A DNA stretch of 64,000 nucleotides from the NCBI GenBank assembly GCA_028681335.1, contig JAQUIT010000007.1, positions 85,990 through 149,989 on the forward strand, in the 5' to 3' direction. The stretch comes from Desulfuromonadaceae bacterium. Its GTDB lineage: Bacteria > Desulfobacterota > Desulfuromonadia > Geobacterales > Pseudopelobacteraceae. Positions 1-64,000 of this stretch are shown piece by piece. Under the pieces are notes generated by a model that saw only the letters and a list, made by a program, of their open reading frames with translations, ran no database searches and was not told the origin of the DNA. Numbering within the stretch: position 1 is the stretch's first letter; every line of letters starts with the position of its first letter. The translations under genes were made by a program, and so were the position numbers.

Positions 1-397
1 GGTAATACCCACTGGCAGTGCTCCTGCTGTTACAGACCATGTAAACGGAGCAACTCCACCACTATTCGTGATAACTTTGTAGTAGTTGCCCGTCCCAATT
101 CTGTAAGTAGGTAGTGGGCTTGTGGTGGTGATTGCAAGCGCCCCAGGCAGGACGGTTAGAGTAAACGCTTTGCTTACTGTTGAAGTAGTGCTGTCAGCGA
201 CCTGAAGAGTAAAATTGTATGTACCAGGAGTAGTCGTTGCCCCTGTTAACAGCCCAGTTGTAGGTGTAAGGGTAATACCCACTGGCAGTGCTCCTGCTGT
301 TACAGACCATGTAAACGGAGCAACTCCACCACTATTCGTGATAACTTTGTAGTAGTTGCCCGTCCCAATTCTGTAAGTAGGTAGTGGGCTTGTGGTG
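1..397. repeat. 270-bp period coding tandem repeat; 1-127 identical to 271-397
   Basis: ggtaatacccactggcagtgctcctgctg... through ...gggcttgtggtg occurs exactly at 1-127 and 271-397; encodes a 90-aa Ig-like module (YRIGTGNYYKVITNSGGVAPFTWSVTAGALPVGIT). Confidence 0.9.
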
Positions 398-3300
398 TTA
401 ATAGATATTAGTGTTACCACAGTCACTGTTGTTGTCCCAATCCCAACCCCCCCATTCGAATCCGTTACCTTAAACGTCATCGTATGAGTACCTACCCCCA
501 GAACAGTCTTAAGGGTGTTGTAGGAAATAGTCGGATTAGCGGTGAAGTAATCGTATGCCCCGGCATTATCAACGTTCCAGGCATAAGTAAGCGGTGCCGT
601 ATTGCAGGCATCCAGCGTATCTGTGCCTGAACCTGCCAATGTCACACTGCCACCAGGTAGAACAGTATATGGCCCGCCAGGGATTGCAGTCGGGTTGTGG
701 TTAATTACGGTCACATTGTTCGTAACCTGTGCAGTTTCTCCAGTTCCACTATCGATTACACCCAATGTCACCGGATAGGTTCCGATGGGAAGCGTGATAT
801 TGTTGACGTTTTGCGTCGAATAGTTGAGGCCCTGGATCAACCAGCTGTAGCCGGTAATTGAGCCGGTAGATGCGGTTGATGTGCTGTTAAAGGCAATAGT
901 GTCACAGAAGCCGATACTGCCACTGATCGGGGTGGTGGTGAAGCTGGCTGTGAGTGCTCCGGTGACGATCACGTCAATCGGTGCTGATACCGCTACGCCG
1001 CCAAGACTGTCTGTTACGCTGGCGGTGATGGTGTGCGTACCGGTTGCGACACCTGTCCAGGTATAGGCATAGGGGGCAGAAGCCGGAGTTGGATCAACTC
1101 CAATCAGGTTTGCACCTTCATAAAAGGCTATCTGACTGATGGTTGCGCCGCTGGGGAGTCCGCCGCTGAGGGTGGCGGTCAGGGTGATCGACCCCGGTGC
1201 GGTAAATGTTCCCGAAGCAGCAACCGATACTGACAGCGGGCTGGCTATGCCGGAGAAGGTGGAACCTTTGGCATTGAACGCCTCAACCTTGTAGACAGCT
1301 CCTGCAACCGGATTGGAAACGGTATAGCTCGTGCTGTTGGCCAGAAGATTGGCACTGTTCAGTTTGGTATATGTTGCACCGCCATCGGTGGAACTATATA
1401 CGTTGTAACCGATCTCGTTGGCCGGGTTGCCGTAGGTTGCGAGAGATGTATAGGTTACGGGTGTGGGGTCGGTCCACGTTACCGTAACAGCCCCGTTGTT
1501 TGATACCGCCTTTGCGCTGAAAGCCGGCGGCATGAGGGCGTTGTATTTCAGTACGATCGGCCGCATCATGTCCATCTCTTCATGGCTCAGGATGTGGCAG
1601 TGCCAGACGTACTCCCAGCCGAAGTCATACATGACATTGGTGACAACCGGGGTACGGGCGTTTCCTGTTGTCCAGTCAACGCTGTTGAAACCCATTGGTG
1701 AATCAATCGGAATCGCCGGGTTGAGTGGGCGCAGGCTGTTGGTAATGCCGAATGGCAGTGCCGGAGTACGTGGGCGCACGGCGACGATGGTGTCTTCCAG
1801 CGGGCTGATTTTAACAACCTCTTTCCAGCCGAGTTCGTTCGGTTCCGGCATAAGAATCTGACCATCCCAACCGACACGGTTGATCACCTGCACGTCAAAA
1901 ATATGGAAGTGAATCGGGTGCGTATCGACACCGTTGTGCGAGATCTTCCAGATCTGGGTGCCGTCAGCCAGGGTCTGGGTGCCGGGGACTACGGACACAT
2001 TTACCTGGGTTGAGTCATTGATGGTTTCGGTCGGGATATCGGAGAAACCATACAGGATAAGGTTTGCATTGAGTGTTGTCGGATTGGGCAGCTGCATGGC
2101 GAGGTTGCCGCTCATACGACCGTAGATCGGGTCAAAGGAAGCACCCATCTCATCGTGAATCCCTTTTGGTTCGGTTGGTACCTTGACGCTTTCGCCAGCC
2201 AACGTCTTGAACTGCAGGAACTGGTCATTGATCTGGTTAATACCCTCCCACGGGAAGTTGGTGGGGAAGAATGAATTCGGATAGGCATCCTTGTAGGCGG
2301 CCTGGCCAACGATAATCGGTTCCTGAGCTCTTTCAAAGAGTGTCTTTGCCGGTGCCGGGTTAAGGGCCGTTACCGGTGCCGCTGAGGTGAATTCTTTTTC
2401 CAGGTTGGCCTGGCTGAAGGTGTAGGCCGGGTCTGTGCCGGCAGATGCACGGACGATAACCTGCATGACGGTACGGGTATTGGGAGCGTAGCCGACCAGC
2501 GGGCCGTGACCGCCTACCCAGGAACCGGTGGCCGGATCGTAGGTGCCGCCATTACCGAAACCGCCGGAATCACGCATGTCGGGGGCACCGGTGTAATAAT
2601 CATAACCGGCTACACCGGCAGGCCAGGCGGCCGGGGCATCGTTGTACAGAATGAGGGTTTGTCCGGCGTAGTTGCTGAAATCGACGAGCACGTCAACGCG
2701 TTCTGCCGGACCTACGGCGAGGCCCATTTTGTCGACATTGCCGACCCAGAAGGCGGTCGGGTCAATGTTATAGGTAATCGGTTGCGGGTTGATAACCACC
2801 GGCTTTGGCAGGAAGCCGCTGTCGGTGCCGATCTGAATAAAACTTGGTCCTGCAAGGGCTGGGTCAGGAACACCGCCGTCGCGGCCGTCTACCGGCCAGA
2901 ACTCCGGCCATGGGTTGCCGCCTAACGCTGCTTGAGCAGCCAGTTCAGCCGATGCCGTAACCATCTTTACTTCGGTTTTGTTGGAGCGGTTAGCTGCAAG
3001 CAGCCTGGTGTCGGGGCTCAGCTGTGCCGGGTCGGCTTTGTAAAATGACAGGTTGAAGAAGCGATCGCTGGCGGCGTTCAGAACGCGGAAGCGATAGGCC
3101 CGGGGATCAACGGTCAGTGTCGGGAAGGCGGTACCGTTTACGACGGCACTATCCTGAAATGCTTCCATCCCCATTGAAACATTGGGTGTTCCCGGAATCA
3201 ACGGTGGTTGTCCAGGTGTGGAGCATTGGGCATAAATAAACGGGTTGTCGCTTGTACAGTCGGCATCAAAGTACGGATTGGCTACCGGGCCATAGGTTAC

Positions 3301-4626
3301 AGCGGTGGCCGGGTAGAACCAGGGGCCATACATCCAGCGACCGTAGGGATTGACGCCGCCGAAGCCTGCGGCCAGGGTCTGTGCCGGCATGTAGACGTGA
3401 GGCAGCCACAGGTCGCCGGTTACCGGAGCGCGGACTCCGTTAACGGCCGGAGCGCTGCCCCAGTTCCACAGTGGGTCGGTAAGGCGGATCTTGGGAAAGT
3501 TTGTTGCCCCGGTAACCGGGTGAGTCACCGGTGTTGCGTCAACGTAGGTTTTGTCCTGAAGTACCAGTGGGATCTGATCCGGAGGTATAATTCCCCGTGT
3601 TTTAAGGTCCTCCTCATATTTGTCGGTGATCAGATACCCGGCTGCGCCGCCGGCATACACATTAAGCCGCGTGATCCCCCAGACATGGTCATGGTAGAAC
3701 ATCATGCGGGCGCTCTGCTGGTTGGTGTAGTAGTAGGTCATCGAGCCGTCGCCCGGATCGGGCATGTCAGGCACGTTCTGGAAACTTACGCCCTTCGTAA
3801 AGGGGGTGTTTTCTTCAACCGGGGTGATCCACTGGTGTGGTGTGCCGTCACTGATCCAGGGGGTGCGACCGCCATGGAGATGGATGACGGCGCGGTTCTG
3901 GGTGTAGCTGGCACAGGTGTTGTTGTTCTGGGTGTTGTCACAGGGGGTACTGACTCCTCGGGAACTGCTCGGGTTGGCCGGGCCGGGGCCTGCACCCATG
4001 ACCGTTGTATCGGTGGGTATGAAGAGGTCGCCTGCCGTACCGGAGGGAAGCCGGTTGGTAAACTTGATACGTACCGGGCGGTCTCTCTCCGAGATAATCA
4101 TCGGTCCCAGGTAGTGGACCGGATCGGGAGTTAAACCGGTACCGCTGGCTGTGTCGGCTGCCGTGCATGCGTGCTGGTCTGCGCCGCATAGATTCTGGCT
4201 CGGCAACGTACCAGCGGAGAGGTTCGTTCCCTGATTGACCTGCACATAACCGCGCAGCAGGGTGCCTGCAGCCGGCAGATCAGAGTGCATCTGCTCCCGG
4301 TACTCGACAAGGTTTATTTCATAATAATCGGAACCGGGGTAGGTCGTAACGTCCGGTTTGGCAACCGGGAGGTATTGGCCAAGATTGTTTTTCTTGGCAA
4401 AACCGATTCCGGGGAGGGTGTCGACAAACTTGGCCAGTGGTGGACTGTTTGCCCAGTTGGCTGTTGTATAATAGTCGGGAGTGGCCGGACGTCCCTGTGC
4501 ATCAAGAGGCCCGGTCGGGATAGCGGGGACGGTGCCCGCCGCCGCAAAGGTGGGGATGTTCCATAGGCAGAACAGCGCGAGCATCAGCCCGAATTTCCCC
4601 ATAGTAATCATTCTGTGAATCTTCAT
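1..4626 (-). CDS. Secreted multicopper oxidase (OmpB-like) with C-terminal FnIII/PKD/putative-Ig repeats, partial (3' end outside window)
   Basis: Manual reverse-strand translation from ATG at 4626 (AAGGAGG just upstream): MKIHRMITMGKFGLMLALFCLWNIPTFAAAGTVPAIP...; copper motifs HLHGG, FYHDHVWG, HPIHFHIFDV, WHCHILSHEEMDMMRP; followed by FnIII-like and PKD-like repeats. Open to the left edge, so absent from the ORF track. Confidence 0.88.
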   Translation of the reverse strand, partial: MKIHRMITMGKFGLMLALFCLWNIPTFAAAGTVPAIPTGPLDAQGRPATPDYYTTANWANSPPLAKFVDTLPGIGFAKKNNLGQYLPVAKPDVTTYPGSDYYEINLVEYREQMHSDLPAAGTLLRGYVQVNQGTNLSAGTLPSQNLCGADQHACTAADTASGTGLTPDPVHYLGPMIISERDRPVRIKFTNRLPSGTAGDLFIPTDTTVMGAGPGPANPSSSRGVSTPCDNTQNNNTCASYTQNRAVIHLHGGRTPWISDGTPHQWITPVEENTPFTKGVSFQNVPDMPDPGDGSMTYYYTNQQSARMMFYHDHVWGITRLNVYAGGAAGYLITDKYEEDLKTRGIIPPDQIPLVLQDKTYVDATPVTHPVTGATNFPKIRLTDPLWNWGSAPAVNGVRAPVTGDLWLPHVYMPAQTLAAGFGGVNPYGRWMYGPWFYPATAVTYGPVANPYFDADCTSDNPFIYAQCSTPGQPPLIPGTPNVSMGMEAFQDSAVVNGTAFPTLTVDPRAYRFRVLNAASDRFFNLSFYKADPAQLSPDTRLLAANRSNKTEVKMVTASAELAAQAALGGNPWPEFWPVDGRDGGVPDPALAGPSFIQIGTDSGFLPKPVVINPQPITYNIDPTAFWVGNVDKMGLAVGPAERVDVLVDFSNYAGQTLILYNDAPAAWPAGVAGYDYYTGAPDMRDSGGFGNGGTYDPATGSWVGGHGPLVGYAPNTRTVMQVIVRASAGTDPAYTFSQANLEKEFTSAAPVTALNPAPAKTLFERAQEPIIVGQAAYKDAYPNSFFPTNFPWEGINQINDQFLQFKTLAGESVKVPTEPKGIHDEMGASFDPIYGRMSGNLAMQLPNPTTLNANLILYGFSDIPTETINDSTQVNVSVVPGTQTLADGTQIWKISHNGVDTHPIHFHIFDVQVINRVGWDGQILMPEPNELGWKEVVKISPLEDTIVAVRPRTPALPFGITNSLRPLNPAIPIDSPMGFNSVDWTTGNARTPVVTNVMYDFGWEYVWHCHILSHEEMDMMRPIVLKYNALMPPAFSAKAVSNNGAVTVTWTDPTPVTYTSLATYGNPANEIGYNVYSSTDGGATYTKLNSANLLANSTSYTVSNPVAGAVYKVEAFNAKGSTFSGIASPLSVSVAASGTFTAPGSITLTATLSGGLPSGATISQIAFYEGANLIGVDPTPASAPYAYTWTGVATGTHTITASVTDSLGGVAVSAPIDVIVTGALTASFTTTPISGSIGFCDTIAFNSTSTASTGSITGYSWLIQGLNYSTQNVNNITLPIGTYPVTLGVIDSGTGETAQVTNNVTVINHNPTAIPGGPYTVLPGGSVTLAGSGTDTLDACNTAPLTYAWNVDNAGAYDYFTANPTISYNTLKTVLGVGTHTMTFKVTDSNGGVGIGTTTVTVVTLISINTTSPLPTYRIGTGNYYKVITNSGGVAPFTWSVTAGALPVGITLTPTTGLLTGATTTPGTYNFTLQVADSTTSTVSKAFTLTVLPGALAITTTSPLPTYRIGTGNYYKVITNSGGVAPFTWSVTAGALPVGIT

Positions 4627-4668
4627 ATTCCCTCCTTGTAAAGGATTCTTTACCCTTTAAACACCAGT

Positions 4669-4780
4669 TAACCGCCGATAAAGGCGGATGTACGCCGAGT
4701 AAGGCACAATCATTTAGGGGTAAACCAGAATCTATTTGTCCTGTTTCTTCCGCTTTTATCGGCGTGAATCGGCGGTTTAC
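4669..4780. repeat. Dispersed intergenic repeat, copy 1 (inverted ends AACCGCCGAT...ATCGGCGGTT, core TTWGGGKTAAACCA)
   Basis: taaccgccgataaaggcggatgtacgccgag...ttaggggtaaaccag...ttttatcggcgtgaatcggcggttta; related copies at 9991-10080 and 18428-18550. Confidence 0.7.
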
Positions 4781-4793
4781 TGTTTTTTTAGGT

Positions 4794-5072
4794 TTATCGG
4801 TTCGTATCGAATGGTTGCGGGGCGTTGTTCCGTTCTTTGGCTCTCTTTGCGTCGTATATTTTCTTGCGTTGTGCTTTTAGAACTTCTGCTGCTGTTTTGC
4901 GTTCTGCCGGTGTGACCCGCTGTTCTCGCTGTTTGCGCACCATTTCTTTTTTGGCGGCTAACTCCGGTGTCATGGGCCTGTCGTTGCGGGCAAATACGAG
5001 GCTACCTGATAATGACAGCAGTGCCGTCAGTAACATCGTCAATCCAATCGTGCCGAACATCTGATTTCTCAT
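4794..5072 (-). CDS. Small secreted, highly charged hypothetical protein (signal peptide), upstream of the multicopper oxidase
   Basis: 92-aa ORF with signal peptide-like N-terminus and KR/E-rich mature part; same strand as the MCO. Confidence 0.7.
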   Translation of the reverse strand: MRNQMFGTIGLTMLLTALLSLSGSLVFARNDRPMTPELAAKKEMVRKQREQRVTPAERKTAAEVLKAQRKKIYDAKRAKERNNAPQPFDTNR

Positions 5073-5193
5073 GCTGTGCTCCTTTCATTGGTGTGATTTA
5101 CATGTAGTAGTGTGGCTAACGCCTGTTTATCTAAAAATTGCATCAGAAAAGAACAGCATAACCGGCGTCATTTGTTGATAACAATAGTGTAGA

Positions 5194-5209
5194 AGCAGGT
5201 TGTGTGCCA
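5194..5209 (-). promoter_or_regulatory. Candidate sigma-54 -24/-12 promoter for 4794-5072 / MCO
   Basis: Reverse strand TGGCACACAACCTGCT (GG-N10-GC). Confidence 0.65.
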
Positions 5210-5281
5210 AATAAGTTGAGCTGTTAAGTTGTTGATATTAGGGAGGTGTGAGTGGAATTTTACGAATAAACGGGAGAGGTT

Positions 5282-5296
5282 GTCTCAAGTTGAGAC
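5282..5296. promoter_or_regulatory. Palindrome GTCTCAAGTTGAGAC (candidate activator site); half-site GTCTCAA at 5301-5307
   Basis: Perfect 7-bp arms; same motif at 11507-11521. Confidence 0.6.
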
Positions 5297-5355
5297 TTTT
5301 GTCTCAATGCTTTTGGTCGTGGACAGCGGAAGTTCTTATTGCGGTTTTTTCCCCA

Positions 5356-5379
5356 ATGTATATACTAATGTTTATACAT
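5356..5379 (+). promoter_or_regulatory. Inverted repeat ATGTATA-N10-TATACAT upstream of the toxin-antitoxin operon (candidate autoregulatory operator)
   Basis: atgtatatactaatgtttatacat, 25 bp upstream of the antitoxin ATG. Confidence 0.55.
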
Positions 5380-5403
5380 CTGCATTTTGAGAGGAGATTA
5401 GCC

Positions 5404-5655
5404 ATGACGAAAGCAATACTCAGCATAAAACGGTGGGGTAACAGCCTTGGGGTCCGTTTGCCGGTGGCTGTATTAAGTGAGGCGCACCTGCACATTGATC
5501 AACAGGTTAGTATAGAGGTTTTTGATGGTCACGTAGTTATTACTCCTATTACTGATGCTCCAATGTCTTTGGAGCAAAGACTGGAATGCTTTGATCCGGC
5601 GCGTCACGGCGGGGAAGTGATGGCCACAAACAACATCGGGGCGGAGAGATGGTAG
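5404..5655 (+). CDS. mazE: MazE/AbrB-type antitoxin
   Basis: MTKAILSIKRWGNSLGVRLPVAVLSEAHLHIDQQVSIEVFDGHVVITP; start moved from the track's 5248 to the RBS-preceded ATG. Confidence 0.85.
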   Translation: MTKAILSIKRWGNSLGVRLPVAVLSEAHLHIDQQVSIEVFDGHVVITPITDAPMSLEQRLECFDPARHGGEVMATNNIGAERW

Positions 5656-6044
5656 CCAGGCCAACATTGGTAGCAGTGAAAAATATCGCCTGGAGCCCTG
5701 ATCGAAAGGACATCATCTGGATTGACTGCAATCCGCAAGTAGGCCAGGAGAGGCGCGATGTGCATCCGTTTCTTGTTCTCTCACCACGAACATTCAATGA
5801 AAGGACTTCACTGGTCATCGGATTACCCATGACAACGGCAGATTACAATGTTGACAATCCCTTTGCCGTGGTGGTTGGACAGGCAAAGGGAAAGAAAACA
5901 GAGAAGAGCAGCTACGTTCTTTGTCATCAGCCAAAATCGTTTGACTGGCGCCTGCGAAGCGCTAAGCCGCACCAACTCGGGAAGTTGGACGATTCACTTT
6001 TTAAGCAGGTGTGCCAGCGTCTGAATCAAATCATTCAGATATAA
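5649..6044 (+). CDS. mazF: MazF/PemK-type toxin (endoribonuclease)
   Basis: DIIWIDCNPQVGQERRDVHPFLVLSPRTFNERTSLVIGLPMTT resembles MazF; overlaps the antitoxin by 7 bp. Confidence 0.85.
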   Translation: MVARPTLVAVKNIAWSPDRKDIIWIDCNPQVGQERRDVHPFLVLSPRTFNERTSLVIGLPMTTADYNVDNPFAVVVGQAKGKKTEKSSYVLCHQPKSFDWRLRSAKPHQLGKLDDSLFKQVCQRLNQIIQI

Positions 6045-6048
6045 TGTT

Positions 6049-6190
6049 GAGGCTCTTGCAAAAGTCAAAAAAGTCCCCTCCCCCCTGGCGGGGGAGGGTG
6101 CCATGAAATCAGCAGGTTGCAACTTCACCCCCCCAACCCCCTCCCGTCAAGGGAGGAGGAGTAGATTTCTAAGACTTTTGCACGACCCTC
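6049..6190. mobile_element. MITE-like element with 18-bp imperfect terminal inverted repeats
   Basis: Left end GAGGCTCTTGCAAAAGTC, right end (RC) GAGGGTCGTGCAAAAGTC (16/18 match); 142 bp, non-coding, internal C/G-rich inverted repeats. Confidence 0.6.
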
Positions 6191-6311
6191 CATTGAGAGT
6201 AATTTAAAAAGCTGCCATTTGGTAATCTCTGCATCCATTAAAGATGTTTTTCCGTCCTCCCTTTTATCCCTTTAGGCCCACTGGGGCCCTTCATCCCTGT
6301 TAAGCCATGAT

Positions 6312-8018
6312 TCAATGAATGACCCATTCGCTTTGGGGGAGAATCTCCGGGTTGTCGCCGCTGCCGAGGCGTATTATGTAGCAGCCCTTCGATACGTAGC
6401 GTTGTCCGGGGCCAAAGCTTAAACGCTCATAATCACGCACGACCAGATCCATCTGCATGCTCATGATATCAAGAAGATGGTCGCGATAGAGGTTGTCGTA
6501 GAGTAAATTGAGGCCGCGTAGAGCGGTCTGTTTCAGCATTGTTGTTGTCCGGGAGGTAATTCTCCGCTGCCCGAATTCTTTGGCGCTGGAAAGGATGGGG
6601 ACATTGGCGTCTCGAACGCCTTCCTGCGAACCGACATACGGTGTCAGGCGGTAGGGGTAGGTTATGTAGATCCGGCCACGTATTGACTCCGGAATTGTCA
6701 CCGTCTTTTTACCCAGATAGCCTGACGATACAAAAATGTTTCCATGGCCGGCAAGTTTTGATACGAGTTGTGGCAGCTTCGCTATCATCCCGGCATCGGT
6801 CCAGAGGAGCAGTATTGACGGTTTATGCTTTTTTATAAGTTTATCCAGTGTGCTCTTGTTGCCAAGCTGGTGTGCCGAGAGGGTCATCGTTGTCACGGCC
6901 GGACGACCCAGCTCGTGCCAACTGTTCCGGAAGCCGTCCGCCAGCGCCTTGCCAACCGGGGAATCCTGGACTATCTGGAGAATGGCGGTGTGGGAAGAAA
7001 CTGTTTTTAACCGGTTGAGGTAGCGTGCAACCGCTTCACCCTCCTGGGCGTAGCCTTTGTTGAAATAGTAGGTGTACCAGCCGCTCTCGGAGATTACCGG
7101 TAGATCGGTTATCGGGAAAAGGCAGGGGAGTCGCTGCTCCTCGCAGAAATCGTGAATCGGTTGCCAACTGCGGTTCGACATGCCCCCCAGTACGGCAAAA
7201 ACAGGTTTGTCGGCGTTGTAAGCAGCAAGCTGGGCATGCCACGTTTCGGGCGGTCCTTTCAGCTCCCACACATCCAGCGATGCCTTACGAAAGGCGTGCT
7301 TCATCTCAATCGTGGGGTAATAGCCGAATTTTATGAAATCGTTATAGAGATCAAGCTGATGATTTTTCTGGGCAACAAAGTTCTCCAGCGGTTCCAGCAG
7401 GGCCTGGCGATCTTCCTGGCTGACATCGTCGGTAATGATGGTTGCAAAGGAGAATCCGGTGCTGGTTGCCCCCGGGGATGGAGTCGAAGAGAGCGCTTCC
7501 AGATAGGTGATCAGGACATCCATATCTGCATCGTCGAGCGGATAGCGGGGCATGACATCATTAAAAATCTGACCGGTGGGATCGGTGCCGAATCGGAGGG
7601 CGTTTGCCAGGGTTTCCCGGGTGTAGGGAGGGCGCTCCACTACCGTTTTGGCGTAGATGTAACGGCCGGTCCGGTCGGGAGTGTCACCCAGAGAGGGGGG
7701 GCGGCGATACGGTTTGTAGAGCTTGTTGCCGGTGGTGGGGGGGGTGACGACGCCCCCTTCAAAGGAGCCGAGTCCGGCGCGGAGATGACAGCTGGAACAT
7801 GAAAAAGCGCTGCTGTCAACCTCCACGTCGCCACGGATGAAGGCCGGCATGGGAGCCCCGGAAGGGAGAATCCCTTCCCGGTACATCCTCTCGCCGAGGC
7901 GTATGATCTCCGCCTTTGGCAGGTTGTGCGCGGGAGCAGGGGCAGCGTTCCCAAGGGGGGCAGAGGCCATCAACAGTGTGTACACAAGGAATGCAGGAAC
8001 AGCTTTAATCCAATTCAT
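6312..8018 (-). CDS. Fusion of monoheme cytochrome c and ABC-type periplasmic ligand-binding domain
   Basis: Signal peptide, CSSCH heme motif in an N-terminal cytochrome c domain (..MPRYPLDDADMDVLITYLEAL), then a periplasmic-binding-protein-like region (FAVLGGMSNRSWQPIHDFCEEQRLPCLFPITDLPV). Confidence 0.75.
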   Translation of the reverse strand: MNWIKAVPAFLVYTLLMASAPLGNAAPAPAHNLPKAEIIRLGERMYREGILPSGAPMPAFIRGDVEVDSSAFSCSSCHLRAGLGSFEGGVVTPPTTGNKLYKPYRRPPSLGDTPDRTGRYIYAKTVVERPPYTRETLANALRFGTDPTGQIFNDVMPRYPLDDADMDVLITYLEALSSTPSPGATSTGFSFATIITDDVSQEDRQALLEPLENFVAQKNHQLDLYNDFIKFGYYPTIEMKHAFRKASLDVWELKGPPETWHAQLAAYNADKPVFAVLGGMSNRSWQPIHDFCEEQRLPCLFPITDLPVISESGWYTYYFNKGYAQEGEAVARYLNRLKTVSSHTAILQIVQDSPVGKALADGFRNSWHELGRPAVTTMTLSAHQLGNKSTLDKLIKKHKPSILLLWTDAGMIAKLPQLVSKLAGHGNIFVSSGYLGKKTVTIPESIRGRIYITYPYRLTPYVGSQEGVRDANVPILSSAKEFGQRRITSRTTTMLKQTALRGLNLLYDNLYRDHLLDIMSMQMDLVVRDYERLSFGPGQRYVSKGCYIIRLGSGDNPEILPQSEWVIH

Positions 8019-8090
8019 GGTAGTATCCTAAAGGCGTGTCTCACGCCTGTTCGCTGTGCTCACTCGAAAACGCAGAGAAAGGCATAAAAA

Positions 8091-8180
8091 TATTTGCAGG
8101 CTGCAGTCCATTGAAAATTCCAGGGATTATGTTGACAAGTTGTTTCTCATATAAATTAACCAGTAGTCCCAATAAAATTC
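8091..8180 (-). pseudogene. Remnant of a second GxxExxY gene (C-terminal ~30 codons)
   Basis: Reverse translation ILLGLLVNLYEKQLVNIIPGIFNGLQPAN aligns without gaps to MQLGLLINFNEERLVDGITRICNGLQTDI of the intact gene (8471-8560). Confidence 0.7.
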
Positions 8181-8460
8181 GTCTCTCGCCCGTTCGTTGC
8201 ACTCACTCGAGGGCGCAGAGAGAAGCATGAGAAAACCGTAGAAAATCTTTTTTTGGTTTACTACAAAGAGTGAATGAGACCTTGCCTTTCTCCGCCCTTC
8301 TCTGCGAGAGCCCGCCGTTAAAACCTTTAATCGTTATCTCTTGCCCGTTCGTTGCACTCACTCGAGGGCACAGAGAAAGGCATGAAAAATTGAGAGTGAT
8401 TCATCTTTATCTGCGCTTTGTGATGAGCCGTCTTGGTAATATAAGTCACTAAATAACTGT

Positions 8461-8853
8461 TTAAGAAAAGATATCGGTCTGCAATCCATTACAAATTCTA
8501 GTGATTCCGTCGACAAGTCGCTCTTCATTGAAATTAATCAGCAGGCCCAATTGCATCCGGGTTAGTTTCAGATAGGTCAACAATTGTTTCTTATGCACCG
8601 GTAGTATTTTTTCAACGGATTTAAGTTCAACGATGATCTTATTCTCTACAAGCAAGTCAATACGAAAACCGTCTCTTTGAACCTCAACCCCCCGATATAC
8701 AACTGGCACGGAAACTTCTCCCTCAACGCTAAGACCGATGTTTTTCAATTCGATGAGCATGCAAGACTGGTAAACGGACTCAAGTAGGCCCGGTCCAAGC
8801 TCTTTGTGTACGGCGATAGCCGCTCCAATTATCTGGGAAGAAAGATCTTTCAT
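8461..8853 (-). CDS. GxxExxY family protein (PDDEXK-like)
   Basis: MKDLSSQIIGAAIAVHKELGPGLLESVYQSCMLIELKNIGLSVEGEVSVPVVYRGVEVQRDGFRIDLLVENKIIVELKSVE: GPGLLESVY motif and D-x-ELK core. Confidence 0.9.
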   Translation of the reverse strand: MKDLSSQIIGAAIAVHKELGPGLLESVYQSCMLIELKNIGLSVEGEVSVPVVYRGVEVQRDGFRIDLLVENKIIVELKSVEKILPVHKKQLLTYLKLTRMQLGLLINFNEERLVDGITRICNGLQTDIFS

Positions 8854-9370
8854 GTATTGTTTTCTCCGCCTTTCTCTGTGTGAGACCGCCGTTAAAGCCT
8901 TTAACCTTTATCTCGCCCGTTCGTTGCACTCACTCAAGGACGCAGAGAGAAGCATGAGAAAACCGTAGAAAATCTTTTTTTTGGTTTACCCCAAAGAACG
9001 AATCAGGACTTGTATTTCTCCGCCTTTCTCTGCGAGAGACCGCCGTTAAAGCCTTTAACCTTTATCTCGCCCGTTCGTTGCACTCACTCAAGGACGTAGA
9101 GAGAAGCATGAGAAAACCGTAGAGAATCTTTTTTTGGTTTACCCCAAAGAACGAATCAGGACTTGTATTTCTCCGCCCTTCTCTGCGAGAGACCGCCGTT
9201 AAAGCCTTTAACCTTTATCTCGCCCGTTCGTTGCACTCACTCAAGGACGCAGAGAAAACAATGAGAAAACCGTAGAGAATCTTTTTTTTTGGTTTACCCC
9301 AAAGAACGAATCAGACTTGTATTTCTCCGCCTTTCTCTGCGTTCTCTGCGAGAGACGCTTACTGGTTTAA

Positions 9371-9955
9371 TTATTTACCGGCCACGCTTTGGTACTCCGC
9401 GAGGAATTCGCGGGAACTGAGCAGCCCGAAGAGCCGTACCCAGGTGCCGTCTTTCGGCGAGTGGATCATGTTCAAAGGGTAGTGGGACATCTTGTCCGGT
9501 ATGTAGGCGTTGAATGCCTTCATTACCGTGTCAATATCGGCTCTGCTGCCGGTCAGGAAATCCCACCCGGGTTTAGCGCGAAATCGTTTCAAATAGGCAT
9601 TCATGACTTTTGGCGAATCATTCTCAGGGTCAATCGTAATCGATACCAGCCGGACCGTGTGACCGGTGGCGGCAAGTTTGTTCTGCAGATTCAGGAAACC
9701 TGCCGAGAGCACCGGACATATAGTGGTACAGGTGCCGTAGATGAAATCAACGACTACCGGCGTGTCGCCTTTAAGGATGGACTGGAGCCGGACCTTCTTG
9801 CCGTCCTGGTTAACAAGTACAACGTTGGGAATAGTGTATTTCTCAACAGAACGCTTGTAGCTCTTACTTTCTGCCTGGACCGGCGACGAGGCCAGAACAA
9901 TAGCCATGATCATGAACAGCAGGGAGGTAACTATTACGGGGAATGAATTTTTCAT
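9371..9955 (-). CDS. SCO1/SenC family copper chaperone-like protein
   Basis: VVVDFIYGTCTTICPVLSAGFLNLQNKL...VSITIDPENDSP; start shortened to MKNSFPVIVTSLL because the longer ORF runs into a repeat. Confidence 0.85.
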   Translation of the reverse strand: MKNSFPVIVTSLLFMIMAIVLASSPVQAESKSYKRSVEKYTIPNVVLVNQDGKKVRLQSILKGDTPVVVDFIYGTCTTICPVLSAGFLNLQNKLAATGHTVRLVSITIDPENDSPKVMNAYLKRFRAKPGWDFLTGSRADIDTVMKAFNAYIPDKMSHYPLNMIHSPKDGTWVRLFGLLSSREFLAEYQSVAGK

Positions 9956-9990
9956 CAGGCACCTGTGGATTCTTGATTCAAAGATGGTAT

Positions 9991-10080
9991 TAACCGCCGA
10001 TACACGCAGATGCACGCCGAGAAAACCAGGCATTACATAAAAACCGAACCAACCTTTTGGGTTAAACCAAAATTATTTTA
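9991..10080. repeat. Dispersed intergenic repeat, copy 3 (left half plus core)
   Basis: taaccgccgatacacgcagatgcacgccgagaaaaccagg...ccttttgggttaaaccaaaatt. Confidence 0.55.
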
Positions 10081-10088
10081 GACGTTGA

Positions 10089-10853
10089 TTATTTCTTTGC
10101 CGGCACGACAGCTTTTGCCGGTGCATCAACGGCCGGTTTTATGGCGTCCGCCTCGTGTTTCACATCCAGAAGCTCCACTTCAAATTTCAATGTAGCCCCG
10201 GGTAGAATAAACTCGCCGGCACCACTTTCTCCATAGGCAAGATCTGCCGGGCAGACAAAAGTGGCCTTGCCACCTGGTTTCATGAGCTGTATCCCTTCGA
10301 CCCAGCATTTGATGACGTTGCTGAGCTTGAATTCCAACGGATTGCCGCGCTTGTATGAACTGTCGAATTCCTTGCCGTCGATCAGGGTGCCTCGATAATT
10401 AACTTTTACGATATCATCGGCTTTTGGTGACTCTCCCTTCCCCTCGTTGACGACAGTGTAGACCATTCCGGAGGCTGTTTTGACAGCACCTTTTTCCTTG
10501 GCAGCTTTTTCAAGAAATTTCCTGCCTGCTCCGGCCTGCTTTTCTCCGGAAGCCTTACGCCGGGCTTTAGCCAGTTCCTGGATTTTAGCGTTATATTGGG
10601 TCAAATCGACGGAGATTTTTTTCCCGGTCTGGGCATCTGTGAGCCCCCGCTTTACGTATTCGAATTCTGTTGTTGTCAGATCAAAGACGGTGAGCGAGCG
10701 TGATACCGAAAGCCCGATGGCATAGAGCGTTTTCTGCTCCTCTGTCATTGCCTTGGGTTCTGCGGCGTACAACGTTGTACTGATCAGCAGCAGAGCAAAG
10801 GCGGCTGCTCCCGTGGTGCGTGATATACGGTACGAAAGTGCGGTTGGTTTCAT
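10089..10853 (-). CDS. FKBP-type peptidyl-prolyl cis-trans isomerase (FkpA/Mip-like, periplasmic)
   Basis: Signal peptide, KVNYRGTLIDGKEFDSSYKRGNPLEFKLSNVIKCWVEGIQLMKPGGKATFVCPADLAYGESG. Confidence 0.88.
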   Translation of the reverse strand: MKPTALSYRISRTTGAAAFALLLISTTLYAAEPKAMTEEQKTLYAIGLSVSRSLTVFDLTTTEFEYVKRGLTDAQTGKKISVDLTQYNAKIQELAKARRKASGEKQAGAGRKFLEKAAKEKGAVKTASGMVYTVVNEGKGESPKADDIVKVNYRGTLIDGKEFDSSYKRGNPLEFKLSNVIKCWVEGIQLMKPGGKATFVCPADLAYGESGAGEFILPGATLKFEVELLDVKHEADAIKPAVDAPAKAVVPAKK

Positions 10854-10932
10854 CAGGCATCCTCCTCAATAGGTCATGAATTAACTGCAAAATATGGTCA
10901 ACGACACGCAGCGTTGTCACCGGTCATGTCCC

Positions 10933-11397
10933 TTACCTATTCCTTACATATTCGTTGTTTTCCTGTTCGTCTGCAATGGCATGCAGGTCCCTCAGTAAAG
11001 AGAGGATCAGCGAAGGTTTAACCGGTTTTTCAAAATAATGTGAGACTCCGAGTTCACGGGCGGTGCTTTTTAACTCGTCACTGCCATATCCGGTCACCAG
11101 TATCATTTTCGACTCGGGTTGCATGTTGCGAACAACAGAGACCAGATACACACCATCTTCATTGCCTGTCCCGTCAAAACGGACATCCGAAATAACGGCG
11201 AAGTATGCCTGTTTTTGTAACAGAGAAATGGCCGTTTCAACCGTTTCGCAGATATCAAAATTAAATTGCTCGCGCTCAAGCAGCTTGTGGTATGCGAAAC
11301 AGATCGCCGGTTCGTCGTCAACTACCAGAATCCGGTGGGATTCCTGCTTCGGTACTGCCTTGAGCTGCAGAGTATGGTTACCCTTTTGCATAGTCAT
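10933..11397 (-). CDS. Single-domain response regulator
   Basis: HRILVVDDEPAICFAY...AVISDVRFDG...MILVTGYGS...HYFEKPVKPS receiver signature. Confidence 0.85.
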   Translation of the reverse strand: MTMQKGNHTLQLKAVPKQESHRILVVDDEPAICFAYHKLLEREQFNFDICETVETAISLLQKQAYFAVISDVRFDGTGNEDGVYLVSVVRNMQPESKMILVTGYGSDELKSTARELGVSHYFEKPVKPSLILSLLRDLHAIADEQENNEYVRNR

Positions 11398-11410
11398 GCA
11401 GTAACTACAA

Positions 11411-11426
11411 TCAAGAAGCGTGCCGA
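11411..11426 (-). promoter_or_regulatory. Weak sigma-54-like promoter upstream of the response regulator gene
   Basis: Reverse strand TCGGCACGCTTCTTGA (GG-N10-GA; -12 mismatch). Confidence 0.35.
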
Positions 11427-11506
11427 TGGTCTGTTACGGTGTTTATGCCTGATACCGGTGAGTTACAAAATCTGTCGTGCGGTGTGTTGATATCGGGTGA
11501 GAAAAA

Positions 11507-11521
11507 GTCTCAAATTGAGAC
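11507..11521. promoter_or_regulatory. Palindrome GTCTCAAATTGAGAC, second copy of the 5282-5296 motif
   Basis: Perfect palindrome with one central base, about 80 bp upstream of the candidate promoter at 11411-11426. Confidence 0.55.
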
Positions 11522-11624
11522 GAATTGTGCGACACCAACAGCCCCGAGCCTCACTGCAAAATAACCTTTAGTTGATATTGAGTATCAGATACACCTCAGA
11601 TTTGTATTTTGTAAATATGCTATA

Positions 11625-13604
11625 GTGATGTATAAAAGCAGGTATAACTATTTAATGATATGGCGGTATTTTCATATGCTCACGACACGACGCTTGATGG
11701 TGTTTATCAGTGACTCGATTCTTGTCTGTCTTGCTCTCTCTCTGGCATTTCTGCTTCGGCATGATTTTGCCATTCCTCCTCAGAAATATGAACTTTTCTG
11801 GCAATGCCTGCTGGTTGTTCTGATCGTCAAGCCGTTGGTGTTTTTAGTGACCGGTTTTTACAACAGCCTTTGGCGCTACGCCTCGGTTCAGGATGGTATT
11901 GAAATTTTCAAAGGGGTTACCATCGCCTCGTTCCTGTCGGTTACAACGATTTTCTTTGTTCGCCAGTTTACCCCGATCCCTCGTTCCGTATTTATTCTCG
12001 ACTGGTTTCTGCTCTTTGCGCTGTTGGCAGCCAGCCGCCTATTGTGGCGTGTTTTGCGTGAAACGTACGTGGTAGACAGGAGTTGCAAAGGGGCGCGGAC
12101 GCTGATTGTCGGTGCCGGTGAGGCCGGCAGTCTGCTGCTGAAGGAAATTCGCCGTCAGCCGCACGCTACTTACAAAGTGTGCGGCTTTGTCGATGATGAC
12201 CCTCATAAGAAGGGGATGAAGCTGCATGGTGTGATGGTGCTGGGTGGGACGAAGCAACTTAAGGCGCTGATCGCCGAGAATGATATTGAGGATGTTGTTA
12301 TTGCTATGCCCTCTGCCGATGGGAAGACGCTTGCGAACATTGTTGATTGCTGCAAAAATTCCAACGTAACCTTTAAGACGCTCCCCAGTATCGGTGAATT
12401 GATCGACGGCACTTTGACCATATCGCAGATCAAGAACGTGGAGATTGAGGACCTGTTGGGGCGGGATCCGGTGGTGCTGGACCGTGAACTGATCGGCACC
12501 TACCTGACCGGTAAACGCGTCCTGGTGAGTGGCGCAGGGGGAAGTATTGGCAGTGAACTCTGCCGCCAGGTGGTGAAGTTTGCCCCGGAGAAGCTGATCC
12601 TGCTCGATCAGGCCGAGACGCCGCTCTACGAGATAGAAAAAGAGCTGACCGCGCGCTGTCCTGGTATACGTATCCTGGCGTTGATAGCCGATGTCCGTGA
12701 TCGTGACAAGATCATGCTGGCATTTGAGGAGTTTGCTCCTGAGGTTGTGTTTCATGCTGCCGCCTACAAGCATGTGCCGATGATGGAGTACAACCCGACC
12801 CAGGCGGTGCTGAACAATGTTTTCGGTTCGCGCAACATCGCCGACGCCGCTCATCAGTTCAAGGCCGGCAATCTGGTGATGATCTCTACCGACAAGGCGG
12901 TTAACCCGACCAATGTGATGGGAGCTACCAAGAGAGCGGCAGAGATTTATATTCAGGCGCTGTCACGGGGCAGCGCTACCCGGTTCACGACGGTCCGTTT
13001 CGGCAACGTGCTTGGCAGCAACGGCAGCGTCATCCCGCTGTTCAAAGAGCAGATTGCCAAGGGGGGGCCGCTGACGGTTACTGACAAGCGGGTCATCCGC
13101 TTTTTCATGACTATCCCCGAGGCGACCCAGCTGGTCCTCCAGGCGGGGAGCATGGGGAGCGGTAGTGAGATTCTGGTGCTGGATATGGGAGAGCCGGTAC
13201 GGATCATTGACCTGGCTGAGGAACTGATCAGGCTGTCCGGCTTGACCCCTTATGAGGACATAGATATCGTGGTTACCGGCCTGCGCCCGGGAGAAAAGCT
13301 GTTCGAAGAGTTGCTGATTGATGGCGAAGGGATTCTGCCGACCGCCCACAGCAAGATCAAGGTGCTGGCACCTGTTCATATTGAGCTGCAACCGGTCAGG
13401 GACGAGCTGGAGATACTCTATGAGGCTGCCCGGTCAAATTGTGTCGATGAGTTGATGGAGTCGCTGAAACGGCTGGTCCCCGAGTTCAAGCCCAGCTATA
13501 GTTTTAATGGCGAAGCGCCGCTGACATTCCAGCGTGTCCGCCCCGACCTGTTTCCACTCTTCTCTACCGGCTTAGGCAAGGTGATACCGCTGAGGAAATT
13601 TTGA
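11625..13604 (+). CDS. Membrane nucleoside-diphosphate-sugar epimerase/dehydratase (CapD/FlaA1/PglF-like)
   Basis: N-terminal TM helices, two Rossmann regions (LIVGAGEAGSLLLKEI; VLVSGAGGSIGSELCRQ), YKHVPMME, STDKAVNPTNVMGATKR. Confidence 0.9.
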   Translation: MMYKSRYNYLMIWRYFHMLTTRRLMVFISDSILVCLALSLAFLLRHDFAIPPQKYELFWQCLLVVLIVKPLVFLVTGFYNSLWRYASVQDGIEIFKGVTIASFLSVTTIFFVRQFTPIPRSVFILDWFLLFALLAASRLLWRVLRETYVVDRSCKGARTLIVGAGEAGSLLLKEIRRQPHATYKVCGFVDDDPHKKGMKLHGVMVLGGTKQLKALIAENDIEDVVIAMPSADGKTLANIVDCCKNSNVTFKTLPSIGELIDGTLTISQIKNVEIEDLLGRDPVVLDRELIGTYLTGKRVLVSGAGGSIGSELCRQVVKFAPEKLILLDQAETPLYEIEKELTARCPGIRILALIADVRDRDKIMLAFEEFAPEVVFHAAAYKHVPMMEYNPTQAVLNNVFGSRNIADAAHQFKAGNLVMISTDKAVNPTNVMGATKRAAEIYIQALSRGSATRFTTVRFGNVLGSNGSVIPLFKEQIAKGGPLTVTDKRVIRFFMTIPEATQLVLQAGSMGSGSEILVLDMGEPVRIIDLAEELIRLSGLTPYEDIDIVVTGLRPGEKLFEELLIDGEGILPTAHSKIKVLAPVHIELQPVRDELEILYEAARSNCVDELMESLKRLVPEFKPSYSFNGEAPLTFQRVRPDLFPLFSTGLGKVIPLRKF

Positions 13605-13669
13605 ATGCTATTTTGAATTGTGGATTTTGAATTTTGAATCCGCTAGTTGGAAACGTGAAGGCAATCTGA

Positions 13670-15388
13670 ATGATAGGTTTGGATTTTAAACGCTTATATA
13701 AGCCAAAATTCATAAATAAGCATAGAAGTTACCGGGAATTCGTGAAGATTATTAATCCAAAATCCAAAATTCGAAATCCAAAATCGGCATCAGCATTAGT
13801 TTGTTTGCTGTTGCTGTTCTTTGCCTCCCCTCTCTGGGCGTTATCATCTGCCAACATCCCGCTTGACAGCCCGATCTATAGCTATCTGGACAAGTTGGCC
13901 GGCTTTGGGCTGATATCAAGTGATGTCAAGGGAATCAAGCCGTTCAGCAAGGCTGAGGCGGCCAGGCTGCTGCTGGAGGCGGAAAAAAATCTGGCGTCCG
14001 GTACCGGGGCGCTTCCGGAATTTCCCGCGGAGCTGATCAGGCGGTTGCGTGAGCTGATCCCGCGTGAGGCTTCACTGCGGGCAAATCCGGATAAAAAACC
14101 GCGCCTTTTTGACTGCAATCCGGTGTCGTCGCTGCGGCTGCGCTATGTCTATCTGGATGGGGCGCCGCGCGATTATCGCCGTGATGTTCATGATCCGGGT
14201 GACGATGGCGTCTTCGGCATCGGCTCAAGCTTGCGGCCTGAAAATCCGTACCCTTCTCCGGCGCATCAGCGGGGGGGAGAGGGGACACCGCTCTTAGAGA
14301 ACAACAACGGTGTCGTTCATGGAGAGGGGCACTCCGGTGAATTCCGCTGGGGCTCGGAATGGTATCTCGGTGACGTTGCCGTAGCTCTGTTGGAGCCATC
14401 GCTGCTGGTAGATGGTGATGATAACCGGATTCGCCTGAACCGTGGCTATCTGAAGCTGGGTGGCGGCGCCCTGGAGCTGGAGGTAGGGAAGGATGAGAAC
14501 TGGTTTGGCCCGGGATATCGCGGTACTATCACGCTGACCAATAATGCCGAAAACTTCACCCAGGTAAAACTGTCCAGCCCGGAGCCGTTTGCGGTGAAGT
14601 ATCTCGGCGTGATGAAGTATGCGCTGGTTGCTTCCCGTTTTGAGGAGACAGCTGTCGGCGGGGTGGTACGTCAGCCATGGTTTTATGCACTCAAATTGTC
14701 GGCAAAGCCGGGTGATAATCTGGAGGTCGGTTTTAATCTGGGGCGGCAGGTGGGCGGTCCCGGGATTAATAACAGCCTTGGCGATTCGTTGCGTGGCTTG
14801 ATCGGTGGCACCAGGTCTGATAATTCCAACGGCATGGCCGGGTTTGAAGCGCGCTATCGCATCACGCAGCTGCGCAATGCGGAGCTGTACGGTGAGCTCT
14901 CGGGAGAGGATACCGCCCTGTTCTGGCCGATTGTCGAGAGCTACGTCGCCGGTCTGTACCTGCCCCGCCTGAGTGATGACGGCAGGAACGATTTCCGCTT
15001 CGAGTTTTTCCAGGGGAATCAGATTCTCTACACTCACAGTACCTTTCCCGAGGGATATATCTACAAGGGGCTGCCGATTGGCCACTCCCAGGGGGGGGCG
15101 ACTCAGGATTTCTTCTTTCGGGGCAGCCACTGGTTCAGTACCCGTAATAATCTTGCGCTGGAATATATCTATACCAACCGCGGCAAGGTCGGACGGATAC
15201 CGGTGGCCGGGGTGGAGCAGGCGGTCGAGAGAAAGCATGCCGGGAGGGTCTTCTGGAATCTGCCGCTGTATGGCGACATGGATGCTCAGTTGGGGTACGG
15301 TATCGAGAAGGTCTCCAACCTGAACCTGGTCGCCGGTGCCGGGCGCACCAATCAGCTGGTGACGTTCGAAGTGCGCTATAGGTACTGA
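13670..15388 (+). CDS. Capsule assembly Wzi family outer membrane protein
   Basis: LDSPIYSYLDKLAGFGLISS...EVGKDENWFGPGYRGTITLTNNAENFTQVKLSSPEPF...; true start is probably downstream of 13670 (N-terminus translates a repeat). Confidence 0.8.
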   Translation: MIGLDFKRLYKPKFINKHRSYREFVKIINPKSKIRNPKSASALVCLLLLFFASPLWALSSANIPLDSPIYSYLDKLAGFGLISSDVKGIKPFSKAEAARLLLEAEKNLASGTGALPEFPAELIRRLRELIPREASLRANPDKKPRLFDCNPVSSLRLRYVYLDGAPRDYRRDVHDPGDDGVFGIGSSLRPENPYPSPAHQRGGEGTPLLENNNGVVHGEGHSGEFRWGSEWYLGDVAVALLEPSLLVDGDDNRIRLNRGYLKLGGGALELEVGKDENWFGPGYRGTITLTNNAENFTQVKLSSPEPFAVKYLGVMKYALVASRFEETAVGGVVRQPWFYALKLSAKPGDNLEVGFNLGRQVGGPGINNSLGDSLRGLIGGTRSDNSNGMAGFEARYRITQLRNAELYGELSGEDTALFWPIVESYVAGLYLPRLSDDGRNDFRFEFFQGNQILYTHSTFPEGYIYKGLPIGHSQGGATQDFFFRGSHWFSTRNNLALEYIYTNRGKVGRIPVAGVEQAVERKHAGRVFWNLPLYGDMDAQLGYGIEKVSNLNLVAGAGRTNQLVTFEVRYRY

Positions 15389-15602
15389 AGGGCAATTTGA
15401 GGGGCAATTTTGAATTCTGGATTTTGGATTCTGGGTTGAACCGCCTCGTTGAGGGTAAAAATCTGTTGAGTCTGAATTCAATAATAATTTATAGATGGTT
15501 AAAAACAGCTGATTACGACTAGTAAAATGTGGGTTGGGATGTCTGAATAATGTAACATACAAAATTTATCATTCAAAATTGAATCCATAGGAGTTTGTTA
15601 TA

Positions 15603-18371
15603 ATGAAAACCGTCTTGCGCCTGTTTTTTGTATCACTACTATTTTTGGTTGTTGGTAGTTCGTATGCCGCTACTACCGCTGATATGGCGACCAATCCTTT
15701 CACGCCACTTATGCAGTCTGCTGAGAGGCAGGATGCTGAATTGAAGGGGGCGCTGGACAGCAGTCTCATTAAGACTGATTGGACGTCTAGTAAGCAGAAA
15801 ACCGATAAGCCGGCGATGGTCGTGAATGTTGGTCCCGGTGATGGCCTTCTCAGGCTCAGCTGGAAGCTGACGGACGTGGCTCCAAAAGTCGATACTACGC
15901 TGCTGCGCTTTGCAATCCGCTATGGGACCGAATCCGGGCAGCTGGTAAAGAGCATCATGGTGGGGCCGGCGAGTGATTATGTCCTGCGGGAACTGCGTAA
16001 TTATCAGCCGTATTTCATTCAGGTCATAGCTCTTGATCGGGAACAGCAAACGCTCTTCAAATCCGATGAAATCCAGGCTATCCCGCTGCCGGCCGAAGAA
16101 CAGGGGTCGCGCATTGAGAAGACGTTTTCTAAAAAAGCCGTGACCCTGCTCGACAAAACCGAGACTGAGCCGATGAACCGCGACCTGAAGCAGTTTGGCT
16201 ATGAATTCTTTAAAAACAGCCTCCAGCTGACCAATGCCATTGATGCGATGCCTGCAGCAGCAAACTATCAGCTGGGTCCGGGGGATGTTGTTGATCTCAG
16301 TGTCTGGGGCGCCGTTAATTTCCGCCAGGAGTTGACCGTCAGCAGGAATGGCGAAGTAATGGTCGAAAAAATAGGCCCGGTGCGGGTGTGGGGACTCCCC
16401 TTTGACAAGGCTCAGAAAGCGGTAAAGGATGCCCTCGACCGCTCCTACCGGAATTATGAAATGAGTCTGACGCTGGGAAAGCTGAGGAGCATTCAGGTGT
16501 ATGTGGTCGGGGAGGTTGAAGCACCGGGCAATTATCCGGTAAGCTCGCTGGCTACCGTTGTCAATGCCCTGGCAGCTGCCGGTGGCCCGTCACGAAACGG
16601 TTCGCTGCGTGCTGTGCGTATAACCCGCGCTGGTGAGAGCGTTGCAACGGTTGACCTGTACGATATGTTTCTTTCGGGCGACCGCAACAAGGATGTCCAG
16701 TTGCAAAATGGCGATACAATTTTTGTTCCGGTGATCGGCCCGGTCGTGGCGGTGGCCGGCGAGGTGCGGCGCCCGGCGATTTATGAGCTGAAAGGAAAGA
16801 CGACCCTTCCGGAAATTTTGCAGATGGCAGGTGGAGTGGCTGCCAGCGGTTCATTGAAGCGGGTCCAGATTGAGCGGATCGAGAATAACAGTGCGCGCAT
16901 TGCGCTTGATTACTCGCTGAAGAGCAGCGATCCCAAGGCCGAATTAGGGACAGTCGAGTTGAAGGATCGCGACATGGTGAAAGTTTTTCCGGTACAGAGT
17001 GCGGTTCGCCAGGTTGTCGTGTTGAAGGGAAATGTCCAGCAGGCGGGGGATTACCAGTTCCGCCCCGGCATGCACCTGACGGACCTGATACCTTCAACGC
17101 AAATTTTGCTCCCTGAATCTTATCTTGATTCGGTAGAGATAACCCGCATGTCCCCTCCGGATTACCGTCGTGAGCTTATTACCGTCAGTCTGCGCCGTGC
17201 CCTTGACGGCAACAGCTCCGATAATCTGCTTCTGCAGGAACAGGATACGGTCAAGGTGTTCTCACGCTGGGACATGGAGGAAAAGCCGCAGGTGGCTGTC
17301 AACGGTGCGGTCGTCAATCCCGGCACCTATGATTATTTCCCCGGTATGTCGGTGCGTGATCTGGTGACGGCAGCCGGAAGCGCCAAACGGAATGCCTTTC
17401 TCGATCAGGCGGAGCTGAGCCGGATCGAGATTAGCGGAGACAGGGCGAAGTCGAGCAGGATCCAACTTGATCTTGGCAAGGCGCTGGCAGGTGATGCCGC
17501 TTATAATCTGCCGCTGCAAAGTGATGATGTCCTGATCGTGCGCGGTGTCACCGACTGGCAGGATGCGACCGACAAGTTTGTGACGCTCAGCGGTGAGGTG
17601 CGTTTTCCCGGTGTTTATTCGCTGGCGCGCGGCGAGAAGCTGAGTTCGGTGATTACTCGTGCGGGCGGTTATACCGACAAGGCCTATCTGCGCGGTGCCA
17701 AGTTTACACGGCGCTCGGCGCAGGAAGCGCAACAGAAGCGGATGGATGAGATCATTGCCAGTACTGAAAAGGATCTGCTGCAGAAGCAGGCGGCGGCCGC
17801 TGCGGTGGCGACATCCAAGGAAGAGCTGGAGGCAACCAAGACGGCCCTTGACAGCCTGCTGAAGAGTCTCCAGCGGATGAAGGGGCTCAAGGCTGAAGGG
17901 CGCGTGGTGATGCGTCTGTCTGCGGTTGATGAACTGAAGAGAGGGAGTTATGACCTGGAGCTGGAAGGGGGAGACCAGCTGGAGGTGCCGTCGCGGCCTG
18001 GTGTCGTGAGTGTGCTCGGACAGGTGTATAATCCGACCTCGTTCATTTACCTGGCCGGGCAGGATGTTGACAGCTATCTGCAGAAATCGGGCGGTCCGGT
18101 TAAAAATGCCGAAGAGAGCGAGATGTATATCGTCCGGGCGGACGGCACTGTTTTCAGCCGCCAGCAGTCATCTTTCGGTATTCAATGGAGTGATGAAGGG
18201 GGACACTGGAGTTTAGGCAGCTTCCTTTCGGCCTCTCTGGAGGCCGGTGATACCCTGGTGGTGCCGCAAAAACTGGAACAGATTTCCTGGATGCGCGATA
18301 TCAAGGATATAACCCAGATCCTTGCCAATGTGGCTTTGACTGCCGGTACCGTGATGCTCGGCCTGAAATAG
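15603..18371 (+). CDS. Polysaccharide export protein with multiple SLBB domains (Wza-like)
   Basis: NYQLGPGDVVDLSVWGAVNFRQELTVSRNGEVMVEKIGPVRVWG, repeated VVGEVEAPGNYPV / VAGEVRRPAIYEL / LSGEVRFPGVYSL modules. Confidence 0.9.
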   Translation: MKTVLRLFFVSLLFLVVGSSYAATTADMATNPFTPLMQSAERQDAELKGALDSSLIKTDWTSSKQKTDKPAMVVNVGPGDGLLRLSWKLTDVAPKVDTTLLRFAIRYGTESGQLVKSIMVGPASDYVLRELRNYQPYFIQVIALDREQQTLFKSDEIQAIPLPAEEQGSRIEKTFSKKAVTLLDKTETEPMNRDLKQFGYEFFKNSLQLTNAIDAMPAAANYQLGPGDVVDLSVWGAVNFRQELTVSRNGEVMVEKIGPVRVWGLPFDKAQKAVKDALDRSYRNYEMSLTLGKLRSIQVYVVGEVEAPGNYPVSSLATVVNALAAAGGPSRNGSLRAVRITRAGESVATVDLYDMFLSGDRNKDVQLQNGDTIFVPVIGPVVAVAGEVRRPAIYELKGKTTLPEILQMAGGVAASGSLKRVQIERIENNSARIALDYSLKSSDPKAELGTVELKDRDMVKVFPVQSAVRQVVVLKGNVQQAGDYQFRPGMHLTDLIPSTQILLPESYLDSVEITRMSPPDYRRELITVSLRRALDGNSSDNLLLQEQDTVKVFSRWDMEEKPQVAVNGAVVNPGTYDYFPGMSVRDLVTAAGSAKRNAFLDQAELSRIEISGDRAKSSRIQLDLGKALAGDAAYNLPLQSDDVLIVRGVTDWQDATDKFVTLSGEVRFPGVYSLARGEKLSSVITRAGGYTDKAYLRGAKFTRRSAQEAQQKRMDEIIASTEKDLLQKQAAAAAVATSKEELEATKTALDSLLKSLQRMKGLKAEGRVVMRLSAVDELKRGSYDLELEGGDQLEVPSRPGVVSVLGQVYNPTSFIYLAGQDVDSYLQKSGGPVKNAEESEMYIVRADGTVFSRQQSSFGIQWSDEGGHWSLGSFLSASLEAGDTLVVPQKLEQISWMRDIKDITQILANVALTAGTVMLGLK

Positions 18372-18427
18372 ACGGCGAGGGCTAGAAAGGCAATTTTGAA
18401 TGTTGGATCATGCACCTAAACGGCAGT

Positions 18428-18550
18428 TAACCGCCGATAAAGACGGATACACGCCGATAAAACCAGGATCTACTTCAAAAAGACGAATCACCCTTAGGGT
18501 TAAACCAGCATTTTTTCAAGGTTTTTATTTCTCGGCGTTAATCGGCGGTA
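18428..18550. repeat. Dispersed intergenic repeat, copy 2
   Basis: taaccgccgataaagacggatacacgccgataa...cccttagggttaaaccag...tctcggcgttaatcggcggta. Confidence 0.7.
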
Positions 18551-18563
18551 AAAGGCTTGGTTT

Positions 18564-18953
18564 GTGTTCAAATCCAAAATTCAAAATTTATTTAGGCCCA
18601 CTGGGGTTAAATTCAAAATCAGCCTCATCGGAGTGACGCTGCTGATTCTCTGGCTGGCGTTGATGCCGGCCGCTGCTGCACCATCCGGGTTGGGGTGGGA
18701 CAAGCTGAATCATGCCGGGGCGATTGCCGTGGTAACCGGGCTTGCCTACCTCGCCATGTGCCCGCGCAGGTGGGCTGTCGGCGCTGCTTTTCTCTACGGG
18801 ATCTTTCTCGGTGTTCTGATCGAACTGCTGCAAGCCACCCTGACAAGCGGCAGGACCGCTGAGTGGGGTGATATTGCCGCCGATCTGGTCGGGGCCGGAA
18901 CTGCCTGGATCGTGATCAAGATATATCAATACAGAATTGCTTCGAAACCATAA
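18564..18953 (+). CDS. VanZ-like small membrane protein (start uncertain)
   Basis: LGWDKLNHAGAIAVVTGLAYLA...FLGVLIELLQATLTSGRTAEWGDIAADLVGAGTAW; N-terminal codons overlap a TTTTGAATTT-type repeat. Confidence 0.6.
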   Translation: MFKSKIQNLFRPTGVKFKISLIGVTLLILWLALMPAAAAPSGLGWDKLNHAGAIAVVTGLAYLAMCPRRWAVGAAFLYGIFLGVLIELLQATLTSGRTAEWGDIAADLVGAGTAWIVIKIYQYRIASKP

Positions 18954-19030
18954 CAATTCCTCATTTCCCTCCTTGCCATCCCAACCGCAAAAAGGCATAA
19001 TGCCTCACATTTTACAAGCGGAGTTTAGCC

Positions 19031-20512
19031 ATGGCATTGCGCGTTTACAATACCCTCACCAGTGAAAAAGAGCTGTTTGTTCCGTTGATTCCCGGCAGAG
19101 TCGGGATGTATGTCTGCGGGGTGACGGTCTATGATTATTGTCACATCGGGCACGCCCGTGCCGGGATCGTGTTCGATATCATCTATCGCTACCTGAAGTA
19201 TGCCGGCTACGATGTCACCTATGTCCGCAACTATACCGATATCGATGACAAGATTATCAACCGCGCCAATCAGGAGGGGACCGATTACCGTACAATCGCC
19301 GATCGCTACATCGAGGCTTTTGATGAGGATATGGCGAGTCTCGGGTTGGCCAAGCCGACGGTGGAACCGAAGGCGACCGACCATATCGGCGGCATTATCA
19401 GCATCATCGAGGCTCTGATAGCCAAGGGGCATGCGTATGTCTCCGCTGGCGACGTGTATTACGCTGTTGAGACCTTTACCGGCTACCTGAAGCTCTCCGG
19501 GCGCAACCTGGAGGATATGCAGGCGGGAGCGCGTGTCGAAGTGGGTGATAAAAAACGCCATCCAATGGATTTTGCCCTCTGGAAGGGGTCAAAGCCGGGA
19601 GAACCGTGGTGGCACTCCCCTTGGGGTAATGGTCGTCCCGGCTGGCATATTGAGTGTTCGGCCATGAGCATGGAATTTTTGGGCAAAACCTTTGATATTC
19701 ATGGTGGCGGCAAAGACCTGGTGTTTCCCCATCACGAAAATGAAATTGCCCAGTCTGAGGGGGCCAACGGTTGCCAGTTCGTGCGCTACTGGTTGCATAA
19801 CGGGTTTGTCAATATCAACGCCGAAAAGATGAGCAAGTCGCTGGGGAACTTCTTTACAATCCGCGACGTGCTGAAGACGTACGATGCGGAAACGCTCCGT
19901 TTTTTCATCCTTTCCGCCCACTACCGTTCACCGCTGGATTTCTCCGACCAGAATCTGGACGAGGCCCGTTCAGGGCTGGAGAGAATCAACAGCTGTCTGG
20001 CGGCTCTGGACGAAATAGTGGCAGAACAATCCGCGCCGAGGGCACCTGCTCCTGCCGGTGCCCTGGCCGAGGTCGGTTTGGAACTGCAGGAAAAGGCCGA
20101 CCAGTTTCTGCCACGCTTCACCGAGGCGATGGACGATGACTTCAATTCGGCGCTGGCGCTGGGTGTGCTGTTTGAAACGGTGCGTTGCACCAACCGTTTT
20201 ATCGCCGAGACGAAGGAGATGACTCAGGCCTCGCTGGCACTGATCTCGCGTATTCGTGGACTGTTTGCCGAGGCGGGGGGCGTGCTGGGGTTGTTCTCGA
20301 CGGCGCCGGCAGTATGGCTGGAGGGGCTCAAGGCCGCCAAAGCCGGCGGGATAAGCATGGCGCCGGACGAAATCGAACGACTGATTGTCGAGCGGGCAGA
20401 GGCGCGTGCCGCAAAGAATTTCAAGCGCGGTGACGAGATCCGCGACCTGTTGCTGGAAAACGGCATACAACTGCTTGATTCGGCGCAGGGGACAACCTGG
20501 AATGTGAAGTAA
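19031..20512 (+). CDS. cysS: Cysteinyl-tRNA synthetase
   Basis: [40 protein letters not shown]. Confidence 0.97.
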
Positions 20513-20659
20513 TTCAGTCCGGAGCCGATATTCGGGTTGCATACTCGATTTTGGCTGCTATGATTTTATTCTACCCTGTAAACTCAGGATACGTACGTTA
20601 ATGAAGTTGCCCCCGCAGGGAGAAGTCCTGGCGTACTAATTCATTATAAGAGGTTCTGT

Positions 20660-22285
20660 GTGGAGCGGGAGTGTTGCTGGGACAGAGAGGTTATTGAGCT
20701 GGCAGATTGCCCGGAAATTGGTGCGGGTGAAGAGGATCTGCTTGTTTCAAAACGACAGCGGAACCTGGATAAATGCAGCGACTGCCACCGTTTTTTAACC
20801 GATCTGGCCAGGCTGAGTGATGAGAACAACCCGTTGGCGCCGATACTGACGGATCTTCTTGCCGAATTTCGCCACCAGAAAACGCAGATTCAGTCTCTGG
20901 TAAGTTTCCTCGATAATAAAACCCTTGAAATCCGCTTCCTGCACGAACTCGGTTATGTCCTCCAAAGCTCGGTCGATCTGGACGAGGTGCTGTCAGTCGC
21001 ATTGACCGCGATTACCGCCGGCAAGGGTTTCGGTATGAACCGCGCCTTCCTGCTGTTGTGTGATCGCGAGGACGGGCTGCTGAAAGGGTATCTTGGCCTC
21101 GGTCCACGGAACCTTGAAGAGGCCAGCCGTGTCTGGAATGAGATCATCCAGAGCGATATGGATCTGCAGACCCTGGCGCAGAACTTCAGGCTGAACAAAC
21201 TCTCCTCCGAACGCGCAAAGTTTCACGATGTCCTGGAACAGCTGACGGTTCCACTCTCCAACAAAGATCATATTCTTGTCAAAACGCTGGATGGCAAACG
21301 GCCGGTCCTGGTCGAGGGGGCTTTCCAGCATCCGGATGTGCCGCCGGAACTGGCACGTCTGCTGGGCGTGGATGCTTTCCTGGCGATGCCGCTCATTTCG
21401 CGCAACCGCCGTGTGGGCATGATCATCGCCGATAACTGCATCACGCATCGAACTATCACCGAAGAAGATATGCATTCGCTGGAAACCTTCAGTTTCCCTG
21501 TCGCTTTTGCAATCGAGAGAGCATCGCTGTACGACAAGCTTCATGTTGAGCTGGAGCGAGTCACCGAGGCCGGTAAAAAACTGAAGGAACAGCAGGAGCT
21601 GATTGTGAGGATGGAGAATATGGCGCTGGTCGGGCGTATCACCTCCAGTATTGCCCACTCGGTCCGCAACCCGCTGATGATCATCGGCGGGTTCGCCCGT
21701 TCCATGCTCAAAAACAGTCCCGCAACCGATTCCAGGCGTACCTTTATTGAATCAATTGTTGCCGAAACCCGCCAGCTGGAAGGAGTCCTGGATGAAATTC
21801 TCAATTATTCCGACTCATTGTATCCGACCCGGGACTTCTGGGATGTGAACCAGCTGGTTGAGACCGCTCTGCATGATACCGCGGATGTTTTAACGGCACA
21901 TGGTTACGCGACGTTCTATTCTCCCGGCATTGACCTGCCGCACGTATATATTGACTTTAAACAGCTTTCCAACTGTGTCCGGACGGTGCTGCACAATGAT
22001 ATTACCGGCATTGGCGCTGACCGCTCTATTTCGATCAACTCGCAGTGTGGTGACGATTGTGTGATACTCACGATTGAAGACCGCAGCCGGCACATCTCCC
22101 AGGCGGAGCTTGACCATTTGCTGGTTCCGTTTTCGGAAACCCGTGAGCTTGGTGCCGGACTGGGGCTCGCGCTTTGTAAAACCATGCTTGAAAAACAGGG
22201 GATTCCGTTTGTGGCAGAGGCGGAAGCTTTTGATGGAATCCGCTATACCATTACACTTCCCACCCGGAAGGAGGAGCAGACATGA
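20660..22285 (+). CDS. GAF-domain sensor histidine kinase
   Basis: GAF region then IAHSVRNPLMIIGGFARSML (H box) and ELGAGLGLALCKTMLEKQG (G box). Confidence 0.85.
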   Translation: MERECCWDREVIELADCPEIGAGEEDLLVSKRQRNLDKCSDCHRFLTDLARLSDENNPLAPILTDLLAEFRHQKTQIQSLVSFLDNKTLEIRFLHELGYVLQSSVDLDEVLSVALTAITAGKGFGMNRAFLLLCDREDGLLKGYLGLGPRNLEEASRVWNEIIQSDMDLQTLAQNFRLNKLSSERAKFHDVLEQLTVPLSNKDHILVKTLDGKRPVLVEGAFQHPDVPPELARLLGVDAFLAMPLISRNRRVGMIIADNCITHRTITEEDMHSLETFSFPVAFAIERASLYDKLHVELERVTEAGKKLKEQQELIVRMENMALVGRITSSIAHSVRNPLMIIGGFARSMLKNSPATDSRRTFIESIVAETRQLEGVLDEILNYSDSLYPTRDFWDVNQLVETALHDTADVLTAHGYATFYSPGIDLPHVYIDFKQLSNCVRTVLHNDITGIGADRSISINSQCGDDCVILTIEDRSRHISQAELDHLLVPFSETRELGAGLGLALCKTMLEKQGIPFVAEAEAFDGIRYTITLPTRKEEQT

Positions 22286-22662
22286 GCAGACTTTTGGTAG
22301 TAGATGATGAGGCCAATATCCGGTTACTGTACTCCGAAGAGTTGAAGGACGAGGGGTACGATGTCGTGACAGCGGCAAGCAGCGCGGAGGCGATTGAAAA
22401 GCTGCAGTTGGGAGCTTTTGATCTTGCCGTGCTGGATATAAAGCTGAAGAACGAAAGCGGTATTGAGCTGTTGCAGAAACTCGTCAAGGAGCGCCACGAC
22501 ATGCCGGTAATCCTCTGTTCGGCATTTTCATGCTACAAGGACGATTTTTCGGCATGGCTGGCGGACGGCTACGTGGTCAAGTCGGGCGACCTGACGGAGC
22601 TGAAACAGGAAATTGCCAGGGTGCTGGCCAAGAAGGCGCAGAAGCTTAAGGCAGACGTCTAG
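22282..22662 (+). CDS. Response regulator receiver protein
   Basis: MSRLLVVDDEANIRLLYSEELKDEGYDVVTA...LAVLDIKLKNESG; overlaps the kinase stop. Confidence 0.9.
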   Translation: MSRLLVVDDEANIRLLYSEELKDEGYDVVTAASSAEAIEKLQLGAFDLAVLDIKLKNESGIELLQKLVKERHDMPVILCSAFSCYKDDFSAWLADGYVVKSGDLTELKQEIARVLAKKAQKLKADV

Positions 22663-22670
22663 TCTCACTC

Positions 22671-22694
22671 AGTCCCCCTTGCAGAAGGGGGACT
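22671..22694. repeat. 10-bp perfect inverted repeat AGTCCCCCTT-gcag-AAGGGGGACT
   Basis: Immediately after the response regulator stop. Confidence 0.6.
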
Positions 22695-22725
22695 TGCTAT
22701 TTAATTCAATCTTTGAGGAGTTACC

Positions 22726-25230
22726 ATGAAAGCAGTTATTATGGCGGGGGGCTTCGGCACCCGCATCCAGCCACTTACCGGCAGCATGCCAAAACCGATG
22801 ATACCGCTCTTCAACCGTCCGATCATGCTTCATATCGTGGAGCTGCTTAAGAAACACGACATTACCGAACTCGTGATGCTGCTCTATCACCAGCCTTTCT
22901 ATATCAAGAACTTTTTCCGTGATGGTTCAGATTTCGGCGTCAAGATCACGTACGTCACCCCGATTGCCGATATGGGGACGGCGGGGGCGGTCAAAGCTGC
23001 CGAGAAATATCTGGATGAGCGTTTCATGGTGATCAGTGGTGACCTTCTTACCGATTTCAATCTGCAGAAGATCATTGACTTTCACACCGACCACAAGGCG
23101 AAGGCCACCATTACGCTGACATCGGTGAAGGACCCGCTCCAGTTCGGTGTCGTGATCACCGACAAGGAGAAGCGTATTACCCAGTTCCTGGAAAAGCCGG
23201 GCTGGGGCGAGGTGATCTCCGACACGATCAACACCGGCATCTACGTGCTGGAGCCGGAGATTCTGAAATACATCCCGGAGGGGGAGAATTTCGATTTTTC
23301 GCAGGATCTGTTCCCGCTGATGCTGAAAAAGAAGGAGGCGCTCTACGGGGTCACCGCCAAGGGGTATTGGCGCGACATCGGCAACACCGATTCGTACCGC
23401 GAGGCGTACCACGATATTTTCAAGGGGAAAGTTAACCTGAAGATTGACGAACCGAAGCAGGACTTTGTCGGCAAGGATCTGCGCATCGGTGCCGACGTCA
23501 AGCTGGAGTATGCCGCGGGTCTTGAGGGTACGGTCGTCATCGGCGACAACAGCCAGGTTCTGGGGGACGTGCGCATCAAGGATTCGGTGATCGGCCGCAA
23601 CTGCACCGTGGAAGCGGGGGTCAGGCTCAACCGCTGCATTATCTGGGACAACTCTTATGTCAAGAAGGGCGCCAAGATAACCGACAGCGTCATCTGCTCC
23701 AACGTCCGTATCGGCCAGGGGGCGACCCTTGAAGAGGGGGTCATTGTGGCCGATGAGACCTCGGTTGGTGACGAGGCGGTCATCAAGGCCGACGTGAAGA
23801 TCTGGCCGAAGAAGACCATAGAGGCAGGTGCAACGGTTACCTCCAACATGATCTGGGGGGAAAAGTGGAAAAAGGCGCTGTTTGAGGGGGCGATCATCAA
23901 GGGGCTCTCCAATGTGGAGCTCACTCCGGAATTCTGTGCCAAGCTCGGCTGTGCGTACGGCACGTCCCTCCCCAAGGGGAGCTTCGTGCTCGGAGGTCGT
24001 GATTCCAATCCGTCATCACGCATGCTGAAGCGTTGCTTTATGGGTGGGCTGCTGTCGGCCGGCATCAATGTCCGCGACATGAAAATGATATCGCTGCCGC
24101 TTGTCCGCTACAAGTTGAAGACGTTTGGCGAAGTCGGGGGGGTTCATTTCCGCCAGGCACAGGATGATCCGGCTCTGCTGGAGATAGTTTTTCTTGATGG
24201 TGACGGCCTGGATTTCTCCAGCAACATGGGGAAGAATGTGGAGCGCATCTTTTTCAAGGAGAATTTCCGCCGGGCGCACCATACGGAACCGGGGGTTATC
24301 ACCGATATCAACAGCGTCGGAGATTTTTACCGCGAAGGGTTCCTGCGGGTACTGGATCGCGAATTGCTGAAAAAATCCGCGTTTACCGTGGTGGTGGATT
24401 TCAATTTTTCTCCTGCCAGCCAGATGCTGCCGCAGCTTCTGAACGGGCTCGGGTTTTCGGTGATCGCGCTCAATGCCTATGTGGACGAAGGTCGCGGAGT
24501 CCAGATAAAAGAAAAAGAGCAGGCGCTGACCCAGCTTTCGGCAATTGTCTCTTCGCTCGGGGCCCAGGGGGGCTTCTGGCTTGACCCTTCCGCCGAGTCA
24601 ATCACGCTGGTTGATGAGAACGGGCGCATCTGTTCCGGTATCGAACTGCTCTCCCTGACAGTGGCGCTGCTGCTGAAGACAGGCCAGAATGGTGGTATTG
24701 CCGTGCCGGTGCAGGCCCCGTCAACCATAGAGCAGATGGCCGCTTTGAAGGGGTGCCAGGTGGTCCGGACCAAGAGCTCGGACCGCGCCATGCTGGAGGC
24801 AGCCTCCTCTTCGGAAATCATGATGACCGGTACCACTGACGGTCGTTTTGCCTTCCCCCGTTTCCAGTCGGCATTTGACGGCATGTTTGCCATAGCAAAA
24901 CTGATGGAGCTGAGCGCTGCCGCTGGAGTGACGCTGTCACAGGCGCTTACGGAGGTGCCGCCAACCGCCTTTCTGCAAACCAGTCTTCCCTGCCCCTGGG
25001 AGATGAAGGGGGGGATCATGCGCAAGATGAGCGAGGACAGCCTCGAAAAGGAGGCCTCCTTCATCGACGGCATCAAGGTGCATTTTGGAGCGGAGTGGGT
25101 GCTGGTGCTGCCTGATCAGTATCTTCCGGTTGTCCATATAGTTGCCGAGGCGAGGGATCATAAGTCGGCCCAGAGGCTGCTCGGCGAATTCGAAAAGAAG
25201 ATCGTGGCGTGGAAGAAGGAGATGGCGTAG
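22726..25230 (+). CDS. Bifunctional sugar-1-phosphate nucleotidyltransferase (mannose-1-P guanylyltransferase-like)/phosphomannomutase
   Basis: MKAVIMAGGFGTRIQPLTGSMPKPMIP, left-handed beta-helix repeats, then a phosphohexomutase-like C-terminal half. Confidence 0.85.
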   Translation: MKAVIMAGGFGTRIQPLTGSMPKPMIPLFNRPIMLHIVELLKKHDITELVMLLYHQPFYIKNFFRDGSDFGVKITYVTPIADMGTAGAVKAAEKYLDERFMVISGDLLTDFNLQKIIDFHTDHKAKATITLTSVKDPLQFGVVITDKEKRITQFLEKPGWGEVISDTINTGIYVLEPEILKYIPEGENFDFSQDLFPLMLKKKEALYGVTAKGYWRDIGNTDSYREAYHDIFKGKVNLKIDEPKQDFVGKDLRIGADVKLEYAAGLEGTVVIGDNSQVLGDVRIKDSVIGRNCTVEAGVRLNRCIIWDNSYVKKGAKITDSVICSNVRIGQGATLEEGVIVADETSVGDEAVIKADVKIWPKKTIEAGATVTSNMIWGEKWKKALFEGAIIKGLSNVELTPEFCAKLGCAYGTSLPKGSFVLGGRDSNPSSRMLKRCFMGGLLSAGINVRDMKMISLPLVRYKLKTFGEVGGVHFRQAQDDPALLEIVFLDGDGLDFSSNMGKNVERIFFKENFRRAHHTEPGVITDINSVGDFYREGFLRVLDRELLKKSAFTVVVDFNFSPASQMLPQLLNGLGFSVIALNAYVDEGRGVQIKEKEQALTQLSAIVSSLGAQGGFWLDPSAESITLVDENGRICSGIELLSLTVALLLKTGQNGGIAVPVQAPSTIEQMAALKGCQVVRTKSSDRAMLEAASSSEIMMTGTTDGRFAFPRFQSAFDGMFAIAKLMELSAAAGVTLSQALTEVPPTAFLQTSLPCPWEMKGGIMRKMSEDSLEKEASFIDGIKVHFGAEWVLVLPDQYLPVVHIVAEARDHKSAQRLLGEFEKKIVAWKKEMA

Positions 25231-25236
25231 CCGATT

Positions 25237-27432
25237 ATGCCACATACTCAGCCGCTCGATGTGGTCATCGTATGGCACATGCACCAGCCGTACTATAAAG
25301 ACCCGCTCAAAAATGAATATGCTCTCCCCTGGACGTACCTGCACGGCATCAAGGATTATTTTGACATGCCGGCAATAGTTGAGGATACGCCGGGCGCCAA
25401 GGCGGTGTTTAATCTGGTGCCGTCGCTGATAGAGCAGCTGTTGGAGTATGCTTCAGGGGATGCGGTCGATCCGTTTCTTGCAAAGGGGAAAGCTGATCCA
25501 TCAGGGATGAGTCCGGATGACCGGGTTTTTCTGCTGGAAAATTTTTTCTCGGCCAACCGCGAAAATATGATTGAGCCCTCCCGTCGCTACCTTGAGCTGC
25601 TCTATATGGCGGGTGAAGGGAAGCCGGGCCTTGCCGCCGAGCGGGTCAGGCATTTCAGCGATCAGGACCTGCTGGACCTGCAAGTGCTGTTCTTTCTGGC
25701 CTGGACAGGTGAGGCGGCCCGGCGCCGCTATCCGGCTTTTGCAGCTCTGGCGGCCAAGGGTGAAAATTATTCTGCTGCCGATAAGGAGCTGCTCTTCGCT
25801 ACTCAGCTGGAAGTACTGCAGGCGATAATACCGTTGTACAAGCGCCTCCACATTGAGGGGAGGATCGAGCTGTCAGTGACTCCGTACTATCACCCGATCC
25901 TGCCGCTGCTCTGCGATATGCGCATAGCTCATACGGCGATGCCGCGCGCGACCTTGCCGACAGCCCACTTTCGCCACTCCGAGGATGCCAGAGCCCAGAT
26001 TCGGCGTGGCATAAGCTATTTCCGCGACATATTCGGCTTCCAGCCTGCCGGAATGTGGCCTTCGGAGGGTTCCGTCAGCAACGAGGCGTTGACGATTATC
26101 GCCGGAAGCGGTATCAGTTGGATCGCCACTGACGAGGAAATTCTGGCAAAGAGTATTGACGGCGGTCTTGGGATAGGCAAAGAGCGCCTGTACCGGCCAT
26201 GGCGTTACAGCAGCAGCCAGGGGGAGATCGGTGCATTCTTCCGCGATCATGAACTCTCCGACCTGATCGGCTTTACCTACTCGCAGTGGGAGGCGGGGCG
26301 GGCCGTGGACGATCTGTGTGCACGTCTGAACGCCATAAAATCACGTCTTGGCGGATCCGGCCGGGTTGTTTCGATCATTCTTGATGGTGAAAACGCCTGG
26401 GAATATTATCCGGATAACGCCTATGCTTTTCTGCAGGGGATGTACAAGGGTATTGCCGCCGCTGCAACACTCCGGCTGGCTACCTGCAGCGAAGTTCTGA
26501 GGGAGACCAGTTTTGACGGCCGGCTGAATAACATTTTTCCCGGTTCATGGATTAACGGCAGCTACGGCATCTGGATAGGTCATCCTGAAGAAAACCTGGC
26601 CTGGGACCTGCTTGCTCAGGCACGTGAGGCTGCGGTTTCCGGTAATCCGCTTGTCGCCGCCGCCCTTCTGAGCGGGGAGCCCTCTGCAGACGCCACGGTA
26701 GAGGCTCTATGCCGTTCCCTGTATGCCGCTGAAGGTAGCGACTGGTTCTGGTGGTACGGGGATGACCATTTTTCGCCGCATAGTGACCGTTTTGACCGGC
26801 TCTTTCGCCAGCATCTGATGAATATCTACCGTCTTTTGGGGCAGGATTACCCGCGCGGGCTGCTGGAACCGATCAAAACGAAGAGTCCGGCCGGCTTGAT
26901 CCGTGAACCGGCTGCCTTTATCGACCCCGAGATTAACGGCAGGATCAGTGATTACTTTGAATGGCTGGCGGCAGGACTGTATGATTTGACCCGTCAGGGT
27001 TCTGCGATGCATTCATCGGACCGGATGCTGCAGAGTTTCTACTACGGTTATAACGAGAAGGCGCTCTTCTTTAGAATTGACGGCATTCAGGATCTGCATC
27101 TGCTGCTGCATGAGAATGATGTCCTGAACCTGCACCTTATTTACGACCGTGAATTCCGTTTGCCCCTCAAGATCCGTTCTGACGAAGGGCTTCTCCAGGT
27201 TAAGGAAAACGGTATCTGGGCCCCCACCAACAGCTACTGCAACTGGAAAATTTTCCGTACCTGCGAGGTCTGCATCCCGCTGGAGGTCTTGCATCTGCCG
27301 CCAAAGTGCAAGCTCTTCGCTTCGTTATCGCTGGTGCGCGACAACGAGGAGATCGGCCGCTGGCCGAGCGATGCACCGCTGATGCTGTATTATGCGGGAG
27401 CGGATATCGAACTGGACAACTGGCTTATTTAA
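25237..27432 (+). CDS. Glycoside hydrolase family 57 protein
   Basis: VVIVWHMHQPYYKDPLKNEYALPWTYLHGIKDYFDM; GMWPSEGSVSNEAL; ILDGENAWEYY. Confidence 0.92.
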   Translation: MPHTQPLDVVIVWHMHQPYYKDPLKNEYALPWTYLHGIKDYFDMPAIVEDTPGAKAVFNLVPSLIEQLLEYASGDAVDPFLAKGKADPSGMSPDDRVFLLENFFSANRENMIEPSRRYLELLYMAGEGKPGLAAERVRHFSDQDLLDLQVLFFLAWTGEAARRRYPAFAALAAKGENYSAADKELLFATQLEVLQAIIPLYKRLHIEGRIELSVTPYYHPILPLLCDMRIAHTAMPRATLPTAHFRHSEDARAQIRRGISYFRDIFGFQPAGMWPSEGSVSNEALTIIAGSGISWIATDEEILAKSIDGGLGIGKERLYRPWRYSSSQGEIGAFFRDHELSDLIGFTYSQWEAGRAVDDLCARLNAIKSRLGGSGRVVSIILDGENAWEYYPDNAYAFLQGMYKGIAAAATLRLATCSEVLRETSFDGRLNNIFPGSWINGSYGIWIGHPEENLAWDLLAQAREAAVSGNPLVAAALLSGEPSADATVEALCRSLYAAEGSDWFWWYGDDHFSPHSDRFDRLFRQHLMNIYRLLGQDYPRGLLEPIKTKSPAGLIREPAAFIDPEINGRISDYFEWLAAGLYDLTRQGSAMHSSDRMLQSFYYGYNEKALFFRIDGIQDLHLLLHENDVLNLHLIYDREFRLPLKIRSDEGLLQVKENGIWAPTNSYCNWKIFRTCEVCIPLEVLHLPPKCKLFASLSLVRDNEEIGRWPSDAPLMLYYAGADIELDNWLI

Positions 27433-27589
27433 TTCGACTCCACCAAACGTCCCTCTGCTGCGTTACGCTCACTATTGCGGGATGCGACGTACCATGGGGT
27501 GCGCCTCGCCCCGCCATATCGCAAGCCTTGCATCTGGAACCCGTGGCGAAGCCGGCAGGTAAATTCAAAGACTTGATTCAGGAGAAAGC

Positions 27590-28615
27590 ATGTCCGAGCT
27601 ACGCTGGGATCCGATAAAGCTGCACTGGGTAATCATCGCAACTGAACGCGGTCGTCGTCCGCGAGATTTTCAGGTGGAGCAGGAGCAGGGGGGGATGATT
27701 GCCTGCCCGTTCTGCTACGGTAATGAGGATAAGACACCCCCGGAGATCTTTGCCATTCGCCCGGGTGGCGAGCCTAACGCCGCTAACTGGCGGGTACGGG
27801 TTATTCCTAACAAGTATCCGGCGTTACGGGTCGAGGGTGAACTGAATAACCGCGGCTACGGCATGTATGATGTTATGAACGGCATCGGAGCGCACGAGGT
27901 GATCATTGAAACTCCCGACCACAACCGTACGCTGGCCGATCTGACGGTCAATGAGATCAACGACGTGCTGATCGCGTATCGCCATCGCTACCTGGATCTG
28001 CGCAAGGATTTCCGCTTTCGCTATATGGTGCTGTTCAAGAATCACGGCACCCGTGCGGGGGCATCCCTCTCTCATTCCCATAGTCAGCTTATTGCGGTGC
28101 CGCTGCTGCCGCCGGTGGCAAGTACCCAGCTGAAGGTCGCCCGTAATTATTACAGTGATAAAGAACGCTGTATTTTCTGCGATATGATTGAGTTTGAGCT
28201 TCGTGAAGGGGTGCGTGTGGTAAAGGAGTTTTCCAACTTCGTGACAATGACCCCCTACGCTTCAAGTTCGCCGTTTGAACTGCGCCTGTTCCCGAAACGT
28301 CACAGTCACGATTTTGCCCTGATGGATGATGCCCAGTTGGCGGAGCTGGCGGTTGCCATGAAGGATATGCTGCTGCGTGTCAAGACGGTATTGCGGGATG
28401 CGCCGTACAATTTTATTCTGCATAACGCTCCACCTATGCATCGCCGGCCTGGTAAGCCGGATCAGTGGATCTCTCTGGAGTATGATTACCACTGGCATAT
28501 CGAGTTGGTGCCGCGGTTGACTCAGGTGGCCGGTTTTGAGTGGGGTACCGGTTTTTATATCAACCCGACTTCGCCTGAGGATGCGGCCGAATTCCTGCGA
28601 GAGGCTGATGTCTGA
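27590..28615 (+). CDS. galT: Galactose-1-phosphate uridylyltransferase (HIT superfamily)
   Basis: MSELRWDPIKLHWVIIATERGRRPRDF...CPFCYGNE...LSHSHSQLIAVPLLPP. Confidence 0.9.
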   Translation: MSELRWDPIKLHWVIIATERGRRPRDFQVEQEQGGMIACPFCYGNEDKTPPEIFAIRPGGEPNAANWRVRVIPNKYPALRVEGELNNRGYGMYDVMNGIGAHEVIIETPDHNRTLADLTVNEINDVLIAYRHRYLDLRKDFRFRYMVLFKNHGTRAGASLSHSHSQLIAVPLLPPVASTQLKVARNYYSDKERCIFCDMIEFELREGVRVVKEFSNFVTMTPYASSSPFELRLFPKRHSHDFALMDDAQLAELAVAMKDMLLRVKTVLRDAPYNFILHNAPPMHRRPGKPDQWISLEYDYHWHIELVPRLTQVAGFEWGTGFYINPTSPEDAAEFLREADV

Positions 28616-29468
28616 TATACGGGCGGTGCTCGACGCGCTCTACGCTGCCAGATCTTCTCATCATCTGGACAATGATCCACTCTCTTTCTGCCACCGCTAC
28701 CCAGATCCATCAGATCAGGAGATTGCTGCGGTTATCGCTTCATCATTTGCCTATGGCTCTGTTGTCATAATCTTGCGCACGCTGGAAACGATATTTGCAG
28801 AGATGGGGCCGTCACCGAGAAAGTATGTCGAAAATTTTGACCCGGATGCCGGCCTGCGTACGTTCTCCGGCTTCAAGCACCGCTTTAATGACGGCCGTGA
28901 CCTCTGTGCACTGCTTTGGGGGATGAGGCAGATGGTGGAACAGTGTGGCAGTATCCAGTCATTTTTTCTGTGTGGATACTCCGCTGGAGATGCTGACGTG
29001 AGCGGCGCATTGAACAGCTACTCCGCCGCAGTTCAAGCTCTGAGCTATAGTGCAGTCTTCGGTGGTGACAGCATCCCGCCCAACTCCTACTTTCGCTTCC
29101 TGTTCCCGGCCCCCGTTTCCGGTAGCGCCTGCAAACGACTCTGTATGTTTCTCCGTTGGATGGTTCGCCGTGCGGACGGTATTGACCTGGGTTTGTGGGA
29201 GAACGTTTCCCCGTCACAGCTTATTATCCCTGTTGATACGCATATCTGCCGCATCGGTCGCTACCTTGGCCTGTCCAGCAGAAAGGCCGCCGACTGGCGT
29301 ATGGCACAGGAAATTACTGCTGCCTTGCGTGCCTTTGATCCGCTTGATCCGGTTAAATATGATTTTTCTCTTGCCCATCTGGGAATCAGTGACGGATGTG
29401 ACGGTAAAGACATGAGCCGTTGCACTTCATGTCCGATAACCGGAATCTGTGCACAAAACTTGACTTAA
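28608..29468 (+). CDS. TIGR02757-like family protein
   Basis: DNDPLSFCHRYPDPSDQEIAAVIASSFAYGSV...IIPVDTHICRIGRYLGLSSRKAADWRMAQEIT; start re-placed at the ATG overlapping galT. Confidence 0.75.
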   Translation: MSDIRAVLDALYAARSSHHLDNDPLSFCHRYPDPSDQEIAAVIASSFAYGSVVIILRTLETIFAEMGPSPRKYVENFDPDAGLRTFSGFKHRFNDGRDLCALLWGMRQMVEQCGSIQSFFLCGYSAGDADVSGALNSYSAAVQALSYSAVFGGDSIPPNSYFRFLFPAPVSGSACKRLCMFLRWMVRRADGIDLGLWENVSPSQLIIPVDTHICRIGRYLGLSSRKAADWRMAQEITAALRAFDPLDPVKYDFSLAHLGISDGCDGKDMSRCTSCPITGICAQNLT

Positions 29469-29583
29469 ACGGTCGAAATGCTACGGCGTAATGATTTGAC
29501 ACCTTTCACCCTTTCTGATATAGAACGAGCGTTGTTTCAGATAGTTCCATGGATTCCTACCATAAGCTGCCATCATCGAGGAG

Positions 29584-31056
29584 TTGCAGATGATCATCCA
29601 ATGCGAAAAATGTCAAACTCGGTTCAGGCTTGACGATTCCAGGGTCACTGATAAGGGTGTCAAAGTCCGCTGCACCAAGTGCAAACATGTCTTCAGGGTG
29701 CATAAGGAGGGGGCGGATGTGGAGCCCTTTGCGCAGGGTACGGCCTTGTCCGGTTTTGCTCCTTTAGACAGCCAGGGTGATGTGCCGGCAGCAGCTCCAG
29801 ATGATCAGCAGGACGTTGCCGGTGACGCGACGTTTGTCTCTGCCGGTTTTGACGGATATGAAGATTCATCGGCCGATAGCGCAGATGATTTCAGTTTAAA
29901 CGGTACAGAAACATTTGATGCATCGACGATAACTTTTGAGTCAGATGATTTTGATGCAATGGCTCCTAAATCAGCCGGGCCAGCTGCCATTGGTGGTGGT
30001 GTAGATTTTTCCAACTTCGATTTTGGCGAGGCAATTTCTGAGCCGGATTCAACGCCGCTCTCTACGGTGTCGGCTGCCGACTTTATTGACAACGATAGCG
30101 AGTATGTTGCCGTTGCTCCTCGGAAAGAGGCGCTGCAGGGGCTCGACTTCTCGGATGATGATATGTTTGGAGCCGTTGTAGAAGCGGCTCCGGAGGAGTC
30201 TGGTGCCGCAATCACCTTTGATTTTGAAGGTGATGACAGTTTTGCTGAATCAATGGATATGGGTGGTCACGATTCAAGCGGTAAAAGTGGCAAGTTGTTC
30301 TCGCTTGATACAGCCGGTGATGCCCCCTTCAGTCTGGATGAAATCGATTTTGGCGACGAGTTGACATCAGTAGCGGTTCAGCAGGTAAACCCGGAAGATC
30401 TGAAGCCTTCTCAGGAGATACTCTTTGCCCCTCTGGCTGAGGCACAGATCAGGCCGGTGTCTACCGAAGCAGCACCGTCTCTTCCGGGCGTAGGTCCCAT
30501 TGGTGAACAGCACGAGTTACCGCCGCTCTCTATCGCTTCCAGGCGGAAACAGAGCCCGCTTTTCGGTATCGTAATTGCTGTAGCGGCATTGCTGGTTGTT
30601 TCAGTTTTAGGCTATATCGGCTATTCGTCATTTTCTACAGCGAAGAATGCTACACCGGAAGCCGGCAGGATTAGCGTCCGTGCCGTGAAAGCGGTCTTCA
30701 TTAAAAATGAAGGTGCAGGTGATCTGCTGGTTATTTCAGGTGAGGCTCTCAATGAGTTTCCCAAGCCGCGGGCGGCTCTGCAGGTTAAGGCGACGGTATT
30801 TGATTCCACCGGCACAAGCATCGCTACCAAGAATGCGTATGGTGGCAACCCGTTAACGGAGGAACAGCTGGAGAGTTTGCCTCTTGATAAGATAGAGGCG
30901 GCGATGGCGAATCAATTTGGCGATTCGCTGGCTAATATGGAAGTTGCCCCCGGTAGGGCGATTCCTTTTGTCATCGTGGTTGCCAACCTGCCTCCAGGCG
31001 CGAAAGATTTTGCGGTGCAGTCTTCCGGGTCAACGGTTGCAACCGGTAAGCAATAG
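29584..31056 (+). CDS. MJ0042-type zinc-ribbon protein with acidic linker, TM segment and DUF3426-like C-terminus
   Basis: MIIQCEKCQTRFRLDDSRVTDKGVKVRCTKCKHVFRV; TM LFGIVIAVAALLVVSVLGYIGY. Confidence 0.75.
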   Translation: MQMIIQCEKCQTRFRLDDSRVTDKGVKVRCTKCKHVFRVHKEGADVEPFAQGTALSGFAPLDSQGDVPAAAPDDQQDVAGDATFVSAGFDGYEDSSADSADDFSLNGTETFDASTITFESDDFDAMAPKSAGPAAIGGGVDFSNFDFGEAISEPDSTPLSTVSAADFIDNDSEYVAVAPRKEALQGLDFSDDDMFGAVVEAAPEESGAAITFDFEGDDSFAESMDMGGHDSSGKSGKLFSLDTAGDAPFSLDEIDFGDELTSVAVQQVNPEDLKPSQEILFAPLAEAQIRPVSTEAAPSLPGVGPIGEQHELPPLSIASRRKQSPLFGIVIAVAALLVVSVLGYIGYSSFSTAKNATPEAGRISVRAVKAVFIKNEGAGDLLVISGEALNEFPKPRAALQVKATVFDSTGTSIATKNAYGGNPLTEEQLESLPLDKIEAAMANQFGDSLANMEVAPGRAIPFVIVVANLPPGAKDFAVQSSGSTVATGKQ

Positions 31057-31080
31057 AGGTACTTCACATAACAGAAACAG

Positions 31081-31117
31081 AAAGGGCGCTGACAGGAATG
31101 TCAGCGCCCTTTTTTTA
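31081..31117. terminator. Intrinsic terminator
   Basis: aaagggcgctgacaggaatgtcagcgcccttttttt. Confidence 0.9.
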
Positions 31118-31146
31118 CTGGGAATAAGCCTCGTGATGAAAAGCTG

Positions 31147-31659
31147 CTACAGGATCTCAACCAGACGGATCGCAAAAGTGAGGTCACGCCCTGCCAATGG
31201 GTGATTACCATCCAACGTTATCGTTGTATCGGTAACTTCAGTTACCAGAACCGGTAGAGGTGATCCATCTTCGAGAATTACTTCCATCTGATGCCCTGGT
31301 TCCGGTTTAATGTCGGTCGGGATTTCGCTCCGCTCGATAACAGCCACCATCTCTTCTGCACGCTGCCCGTATGCATCATCTGCGGGTATGGAGACCGTAA
31401 CGCTTTCGCCAGGCTCAAGGCCGATCACTGCCGCTTCGAATTTAGGTATCAGCTGTCCGGCGCCAATGACAAACTCCATAGGATCCGTTGACTGGCTGGC
31501 ACATCCACAGCCGTCATTGACCTCTTTACTGCTGCCGCAGCCACAAGAATGATCATCAGGTTGATCCGGTAAGCTTTCCGATGAATCAAAGACAGATCCA
31601 TCTTCGAGTGTGCCGGTATAGTGTACTTTTACTTTGTCTCCAGTTTTAGCCTTTGCCAT
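31147..31659 (-). CDS. SlyD-like FKBP peptidyl-prolyl isomerase with Cys-rich insertion
   Basis: KVHYTGTLEDGSVFDSSE...HSCGCGSSKEVNDGCGC...MEFVIGAGQLIPKFEAAVIGLEPGE. Confidence 0.88.
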   Translation of the reverse strand: MAKAKTGDKVKVHYTGTLEDGSVFDSSESLPDQPDDHSCGCGSSKEVNDGCGCASQSTDPMEFVIGAGQLIPKFEAAVIGLEPGESVTVSIPADDAYGQRAEEMVAVIERSEIPTDIKPEPGHQMEVILEDGSPLPVLVTEVTDTTITLDGNHPLAGRDLTFAIRLVEIL

Positions 31660-31671
31660 GGTTGCATCCTT

Positions 31672-32007
31672 TCAGTGTGTGTGCCCGGTGTTCAGGGATT
31701 CTTCTATTGCAGATATCTGTTTGTTGAATTGTTCCGGGTGATCGCCGCTTATGCGCAGACGTTTATGGCGGGATGATTCTCCTGAAACAATCTCAACCGC
31801 TGATTTTGAAACGTTAAAGAGCCCGGCGATAAACTCACGGCAGAGCTTATTGGCAGCGCCATCAACAGGCGGCGAGGTAAGCCTTATCTTGAGTTCCTCC
31901 CCCACAAGGCCGCACAGCTCGTTTTTTGATGCCCGCGGTTGAACGTATACGCTCAGTACCAGGTCATTGTGGATGGTTTTTAGAAAAGGGAGTTCAGCTC
32001 TGAGCAT
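31672..32007 (-). CDS. YggU/DUF167 family protein
   Basis: LSVYVQPRASKNELCGLVGEELKIRLTSPPVDGAANKLC. Confidence 0.88.
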   Translation of the reverse strand: MLRAELPFLKTIHNDLVLSVYVQPRASKNELCGLVGEELKIRLTSPPVDGAANKLCREFIAGLFNVSKSAVEIVSGESSRHKRLRISGDHPEQFNKQISAIEESLNTGHTH

Positions 32008-32446
32008 CGCCTGAAAGTTGGTGGCCGAAGCTTTCGAGTAATCCCTTGAAACTCATTTCAAACTGGATTTTCTGCCGCCGGATCTCTTCAATACGGCTCT
32101 TTAATTCACCCAACTGCCGCTCGGCATCGGCAACAATACGTTCACCCTTCAGCTCGGCTTCTGATACTATCAACTCGGCCTCTTTGCGGGCATTGGCCTT
32201 CATCTCCTCGATTACACGCTGGGCAGAAAGCAGGGTCTCGCGAAGTTCCCGTTCCTTTTCAGCCATGTCGAGTGACTCCCGGTTGTGGCGTGACTGCTGC
32301 TCTTTCATCTCGCTGTTTTCACGAAGCAGGCTCTCCATTTCACCGGCAACTGTTTGGAGAAAGGCATCAACGTCATCAGGATCAAGGCCTCTAAAAGTCT
32401 TTACCCTAAACTGTTGCTGTTGAATATCGAGTGGAGAGATCTTCAT
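31994..32446 (-). CDS. DivIVA domain protein
   Basis: MKISPLDIQQQQFRVKTFRGLDPDDVDAFLQTVAGEME followed by coiled coil. Confidence 0.9.
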   Translation of the reverse strand: MKISPLDIQQQQFRVKTFRGLDPDDVDAFLQTVAGEMESLLRENSEMKEQQSRHNRESLDMAEKERELRETLLSAQRVIEEMKANARKEAELIVSEAELKGERIVADAERQLGELKSRIEEIRRQKIQFEMSFKGLLESFGHQLSGDAQS

Positions 32447-32492
32447 GGTGTATCAACCTCGCAGGTGTGTAACGTAAAATGGGGATAGATGT

Positions 32493-33272
32493 TTATTGTG
32501 CAGATAGTTTCAAATAACATTCGGCTTTATAAAGATTCGCATCCGCGGCGAGGAGTGAGGCCGAATTGTCTGCCAGATAACGATCAAACAGCTCCAGGGC
32601 GGTACGGCAATCATTCTGGTGAAATGCCTTTACCGCTGATTCGTAGAGCTTCTGGCCCGTGGCATCTTTGGCTGTCGTAGATCTCTTTTGCGACGGTGTT
32701 GGGGGGTTGGGCTCTTGTGTAGGGGCCTTCTTCACATGACTGACCGATTTCCTGTTTTCTCTGGCCGGTTTGACTTTTTTGGTTTCGCCTTTGTTTAAAT
32801 CACTCAAAGAAAGTTCTGTACTCGTGGCAGAAGCCGGGGTAGACGTGTTCACTTTGTCTGTTGGCAAAATATCACTGTTTTTATGCGTGGCATTTTTGCC
32901 ACCGTGAGCTTTGGGTTTGGCCGCTGAAACGGGCGGTCTGGAACCGGCACTGGCAGAATCTGCTCTCTCCGTTTGCGTCACCGGAACCTTAAGCATGTTG
33001 CCGGTATAAATGAGGTCGGGGTTTTTAATGTTGTTGAACAGAAGAATCTGGGGGAAATACATCCCGTGACCGCTGAACCTGCGTGAAAGTTTATAAAGGG
33101 AGTCACCCTTCTGTATTTCAATCTCACGGACAAGGAGACCGTCCTGCGATGGCTCTTTCTGGTCAGCCGGGGCCGGTTGGGGAACATACAGGAGATTCTG
33201 CTGGCCCCAGGCCGGTAGTGCAATACAGATCATGATAACAAGGAGGGTCGTGCGGCCGGAGCGTGACGTCAT
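32493..33272 (-). CDS. LysM domain/TPR-like secreted protein
   Basis: EIQKGDSLYKLSRRFSGHGMYFPQILLFNNIKNPDLIYTGNMLKVP. Confidence 0.8.
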   Translation of the reverse strand: MTSRSGRTTLLVIMICIALPAWGQQNLLYVPQPAPADQKEPSQDGLLVREIEIQKGDSLYKLSRRFSGHGMYFPQILLFNNIKNPDLIYTGNMLKVPVTQTERADSASAGSRPPVSAAKPKAHGGKNATHKNSDILPTDKVNTSTPASATSTELSLSDLNKGETKKVKPARENRKSVSHVKKAPTQEPNPPTPSQKRSTTAKDATGQKLYESAVKAFHQNDCRTALELFDRYLADNSASLLAADANLYKAECYLKLSAQ

Positions 33273-33273
33273 A

Positions 33274-35823
33274 TCAATACCTGTTTCCCAGTTGGTCTTC
33301 GTAGCTCAGAATGTTTTTTACCTGAATGGCTGTCCCGACTCCGATACCCGGTTTAACTCTGAATGAAACCTTGATGCTGCGCTTCTCAGCGGCACCCAAC
33401 TCCTTGAAACGCCAGACAACAGCTCCGTTGCTGACGGCACTCGTCGCAGGGTCAGCAGCAACCAGTTCAAGCTGATCAGGCCAGGCGCTCTGCAACACTA
33501 CAATCCGCGCGAGATTGGAACCGTTATTGGTGATCGTCAAATCGAATGAAGCGATGTCACCCGGCTTGAGCCGTCCATTAAGTCCGGTCATGGCCATCTT
33601 GAGGAGTGGTCTCGAGTAGGCAAGCTTGATTGAGCCAGTGGCGTAATTGCCGTTGTCCCCTTCCGGCGCAAAAGAAACCTGAACGTTGCCGCTGCTGTTA
33701 TCGGCGGCAGTTACCGGAGTTTTGATCTCTAACAGGATGCCGGCTTCCTCGCGCGGTGCAAGCGGGCCGATCTCGCTGATTTCAGGTTCACCGGCCTGAT
33801 GGATGCCGTCGCGGTTCAGGTCATTGAAAACAGTTGCACTCTGTGCGCCGGTGACCACGTGCGAAATCTTGAATTTTTCTCTTATATTACCGGTATTGGT
33901 CACCACAACAGGGACAGTGACAGTCTGCCCTGGAATCGTTATCAGGTTGTCTGATCCGGAGCGAACGGAGATGCCATGCCGGGACTCTACAGAGGACAGA
34001 TTTGAAACAAAGGCGGCGGTTGTTTTGAGCTTATTGTTGATTAATTCTGCCCGGGTGGAGAGTTCCTGGCCGGCCAGTGAGTCGTCTTTGAGTTGCAGGC
34101 TAACACTGAATTCACGGCTCTCGCCGGATTTAAGCTGTAAACCGTCTAACACCAGTGCTGATTTCATCTCCTGCCTGAATCCGGAGGCTGCATAATCAAC
34201 AGGCTCAAACTGTGGCGGGAAGTTCAGGCGCAGCGTTACATCCTGTGCGGCGGTCGAGCCGACGTTGAGAATGGCAATGCGATACACCGGCTTGTCACCC
34301 GGAAGAATCTTGGTTTTATCTGTGCGCAGGACAGCTCTCAGGAGTGGTGCAGAGGCGGTAAGCTGGACTTCACGAGACTGGCTGGCTTCTGCCAAAAGTC
34401 TTGATGCAGCCTTAACCGGGTGCGTGATACGCAAGCCGTCGATGCTGCCAGGTGGAATGACAAGTTCGATTAATCCTTTAAATGTTTCGCCAGGTACAAG
34501 GTCCGGTGTTTGGCTGATGGCAACTTCGGGAGCTGCTGCCGAGGCGAAGCGGGTTTTAAAATCTGCCGGGAATGCAGATTCAAGATAGAAGGAGTCATTG
34601 CCGTTGCCGCGGTTGATGACTTCAAACGGGATCGTAATAACCTCGCCAACCGTGGAAGTATCCGGGCGAGGTAAAAGATTGAATTCGAAACCGGCGAACT
34701 GGGCAACTTCAAAGCGTAATACCTGGGCATTTTCCGCTGCTGCGGGCGTCTCGGCAGCCTGAACCGGAAGCGCAACAGCAACGCCCAATTCACGCAGTTT
34801 TGTCACCGCTGTTACGGCTGCTTTGGATGTCGGAAATTTGTCGATTATGGTCTTGTACTGGCTGATAGCCTTCTCACGATACGCCTGTTTTGTCGCCTTA
34901 TCCTTTTCTTCGGCATGTCTCTGTTCTGTCAGGCGTGTTTCTGCCGCTTTTGCAATTGCAATCCGGTTTTCGTCTGCCTTTATCTGGGCAATACGCGCTG
35001 CTTCAATTTTCTGCGCGTTTATGCGGGCAGTTTCAGCCTCAACTTCAGCCCGGAGCGTTTCCTCTGCTTTAGCAGCCGCCAGACGATCCTGTTCGATCTT
35101 TGTTGCTGCTGCCTGTTCAGCTGTGAGACGATCCTGTTCTGTTTTTGCTGCTGCTTTTTCAGCCGCTTTGCGCTCTTCTGCTGATTTGATGGCTGCAATA
35201 CGCTGCTGTTCGGCTTTTTCGCGCGCCTCGGTCTCCTGAGCTATCCTGACCTGCTCGGCTTTGATTGCAGCAGCACGCTCCATCTCTTTTCTCTCAGCGG
35301 CAGCCTTTTGTTCCGTCTGCTCAAGAGCTGCAGTGCGTGCGGCTTCGGCAGCCATTTTAGCTTCGTTTTCCTTGGCGGCAGCCAGGGCTTTTGCATCCGG
35401 CACTGCTGCAAGTTTAGGCAGAGGTTGCCCGGTCGGAAGTTCTTCACCGTTTTCATAACGAGCGGTAAGCGCGAGGAGATCGCTCTCGGCGGTGTTTCTG
35501 AGCGGGTTTTCAGGGTATTCTTTGGAGAACTGTGAAAGGTAACGCGCAGCCTCCCGTTGGTTGCCGGCTTTGTAGTAGGAACGGGAAAGCCAGAACAGTG
35601 CCATATCCCTGAGGGGGGTGTCGGGGTATTTCTGCAAAACCTCATTCATCTTTTCAATTGAGGATGCATAATCTTTCTGCTGGTAAGCATTAAATCCGGC
35701 AATAAAAACCTGTGAATCCTCCGTTTCCTGGCAGTAGGCCGGAGATGCAGCCAGTGATGAAATTATGACGAGGGCGACCAGAAGCCGGGGTAGGATGTTG
35801 CGACATAATCTCAATAATATCAC
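33274..35823 (-). CDS. TPR - coiled coil - repeated Ig/DUF11-like exported protein
   Basis: N-terminal signal peptide and TPR-like segment, long Ala/Glu/Lys coiled coil, then repeated 'ITNNGSNLARIVVLQSAWP'-type modules. Confidence 0.7.
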   Translation of the reverse strand: MILLRLCRNILPRLLVALVIISSLAASPAYCQETEDSQVFIAGFNAYQQKDYASSIEKMNEVLQKYPDTPLRDMALFWLSRSYYKAGNQREAARYLSQFSKEYPENPLRNTAESDLLALTARYENGEELPTGQPLPKLAAVPDAKALAAAKENEAKMAAEAARTAALEQTEQKAAAERKEMERAAAIKAEQVRIAQETEAREKAEQQRIAAIKSAEERKAAEKAAAKTEQDRLTAEQAAATKIEQDRLAAAKAEETLRAEVEAETARINAQKIEAARIAQIKADENRIAIAKAAETRLTEQRHAEEKDKATKQAYREKAISQYKTIIDKFPTSKAAVTAVTKLRELGVAVALPVQAAETPAAAENAQVLRFEVAQFAGFEFNLLPRPDTSTVGEVITIPFEVINRGNGNDSFYLESAFPADFKTRFASAAAPEVAISQTPDLVPGETFKGLIELVIPPGSIDGLRITHPVKAASRLLAEASQSREVQLTASAPLLRAVLRTDKTKILPGDKPVYRIAILNVGSTAAQDVTLRLNFPPQFEPVDYAASGFRQEMKSALVLDGLQLKSGESREFSVSLQLKDDSLAGQELSTRAELINNKLKTTAAFVSNLSSVESRHGISVRSGSDNLITIPGQTVTVPVVVTNTGNIREKFKISHVVTGAQSATVFNDLNRDGIHQAGEPEISEIGPLAPREEAGILLEIKTPVTAADNSSGNVQVSFAPEGDNGNYATGSIKLAYSRPLLKMAMTGLNGRLKPGDIASFDLTITNNGSNLARIVVLQSAWPDQLELVAADPATSAVSNGAVVWRFKELGAAEKRSIKVSFRVKPGIGVGTAIQVKNILSYEDQLGNRY

Positions 35824-36018
35824 GTTAATGGACCTCTTTTATCCGGCTACGCTGCTAAAGGCGCACGGAATACAGATGGAGTCTGCAGGTAAAATGCCTC
35901 CTAAGTAGCACCTCCCGGCGCCGTTGTCAACGAAAGAAACGTTATGTCAGTACGTTACACCGTGTGATCGTGCGAATGTCCCGCAGTATTTATGTAAATA
36001 AAAAGGGCGCTTTCGAGG

Positions 36019-37239
36019 TCAGCGAATGCTGTCTTCGGGGTAGGCTCCGATTTTGTGAATCGAAAGGTCTGCACCGTTATATTCCTCTTCCTGATCAAGG
36101 CGGATTCCAACAGTTTTGCTAAGCACTCCATAGACAACAAAGCTACTGGACAGGGCGAATATAATTGCCAGTACACTTCCACCCAGCTGAGAGATAAAGC
36201 TGACTCCACCGACTCCGCCCAGAAACTTCTGTCCGAAAATCCCGGCGGCAATCCCTCCCCAAGTGCCAATTACACCGTGTAGAGGCCATACTCCGAGGAC
36301 GTCGTCAATTTTGAGTTTCTCCTGTTCAAAGTGAAAGCCGTAGACAAATATCACGGAGGCAATACAGCCGACCATGAATGCGCCAAGCGGGTGCATGATG
36401 TCACTGCCGGCACAGACCGCAATCAGACCGGCCAGGGCGCCATTGTGAATAAAACCGGGGTCGTTCTTGCCGGCGATGAGTGCAGCGATGATGCCGCCAA
36501 CCATAGCCATCAGAGAGTTAACCGCCACCAAGCCGGAGATCTTTTCCAGGTTGCCGGCGCTCATGACATTAAAACCGAACCAGCCTACGGCCAGGATCCA
36601 GGAGCCGAGCGATAGAAAGGGGATGTTGCTGACAGTAAGGGGGTGGGATTTGCCGCGGATGTAGCGGCCCATGCGCGGGCCGAGGATGATAACAGCAGGC
36701 AGGGCAATCCAGCCGCCAAGCGAGTGGACGACGACAGATCCTGCATAATCGTGGAACTCTGCACCGCCGACCGATTTGAAAAAAGATTGTAACCCGGAGG
36801 CATTCTGTCCCCAGATGAGGGATTCAAAGACTGGGTAGGAGATTCCGGCAAAGATGGCGCCGGCAGTTACCTGCGGCCAGAACTTGGCCCGTTCTGCAAT
36901 GCCGCCGGAAATAATGGCGGGGATGCATGCCGCAAAGCAGAGTAGAAAGAAAAAATGAACGAGGTTATATCCCTGTGTCGCGCCGAGTAGCTCACCGGCC
37001 GGCTTCAAAAAGGAAATTCCATACGCGATCGGAAAACCGATTGTAAAATATACGAGCGTTGAAACAGCCCAATCGGTGAGTATTTTTACCAGTGCATTGA
37101 CCTGGTTTTTTTTGCGCACTGTGCCGACTTCAAGAAATGCAAAGCCTGCATGCATTGCAAACACCATTACTGCACCCAGCATAAGAAAAAGAACGTCCGC
37201 ACTGCTACTAAGACCTGTCGTCGTTGACATGGTTTCCAT
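36019..37239 (-). CDS. amt: Ammonium transporter
   Basis: ADVLFLMLGAVMVFAMHAGFAFLEVGTVRKKNQVNAL; GGIAERAKFWP; LGGWIALPA; start re-placed at METMSTTTG. Confidence 0.92.
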   Translation of the reverse strand: METMSTTTGLSSSADVLFLMLGAVMVFAMHAGFAFLEVGTVRKKNQVNALVKILTDWAVSTLVYFTIGFPIAYGISFLKPAGELLGATQGYNLVHFFFLLCFAACIPAIISGGIAERAKFWPQVTAGAIFAGISYPVFESLIWGQNASGLQSFFKSVGGAEFHDYAGSVVVHSLGGWIALPAVIILGPRMGRYIRGKSHPLTVSNIPFLSLGSWILAVGWFGFNVMSAGNLEKISGLVAVNSLMAMVGGIIAALIAGKNDPGFIHNGALAGLIAVCAGSDIMHPLGAFMVGCIASVIFVYGFHFEQEKLKIDDVLGVWPLHGVIGTWGGIAAGIFGQKFLGGVGGVSFISQLGGSVLAIIFALSSSFVVYGVLSKTVGIRLDQEEEYNGADLSIHKIGAYPEDSIR

Positions 37240-37292
37240 ACAGATTACCCCCGTTGGTGTCTGGTGCCCGTCATTGGGCATTTTGGTCTCAC

Positions 37293-37308
37293 AGCAAGAA
37301 AGCGGCCA
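37293..37308 (-). promoter_or_regulatory. Candidate sigma-54 promoter for amt
   Basis: Reverse strand TGGCCGCTTTCTTGCT (GG-N10-GC). Confidence 0.6.
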
Positions 37309-37398
37309 ATTGTTTTATTCAGGCAACCTGTCTAATATTGCTGGTTTTATTTGGTGCAGGCATGTTTAGTGTCTGCCTGAGTAATTGGCATGTGCTGT

Positions 37399-37426
37399 TT
37401 AATTAGGCAGATATCTGCTTAATTAA
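37399..37426. promoter_or_regulatory. 28-bp near-perfect palindrome between amt and uvrC
   Basis: TTAATTAGGCAGATATCTGCTTAATTAA; one mismatched pair. Confidence 0.7.
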
Positions 37427-37467
37427 GTCACTTCCCATTCCGGGTGCAAACGGGTAGAATTCCGCCA

Positions 37468-39300
37468 ATGTCCCTCGAAGAAAAAATACTGAAATTTCCG
37501 TCCTCACCTGGCGTCTATTTGATGCGCGATGGGGGCGGTGAAATTATCTATGTCGGTAAGGCGCGCAGTTTGAAGCAGCGTGTGCGCTCATACTTCAGCC
37601 GGTCAGGTGACTCCCGTCCGCACGTCAAATTTCTTATGGCGAAAGTCGTCGATATCGAAGTGGTCCTGACCGATACCGAGAAGGAGGCGTTGCTGCTTGA
37701 AAATACACTCATCAAGCAGCATCACCCTCGCTATAACCTGGATCTCAAGGACGATAAGACCTATTTTTCGCTGCGGATTAATCCGCATGAGGAGTTTGCC
37801 CGGTTTACGATCGTGCGTAAGCGTCCACATGATGGTGCCCGCTATTTCGGCCCCTATTCCTCCGGTGCAGCGGCACGTGATGTACTCCGGCAGATGGCGC
37901 GAATGTTCCCGCTTCGGCACTACCCGCTTGCAACCTGTATGTCCCGCAAACGCCCCTGTCTGTACCATCAGATTGGTCAGTGCAGCGCTCCGTGCCACGG
38001 CCTGATTACGCGGGAAGCTTACGCGGATCTGGTCGGCGGGGCCATGCTCTTTCTGGAGGGAAAGGGGCGGCAGCTCGTGGCTGAGTTCAAGCGGCGCATG
38101 ATAGAGGCATCGGAGCGTATGCTCTACGAAGAGGCCGCCAACTGGAGAAATCTGCTTCGCTCAATTGAAGTGACGGTAGAAAAACAGAAAGTTGTACTGC
38201 ACGGCGGAGATAGCGATGTGGTTGGTTTTTACCGGGACGGAAGCCGGGTAGAGCTGGCGCTCTTGTTTATTCGTGCCGGAATTCTTATCGGGAGCCGCCT
38301 GTTCAGTTTTTCCTGGGAGTTGGACGATGAGGCCGCTGTGGCCGCATTCCTGAAGCAGTATTACACCGCTGCGGTTTTTATCCCGGAAGAGATTCTTGTA
38401 CCGCTTGATGTCGCTGATTGCGGTGTGCTGAACGAGTTGTTCGGTGAACTGAAAGGAGGCAAGGTCTCTCTCCTCCATCCTCAGCGAGGGACCAAGCGTG
38501 AGCTGGTTGACCTTGCGGTCAAGAATGCCATATCTGCTTGCAGGGAGCGTGATGAGAAGAAGGCATCGGCTGAGGCGGTACTGGTTGAACTCTCCCTTCG
38601 CCTGCAGTTGGGGAGAACCCCCCGCCGGATTGAGTGTTATGATATTTCCACAATCCAGGGGCGTTTCTCGGTGGGCAGCTGCGCAGTGTTTACTAACGGA
38701 GCGGCAGATCGACGCAGTTACCGTCATTACCGCATTCAAACCGTTACCGGTCAGGATGATTTTGCCATGCTGCGGGAGGTTTTTATGCGTCGATTCCGTG
38801 CCGGCAGTTTGGAATCAAGTGATATGCCGGACCTGGTTGTCGTTGACGGCGGGATCGGGCAGCTGAACGCGGTGCAGCAGATACTTGTCGAGCTCGGACT
38901 GGTTGGACGTTTTGCCTTGGTGTCGCTGGCCAAGAGTCGTGTTCTGCACGATGCTTCGGCAGGTGGCGTCAGCAAAAGTGACGAACGGATATTCCTCCCG
39001 GGGCGAAAGAATCCGGTGGTACTCCGCCAGAACTCGGCGCCGCTGCTTCTGTTGGCCGCTATCCGTGATGAGGCGCACCGTTTTGCGATAGGATACCACA
39101 GGAAGTTGCGCGGCAAAGAGGGGATTGCGTCGCTAATAGAGGGCATCCCGGGTGTTGGGCCCAAGCGTCGGGTTGCCTTGTTGAAATATTTTGGGAGCCT
39201 GCAGCTAATCAAGGAGGCGGCAGTGGAGGAAATTTTGGCCATTCCCGGCATGAACCGGACAACGGCAGAAGCTGTCTATAGGGGGCTGCATAATGACTAG
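37468..39300 (+). CDS. uvrC: Excinuclease ABC subunit C
   Basis: FPSSPGVYLMRDGGGEIIYVGKARSLKQRVRSYF; GIPGVGPKRRVALLKYFGS. Confidence 0.97.
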   Translation: MSLEEKILKFPSSPGVYLMRDGGGEIIYVGKARSLKQRVRSYFSRSGDSRPHVKFLMAKVVDIEVVLTDTEKEALLLENTLIKQHHPRYNLDLKDDKTYFSLRINPHEEFARFTIVRKRPHDGARYFGPYSSGAAARDVLRQMARMFPLRHYPLATCMSRKRPCLYHQIGQCSAPCHGLITREAYADLVGGAMLFLEGKGRQLVAEFKRRMIEASERMLYEEAANWRNLLRSIEVTVEKQKVVLHGGDSDVVGFYRDGSRVELALLFIRAGILIGSRLFSFSWELDDEAAVAAFLKQYYTAAVFIPEEILVPLDVADCGVLNELFGELKGGKVSLLHPQRGTKRELVDLAVKNAISACRERDEKKASAEAVLVELSLRLQLGRTPRRIECYDISTIQGRFSVGSCAVFTNGAADRRSYRHYRIQTVTGQDDFAMLREVFMRRFRAGSLESSDMPDLVVVDGGIGQLNAVQQILVELGLVGRFALVSLAKSRVLHDASAGGVSKSDERIFLPGRKNPVVLRQNSAPLLLLAAIRDEAHRFAIGYHRKLRGKEGIASLIEGIPGVGPKRRVALLKYFGSLQLIKEAAVEEILAIPGMNRTTAEAVYRGLHND

Positions 39301-40228
39301 GCCGGTTACAATACCTGATTTGCTTGCCATTCTTGGTCCGACAGCTTCAGGCAAGACGCATCTGGCCGTTGCCTTGGCGGAGAGTTTTGGTGGCGAGATA
39401 ATCTCGGCTGACTCGCGCCAGGTTTTCAGAGGAATGGATATCGGGAGCGGTAAGGACCTGCATGAATATGGTCGGGTGCCGTATCATTTGATAGATATTG
39501 TGGCTGCCGGCGGAGAATTCAGTGTTTTTGATTTTCAGCGTCGGTTTCTGGGTGCCTATGAAGAGGTTGCCGGTCGCGGGGCTCTTCCGATTCTTTGTGG
39601 TGGCAGCGCCATGTATCTGGATTCGGTGCTGCGAGGCTACCGTATGGTCGAGGTGCCTCGCAATGATGCTTTGCGGGGGGTGTTGGCGGCGCAAACGGAT
39701 GCTGAACTGGTAGTGGAATTGAGGCGTCTCAAGCCTGACCTGCATAATAGTACTGATCTGCTGGATAGGGAACGTACTATCAGGGCAATTGAAATTGCCA
39801 GCGGAACGGTCGAACAATGTTTTGCAAATGAGCTGCTGCCCAGGTTGCAGTCGGTGGTTATCGGTATCAACTGGGAGCGTGATGTTTTGCGTCGGCGCAT
39901 AACAGATCGGCTGAGGAGCCGGCTTGAGAATGGTTTGATTGAAGAGGTAGAGCGGCTGCATGAAGGGGGGATAGCGTGGGAACGGCTCGATTATTATGGT
40001 CTTGAGTACCGTTATGTTGGTGGCTATCTTCGGGGTGATATGGACAAAAATGACATGTTTCAGAGACTGAACTCAGCCATCCATAACTTTGCAAAACGCC
40101 AGGGGAACTGGTTCAGGCGCATGGAGCGGCATGGTGTTACTATCAATTGGGTTGATGGCGAGGGGGATCAGTTAGCGCAGGCCATGAAAATTATCAATAG
40201 TAGTGGTCTCGTCTTGCAATCATCCTGA
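39293..40228 (+). CDS. miaA: tRNA dimethylallyltransferase
   Basis: LAILGPTASGKTHLAVALAESFGGEIISADSRQVFRGMDIGSGK. Confidence 0.97.
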   Translation: MTRPVTIPDLLAILGPTASGKTHLAVALAESFGGEIISADSRQVFRGMDIGSGKDLHEYGRVPYHLIDIVAAGGEFSVFDFQRRFLGAYEEVAGRGALPILCGGSAMYLDSVLRGYRMVEVPRNDALRGVLAAQTDAELVVELRRLKPDLHNSTDLLDRERTIRAIEIASGTVEQCFANELLPRLQSVVIGINWERDVLRRRITDRLRSRLENGLIEEVERLHEGGIAWERLDYYGLEYRYVGGYLRGDMDKNDMFQRLNSAIHNFAKRQGNWFRRMERHGVTINWVDGEGDQLAQAMKIINSSGLVLQSS

Positions 40229-40386
40229 ACCAACGGAATTGTGCTGAGTGATTGGAATATATATATTATATAAATAATAGCGTGTAATTTAATTTGCTTG
40301 ACATCGTTTGTGCGATGCTGATAAGTTAACATTAGTTCGGATATTTCCGGATAAAATCATTAAGAAGAATCAGGAGAAGTAAGCAC

Positions 40387-40587
40387 ATGGTAAACGGAAC
40401 AGTAAAATGGTTTAACGACAGCAAGGGTTTTGGATTTCTTGAGCAGGAAGGCGGCGAAGATGTATTTTGCCATTTTTCCGCAATCGCAGGCGAAGGTTTC
40501 AAATCCCTTGCAGAAGGCGATAGAGTAACTTTTGAAGTAACAAAGGGTCCGAAAGGGCTTCAGGCCGCGAACGTAACAAGAATTTAA
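40387..40587 (+). CDS. Cold shock protein (CspA family)
   Basis: [33 protein letters not shown]. Confidence 0.97.
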
Positions 40588-40610
40588 CGCTTGGCTTCGT
40601 TTCAAAACCG

Positions 40611-40642
40611 AAAACCCCGGATATTCTCCGGGGTTTTTTTTT
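40611..40642 (+). terminator. Intrinsic terminator after csp
   Basis: aaaaccccggatattctccggggttttttttt. Confidence 0.9.
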
Positions 40643-40699
40643 GCATTATTTTTTGCGCCAAGGGTAAATGTCAATCAGTCTGATACAAGACTCCGCGTA

Positions 40700-41026
40700 T
40701 TAACTTCCCATTTTAAGCGACATGCCGGTGCTTACGAGATAGTGGTAAGCTGTATCAAGAACAATGATCTGTAGAACGTAGATTGCGGCAAAGGCGACCA
40801 ACGGTGATAGGTCCAGCATGCCGGTATCCGGCATGTGTCGACGTATACGGCGCAATAGCGGGTCTGTGACACGATAGATAAAGTTAACCAGCGGGTTGTA
40901 GGGGTCGGCGTTAACCCATGAAACCACGACACTGGCCAGCAGAATGTATTTATAAATTGTTAGAAGTCCGCCGGCCAGTTCAACAAGTTTTGCCAGCGCG
41001 AGCAGAATGTTTGCAAGTAAAACCAT
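40700..41026 (-). CDS. YggT family membrane protein
   Basis: YKYILLASVVVSWVNADPYNPLVNFIYRVTDPLLRRIRRHMP. Confidence 0.9.
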   Translation of the reverse strand: MVLLANILLALAKLVELAGGLLTIYKYILLASVVVSWVNADPYNPLVNFIYRVTDPLLRRIRRHMPDTGMLDLSPLVAFAAIYVLQIIVLDTAYHYLVSTGMSLKMGS

Positions 41027-41155
41027 AGGTTAGCTCCTAAAATATACGTTAAAAGTGGCATCACTATGCCTCAATGCTGCGGCAAAGTCAAAACAGAAAC
41101 AGCTGTCACCGCTGTGCGGCGTAATTATCGAGCTGTCGGATAAAGGAAACTGATT

Positions 41156-41470
41156 ATGAATAAAAAAATGACGGCCGTGCTACTCTCGGCCCTTGTATTG
41201 CCGGGCCTCGGGCAGCTCTATCTTGGCCGCAAAGTGGTTGGAGGGATTATCCTTGTACTGGTCAATCTGGTACTGCTACTGGCGCTGTTTGTAGTGTTGC
41301 GTGGCCTTTCACCAGTTATAGCGGCTCAGATTGGTGGCGGGGCGATTGTTGTAACGCAAGCCGAGGTCCTGAAAGCGCTGGATGGGGTAAGCGGATTTGG
41401 CAAGGCCGTCCTTGCGGTCTTCGGTGTGTTGTGGGCATTTTCAATCATCGATGTTCTCAAATCCAGATAA
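41156..41470 (+). CDS. Small membrane protein, function unknown
   Basis: 104 aa, LVLPGLGQLYLGRKVVGGIILVLVNLVLLLAL. Confidence 0.65.
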   Translation: MNKKMTAVLLSALVLPGLGQLYLGRKVVGGIILVLVNLVLLLALFVVLRGLSPVIAAQIGGGAIVVTQAEVLKALDGVSGFGKAVLAVFGVLWAFSIIDVLKSR

Positions 41471-41591
41471 GGTTGGTGGGCTGCTTTCGAGCGCCGGTCT
41501 TGACAAACGGTGTTATTTTGCGCTACACAAGTAGAGTCCGTTTTATCCAAAAAGAAATCCATCGCCTCGAGCGGGTGGAATCGGGGAAGCA

Positions 41592-42575
41592 ATGATCATT
41601 TCAAAAATCATCGGCAGCGGCTCATGTCTGCCGGACCGGGTAATACCTAACAGTCATTTTGATTATCTGGTTGAAAATGCGGACGAGTGGATTTTCAGCC
41701 GTACCGGCATCCGCGAGAGGCGCTTTGCCCATGCCGACCAGGCCACCTCCGATCTCGCTACGGTTGCCGCTAAAAACGCTCTGGAAGCGGCCGGTATTAA
41801 AGCCTCTGAGATAGATTGCATAATTGTCGGCACCTCGACTCCTGATATGAGCCTTCCCTCTACTGCCTGCATGGTACAGGAAAATATCGGTGCCAAAAAT
41901 GCTTTTGCCTTTGATGTCAACGCCGTCTGCTCCAGTTTTGTCTACGCACTTGAGATCGCCGATAACTTCATCAAATGTGGGAAATACAAAACAGTTATGG
42001 CCATCGGCGCCGACACCTACTCCAAAATCCTCGACTTCAACGACAAGAACAGTTGTCCTCTCTTTGGCGATGGCGCCGGTGCAGCAATTCTTAGTGGCGG
42101 CGGTGATGTGACAAAAGGGGTTCAACACACATATATGCGCAGCGACGGTAAGGGATGGCCGTTGATTCAGGTGCCATCCTCCGGTTCACGCAAACCTGTT
42201 ACACCCGATTCGATAGAGGCCCGGGAGATCTATTTCCAGATGGCCGGCAAGCAGGTTTACGTGTTTGCAACAGATGTTATTCCCGATATTATCAATACGC
42301 TCTGTGCAAAAGCAGGTATCACTCCGGTTGATCTGGATTACATCATTCCTCACCAGGCTAACGTGCGCATGATAGATTTTATCTCCAAAAAAAGTGGCTT
42401 TCCGAAGGAACGTTTCCTGCTAAACCTTGATCGCTGCGGTAACACCTCGGCCGCCTCGGTGGCGTTGGTGCTTGATGAAAACCTGCGTAACGGTACGATA
42501 AAACCGGGTCATCTGGTCCTCGCAATGGGCTTTGGTGGTGGTTTGACGTGGGGCGGGTTGTTAATAAGGTTTTAG
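41592..42575 (+). CDS. 3-oxoacyl-ACP synthase III (FabH) family protein
   Basis: Cys in NAVCSSFVYAL, His in IIPHQANVRMID, Asn in LDRCGNTSAAS; GFGGGLTWGGLLIRF C-terminus. Confidence 0.93.
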   Translation: MIISKIIGSGSCLPDRVIPNSHFDYLVENADEWIFSRTGIRERRFAHADQATSDLATVAAKNALEAAGIKASEIDCIIVGTSTPDMSLPSTACMVQENIGAKNAFAFDVNAVCSSFVYALEIADNFIKCGKYKTVMAIGADTYSKILDFNDKNSCPLFGDGAGAAILSGGGDVTKGVQHTYMRSDGKGWPLIQVPSSGSRKPVTPDSIEAREIYFQMAGKQVYVFATDVIPDIINTLCAKAGITPVDLDYIIPHQANVRMIDFISKKSGFPKERFLLNLDRCGNTSAASVALVLDENLRNGTIKPGHLVLAMGFGGGLTWGGLLIRF

Positions 42576-43628
42576 TCCGCAGATACCTTCGCTAATCTCT
42601 ACATTCCTCAAGCCATTGGCTTCAAATGATGCCCGCAGTTTCCACTGCGGGCATTTCTGTTTCCACCCACCGTGGAAATTATCGGCAGCGAGCATCATTC
42701 CACCAGGTGCCAACAGCTGCACCAGATTGGCAACCGCTTGCTCAAGTTGGCTGTTTTCATTAATAATCGGTCCGCCGAGAAGCCCATTACAGAGAATGAG
42801 GTTGAATTGGCCGCCATTGACAGCAGACATGTCAGGTGAGCACGCATAGGGGGCGCCCCTGATTAAATCAATGCAGCGAAAGTGGATGCTCCGCCCGTAT
42901 CCGCGTTGAAGCAGAGGGGCGGCTGTTTCCCTCAGCAGCGCTTCACGGTTTCGGTCGTGCGGCAAACTGCGGTGAGTTGCGACCCAGACCTCAAGCGGCT
43001 CCACTGTCCAGCCGTCGATTCGCATGTTGTCTGGTGAAAATCCCAGTTCGCACAGAAGATTCGCCAGTTTGTAGGTCTCCTCGCCGGTACCGCAGGCAGC
43101 ATCAAGGCAGCTCACTCGCCCTGTTCCTCTGGCTTTTAACCACTCCCTGATAAACAACTGCTGGTCGGGATAACGCCCGATTGCACCATAGAAGCGTTTC
43201 GGTAGGAACGAGGTGAATAGAAAGCGGGTCATCAGGTCTTTGTCACACAGTAATGCCTCCAGAAGTCGTGCCGGATTGGCGCTGAATTGGAACTCATATG
43301 GCAGTGATGCAAAGGTGTCGGCCCAGCTGAAGGAGCTGTGGAATGGCGTGCTGGATAAAATCGGAGGATAGGTTAGTGCAGAGGAGTAGAGTCGATTAAA
43401 GATGGTGGTTATCTTAGCGATAGGCAGGTACCGTTCGCACTGTGCACGGATCTCTGGCGTGATTATCAGCCCGCGAGCGGGGAGCGGCTCGGGGGAGGTT
43501 GATGCGTATAGGCAGAACAGGGCATGCAGGCTACGGATGCCACTTAGAAAGCGCTTTTCCCCGATGGGGGCGAGCAGTGTTTCAATAGTGGCTTCTCTGC
43601 ATGAGGAGATGGACGTAGCCGGCTGCAT
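42561..43628 (-). CDS. SAM-dependent methyltransferase (CheR-like)
   Basis: VSCLDAACGTGEETYKLANLL; FNLILCNGLLGGPIINENSQLEQAVANLVQLLAPGGMMLA; abuts mqnE stop. Confidence 0.7.
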   Translation of the reverse strand: MQPATSISSCREATIETLLAPIGEKRFLSGIRSLHALFCLYASTSPEPLPARGLIITPEIRAQCERYLPIAKITTIFNRLYSSALTYPPILSSTPFHSSFSWADTFASLPYEFQFSANPARLLEALLCDKDLMTRFLFTSFLPKRFYGAIGRYPDQQLFIREWLKARGTGRVSCLDAACGTGEETYKLANLLCELGFSPDNMRIDGWTVEPLEVWVATHRSLPHDRNREALLRETAAPLLQRGYGRSIHFRCIDLIRGAPYACSPDMSAVNGGQFNLILCNGLLGGPIINENSQLEQAVANLVQLLAPGGMMLAADNFHGGWKQKCPQWKLRASFEANGLRNVEISEGICGLKPY

Positions 43629-44707
43629 CAGTAACTGCGTATAGGATGGTACAGGGTGTCCCGCTCGACAGGAACTTTTCCGGCTTTTTTTATCAGACGA
43701 ATGATACCGTCTTTTGTCTGTGATTGGGGACTGTTGGCTCCGGCATCATGGCCGATCTTCTCTTCAACGACAGTTCCGTCCAGATCGTTGACCCCGAAAG
43801 CCAGAGAAACCTGAGCAATCTTTTCGCCGAGCATGATCCAGTAGGCCTTGATATGGTCAAAATTATCGAGGAAAATACGTGCGATTGCCAATGTCTTGAG
43901 GTCATCAAGGCCGGAGGTCCCCTTGATATCGAGCTTAAGGTCTGAGTTTTCGGTTTGGAACGCCAGAGGGATAAATGCCTGAAAACCACCTGTCTCATCC
44001 TGCAGTGTGCGAAGCATTTCCATGTGTGCAATGCGGTCGGAAGCGGTTTCTACGTGGCCGTAGAGCATGGTTGCGTTGGTCTTCAGGCCGCCAAGATGTG
44101 CAAGGCGGATAATATCAAGCCAACGTTCCCCGGAAATTTTCTCGGGACAGATTTTCTGGCGCACCTCTTCAACGAGGATTTCAGCACCCCCCCCCGGCAT
44201 GGAGCCGAGACCGGCGCTAATGAGCCGTTCAAAGACCTTCTCGATTGCCAGGCCGGAAATGCGGGAAAAATATTCGATCTCGACAGCGGTGAAAGCTTTA
44301 ATATGAAGTCGTGGCGCGGAAGTGCGGATGCCGCGGAGCGCCTCTTCATAAAACTCAAAGGGGAGGTCGGGGTGCAGGCCGCCGACAATATGGACCTCGG
44401 TTGCCCCTTCACTCTCTGCCTCGCAAGCCCTCCGGCAGATTTCATCTAGAGCAAGCGTGTAGGCGCCATCTTCACCGGTTGTGCGTGAAAAGGCACAGAA
44501 TGCGCAACGATTAACGCAGACGTTAGTGGGGTTGATATGGCGGTTTACGTTGAAATAAACGTTTGCCCCGTTTTTGCGTTCATTGACAAGAACGGCCAGT
44601 TCGCCGATTCCCAGTAGGTCGTTTGAGTTGAACAGAAACAGTGCTTCACCAGAGTTGATACGCACTCCGGCGCGGACTTTTGCGGATATGGTTTCGAAGT
44701 TTATCAT
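43628..44707 (-). CDS. mqnE: Aminofutalosine synthase-type radical SAM protein
   Basis: NRHINPTNVCVNRCAFCAFSR (CX3CX2C); EVHIVGGLHPDLPFEFYEEALRGI; SMPGGGAEIL. Confidence 0.9.
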   Translation of the reverse strand: MINFETISAKVRAGVRINSGEALFLFNSNDLLGIGELAVLVNERKNGANVYFNVNRHINPTNVCVNRCAFCAFSRTTGEDGAYTLALDEICRRACEAESEGATEVHIVGGLHPDLPFEFYEEALRGIRTSAPRLHIKAFTAVEIEYFSRISGLAIEKVFERLISAGLGSMPGGGAEILVEEVRQKICPEKISGERWLDIIRLAHLGGLKTNATMLYGHVETASDRIAHMEMLRTLQDETGGFQAFIPLAFQTENSDLKLDIKGTSGLDDLKTLAIARIFLDNFDHIKAYWIMLGEKIAQVSLAFGVNDLDGTVVEEKIGHDAGANSPQSQTKDGIIRLIKKAGKVPVERDTLYHPIRSY

Positions 44708-44758
44708 GACCGGAGTCTACGAAAAACGGGCGGCGAGTGCAAGCGGAAATGAGAGTGT

Positions 44759-45763
44759 CTATTGTGCCATTGCCGCAGCCATTCTGATTGCCGCCAGCAG
44801 GCTGCTCTCCGATGCGGTGCCGCTTCCCGCAAGATTATAGGCGGTGCCGTGATCAACAGAGGTGCGGATGATTGGCAGGCCCAGCGTTATGTTTACGGCA
44901 TCGTCAAAATGCAGCATCTTGAGCGGAATCAGCCCCTGGTCGTGGTACATCGCCACCACGCCGTCATAACACCCCTGCCGTGCAAAGTGGAACAGGGTGT
45001 CGGCAGAATGTGGCCCTGAAACGTCTAACCCTTCCATTCGCGCGGCTTCAACTGCCGGCGCAATGATCACGTTTTCGTGAGAGCCGAATTTCCCACCCTC
45101 TCCGCAATGAGGGTTAAGTGCACATACCGCCAGCTTCGGCATAGCTTTGCCGGTCAGGCGCGCAATTCCAGCAGCAGTGATACGGATTGTCTTTAAAACC
45201 TGCTCGAACGTTACCAGGTGAGGGACGTCGGCGAGTGCTTCATGAATTGTAACCAGGCTGACTCTGAGAACATCACCGGCCAGCATCATGACGAAGTCAT
45301 CAGTCCGGCACAATTCGGCCAAGAGCTCGGTGTGGCCTGGGTAGTCGTGGCCGGCTTGGTGCATCGCTTCTTTGCAGATCGGAGCGGTTGCCATGGCTGC
45401 CACATGGTTCTCAAGGCAGAGATGTGCCGCAGAGCAGATGTAGCGGTAAACGGCATCGCCGGCCGCCACAGACGGAGCGCCGTAGCGAATATCTGAATCG
45501 GTGAGGTGAGAAAGAACCAGCAGCGGAATGACGTTACCATCTACGTACCGCGCATCTACGGCGGTTGCTACTTCGTTAATCTTCAGAGTAGAGCCGCAGG
45601 TGTAGAGTGCGCGTTCCAGTGCCAAACGGTCACCGATTACCAGCGGTGCACAGATGTGTGCGATATCCGGTGACTGCAGCGCTTTGATGATGATTTCAGG
45701 GCCGATTCCCGATGGGTCGCCCATCGTTATGGCAATACAAGGTTTGTTAGGCACAGCGGTCAC
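44759..45763 (-). CDS. pdxA: 4-hydroxythreonine-4-phosphate dehydrogenase
   Basis: IAITMGDPSGIGPEIIIKAL; GHTELLAEL; MYHDQGLIPLKMLHFDDAVNITLGLPIIRTSVDHGTAYNLAG. Confidence 0.95.
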   Translation of the reverse strand: MTAVPNKPCIAITMGDPSGIGPEIIIKALQSPDIAHICAPLVIGDRLALERALYTCGSTLKINEVATAVDARYVDGNVIPLLVLSHLTDSDIRYGAPSVAAGDAVYRYICSAAHLCLENHVAAMATAPICKEAMHQAGHDYPGHTELLAELCRTDDFVMMLAGDVLRVSLVTIHEALADVPHLVTFEQVLKTIRITAAGIARLTGKAMPKLAVCALNPHCGEGGKFGSHENVIIAPAVEAARMEGLDVSGPHSADTLFHFARQGCYDGVVAMYHDQGLIPLKMLHFDDAVNITLGLPIIRTSVDHGTAYNLAGSGTASESSLLAAIRMAAAMAQ

Positions 45764-46824
45764 CCCTCCGTCAATTCAGCCACCGCCAAAGTGACATTTG
45801 CAGATTTTACTTTATTCAGCAGGAGTCGCCCGTTGCCGGAAGCAAGAAGCGCAGCAGGCTCTGCTACGCCGGCTACACCGACAGCTGCCAGAGCATGTTC
45901 CGAAGGTGGCGAAGGAAAAGATACGAGGCTAAGATCAGTGCTTTCGAAACAGCGCAACGGCACCCCAAGGCGTTTGGCGAAATCCACCAGACCCGCTTCA
46001 TTGCTCTTGGCAGCGACCGAGGCGATGCAGTGTACGCTTTTCGGTGAGAGCGACAAGTCGTTGAGGTGGTCGATGACAAAGGCTTCAATCTCATCAGCTG
46101 AAGTGCCGCGGTTGCAGCCGATACCAAGCACAAGGTTGCGCGGGCGGAGGATGAGGGTTTTTTCTGCGCTAGCCAGGTTTTGCTGGGACCGGTTTGTGAC
46201 AAAAACATAACCGCAGGCTGAACTGTCTTCTGCTTCAGCAAAAGAATCAAAAAAGGTGATGGTACCACGGCCATGAAGCCAGGAGCTGGTATGGCCGGTC
46301 GGGTCGACAACGGCGATCTCCTTGCCGTCGAGCAGCAGGGAGTTGAGAGTCTTGACCCGGACGATATCTTCGATGATCCATCCCTGCTCCTTGGCCAGCA
46401 AGTCAAAAGAGGGGAGTCCGTTAGCGTCGGTTGCGGTGGTAATAACCGCGCAAGCTCCAGAGGCCGATGAGCAGCGTTCAGCCAATTCGTTGGCACCACC
46501 AAGATGCCCTGAAAGGAGTGCAATTGCAAATCTGCCCGCATCATCCATGGTTACAACAGCCGGGTCGGTTTCCTTTGATTCCAGAAGCGGTGCGACAATG
46601 CGTACTACGATGCCTGTTGCCATAATCAGCACAAGGCCATCGTACAACCTCCAGAGCGAAAAAATCAGATCCTTGAGGCCGGTCGATTCAAAAGAATTAC
46701 AGTTGTCTCCGGCTAGACCGGCGTAGCGTCGCGATACATAGAGTTGCGAGCCGGGCAGGCGTGCTTCCAGCTGCCTGCCAAGCCGGGCTCCGCCGGCGGT
46801 TATTGCAACAACGGCAATACGCAT
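45760..46824 (-). CDS. cbiG: CbiG-type cobalamin biosynthesis protein
   Basis: GIVVRIVAPLLESKETDPAVVTMDDAGRFAIALLSGHLGGANELAE; LVLGIGCNRGTSADEI; start re-placed at MRIAVVAIT. Confidence 0.9.
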   Translation of the reverse strand: MRIAVVAITAGGARLGRQLEARLPGSQLYVSRRYAGLAGDNCNSFESTGLKDLIFSLWRLYDGLVLIMATGIVVRIVAPLLESKETDPAVVTMDDAGRFAIALLSGHLGGANELAERCSSASGACAVITTATDANGLPSFDLLAKEQGWIIEDIVRVKTLNSLLLDGKEIAVVDPTGHTSSWLHGRGTITFFDSFAEAEDSSACGYVFVTNRSQQNLASAEKTLILRPRNLVLGIGCNRGTSADEIEAFVIDHLNDLSLSPKSVHCIASVAAKSNEAGLVDFAKRLGVPLRCFESTDLSLVSFPSPPSEHALAAVGVAGVAEPAALLASGNGRLLLNKVKSANVTLAVAELTEG

Positions 46825-46825
46825 G

Positions 46826-47605
46826 TCAGGCAACGTTACCTTCGCGGAAGCCATGCGAAAAGCCGCCGTCATACAGAAATGACCTGGCCTTGAGACCCTC
46901 ACGACGAGCAGCCAGTACGTCACCGACGATGATAAGTGCCTGTCGATCAATACCGGCCAAATGGACTCTTTCAGCCAGATCGGCCAGAGTGCATCGAATG
47001 ATCTGCTCGTCATCCCATGAGGCCCGGCAGACGACCGCTGCGGGAGTCTCGGGGGTATAGGCGCCCTGAAGCAGCTGGTCGACGACCTTTTCGGCCATGC
47101 CGACCGAAAGATAAATCACCATCGTGGCCCCGAGCTTGGCTATTGCATTGAGCCGTTCGCGCTCCGGCACCGGAGTACGTCCTTCGACACGTGTGAAGAC
47201 GACTGTCTGCGAAAGTTCCGGCAGGGTCAGTTCCTGTTTGAGCGCGGCAGCAGCGGCAAAGGCGCTGGTTACGCCAGGTACGACCTGATAGTCGATCTCC
47301 AGTCGGTCCAGTTCCTCCATCTGCTCCTGAATGGCCCCGTAAATGGAGGGGTCGCCGGTGTGCAGGCGGACAAGGCTTTTGTCTGAGGCTATAGCGTCAC
47401 TCATGACGGTTATGACCTCCAGGAGCGTCATCCCGGCGGAGTCGTAGATATCGGCCTTGGTTGCATAGAGCTGGACCAGTTTGCGGTCAACAAGGCTGCC
47501 GGCAAAAATGACGACATCGGCGTGACTGAGTAGGCGTGCACCTCGAATAGTGATCAGGTCGGCCGCTCCCGGGCCTGCGCCTACGAATGATATTTTGGCA
47601 GCCAT
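46826..47605 (-). CDS. cobM: Precorrin-4 C11-methyltransferase
   Basis: ISFVGAGPGAADLITIRGARLLSHADVVIFAGSLVD; LHTGDPSIYGAIQEQM. Confidence 0.93.
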   Translation of the reverse strand: MAAKISFVGAGPGAADLITIRGARLLSHADVVIFAGSLVDRKLVQLYATKADIYDSAGMTLLEVITVMSDAIASDKSLVRLHTGDPSIYGAIQEQMEELDRLEIDYQVVPGVTSAFAAAAALKQELTLPELSQTVVFTRVEGRTPVPERERLNAIAKLGATMVIYLSVGMAEKVVDQLLQGAYTPETPAAVVCRASWDDEQIIRCTLADLAERVHLAGIDRQALIIVGDVLAARREGLKARSFLYDGGFSHGFREGNVA

Positions 47606-47794
47606 GGGCTCTCCGTTGTGAGGGAATTATTAACTGAACTCCAGAGTTTCTTGTAGTCTTAAAGAGCTGCTATGTCAAGCCGGAGCCGGTTTTGACCCGT
47701 CCCGTAAAGAGTGGAAACTGCATATTCCGCATTACCAAAATTCCTATTATATGATATAAGGCCGAAAGGTCTATCTACTGAAGAAGGAGGGGTC

Positions 47795-48637
47795 ATGATT
47801 AAACGTTTGCTTGTTTATATGGTTGGTACCCTGTTTATGCTGTCTGCCAGCGGCTGTCTGGTCGCTGAAAGTAAGTATTTGAAGAAGGTTGGTGAGGCGG
47901 ATGGTTTATCTCAAGAGCTTGCTACCCTGCAGCAGGCGCATAAAAAGCTTACCCTGGAGAATAACGAATTAAACGTCCGCTTTAACAAGCTCACAGGGGA
48001 TGCTGCAGCGCTAGCCGTTGATAAAAAACAGCTTGAAGAGATCCTCAGGGCAAAATCAGACACGTTATCGAAAAATATCAGTGAGGCCCGCCAGCAGGTG
48101 GCCGAGCTAAAGATCGAAAACAGTAAATTGAACGCTGATATTTCTGAAATCCAGCGGGTAAAAGAGGAAAAGGTTAAAGAGGTGAGTGGCACGTACGAAC
48201 AGCTCCTGGCAAACATGAAGAACGAGATTGCCAAGGGACAGGTCACCATTTCCGAATTGAAGGGTAAGCTGACTGTCAACATGGAAGCTGCTATCCTCTT
48301 TGACTCCGGCAGTGCCGAGGTAAAGACGGAAGGGCTTGATATTCTGAACAAGATGGTTGAAACACTGAAAAATGTCGGTGATAAAGCTATCCGGATTGAG
48401 GGGCATACCGACGTAGTCCAGATTTCCGGGAGCTTGGCTCGCACCTTTCCTACCAATTGGGAGTTGTCGGCTGCCCGTGCGATCAATGTCACCAGATTTC
48501 TCCAGCAGCAGGGGATTGATCCTCGCAACCTGTCAGCAGCGGCTTTTGCCGAGTATAAACCGGTTGCGGATAACGCGACGAAAGAAGGCCGGGCCAAGAA
48601 CCGTCGCATAGAAATAACGCTTGTTGCGAAGGATTAA
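47795..48637 (+). CDS. OmpA-family lipoprotein
   Basis: Lipobox LSASGC; coiled coil; ILFDSGSAEVKTEGLDIL...IRIEGHTDVVQISG...NWELSAARAINVTRFLQQQG. Confidence 0.85.
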   Translation: MIKRLLVYMVGTLFMLSASGCLVAESKYLKKVGEADGLSQELATLQQAHKKLTLENNELNVRFNKLTGDAAALAVDKKQLEEILRAKSDTLSKNISEARQQVAELKIENSKLNADISEIQRVKEEKVKEVSGTYEQLLANMKNEIAKGQVTISELKGKLTVNMEAAILFDSGSAEVKTEGLDILNKMVETLKNVGDKAIRIEGHTDVVQISGSLARTFPTNWELSAARAINVTRFLQQQGIDPRNLSAAAFAEYKPVADNATKEGRAKNRRIEITLVAKD

Positions 48638-48641
48638 AGCG

Positions 48642-49346
48642 GTGGCAAAGAAAAAGCAACAGCAGCAAAATATACCAAAAGCAAAAGAGTTTCATGTCGC
48701 TCCGTTTGGAGCTCTAAAGGGGCTTGCCGTTCCGGAGGCTGAGTCGGCAGCACCGGTTAAACCGGCAGAGAAAAAAACGGTGGAGGAGGCTGATAGCGGT
48801 CTTGATCTTTTTTTTCAGGCGGTCGCCGATGTGCGGCCGTTTCAAAAATCCGCTAAAAAGCCGGTTAAGGCTGGATCTCATCCGTTGCAGAAAACCGCCG
48901 GAAAAACCGGGGAGGAGCTTCTGGTCGTCGAAGAGGGTGCTTTTCTTGAGGAGATCGGCCGCTTAAAACTGGATACAAAATTTATCGATTCGATTCCTGA
49001 TGAAGGTGAGTTGCAGCCGCTTTCCGGCAACCGGCTCCGCCAGGTGAAGCGAGGTGTGGTTTCAGTCGGACACCAACTGGATCTGCATGGTTTAACACGT
49101 GAGGAAGCTCTTGCTGCATTGCCGGGTTTTTTACAGTCCGCCCGAAAGAGGGGACAAAAGGCCGTTCTTGTTATCACCGGCAAAGGAAATCACTCCTCTG
49201 ATGAACCGGTTCTTCATCAGGCTGTCGCTTCATGGCTGCGCGATACCGGGCGGGAGATGGTTCTGGAGTTTGCCCCGGCGCCGCGAGAAATGGGCGGCAG
49301 TGGGGCGTACGTGGTATTTCTCCGCCAACTGCCCGATTCATTGTAA
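48642..49346 (+). CDS. Smr/MutS2-C domain protein
   Basis: HQLDLHGLTREEALAALPGFLQSARKRGQKAVLVITGKGNHS; GTG start at 48642. Confidence 0.85.
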   Translation: MAKKKQQQQNIPKAKEFHVAPFGALKGLAVPEAESAAPVKPAEKKTVEEADSGLDLFFQAVADVRPFQKSAKKPVKAGSHPLQKTAGKTGEELLVVEEGAFLEEIGRLKLDTKFIDSIPDEGELQPLSGNRLRQVKRGVVSVGHQLDLHGLTREEALAALPGFLQSARKRGQKAVLVITGKGNHSSDEPVLHQAVASWLRDTGREMVLEFAPAPREMGGSGAYVVFLRQLPDSL

Positions 49347-49404
49347 ATATTTTCAAGCAGCACCCATAATTCCAAAAGACTCGTTTTATGAAAGGAAAAG
49401 ATCA

Positions 49405-49695
49405 ATGATTACTCACATTGTGCTATTCAAGCTGGCAGATCCCAGCGCGGAAAACCTGACGGCAACCAGAAACAAGCTCCTTAGCATGGACGGCAAAGTC
49501 GACCTGTTGCGTCACCTCGAGGTCGGCGTTGACCTGATCAGATCGGAACGGTCATACGATATTGCACTTACCACCCGTTTCGATTCCCTCGCCGATCTGC
49601 AGGCCTACCAGATCCATCCGTACCATGCCGGAGAGGTCATCCCGCACATGAAGGCGGTCTGCTCATCAATTGTGGCGGTTGATTACGAAAATTGA
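49405..49695 (+). CDS. Dabb (stress-responsive alpha/beta barrel) family protein
   Basis: MITHIVLFKLADPSAENL...LEVGVDLIRSERSYDIALTTRFDSLADLQAYQIHPYH. Confidence 0.85.
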   Translation: MITHIVLFKLADPSAENLTATRNKLLSMDGKVDLLRHLEVGVDLIRSERSYDIALTTRFDSLADLQAYQIHPYHAGEVIPHMKAVCSSIVAVDYEN

Positions 49696-49893
49696 GCGGT
49701 TATACTGTATACTTTTTATCTTGACGAAAGATAAGCGTATGCGTAGAATCCGGTTCTACTCGAGCCCCTGGCGAGTTTTTTGGTCTAACGTGCCGGTATG
49801 ATTGCAGACTGTCTTTCGGGATAGGTGGTTCATAAATTCCTTGTCAACACAGGTTTCTGCCTGTAAACACAAAAAACAAACAGGAGGTAGTAA

Positions 49894-51492
49894 ATGTCGG
49901 ATTACGGAACTCTTCAAGACCGCGTACAATGCAAGTCCCTTTTGAGTAAGGTGATGACACCAGAACAGACGATTGACTTCTTCAAGAACGGCATGAACCT
50001 TGGCTGGTCAGGCTTTACCCCGGCCGGTTACCCAAAAGTGGTACCGATCGCCCTCGCTGAGCACGTTGAGAAAAACAACCTGCAGGGTAAACTCAAATTC
50101 AATCTCTTTATTGGTGCATCTGTTGGTGCCGAGACCGAAAACCGCTGGGCACAGAACGACATGATCGACCGCCGCTGGCCATATCAGACCGGTAAGGACA
50201 TCGCTGCCGGTATCAACCAGGGGCGTATCCGTATGGGCGACAAGCATCTTTCCCTGTTCGCTCAGGATCTGGGCTACGGCTTCTATACAAAGGACACCGA
50301 GACCGGCAAGCTTGATCTCGCAATTATCGAAGTTTCCGAGATTCTGGAAGACGGCAGCCTGGTTCCAACATCTTCCTGCGGCGTTATTCCTGAGATCCTG
50401 ATGATCTGCGACCGGATCATCATTGAGGTTAACACCGGACAGCCATCCTTCAAAGGTATCCACGATCTGTTGACTCCGGCTATTCCGCCGAATCGCCAGC
50501 CGTTTAACATTGTTACCGCCGGCTCCCGTATCGGCTCCACCTCGATCCCTTGCGATCCAAGCAAGGTTATCGCTGTTGTTGAGTCTAAACTCCGTGACCA
50601 GGGTCGCGCCTTTGCCGAGCAGGATGATACCTCCGAAGCGATTGCAGGCCATATCATCGAATTCTTTAGCCAGGAAGTAAAGGCCGGCCGCCTGCCGAAG
50701 AACCTGCTGCCGATTCAGTCAGGTGTAGGTTCCATCGCCAACGCCGTTATCGGTGGGTTGGCTAAAGGACCGTTCAGCAATCTATCCGTCTATACCGAAG
50801 TTCTGCAGGACACAATGCTTGACCTGTTCGACTCCGGTAAGCTGGACCACGCATCTTCATGTTCGCTCTCTCTCTCTGCAGAGCCGGGTTTCCCGAAATT
50901 TTTTGCAAACATGGACAAGTATTTTGACAAGATTACCCTGCGTCCACTCTCGATCTCCAATGCACCGGAGCCGATCCGCCGTCTGGGGTGTATCGCCATG
51001 AATACACCGGTAGAGATTGATATCTATGCCCACGCCAACTCCACTCTGGTTGGTGGTACCCGTATGATCAACGGTCTGGGTGGTTCAGGTGACTTCCTGC
51101 GTAACGGCTTTTTAAAGATGATGCACACTCCGTCGAGCCGTCCTTCCAAGACTGATCCGACCGGTATCTCCTGCGTCGTACCACACTGCTCACACATCGA
51201 CCACACCGAGCATGACCTCGACTGCGTTATCACTGAGCAGGGTCTGGCCGACTTGCGCGGAGTGGCACCGAAGGAGCGTGCCCGTCTGATTATCCAGAAG
51301 TGTGCACACCCTGATTACAAAGAACAATTGACAGAATACCTTAATATTGCTGAAGCTGACTGCCTCAAGCGTAAGGTTGGGCACGAGCCGCAGATGTGGG
51401 ATCGCGCCTTCAAGATGCACCTCAACCTCGAGAAGAACGGCACGATGAAGCTGAAAAACTGGGATGTAAAAGTCGATCTCTGCGAAGGCTAG
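49894..51492 (+). CDS. Acetyl-CoA hydrolase/transferase family (succinyl-CoA:acetate CoA-transferase-like)
   Basis: NLGWSGFTPAGYPKVVPIALAEHVE; SGVGSIANAVIGGL; MINGLGGSGDFLRNGFLKMMHTPS. Confidence 0.9.
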   Translation: MSDYGTLQDRVQCKSLLSKVMTPEQTIDFFKNGMNLGWSGFTPAGYPKVVPIALAEHVEKNNLQGKLKFNLFIGASVGAETENRWAQNDMIDRRWPYQTGKDIAAGINQGRIRMGDKHLSLFAQDLGYGFYTKDTETGKLDLAIIEVSEILEDGSLVPTSSCGVIPEILMICDRIIIEVNTGQPSFKGIHDLLTPAIPPNRQPFNIVTAGSRIGSTSIPCDPSKVIAVVESKLRDQGRAFAEQDDTSEAIAGHIIEFFSQEVKAGRLPKNLLPIQSGVGSIANAVIGGLAKGPFSNLSVYTEVLQDTMLDLFDSGKLDHASSCSLSLSAEPGFPKFFANMDKYFDKITLRPLSISNAPEPIRRLGCIAMNTPVEIDIYAHANSTLVGGTRMINGLGGSGDFLRNGFLKMMHTPSSRPSKTDPTGISCVVPHCSHIDHTEHDLDCVITEQGLADLRGVAPKERARLIIQKCAHPDYKEQLTEYLNIAEADCLKRKVGHEPQMWDRAFKMHLNLEKNGTMKLKNWDVKVDLCEG

Positions 51493-51516
51493 AAGACTTT
51501 GTAACTGAGGCATCAA

Positions 51517-51550
51517 TAAACCCCGCCGGGCAACCGGCGGGGTTTATTAT
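51517..51550 (+). terminator. Intrinsic terminator
   Basis: taaaccccgccgggcaaccggcggggtttattat. Confidence 0.85.
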
Positions 51551-51656
51551 TTGATAACATGATATTCATGCTTGAACTTGCCTCGTGGTTATGGTTTAAA
51601 TGGCTTAATTGCGCGTGACAGTTATTGGATGATATCCCTTTTACAGGTTGGCACAG

Positions 51657-52358
51657 ATGTCTCAAAACATAAGCGGTTTTAAAGGTGCGGTGGCCGGTCT
51701 CTCTTTGACTGATGTCATTCAGCTTAAAGGGCACAATAAATATACCGGGGCTATTTCTGTAGAATACGGAGAGAGTAACGGTGTAATTTATTTCGTTGAT
51801 GGTGAAATAATTCACGCCGAACAGGGTGATGAAATCGGCGAACAGGCCATCTATGAGATTATCAAGTGGCCGGGCGGTACATTTAATATCCACCCGGAGA
51901 TGACTTCCAACGTATGTACTATCCATTATCGCACCGATTTTCTGCTTCTTGAAGCACTGCGGCGGCTAGATGAAGAAAGTGCCGGTGCTACGGCACATAA
52001 ATCAGCCGCTCCCTCTGTTACACCCCGCCGCACTATGAGCAAAATTGCTGCCCGTCTGCAGGAAATAAATAATATTACCTATGCCGTTTTGCTTGACAAG
52101 CAGGGGGCGCCAGTTCAGGACTCCAGTATTGAAGCGGTAGCGCTGGCCGCGAAAGGTGTTTTCCTGGCCACAACCGGCAGCAGTATCGGTGAGCTCATGG
52201 GGTTGGGTGAAGTTAAAGCAGCAGTTGTCCATACAACAAACTACAACCTGTTATTGTACGATTCCAAACAGCACTATTTGAGTATTGCGGTCAAGCCGGA
52301 CTGCAACCTGGAAAGCGTTGAAGCCGAGATCAAGTCTGCATTTGCACAGACCAAGTAG
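51657..52358 (+). CDS. DUF4388 (PATAN-like) plus roadblock/LC7-like protein
   Basis: GAVAGLSLTDVIQLKGHNKYTGAISVEYGESNGVIYFVDGEIIHAEQGDEIGEQAIYEIIKWPGGTFNI. Confidence 0.75.
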   Translation: MSQNISGFKGAVAGLSLTDVIQLKGHNKYTGAISVEYGESNGVIYFVDGEIIHAEQGDEIGEQAIYEIIKWPGGTFNIHPEMTSNVCTIHYRTDFLLLEALRRLDEESAGATAHKSAAPSVTPRRTMSKIAARLQEINNITYAVLLDKQGAPVQDSSIEAVALAAKGVFLATTGSSIGELMGLGEVKAAVVHTTNYNLLLYDSKQHYLSIAVKPDCNLESVEAEIKSAFAQTK

Positions 52359-52370
52359 GGGAGTTGTTTC

Positions 52371-53057
52371 ATGAAGGACATTCTGCAGCACATAAACAGC
52401 GTTGATGGCGTGCTTGGCAGTGCACTCTGCAGCAATAACGGAGAGGTGATTGCCCATGCCTTCCCCCCGCTCATCGATGCAGATTCAATAAAGAAAGTGG
52501 CTTCACTGACAGTGGAGTGCTTACATGGTCTGCAGGTGTCTCAAACACTGGAGTTGCTTGATTGGCGCTACTCAAACGGTCGCATCCTCGTCAAGGCTTT
52601 TCCGGAAGCAATGCTCTACCTGTTATGCTCCAACAATATTAATATTCAGGTGCTGTCGATAACGCTTAATCTTGCAGTAAAAAAACTGAAAGAAAAACTT
52701 ATAAGTGATCAACCTGCCGCATCAGGGCTGCCGGAAGCTGAAGAGCCGGTGTCAGACGAGAGTCTGTTGCGTATGAGTATCAGTCATCTGGCTGATAAGC
52801 AGGCCAGTGCAAGCTTTGATTCCCTTGGAATGGTTGCTGTCAGTCAGCCGACCTCTCACTATATCTCGGATTTTTACAAGACCCCCTTCAAGAAGCTCAC
52901 TCTGACAAATGTTGCTGCTGGTACAAGCGGCACGTTTCCGGTCATGGTTATGAAAGATATGGATATGCAGTATAACGGCACCGTCGTTGTCGGCCCCGGC
53001 ATTGAGAAAAAGCTCAAGGTAAGTGAAGGGGACAAGGTGGAAGTCAAGATCGCCTGA
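52371..53057 (+). CDS. Roadblock/LC7-like protein
   Basis: MKDILQHINSVDGVLGSALCSNNGEVIAHAFPPLIDADSIKKVASL. Confidence 0.65.
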   Translation: MKDILQHINSVDGVLGSALCSNNGEVIAHAFPPLIDADSIKKVASLTVECLHGLQVSQTLELLDWRYSNGRILVKAFPEAMLYLLCSNNINIQVLSITLNLAVKKLKEKLISDQPAASGLPEAEEPVSDESLLRMSISHLADKQASASFDSLGMVAVSQPTSHYISDFYKTPFKKLTLTNVAAGTSGTFPVMVMKDMDMQYNGTVVVGPGIEKKLKVSEGDKVEVKIA

Positions 53058-53104
53058 TATACATTTATATCTGCAGAAGCTGCTCAGGCGGGGAATAAGG
53101 TGAC

Positions 53105-54010
53105 TTATTCCCCGCTTTTCGTATGGGCTTTCGGGTGTGCCTTGTCATAGACCTCCATCAGGCGGTCTATGCTGACGTGGGTGTATTTTTGGGTTGTGGA
53201 GAGTGAAGCATGACCGAGCAGCTCCTGGATGGCTCGCAGATCAGCTCCCCCTTCGAGCATGTGGGTGGCGAAGGTATGACGGAGGGTGTGTGGTGAAATA
53301 CGTTTAAAGGCGGCAATCTGCATTACATGGGTGTCGATGATGCGTGCCACGCTGCGGCGGTTGATGCGTTCGCCGCGTGTGTTGAGAAAAACAGCCCCTT
53401 TTCCGGTCTTATTTTCCCGCTGGTCAAGATACTCCTGCAGCGCAGCCTGAGCACGACAGCCAACCGGGACAATTCGCTCTTTCCCGCCTTTTCCGGTAAC
53501 TCGTACCATACCGCACGTGAGATCAAGTTCCGTGAAATCAAGAGCGGTCAACTCTGAGACACGGAGGCCGCTGGAATAGAGCAATTCCAGAATGGCGCGA
53601 TCTCGCAGGGCGTATTTATCGCTATTATCCGTGGATTCCATCAGGGTTGTGGCCTGATCGATGTCCAGATGGAATGGTAAGCGTTGCTCTTTCTTTGGTG
53701 TAGCGATCAGCTCGGCAGGATTTTTTGCGATGAAGCCGCGTCGCAGCAGGAAACGGAAAAACGAGCGTATCGCAGCCAGCTTGCGCCCGATAGAGCTTTT
53801 TTTCGTGTCCTTTGACAACCCTGCCAGATAGCGTCTGAGGAACAGGTGGTCAATGTCGTGAGCTGATACCGCTTCACCCTTGTCATGCAGGGCGAACGTA
53901 AGCATCTGTGAAAGGTCACTGCGATAGGCCGCAAGAGTGTGTGGCGAAGCATTACGCTCGGTTTGAAGATAGGCGATGAATTGCTGAATATGCTGATCTA
54001 GAAACGTCAT
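53105..54010 (-). CDS. Tyrosine recombinase XerC/XerD-like
   Basis: [57 protein letters not shown]. Confidence 0.95.
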
Positions 54011-54016
54011 ACTGTT

Positions 54017-54430
54017 CTATTCAAAGTCAGGCAGCCCACTCATAAGTTTCCACTTTTTGCTACTTTCAGTGTAGACCCACGCCTGACGGTAGGAAACTGT
54101 TTTAACTCTGTTTGATGGGAGCAGGTAATAATCAAATTCTGCAACAGCATCACCGGTTTTTTTCTCTGGAACATACCTAGCGGAGAGAATGCGGAAATCA
54201 GTAAAGGAAAGCCCCCGTTTTTTGAGGGATTCTGCCTGTTTGAGGTACTCATCCCGCAGTTCAGGATCGATGTAGGTCATGCCGGCGCTTTCAATCTCAT
54301 GCCAGCGCAGCATCCGGTTATAGGCCTTTACGCTCCGATCAAATTCCTCGCTCAAGCTGGTCTGAGTCGCGCAGGCGGCCAGCATAAGGCAGACAATACA
54401 CAAAAATCCATTTATCAACCTTGTCATCAC
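54017..54430 (-). CDS. Hypothetical lipoprotein
   Basis: Lipobox IVCLMLAACATQ. Confidence 0.65.
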   Translation of the reverse strand: MMTRLINGFLCIVCLMLAACATQTSLSEEFDRSVKAYNRMLRWHEIESAGMTYIDPELRDEYLKQAESLKKRGLSFTDFRILSARYVPEKKTGDAVAEFDYYLLPSNRVKTVSYRQAWVYTESSKKWKLMSGLPDFE

Positions 54431-56268
54431 CGTCTCCCTTTTTCGCAGATCTTTATATGTTCGATCAGCTCAACCGCCAACTCGTGCTTACCAAATGGTG
54501 GGATCAGGTAATAGCCGCCCACAAAATTGAACGTAGCGTCGATAAACTCCTTGGCGATCGCCAGGCCCTCTCTGGCTCCCGCCTCCTTTTCAAGCCCCTT
54601 CATACGGGCCCTGACAGCGTCAGGCACCGTTATTCCCGGTACCTCGTTGTTCAGGTATTCTGCATTGCGTTCACTTACCAGCGGCATGATTCCGGGGAGA
54701 AACGGCACGGTGCAGTCACGGATTGCCGCGAGTGCGGCAAAGAGAATCTCCGGATCATATATCGGCTGGCTCTGCGTGAAGCTGGCACCGCCGGCAACTT
54801 TTTTGCGCAGTCGTGCCGCCTGCACATTCATGTTGCCGGTATTTGGGTTGAAGGCTGCACCGATTGTGAAACCGGTCCCGGTACCTATAGGATTGCCGAT
54901 CGCATTAACACCACTGTTCAGGTCGTGGAGAAGTTTTATCAGTGTCAGCGAGTGCAGGTCAAACACCGATGTGGCACCGGCATGATCACCCATCGTCGCG
55001 GGATCACCGGTTACCGCCAGGATTGAACGGATGCCGAGAAGGCTGGCACCCATCAGGTCTGACTGCATGCCGATAAGGTTGCGGTCACGCCCGGTGACAT
55101 GAACGATTACCTCAATTCCGACCTCGCGCTGGATGGTGCTCCCCAGGGCTATATTACCCATTCGTGGACGAGCCAGTGGGTTCTCGGCAAGGTTTATAGC
55201 ATCGGCCCCGGCTTCTTTTAAGTGTTTGCAGCCGGCGATAATTTTACTGCAGTTCAGCCCCTTGGGCGGGTCAAGTTCGACGGTAATGACCTTGCGGCTT
55301 CCCCAGCAGTCGAGAAAAGAGGATCGCTTAGGTGTAGACGGTGCCGGTTCAGAAAAGGATACGACCGGTGCTTTGTCTCTTGTAGCCGGTTGGCAGCCGG
55401 AGAGTGCCCGGCTCAGCAACGCAATATGGTCCGGGGTTGTACCGCAGCAGCCGCCAACAAGATTAGCTCCGGCAGCAACCATTTCCCGTGCCATTGCGGC
55501 GAAATAATCAGGGGTGGCGCGGTAGATGTAACGGCCATCAAGATACTCAGGGAAGCCGCTGTTGGCGTAGGCACTGATCGGCTTATCGGTAAGCGTTGCT
55601 ATGCGTTTGACGACCTTGAGCAGCTCCAGTGGTCCGGCACCGCAGTTGGCACCGATCATGTCTGCGCATGAATCTTCCATCCCACGGCAGAAGCTCTCAA
55701 CCGAGCTACCGTCACCACAACGCCCACCTTCAAGAAAAGCCATAGAGGCGCTTACCGGTAGGCCGGTTTCCCGTGCAACCTTTACAGCCAGCTGCAACTG
55801 TTCGAGAGAAGAGAAGGTTTCCAATAGCAGGAAGTCAACACCACCATCAGCGAGCGCCAGGCATTGAAGTCGAAAGGCCTCCTCCATCTGTGTGGTGCTG
55901 AGTTCGCGTTGTTCCCCTTTGGCCGCAATCAACGGCCCGATAGAGCCGGCTATGAGGGCTTTCCCGGCGGCAGCCTTGCAGGCAATGGCGGCACCGGCCA
56001 GGTTGATCTCGGCTACCTTATGTCCCAGTCCGATTGCTGCAAGTTTAGTGGTATTTGCGCCGAACGTATTGGTCTCAATTACCTGGGCACCGGCGGCAAT
56101 ATATTCGCCTGCGAGCTCTGCAACGAGATTGGGCCGGATCAGGTTCAGATGCTCGAAATTACTGTCGAGACTGACACCTTTTGTGTAGAGCATGGTGCCG
56201 ATGGCGCCATCTCCGACGAGGACTTCATTGCGTAACCGCTTTATGATACTGGTTTTGTTTTCCTTCAT
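54427..56268 (-). CDS. Bifunctional homocysteine S-methyltransferase/methylenetetrahydrofolate reductase
   Basis: VGDGAIGTMLYTKGVSLDSNFEHLNL...LVGGCCGTTPDHI; C-terminal MTHFR-like region (ILAVTGDP; ASFTQSQPIYDPE). Confidence 0.92.
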   Translation of the reverse strand: MKENKTSIIKRLRNEVLVGDGAIGTMLYTKGVSLDSNFEHLNLIRPNLVAELAGEYIAAGAQVIETNTFGANTTKLAAIGLGHKVAEINLAGAAIACKAAAGKALIAGSIGPLIAAKGEQRELSTTQMEEAFRLQCLALADGGVDFLLLETFSSLEQLQLAVKVARETGLPVSASMAFLEGGRCGDGSSVESFCRGMEDSCADMIGANCGAGPLELLKVVKRIATLTDKPISAYANSGFPEYLDGRYIYRATPDYFAAMAREMVAAGANLVGGCCGTTPDHIALLSRALSGCQPATRDKAPVVSFSEPAPSTPKRSSFLDCWGSRKVITVELDPPKGLNCSKIIAGCKHLKEAGADAINLAENPLARPRMGNIALGSTIQREVGIEVIVHVTGRDRNLIGMQSDLMGASLLGIRSILAVTGDPATMGDHAGATSVFDLHSLTLIKLLHDLNSGVNAIGNPIGTGTGFTIGAAFNPNTGNMNVQAARLRKKVAGGASFTQSQPIYDPEILFAALAAIRDCTVPFLPGIMPLVSERNAEYLNNEVPGITVPDAVRARMKGLEKEAGAREGLAIAKEFIDATFNFVGGYYLIPPFGKHELAVELIEHIKICEKGRR

Positions 56269-56350
56269 ACATTTCCTATCTGCTGTTGCCCGAATGGTTC
56301 AGTTGAGGTATAAAGGGCAATCGTACTATTTACTGAGGGGGTTTCTCGTG

Positions 56351-56965
56351 ATGCACACCCTTGTCCAATGGCTGCTGGACACAATTGGAGCCATGGGGTA
56401 TCCGGGGATACTGCTCCTGATGGCCATGGAAAGCTCAATCATTCCGGTTCCAAGCGAACTGGTCATGCCGCCGGCCGGTTATCTGGTCTATCAGGGCAAA
56501 ATGAACATGGCGATAGCGATTCTGTGCGGAACCGCGGGGAGCCTGATCGGTGCGTATGCCAATTACTATGCATCCCACTATCTCGGGCGTCCGCTGATAC
56601 TTAAATATGGCCGGTACGTACTGATTCCACCGGACAAGTTTGAGCGGGTGGAGCGCTTCTTTCTGCGCCATGGTGAGATATCGACCTTTATCGGCCGCCT
56701 CCTGCCGGTGATCCGCCATCTGATTTCAATTCCGGCCGGTGTGGCAGGGATGAATCACTTCAAGTTTGCCCTCTACACGCTGCTTGGCGCCGGTCTCTGG
56801 TGCACCATTCTAACTCTGATCGGTTATGCAATCGGTGAGAACGAGCAATTGATCATGCAGTATTCACATAAGGCTGTGCTCTGGGTGGTTCTGTTCAGCG
56901 CCGTTCTGGTAGCGGTCTATGTCTGGTGGCAACGCAACAACAGTAGTAAGGCCTCGCCACAATAA
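56351..56965 (+). CDS. DedA family membrane protein
   Basis: LLLMAMESSIIPVPSELVMPPAGYLVYQGKMN; FIGRLLPVIRHLISIPAGVAGM. Confidence 0.9.
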   Translation: MHTLVQWLLDTIGAMGYPGILLLMAMESSIIPVPSELVMPPAGYLVYQGKMNMAIAILCGTAGSLIGAYANYYASHYLGRPLILKYGRYVLIPPDKFERVERFFLRHGEISTFIGRLLPVIRHLISIPAGVAGMNHFKFALYTLLGAGLWCTILTLIGYAIGENEQLIMQYSHKAVLWVVLFSAVLVAVYVWWQRNNSSKASPQ

Positions 56966-57081
56966 AATCTGAATAAATGCATTAACTAAGTTATTTTCTG
57001 CCAGAAAAAGGAGCAGAAAACAACTTTTAACTTACTCAATCATGCAGTAACACAAAATGGACTGTTGGAAGAAGTAGATTT

Positions 57082-57894
57082 TTGGAGGTAGTACTAATGC
57101 AGATAAATCGTATCGGACGCATCCAGTATGTCGAAGTGGATTTCCCCGGGTCAGCGTGTTCGACACAAGGGTTCACGACCCGCCATGAAGGGGTTTCCCG
57201 TCCTCCTTACAACTCGCTTAACCTGGGAATGAATACACAGGACCAGCAGGCAAATGTAGAGGGGAACCGCAGCCTGCTCGCCCGTGCATTCGGCGTCAAC
57301 CAGGAGGCGTTGGTGACTCCTGTTCAGGTCCATGGCAGTGACATCCTGGTGATCAACGAACCAAATGATGATTTCAGCCATTTTCTCTCTGTTGAGGGTG
57401 ATGCCGTCATTACCAATCAGCCGAACGTTATAATCGGCGTCTGTGTCGCAGATTGTGCCCCGATCCTGCTCTGTGACCCGGATAAAAAGGTCATTGCCGT
57501 AGTTCATGCCGGTTGGAAAGGCACCGCATCCAAACTCGTTGCCAAAACAGTGGCCGGCATGTGCTCTGAATTCGGCTCTGATCCTGCCAGGCTTCAGGCT
57601 GCGATCGGTCCCTGCATTCAAAAATGCTGCTATGAAGTTGATGGACCTGTCAGGCAGGCGTTTTTACAGGGCGGTCTTGCCTGGGATTCATGTGCGGAGT
57701 TGACGAGTCCCGGCAAATGGCAGCTTGACCTGCCCGCCGCCAACAGGGAGCTGCTGCTGCTTGCCGGTCTTCCGGCTGCGGCGATCCAACTCTCGGACCT
57801 GTGTGTCTGCTGCCGCAGTGAACAATTCTTCTCGTATCGCAGGGATAAAGAAGAGTCGGGGCGTCAGATGGGCTTCATCATGCTAAAACCTTAA
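57082..57894 (+). CDS. pgeF: YfiH/peptidoglycan editing factor PgeF family (laccase-domain)
   Basis: GFTTRHEGVSRPPYNSLNLGMNTQDQ; VCVADCAPILLCDPDKKVIAVVHAGWKGTAS. Confidence 0.93.
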   Translation: MEVVLMQINRIGRIQYVEVDFPGSACSTQGFTTRHEGVSRPPYNSLNLGMNTQDQQANVEGNRSLLARAFGVNQEALVTPVQVHGSDILVINEPNDDFSHFLSVEGDAVITNQPNVIIGVCVADCAPILLCDPDKKVIAVVHAGWKGTASKLVAKTVAGMCSEFGSDPARLQAAIGPCIQKCCYEVDGPVRQAFLQGGLAWDSCAELTSPGKWQLDLPAANRELLLLAGLPAAAIQLSDLCVCCRSEQFFSYRRDKEESGRQMGFIMLKP

Positions 57895-57897
57895 ATG

Positions 57898-57968
57898 CAA
57901 TTTTGAATTTTGGATGTTGAATTCTAAATGATTTTAATTCAGAATTAGTAATTCAAAATTCAACATTG
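57898..57968. repeat. AT-rich inverted repeat (CAATTTTGAATTTTGGAT... / ...AATTCAAAATTCAACATTG)
   Basis: ~17-bp arms with two mismatches; motif shared with other intergenic sites (13606-13640, 15395-15425, 18395, 18566). Confidence 0.6.
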
Positions 57969-57986
57969 TTTGAGAGGGGGTATGTC

Positions 57987-59042
57987 GTGCTCGCAAAGGT
58001 TTTCAGCAGTGCCCTGATCGGTATAGATGCCATTCTGGTGGATGTAGAAGTTGATATTGCCCCTGGCCTCCCCGCCTTTGCTACCGTCGGTCTGCCGGAT
58101 GGCGCGGTCAAGGAGAGCAAGGATCGTGTCAAGGCGGCGCTGAAGAATTCCGGTTATGATTTCCCCCCGCGGCGCATCACCGCCAACCTGGCGCCGGCTG
58201 ATATCAAGAAGGAGGGGACCGCCTACGACCTGCCGATCTCGATCGGCATCCTCGCCGCCACTGGTGTTGTCAAGGGGCCGCGAGTGCACGACTACATCCT
58301 GCTGGGGGAGTTATCGCTGGATGGCGGGCTCAAGGCGATTCGAGGCGCGCTGTCGATGGCGGTAGCCGCCAAGCGTGCCGGTCTGGCCGGCCTGATCCTG
58401 CCGGCGGAAAACGCCCCCGAAGCGGCTGTTGTCGAGGGGATTGATATCATCGGCGCCACCTCTCTCTCCCAGGTGGTGGAGTTTCTGAGCGGCCGCGAGC
58501 TCATCGAGCCGTTCCGGGTTGATCTGCCGGGGCTATTTTCAAGTAACAGCGAATATGGTGAGGATTTCAGCGAGGTCAAGGGGCAGGAACATGCCAAGCG
58601 TGCCCTGGAAGTGGCCGCCAGTGGGGGGCATAACATCCTGATGATCGGCCCTCCAGGTTCGGGAAAAACCATGATTGCCCGCCGTATCCCGACAATCCTC
58701 CCCCAGATGTCCTTTGATGAAGCGATTGAAACCACCAAAATATTCAGTGTCAGCGGCATGCTGGAGAAAGAGCGGGCGCTGCTGGCGGTACGCCCCTTCA
58801 GGTCACCGCATCACACGATCTCCGATGTTGGTCTGATCGGCGGCGGCACAACTCCGAAGCCGGGTGAAGTCTCTCTTGCGCACAACGGTGTGCTGTTTCT
58901 GGATGAACTTCCCGAGTTCAAGAAAAACGTTCTCGAAGTCCTCAGGCAGCCGATTGAAGACGGCAAAGTCACCATCTCCCGCTCGCTCCTGTCACTGACC
59001 TATCCGGCCAGGGTCATGCTGGTGGCGGCGATGAACCCCTGG
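57987..59042 (+). pseudogene. comM: Mg-chelatase-like comM/yifB gene, truncated by an integrated element
   Basis: [61 protein letters not shown]...MLVAAMNP then abrupt loss of family similarity where MNPCPCG would be expected. Confidence 0.85.
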
Positions 59043-60516
59043 AGATGTGTGAACCTTTCTCTACTGGCGCGAACGAAGGGATATAAAAGAAGACAAAATG
59101 AAGGGAATCCTCGCCGACATCAATCCTCTCGACAAGTTCTTTCACGACTTGCTGCCTAGCCTCATAACTCAACGATGGCCACAGTGACGCCAGCGTAGTT
59201 GCTCTCTCGATTACATACGACTTGCCAATCTCATTTGTTTTGATGAAATCAATCTCTGCCTGCAGACGGGGGATCTCCAGGGTAATGTTGTCAAGCCTGG
59301 TCTTGATCGGATCATATCTTTCTTTGAACCCGTTTTGATCAAGAACCTGCTTACCGTACAAGTCGATTAAAACATCAACTTTCCCGTTTACTTCCTTCTG
59401 CTCTTTCTTCAGCAGTTCAAGCCTCTCCTGCTTTTCCACCAATTCATTTTCCAGATCTTCGTTGGCACCAAGCTGTTCAGGTGCGACAACCACCTCCTTC
59501 AAGGCATTCTGGAAGTTCTCCTCGATGATGTCCTCGTTGATTCTCATTCCACATTTCTTGCAAGCATAACGGGGAATCTTCATCGACGGATATGGAGCAA
59601 CGTACAGTTTTTCTCCGCACTGGCATTTCAATATTCCTGAAAACAAAAACCTTCCAACCTTTGGAACCGATTTGAATGATGTGTATCGTCGAGCAGTCTC
59701 CTCAAAGATTTTATTCGCTGCGTCCCAGTCCTCTTCCGACACCAGCGGTTGCACGTTGGTATAGACCCAATCTGACTCCGGTTTCAGCACCCAATTCTTC
59801 TTGTTACCAAGACTCTTTGCGTAGTTGGCTCTGCGTATGCCCTTGTAGATTGTATCCGAGAGAAGCCGCTTGAGAGATGTCGGCCTGTAAACCTTCTTGC
59901 TCCTTGAATAGAGCCCTTCATCTTTGAGTTGATTACAGGTGGTGAGCAGCTTGCCGGTTTCAAGGAATATTTGGTATGCCCTTTTGACGACTGGAGCTTC
60001 ATCCGGATTGGGAACGATCTTTCCATCAACCCAGTGATAACCGAAGGCCCCCTTTCCACCAGTATTCTTTCCCAACTTTGCCCTGATAGGAATTGATGCT
60101 GCGACACGGGCAGAGATCTCCTCACGCTCCCACTGAGCCAATGCGCCGATAACGGTATAGAGGAGTCTGCCGGCAGGAGAGGACGTGTCAATACTCTCTT
60201 CAAGGCTTACGAGTGCAGCGTCGTGCTTTTGGAAGTAGTCGGAGATTTCTAGGAGTTGTTTGGTGTTGCGGGCAAGGCGAGCAAGTTTTGAGAAGATAAG
60301 AGCCTGTATTCGACCAGCGGCTACATCATCAAGCATTCTCTTGGCTTCGGGATTGTCAAGGACATCCTTGCCTGAAACGCCTGACAGATCATACAAGTCT
60401 ACTATGTTCCATCTCTTGAGTTCTGCATACATTCTAGCACGGGCTTCATGATTCTTTGGCGATTCTCCCCGCGCCTGGTCTTCTGTTGATACCCTTATCC
60501 ATATCCCAACGTTCAT
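59014..60516 (-). CDS. Large serine recombinase (site-specific integrase)
   Basis: [88 protein letters not shown]; zinc-ribbon [15 protein letters not shown]; coiled coil. Confidence 0.95.
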
Positions 60517-60530
60517 CCCGTCATTCCTGT

Positions 60531-61232
60531 CTAAATCACCCCGCCGGCCCAAACCACCCTACCGACGATCTTAAGATTTAACGCCTCTTCCCCATGCAGA
60601 ATTTCAGGCTCGTATAGGGTGTTATCGCTTCGGATCACAACAGAGCCGTCATACTTCTTCTGAAGACGCTTCACAAGTAAGGCATCGTCGTATTGCACAA
60701 CGTATATAGCGCCATCTTCAACCTTCGACGTCCGGACATCGATTAAGATTAGATCGCCGTTGCTCAGGGTAGGCTCCATGCTATCGCCTTGAACTGAAAT
60801 GAGTGCCAGAAAATCCCTGGGGATTCCCAACACATTTTTTACCCACTCCGTCTTGAAATACAAGTGATCTACAATCTGTTCGCTATGAATAATTGCACCT
60901 CCTCCAGCACTGGCCTTGACCTCGTAACGAGGAACCCGGACGTAGCCATCAGCCTCCGAGACAAGTCCATTGTCACGGCACACGGTCGGAAGAGAACTAT
61001 CATCTGAGAAAATCCACTGCAAATTGATGTTATGCCTGATACACAATTTGATGATTTTATCGTACGGGACTGTTCCCCGCTTTTTCCAGGTTCCAAGCAG
61101 CCTTGGGTCGCTTTCTAGCGCTTTTGCGACATCCGTATCATTCTTCAGATCAAGGGCTTTTTTCAGCTTTTCGATGATAGATTCGATCAAATTATCATCA
61201 TTATGCAGATTTTGGCTTGACATGGTTTTCAT
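60531..61232 (-). CDS. CI-like repressor: phage CI-type HTH plus S24/LexA peptidase domain
   Basis: IIEKLKKALDLKNDTDVAKALESDPRLLGTWKKRGTVPYDKIIKLCIRHNINLQWIF; LISVQGDSMEPTLSNGDLILIDVRTSKVEDGAIYVVQYDDALLVKRLQKKYDG. Confidence 0.92.
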   Translation of the reverse strand: MKTMSSQNLHNDDNLIESIIEKLKKALDLKNDTDVAKALESDPRLLGTWKKRGTVPYDKIIKLCIRHNINLQWIFSDDSSLPTVCRDNGLVSEADGYVRVPRYEVKASAGGGAIIHSEQIVDHLYFKTEWVKNVLGIPRDFLALISVQGDSMEPTLSNGDLILIDVRTSKVEDGAIYVVQYDDALLVKRLQKKYDGSVVIRSDNTLYEPEILHGEEALNLKIVGRVVWAGGVI

Positions 61233-61253
61233 CCTTATGCAACAATAATCATC

Positions 61254-61448
61254 ATGATGAGGAAAGCGCTTAAAATAAAGGTCCTGATGATGCAGAAAGG
61301 AATATCAGGATCACATATCGCTAAAAAAGCAGGGGTACATCGTACTGCGGTCTATCACGTAATCAGCGGCAGAGCAAAATCACAACGTCTGCAAAGGCTG
61401 ATTGCCAAAGAATTAGGTTGGCCATTTGATGCACTCTGGGCCGATTGA
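61254..61448 (+). CDS. Small Cro-like HTH regulator
   Basis: MMRKALKIKVLMMQKGISGSHIAKKAGVHRTAVYHVISGRAKSQRLQRLIAKELGWPFDALWAD; divergent from repressor. Confidence 0.85.
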   Translation: MMRKALKIKVLMMQKGISGSHIAKKAGVHRTAVYHVISGRAKSQRLQRLIAKELGWPFDALWAD

Positions 61449-61575
61449 TGATATTTGCAAACGGTTTATCGTCTATATGGAACAGACAATCGTCATTTAC
61501 TCATCATTTATAGCATACGTATTTAATATTTTCATCAAAATGTTTAGTTAATCTTCTGTTTGTTGCGAGTAGGCC

Positions 61576-61749
61576 GTGAAGGTAACCATCGAATACAGAA
61601 AATCTCCAGACCCTGAAGCCAGGTTTGATCGTGTGATGGATATTATCCGTCGGGACCTCGAACGCCAGGCCTTTGTGCGTGAAACCGAACATATTAGAGT
61701 TTCACCGGCACCACCTCCGCGATCCCGGGAGGTGGCCATTGCAACATAA
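61576..61749 (+). CDS. Small hypothetical protein (57 aa, GTG start)
   Basis: MKVTIEYRKSPDPEARFDRVMDIIRRDLERQAFVRETEHIRVSPAPPPRSREVAIAT; not in the provided track. Confidence 0.45.
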   Translation: MKVTIEYRKSPDPEARFDRVMDIIRRDLERQAFVRETEHIRVSPAPPPRSREVAIAT

Positions 61750-62578
61750 TAGACTCCAACACAGAGCAAGTTCAGTTGACGATAGAAGCGGCGTTGATTC
61801 GTTCGAACGCATTCTTGAAAGCCTCGCAGCGAGACCAAAGTATCTTCCAGAGTGGCCTGATACTCAAAGAGCAATGCCGAATGAAATCCTTCGTTCGGCA
61901 CTTTTCAATTGCCGGAACCGTAATCAAGCTCGTCTCTTCATGAAGGACGCAGAAATAGCTGTGATCGGAGACGGCCAGGTAATTTATCGCGGAGAGGAAC
62001 TGCGCCAGGATGATGAACTTGTCTGGTTGCACCTGATGCACCTGGCAAAAAAGACCCATCTTGGCGATTGCATCGACTTCACCCCCTATTCTTTCATCAA
62101 AATGCTTGGCTGGCCCATCAAGGGCCAAAGCTACGACCGACTCCGTGTCTGCTTGAGCAGGATGCAGGCTACAGCAATCCGCTTCCAATCAAAACGCCTT
62201 GATACCTTCATCAGTGTTTCTCTGATCCTTAAGTTCAGATCCAGAAACGATAACAATGAAAATCTATCCCGATGGGAAGTCTGGGTTGGCGAGGAAATGC
62301 GCCTCCTATTTGACGAAGAGTTCCTGACGAGGGTGAACTGGGAAACGAGGCGAGCGCTCCCAGACGGCATCGCATCCAAGTTGTTTGGTTACTGGTCAAG
62401 TCATCGGAAACCTTTCCCGGTAAAGGCTGAGACTCTCATCAAGCTGTGCGGTTCCGAAATGGAGCTGAGGCATTTCCGTATCGAATTGAGAAAAGCGCTC
62501 GATGTTCTCGTGAAAGTGAGTTTCCTCGAATCCTGGGAGGTCAAGGATGACCTGGTTACCGTCGCACGGAGGCATTGA
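61673..62578 (+). CDS. trfA: TrfA-family plasmid replication initiator (start uncertain)
   Basis: WPDTQRAMPNEILRSALFNCRNRNQARLFMKDAEIAVIGDGQVIYRGEELRQDDELVWLHLMHLAKKTHLGDCIDFTPYSFIKMLGWPIKGQSYDRLRVCLSRMQATAI...FGYWSSHRKPFPVKAETLIKLCGS matches IncP TrfA from memory. Confidence 0.88.
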   Translation: MCVKPNILEFHRHHLRDPGRWPLQHNRLQHRASSVDDRSGVDSFERILESLAARPKYLPEWPDTQRAMPNEILRSALFNCRNRNQARLFMKDAEIAVIGDGQVIYRGEELRQDDELVWLHLMHLAKKTHLGDCIDFTPYSFIKMLGWPIKGQSYDRLRVCLSRMQATAIRFQSKRLDTFISVSLILKFRSRNDNNENLSRWEVWVGEEMRLLFDEEFLTRVNWETRRALPDGIASKLFGYWSSHRKPFPVKAETLIKLCGSEMELRHFRIELRKALDVLVKVSFLESWEVKDDLVTVARRH

Positions 62579-62729
62579 CCTATGACTTACCAAGTATTGA
62601 CTTATGACCGGCGAACTACTGACTTTTGACCGACAAAGTATAGACCTAAGCCCTACAGGTACTGACTTTTGACCGGCAAACCTATTGACTTTAGACCGGC
62701 AGAACTATTGACCTTTGGCCGACAAGCAC
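62574..62729 (+). repeat. Seven tandem iterons of 21-23 bp, consensus AYTGACTTWTGACCGGCRAACT (candidate replication origin)
   Basis: Units start at 62574, 62596, 62618, 62640, 62661, 62684, 62707; first one overlaps the trfA stop codon. Confidence 0.88.
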
Positions 62730-62766
62730 ATCGGAAATTCGTTTTGCAGCACGCGATGTTACAGAG

Positions 62767-62775
62767 TTTTCCACA
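62767..62775 (+). promoter_or_regulatory. DnaA box (TTTTCCACA), followed by T-rich TAACCTT repeats (candidate DUE) bounded by CCCCTAA...TTAGGGG at 62778-62815
   Basis: Matches TTWTNCACA; downstream ctaaccttcttttaaccttttataacc. Confidence 0.65.
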
Positions 62776-62840
62776 ACCCCCTAACCTTCTTTTAACCTTT
62801 TATAACCATTAGGGGCTTAAAAACATCAAGGAGGACCCCC

Positions 62841-63170
62841 ATGAACTGCCCAGTTCCTGATGACGCTGTGACAATTGTCATCGCTTATTTACGTCAGCAA
62901 GGACTCACCATTACCCATACCGGAAATGCATACCGCCTCGATGAAGGCTTGCCGAACATCAATGTCGTCATCAAGGCATTCCGTGATCAAACCATCAGCA
63001 TTGCTGAAGACGGTACCATTCATCTTTTTGGCATCTACCTTCCTTCAGGATGGGACACCGTGAGAATCAGGAGAAAGGTTGAAGATCATCTTCGGAAGAT
63101 CTCCTCTACAGAGGAAATTATCCGTATCGCTTCATGCTTGGGAGTAAGACTTTCTGAAACCGTAAAGTGA
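62841..63170 (+). CDS. Hypothetical protein of the integrated element
   Basis: 109-aa ORF with aaggagg RBS upstream. Confidence 0.7.
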   Translation: MNCPVPDDAVTIVIAYLRQQGLTITHTGNAYRLDEGLPNINVVIKAFRDQTISIAEDGTIHLFGIYLPSGWDTVRIRRKVEDHLRKISSTEEIIRIASCLGVRLSETVK

Positions 63171-63171
63171 T

Positions 63172-63299
63172 CCGGGAACACCCGGTCTCCAGTCGTAGTA
63201 CGACAACCTAATAGCACAGATTCAATCTGGCACGGCCGGGCACTTCAATGTGCTGGCAAAGCCGGTCTACGGAGAAAACTTCCGTGACCGGCTTTTTTT
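63172..63299 (+). ncRNA. Putative structured RNA/leader: five consecutive hairpins ending in an intrinsic terminator
   Basis: CCGGG-aaca-CCCGG (63172-63185); GTCGT-agt-ACGAC (63192-63204); CAGAT-tca-ATCTG (63217-63229); GCC(G)GGCAC-N6-GTGCTGGC (63235-63257); AAAGCCGGTC...GACCGGCTTTTTTT (63258-63299). Confidence 0.45.
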
Positions 63300-63316
63300 G
63301 TTTGAGCGGAGGTCAC

Positions 63317-63961
63317 ATGGATTTCTTCAAGGCAATGCAATGGGTGCAGGACAACGAACCCACGATCAAGAGCAAGATCAGGCAGTATCGGAAATTCACC
63401 CCCTATGAAATGTGCGACTTTCAGCAAGAGGCATACGAGGCTGCATTCGTCGCGGTTCTCCGCAGTCAGGAGAAGAATATCCCGTTCGAGGCTGCCTTCT
63501 GGACCACATTCCGGAACAAGATCAGCGTTCTGACTCCCGACCCTAACTTCACCCATGGGTCCAATTCGATTCCTTCGCATATCTGTTATGGCGACATTGA
63601 GGCAGTCGAACAGACGATTCACGGGAGTGATGATGGTGCTGATATCGAGGCGATCTTCGAGGCTATTTCCCACCACTTGACGGAAAAGGAAAGGGAAACC
63701 CTGTCTCTCTCCCTGGGGGTAGCGGAACAAGGGAAACTATCCACCTACGAGATCGCTGAACTTTACGGCTGCTCGGATTTTAATGTCCGTGACACTTTGA
63801 AAAGGGCGTTCAGACGGATAAAGCAGCTCGCAGACAACGGAACCATAGTCGTTGACCGCATGAGGCTCGTGACTCAAAAACACCGGGACATAATGTCTGG
63901 CTGTGTAGCCACTCAGGACTTCACGCATTTGGGTTTCTCGGCAAGAAGCCCGCCTTCATGA
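63317..63961 (+). CDS. Sigma-70-like (ECF-type) factor or sigma-like regulator
   Basis: YRKFTPYEMCDFQQEAYEAAFVAVLRS (region 2-like) and LTEKERETLSLSLGVAEQGKLSTYEIAELYGCSDFNVRDTLKRAFRRIKQL (region 4-like HTH); RBS gcggagg. Confidence 0.65.
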   Translation: MDFFKAMQWVQDNEPTIKSKIRQYRKFTPYEMCDFQQEAYEAAFVAVLRSQEKNIPFEAAFWTTFRNKISVLTPDPNFTHGSNSIPSHICYGDIEAVEQTIHGSDDGADIEAIFEAISHHLTEKERETLSLSLGVAEQGKLSTYEIAELYGCSDFNVRDTLKRAFRRIKQLADNGTIVVDRMRLVTQKHRDIMSGCVATQDFTHLGFSARSPPS

Positions 63962-64000
63962 TCGAAACACTTCACGGCAACAGCAACCGATTATTACAAC

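Follow-up and report, generated by a model that had tools for sequence, protein, structure and literature searches.

At this locus the competence-associated gene comM breaks off and gives way to recombinase, repressor and replication genes, raising the question of what kind of element has entered it and how that element might move. The window analyzed here comprises 64,000 nt of Desulfuromonadaceae bacterium (GCA_028681335.1, contig JAQUIT010000007.1, positions 85,990–149,989 of the forward strand), of which the focal region, window positions 57987–64000, carries the following features:

57987–59041, + strand: 5' part of comM (PF01078/PF13541), broken at the codon after MNP
59040–59041, no strand: attL crossover dinucleotide TG, inside CCCCTG, from the attL/attR comparison
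59042–59065, no strand: element-side arm of attL, which is the right arm of attP; inverted repeat
59014–60552, − strand: large serine recombinase, reading frame of the integrated copy (PF00239, PF07508; TP901-1-like, CcrB-like)
60531–61232, − strand: S24/CI-type repressor (PF00717, 5.3e-22; PF07022, 3.1e-9)
61254–61448, + strand: small divergent helix-turn-helix (HTH) ORF, Cro-like (HTH_3, E = 2.3e-4, just under the curated cut-off)
61673–62578, + strand: TrfA-family replication initiator (PF07042, 3.7e-51), exact start uncertain
62569–62727, + strand: six iterons, core TGACTTTTGACCGGC, RK2-like pattern TGACNNTTGANNGGC
62767–62775, + strand: DnaA-box-like TTTTCCACA, read from the sequence, with an AT-rich stretch after it to about 62830
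62841–63170, + strand: conserved 109-aa backbone protein, family not recognized, 51–100% identical in relatives
63248–63961, + strand: sigma-70 region-4-like regulator (sub-cut-off profile matches; syntenic in relatives)

An element between the two halves of comM

The cut falls in the Mg-chelatase/AAA domain, where the PF01078 match stops at position 165 of 207. The 3' half of the gene lies on another contig of this genome (C33:11336–11816), and joining both flanks restores an intact comM at the TG crossover. A preliminary description of this DNA had read the break as insertion of a mobile element, with attR and the rest of comM expected further to the right; both were found, the comM 3' half from C33:11336 onward, and in the sister genome G015 the comM halves lie on a single contig with the whole 112-kb element between them. 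In the window's genome the element measures ∼100 kb and is split over four contigs (C39, C26, C38, and C33), with a gap of ∼4 kb between C26 and C38 where G015 carries tra genes. Comparison of attL and attR in another genome, G025, showed the chromosomal CCA before TG at attL and the element's CCC before TG at attR. The element arm of attL and the arm at attR form an inverted repeat matching at 20 of 24 positions (random pairs reached at most 16). The element has both its own site-specific recombinase and an att site at either end. A 6.85-kb tandem duplication (98.7% identity) is likewise bounded by att sites. comM is a conserved integration target of mobile elements, and insertion into it impairs transformation (PMC4774983); those insertions were in Gammaproteobacteria and used another integrase, with no split recombinase described.

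Left-end regulators and a TrfA/iteron replicon

Profile matches bear out the large serine recombinase (PF00239, E = 2.8e-30; PF07508, E = 1.1e-18) and the S24/CI repressor of the preliminary description. The recombinase, which probably starts at an ATG at about 60516 and whose codons below 59042 are comM DNA, has the Resolvase and Recombinase domains, a Zn ribbon scoring below its cut-off, and a palindromic attP with a 2-bp core; recombinases 99% identical occur across species and genera. For the proposed Cro-like regulator, the divergent small ORF is present and 97–98% identical in relatives, with its HTH_3 match falling just short of the curated cut-off. The proposed sigma-like factor is in the same position: the ORF exists, and its scores lie slightly below the curated thresholds (Sigma70_r4, 22.1 vs. 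24.1 bits; TIGR02937, 41.7 vs. 42.9).

The initiator, iterons and DnaA box described earlier are all present. The iterons are six direct repeats of about 22–23 bp, of which shuffled sequence yielded at most two copies, and a degenerate RK2-like pattern fits six copies with 0–3 mismatches (at most three copies in shuffles), the exact letters differing from IncP. The replicon shares with that of IncP-1 (RK2), taken from a record found through its iterons, the TrfA family, TGACNNTTGANNGGC-fitting iterons at 22–23-bp spacing, a DnaA-like box and an AT-rich region, whereas the iteron letters are TGACTTTTGACCGGC here and TGACACTTGAGGGGC in IncP-1. TrfA matched 615 plasmid records, the best of them only 51% identical (Methylomagnum), and transfer is of the MPF_F rather than MPF_T type; the label "IncP-type" therefore fits the initiator family and iteron motif only. 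TrfA matched neither solved structures nor phage records. It adjoins this recombinase in 12 genomes from six genera and two families, as well as in Trichlorobacter thiogenes ATCC BAA-34. In relatives, trfA is 95–100% identical, and the iterons and their order relative to the DnaA-like box are kept; in G033 the box has diverged and the iteron motif and order are retained, though TrfA is 50% identical. The element may thus replicate autonomously through TrfA and its iterons.

The combination of TrfA with an integrative island, considered unusual in the preliminary description, is less so because yicC-specific SGI1-like islands have already been reported to carry TrfA (PF07042; PMC8409611). The SGI1 family and its yicC relatives are likewise integrative islands with their own rep, and have an iteron and DnaA box oriV directly downstream of it, as here (PMC7433901, PMC8409611). 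They are mobilized by IncC helper plasmids and target trmE and yicC (PMC7433901, PMC8409611), whereas the present element has a complete F-type type IV secretion system (T4SS), a serine recombinase and comM as its target.

Conjugation genes and cargo

The T4SS and coupling families found were TraE, TraK, TraB (TrbI-like), TraN, TraU, TrbC, TraG, TraH, TraF, and TraD, an F-type (MPF_F) and not an MPF_T system, which rules out integration of an IncP plasmid. A ParM-like protein and phosphorothioation (Ssp) defense cargo are also encoded. Of the gene classes that the preliminary description had proposed to look for, the T4SS was thus recovered, while the element proteins scanned yielded neither a standard relaxase by Pfam/NCBIfam nor any capsid, portal or terminase product; no oriT was recognized. 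An HD-domain protein next to TraD is a candidate relaxase. The same protein occurs on Geobacter anodireducens pSD and a 202-kb Pelobacter propionicus plasmid (33 and 32% identity, respectively), which also encode the closest TraC (54.5 and 53%); neither plasmid is integrated, and neither is among the TrfA matches listed. Together with attR and the comM 3' half, these genes support an integrative conjugative element (ICE) in comM with a TrfA/iteron replicon.

A recombinase gene divided by its own attP

The most unusual part of the locus, missed in the preliminary description, is that attP lies within the recombinase gene; we found no description of such a serine recombinase in the literature. 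In the reconstructed circle, the recombinase ORF runs through the core without a stop and continues in frame into a tandem HTH domain of ∼150 aa, encoded at the far (attR) end of the element. The recombinase of the circle would therefore be ∼660 aa long and have a tandem HTH tail at its C terminus, whereas that of the integrated copy has ∼510 aa, a few of them contributed by comM, the tail staying behind at attR. The fusion is in frame in 10 of 10 divergent lineages (42–100% identity) across the phylum, the other two frames being closed, and integration would therefore strip a conserved DNA-binding tail from the enzyme. Recombinase and tail distances are correlated (Mantel r = 0.60, p = 0.001, n = 10, one per lineage). 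Codon constraint begins upstream of the first in-frame Met; the first ∼24 codons past the core show no protein-level constraint and no codon-position bias, which in principle would allow separate translation of the tail. In the predicted fold, the tail forms a pair of four-helix HTH domains (pLDDT 85) and has a disordered linker of ∼30 aa; it resembles the P22/434 repressor domains. Tails adjoin comM C-halves throughout the phylum. At rpsI, a relative of 58% identity ends at a stop codon of its own and lacks the tail, which is therefore dispensable for the wider recombinase family. The tail matched no plasmid or phage, and no plasmid match to the joined protein reached the tail among those listed. 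Because attP was absent from 141 assemblies of the order, and the uninterrupted fusion gene from every assembly searched, excision is unobserved, an assembly search being no gauge of it.

SSV1/pTN3-type archaeal integrases also have attP inside the integrase gene, which is split on integration (PMC5495485). Those are tyrosine recombinases in which the enzyme itself is disrupted, whereas the serine recombinase here retains its catalytic portion and is deprived only of an accessory HTH tail. In engineered integrase–RDF fusions, a C-terminal partner on a serine integrase similarly alters reaction direction (PMC5737554); here the fusion is natural and conserved, its presence is set by integration state, and the tail is not among the known RDFs.

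We estimate a probability of roughly three in four for the explanation as a whole, a ∼100-kb ICE at a fixed comM codon with a gene split that reports its state. Its groundwork, namely the TG crossover at the att sites, the restoration of comM, the TrfA origin, the F-type T4SS and the position of attP, can be read directly from the DNA. The S24 repressor would hold the recombinase and trfA off until SOS-type cleavage induced both; the truncated recombinase would then excise the element, restoring the full-length recombinase–tail gene, and replication of the circle by TrfA and DnaA would serve its maintenance and transfer. In the recipient, the tailed recombinase would act on attP × attB. The tail would report the state of the element and bias or license one direction of recombination, the split gene thereby acting as a putative integration-state switch; we favor a tail that would help integration or block excision.

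The HTH tail might instead be an independent right-end gene, with the lack of a recombinase stop an incidental matter, since comM provides one at every integration. The GTG or ATG codons that several lineages have at the core, the unbiased first ∼24 codons and the many recombinase-less islands within arrays that retain a tail are consistent with this. We nevertheless think it unlikely, since phase would have been kept by chance in all 10 lineages (probability about 3^-9), no start codon is conserved (G022 and G076 have neither ATG nor GTG at the core), the circle has no stop between recombinase and tail, and a promoter would need to lie antisense in comM.

Still less likely is a decayed, immobile island in which trfA and the iterons are what remains of a captured plasmid that has ceased to replicate. 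No excised form appears in assemblies, the copy in the window's genome has a RepA segment inserted in its umuC region, and Geomobilimonas luticola has lost the recombinase–CI end; against this, ORFs are intact, the near-identical recombinases are common to several species and genera, trfA and iterons are conserved, with iteron motif and order kept even in G033 (TrfA 50% identical), and there is the att-bounded duplication. A phage-plasmid, left open beside an ICE or IME in the preliminary description, or a prophage would account for the CI/Cro-like pair adjoining the integrase. With neither phage genes among the element proteins scanned nor phage matches for TrfA or the tail, and conjugation genes in place of capsid or terminase genes, this option was rejected as extremely improbable; capsid genes would need to occupy the C26–C38 gap, where G015 has tra genes.

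On the preferred reading of a split that reports integration state, the locus presents a conserved serine recombinase that in nature takes a different protein form in each state, the cut-off tail being a built-in marker of the integrated vs. free element. The choice of direction by serine recombinases, an open question, would become directly testable through two natural forms of one gene. More tentatively, and at somewhat less than even odds, the split may be a switch in comM elements phylum-wide, the tail setting direction without or beside a separate factor and tails being swapped between stacked islands. The locus also reveals a family of stacked comM islands across the phylum, in which conjugation, plasmid-type replication and phage defense come together at the cost of a transformation gene.

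Insertion of the element in comM

The genome is a 4.0-Mb assembly of 40 contigs, with the window at C39:85990-149989, where comM breaks off after ...AAMNP. The preliminary description had taken comM to be interrupted by a mobile element, and the missing 3′ half was indeed recovered from another contig (C33) of the same genome; in the sister genome G015, a single contig contains the two halves of comM. The relevant features are:

C33:11336-11816, Mg_chelatase_C half of comM, the sole such match in the genome
C33:10852-11334, minus strand, tail ORF, located at the element’s opposite end and in frame with the recombinase through attP
near C15:602183, 489732, 465173, and 460782, att cores of G015

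The attL sequence is ATGAACCCC-TG-GAGATGTGTGAACCTTTCTCTAC and attR is GTAGAGAAAGGTTAACACACCCC-TG-CCCCTGCGGC. Joining their chromosomal sides yields MNPCPCGYLSDP, and the same site is empty in three genomes with unbroken comM (G005, G010, and G021). When the element sides are joined, the resulting attP is palindromic, with 20 of 24 positions agreeing between its arms; 20,000 random pairs reached no more than 16. Crossover was placed at the TG because in G025 the chromosomal CCA precedes it at attL but the element CCC at attR. Recombinases of as little as 41% identity also sit at this comM codon; comM insertions are already known (PMC4774983).

The G015 att cores delimit a 112.4-kb ICE and, after it, two islands (24.6 and 4.4 kb), the second of which ends in the comM 3′ half. 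In the window’s genome the element runs from the end of C39 through C26, a gap (∼4.2 kb, estimated from G015), and C38 (62 kb) to C33, with the C39–C26 join resting on a 127-bp assembly overlap. At locus L004 (∼2337–2690), a run of N flanked by a 127-bp exact duplication is a scaffolding artefact, beyond which lies an ABC-F-like ATPase gene missing from G015.

A recombinase gene split at attP

Across the reconstructed attP, the minus-strand recombinase ORF has no stop at the core and continues into the tail, a ∼150-aa tandem HTH domain, as one 666-codon frame. The same in-frame continuation was found at three G015 att sites, in G003, G025, G006, G121, G122, G125 (three sites), G138, and G116, and for diverged recombinases in G053, G022, G076, G360, G169, G398, G478, G166, and G306; at one G003 attR the tail is cut down to 28 codons. 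With the element’s own clade counted once, all ten lineages are in frame and the remaining two frames are closed nearby; the probability of conserved phase by chance alone is ∼3^-9. Conservation of the site as DNA does not explain the frame, since the att palindromes differ completely between lineages (e.g., GGCAACGCATATA-TG-TGAATGCGTTGCC in G022). Recombinase and tail distances are correlated (Mantel r 0.60, p 0.001). The window’s genome also encodes a 58%-identical serine recombinase next to rpsI (ribosomal protein S9; L006, C18:8496-9983); this ORF terminates at a stop codon of its own and lacks the tail.

Codon-position bias across 26 tails is absent over the first ∼24 codons and strong beyond, setting in upstream of the first in-frame Met. 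An AlphaFold model (pLDDT 85) has ∼30 disordered residues followed by two four-helix HTH units, which resemble the P22 c2 and 434 repressor domains (weak E-values, probability 1.0). Split tyrosine integrases are already known (PMC5495485); we found no account in the open-access papers searched of a serine recombinase with attP within its own gene and a conserved HTH tail.

Of the order’s 141 genomes, 40 have tails, as many as seven each and on one strand; in genomes beyond the order, the tail adjoins a comM C-half at 13 loci. Recombinases sharing 99% identity are paired with tails of only 67–92% identity, as would be expected if recombination among stacked sites exchanges tails. In G003, an att-bounded 6.85-kb segment is present as two neighboring copies with 98.7% identity. 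Tandem island stacks resembling SCC arrays were observed in comM of five genomes (G003:C45, G042:C1, G048:C11, G120:C64, and G125:C1), each island ending in att plus an HTH tail and most lacking their own recombinase.

Replicon and transfer genes

The proposed TrfA initiator with iterons and a DnaA box was borne out: the protein matches PF07042 (3.7e-51), and 3′ of trfA lie, in order, six iterons, a DnaA-box-like TTTTCCACA, and AT-rich DNA. The degenerate IncP pattern TGACNNTTGANNGGC has 6 matches here (≤3 in shuffles), although the exact iteron letters differ from those of IncP. Named relatives with the same TrfA assign the genome to Geobacterales: Geobacteraceae and Desulfuromonadaceae MAGs and Trichlorobacter thiogenes ATCC BAA-34 encode it at 95–100% identity, and Geomobilimonas luticola JCM 17780 at 99% over the best segment. 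The iteron array is kept in relatives. TrfA of G033 is merely 50% identical, with about eight repeats in another layout, yet core and order are the same. TrfA is encoded by 35 of the order’s 141 genomes; in 12 of these, from six genera and two families (G000, G003, G014, G015, G025, G033, G067, G116, G121, G122, G125, and G138), it lies within a few kb of a comM recombinase. SGI1 shares the rep–iterons–DnaA-box order and loses replication when either part is deleted (PMC7433901); yicC-specific SGI1-like islands also carry TrfA (PMC8409611). In G. luticola (L066, 7880–8005), the comM core runs straight into the element at a point corresponding to window position 61793; the recombinase, CI, and Cro-like region have been lost, and another insertion interrupts comM at an earlier position.

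Of the transfer functions sought downstream, an F-type T4SS was recovered (TraE, TraK, TrbI/TraB, TraN, TraU, TrbC, S26 peptidase, TraG, TraH, TraF, and TraD), whereas known relaxase families were not recognized among the element proteins scanned. Among TraC proteins, those of Geobacter anodireducens pSD and a Pelobacter propionicus plasmid come closest, and these plasmids also share the HD-domain protein that the element encodes next to TraD, a candidate relaxase. ICEs and TrfA replicons are known kinds. Other matches include SSB, a PD-(D/E)XK nuclease, an SLT transglycosylase, HipA, and, as cargo, the defence proteins SspABCD (scanned in the window’s genome) and SspFGH (scanned in G015).

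The right part of the element (L046, L005) also encodes exonuclease VII subunits (xseA/xseB), a DNA/RNA non-specific nuclease-like protein, and an exonuclease-domain protein. In the window’s genome the umuC region of the element is broken, and at the break lie a further replication initiator (RepA_C, 9.8e-28; L005, C33:2812-3615) and foreign-looking DNA (with C33:1-1868 and C38:60563-62027), as though a small plasmid had entered the ICE. Compared with G015, C33:1869-2719 has the opposite orientation.

A possible cycle of the element

The gene split and its conservation, the replicon anatomy, and the T4SS are established at the level of sequence. The S24 repressor would keep the element repressed until induction, after which excision, TrfA replication, and transfer would follow, and the tail would be present solely in the circular form. 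A C-terminal partner can set direction, because in engineered proteins a directionality factor fused to the serine integrase C-terminus activates attL × attR and lowers attP × attB recombination (PMC5737554). If the tail favors integration or blocks excision, the cycle would be self-resetting; if its action instead resembles that of a directionality factor, the circle would be held free, which would fit an element with its own replicon.
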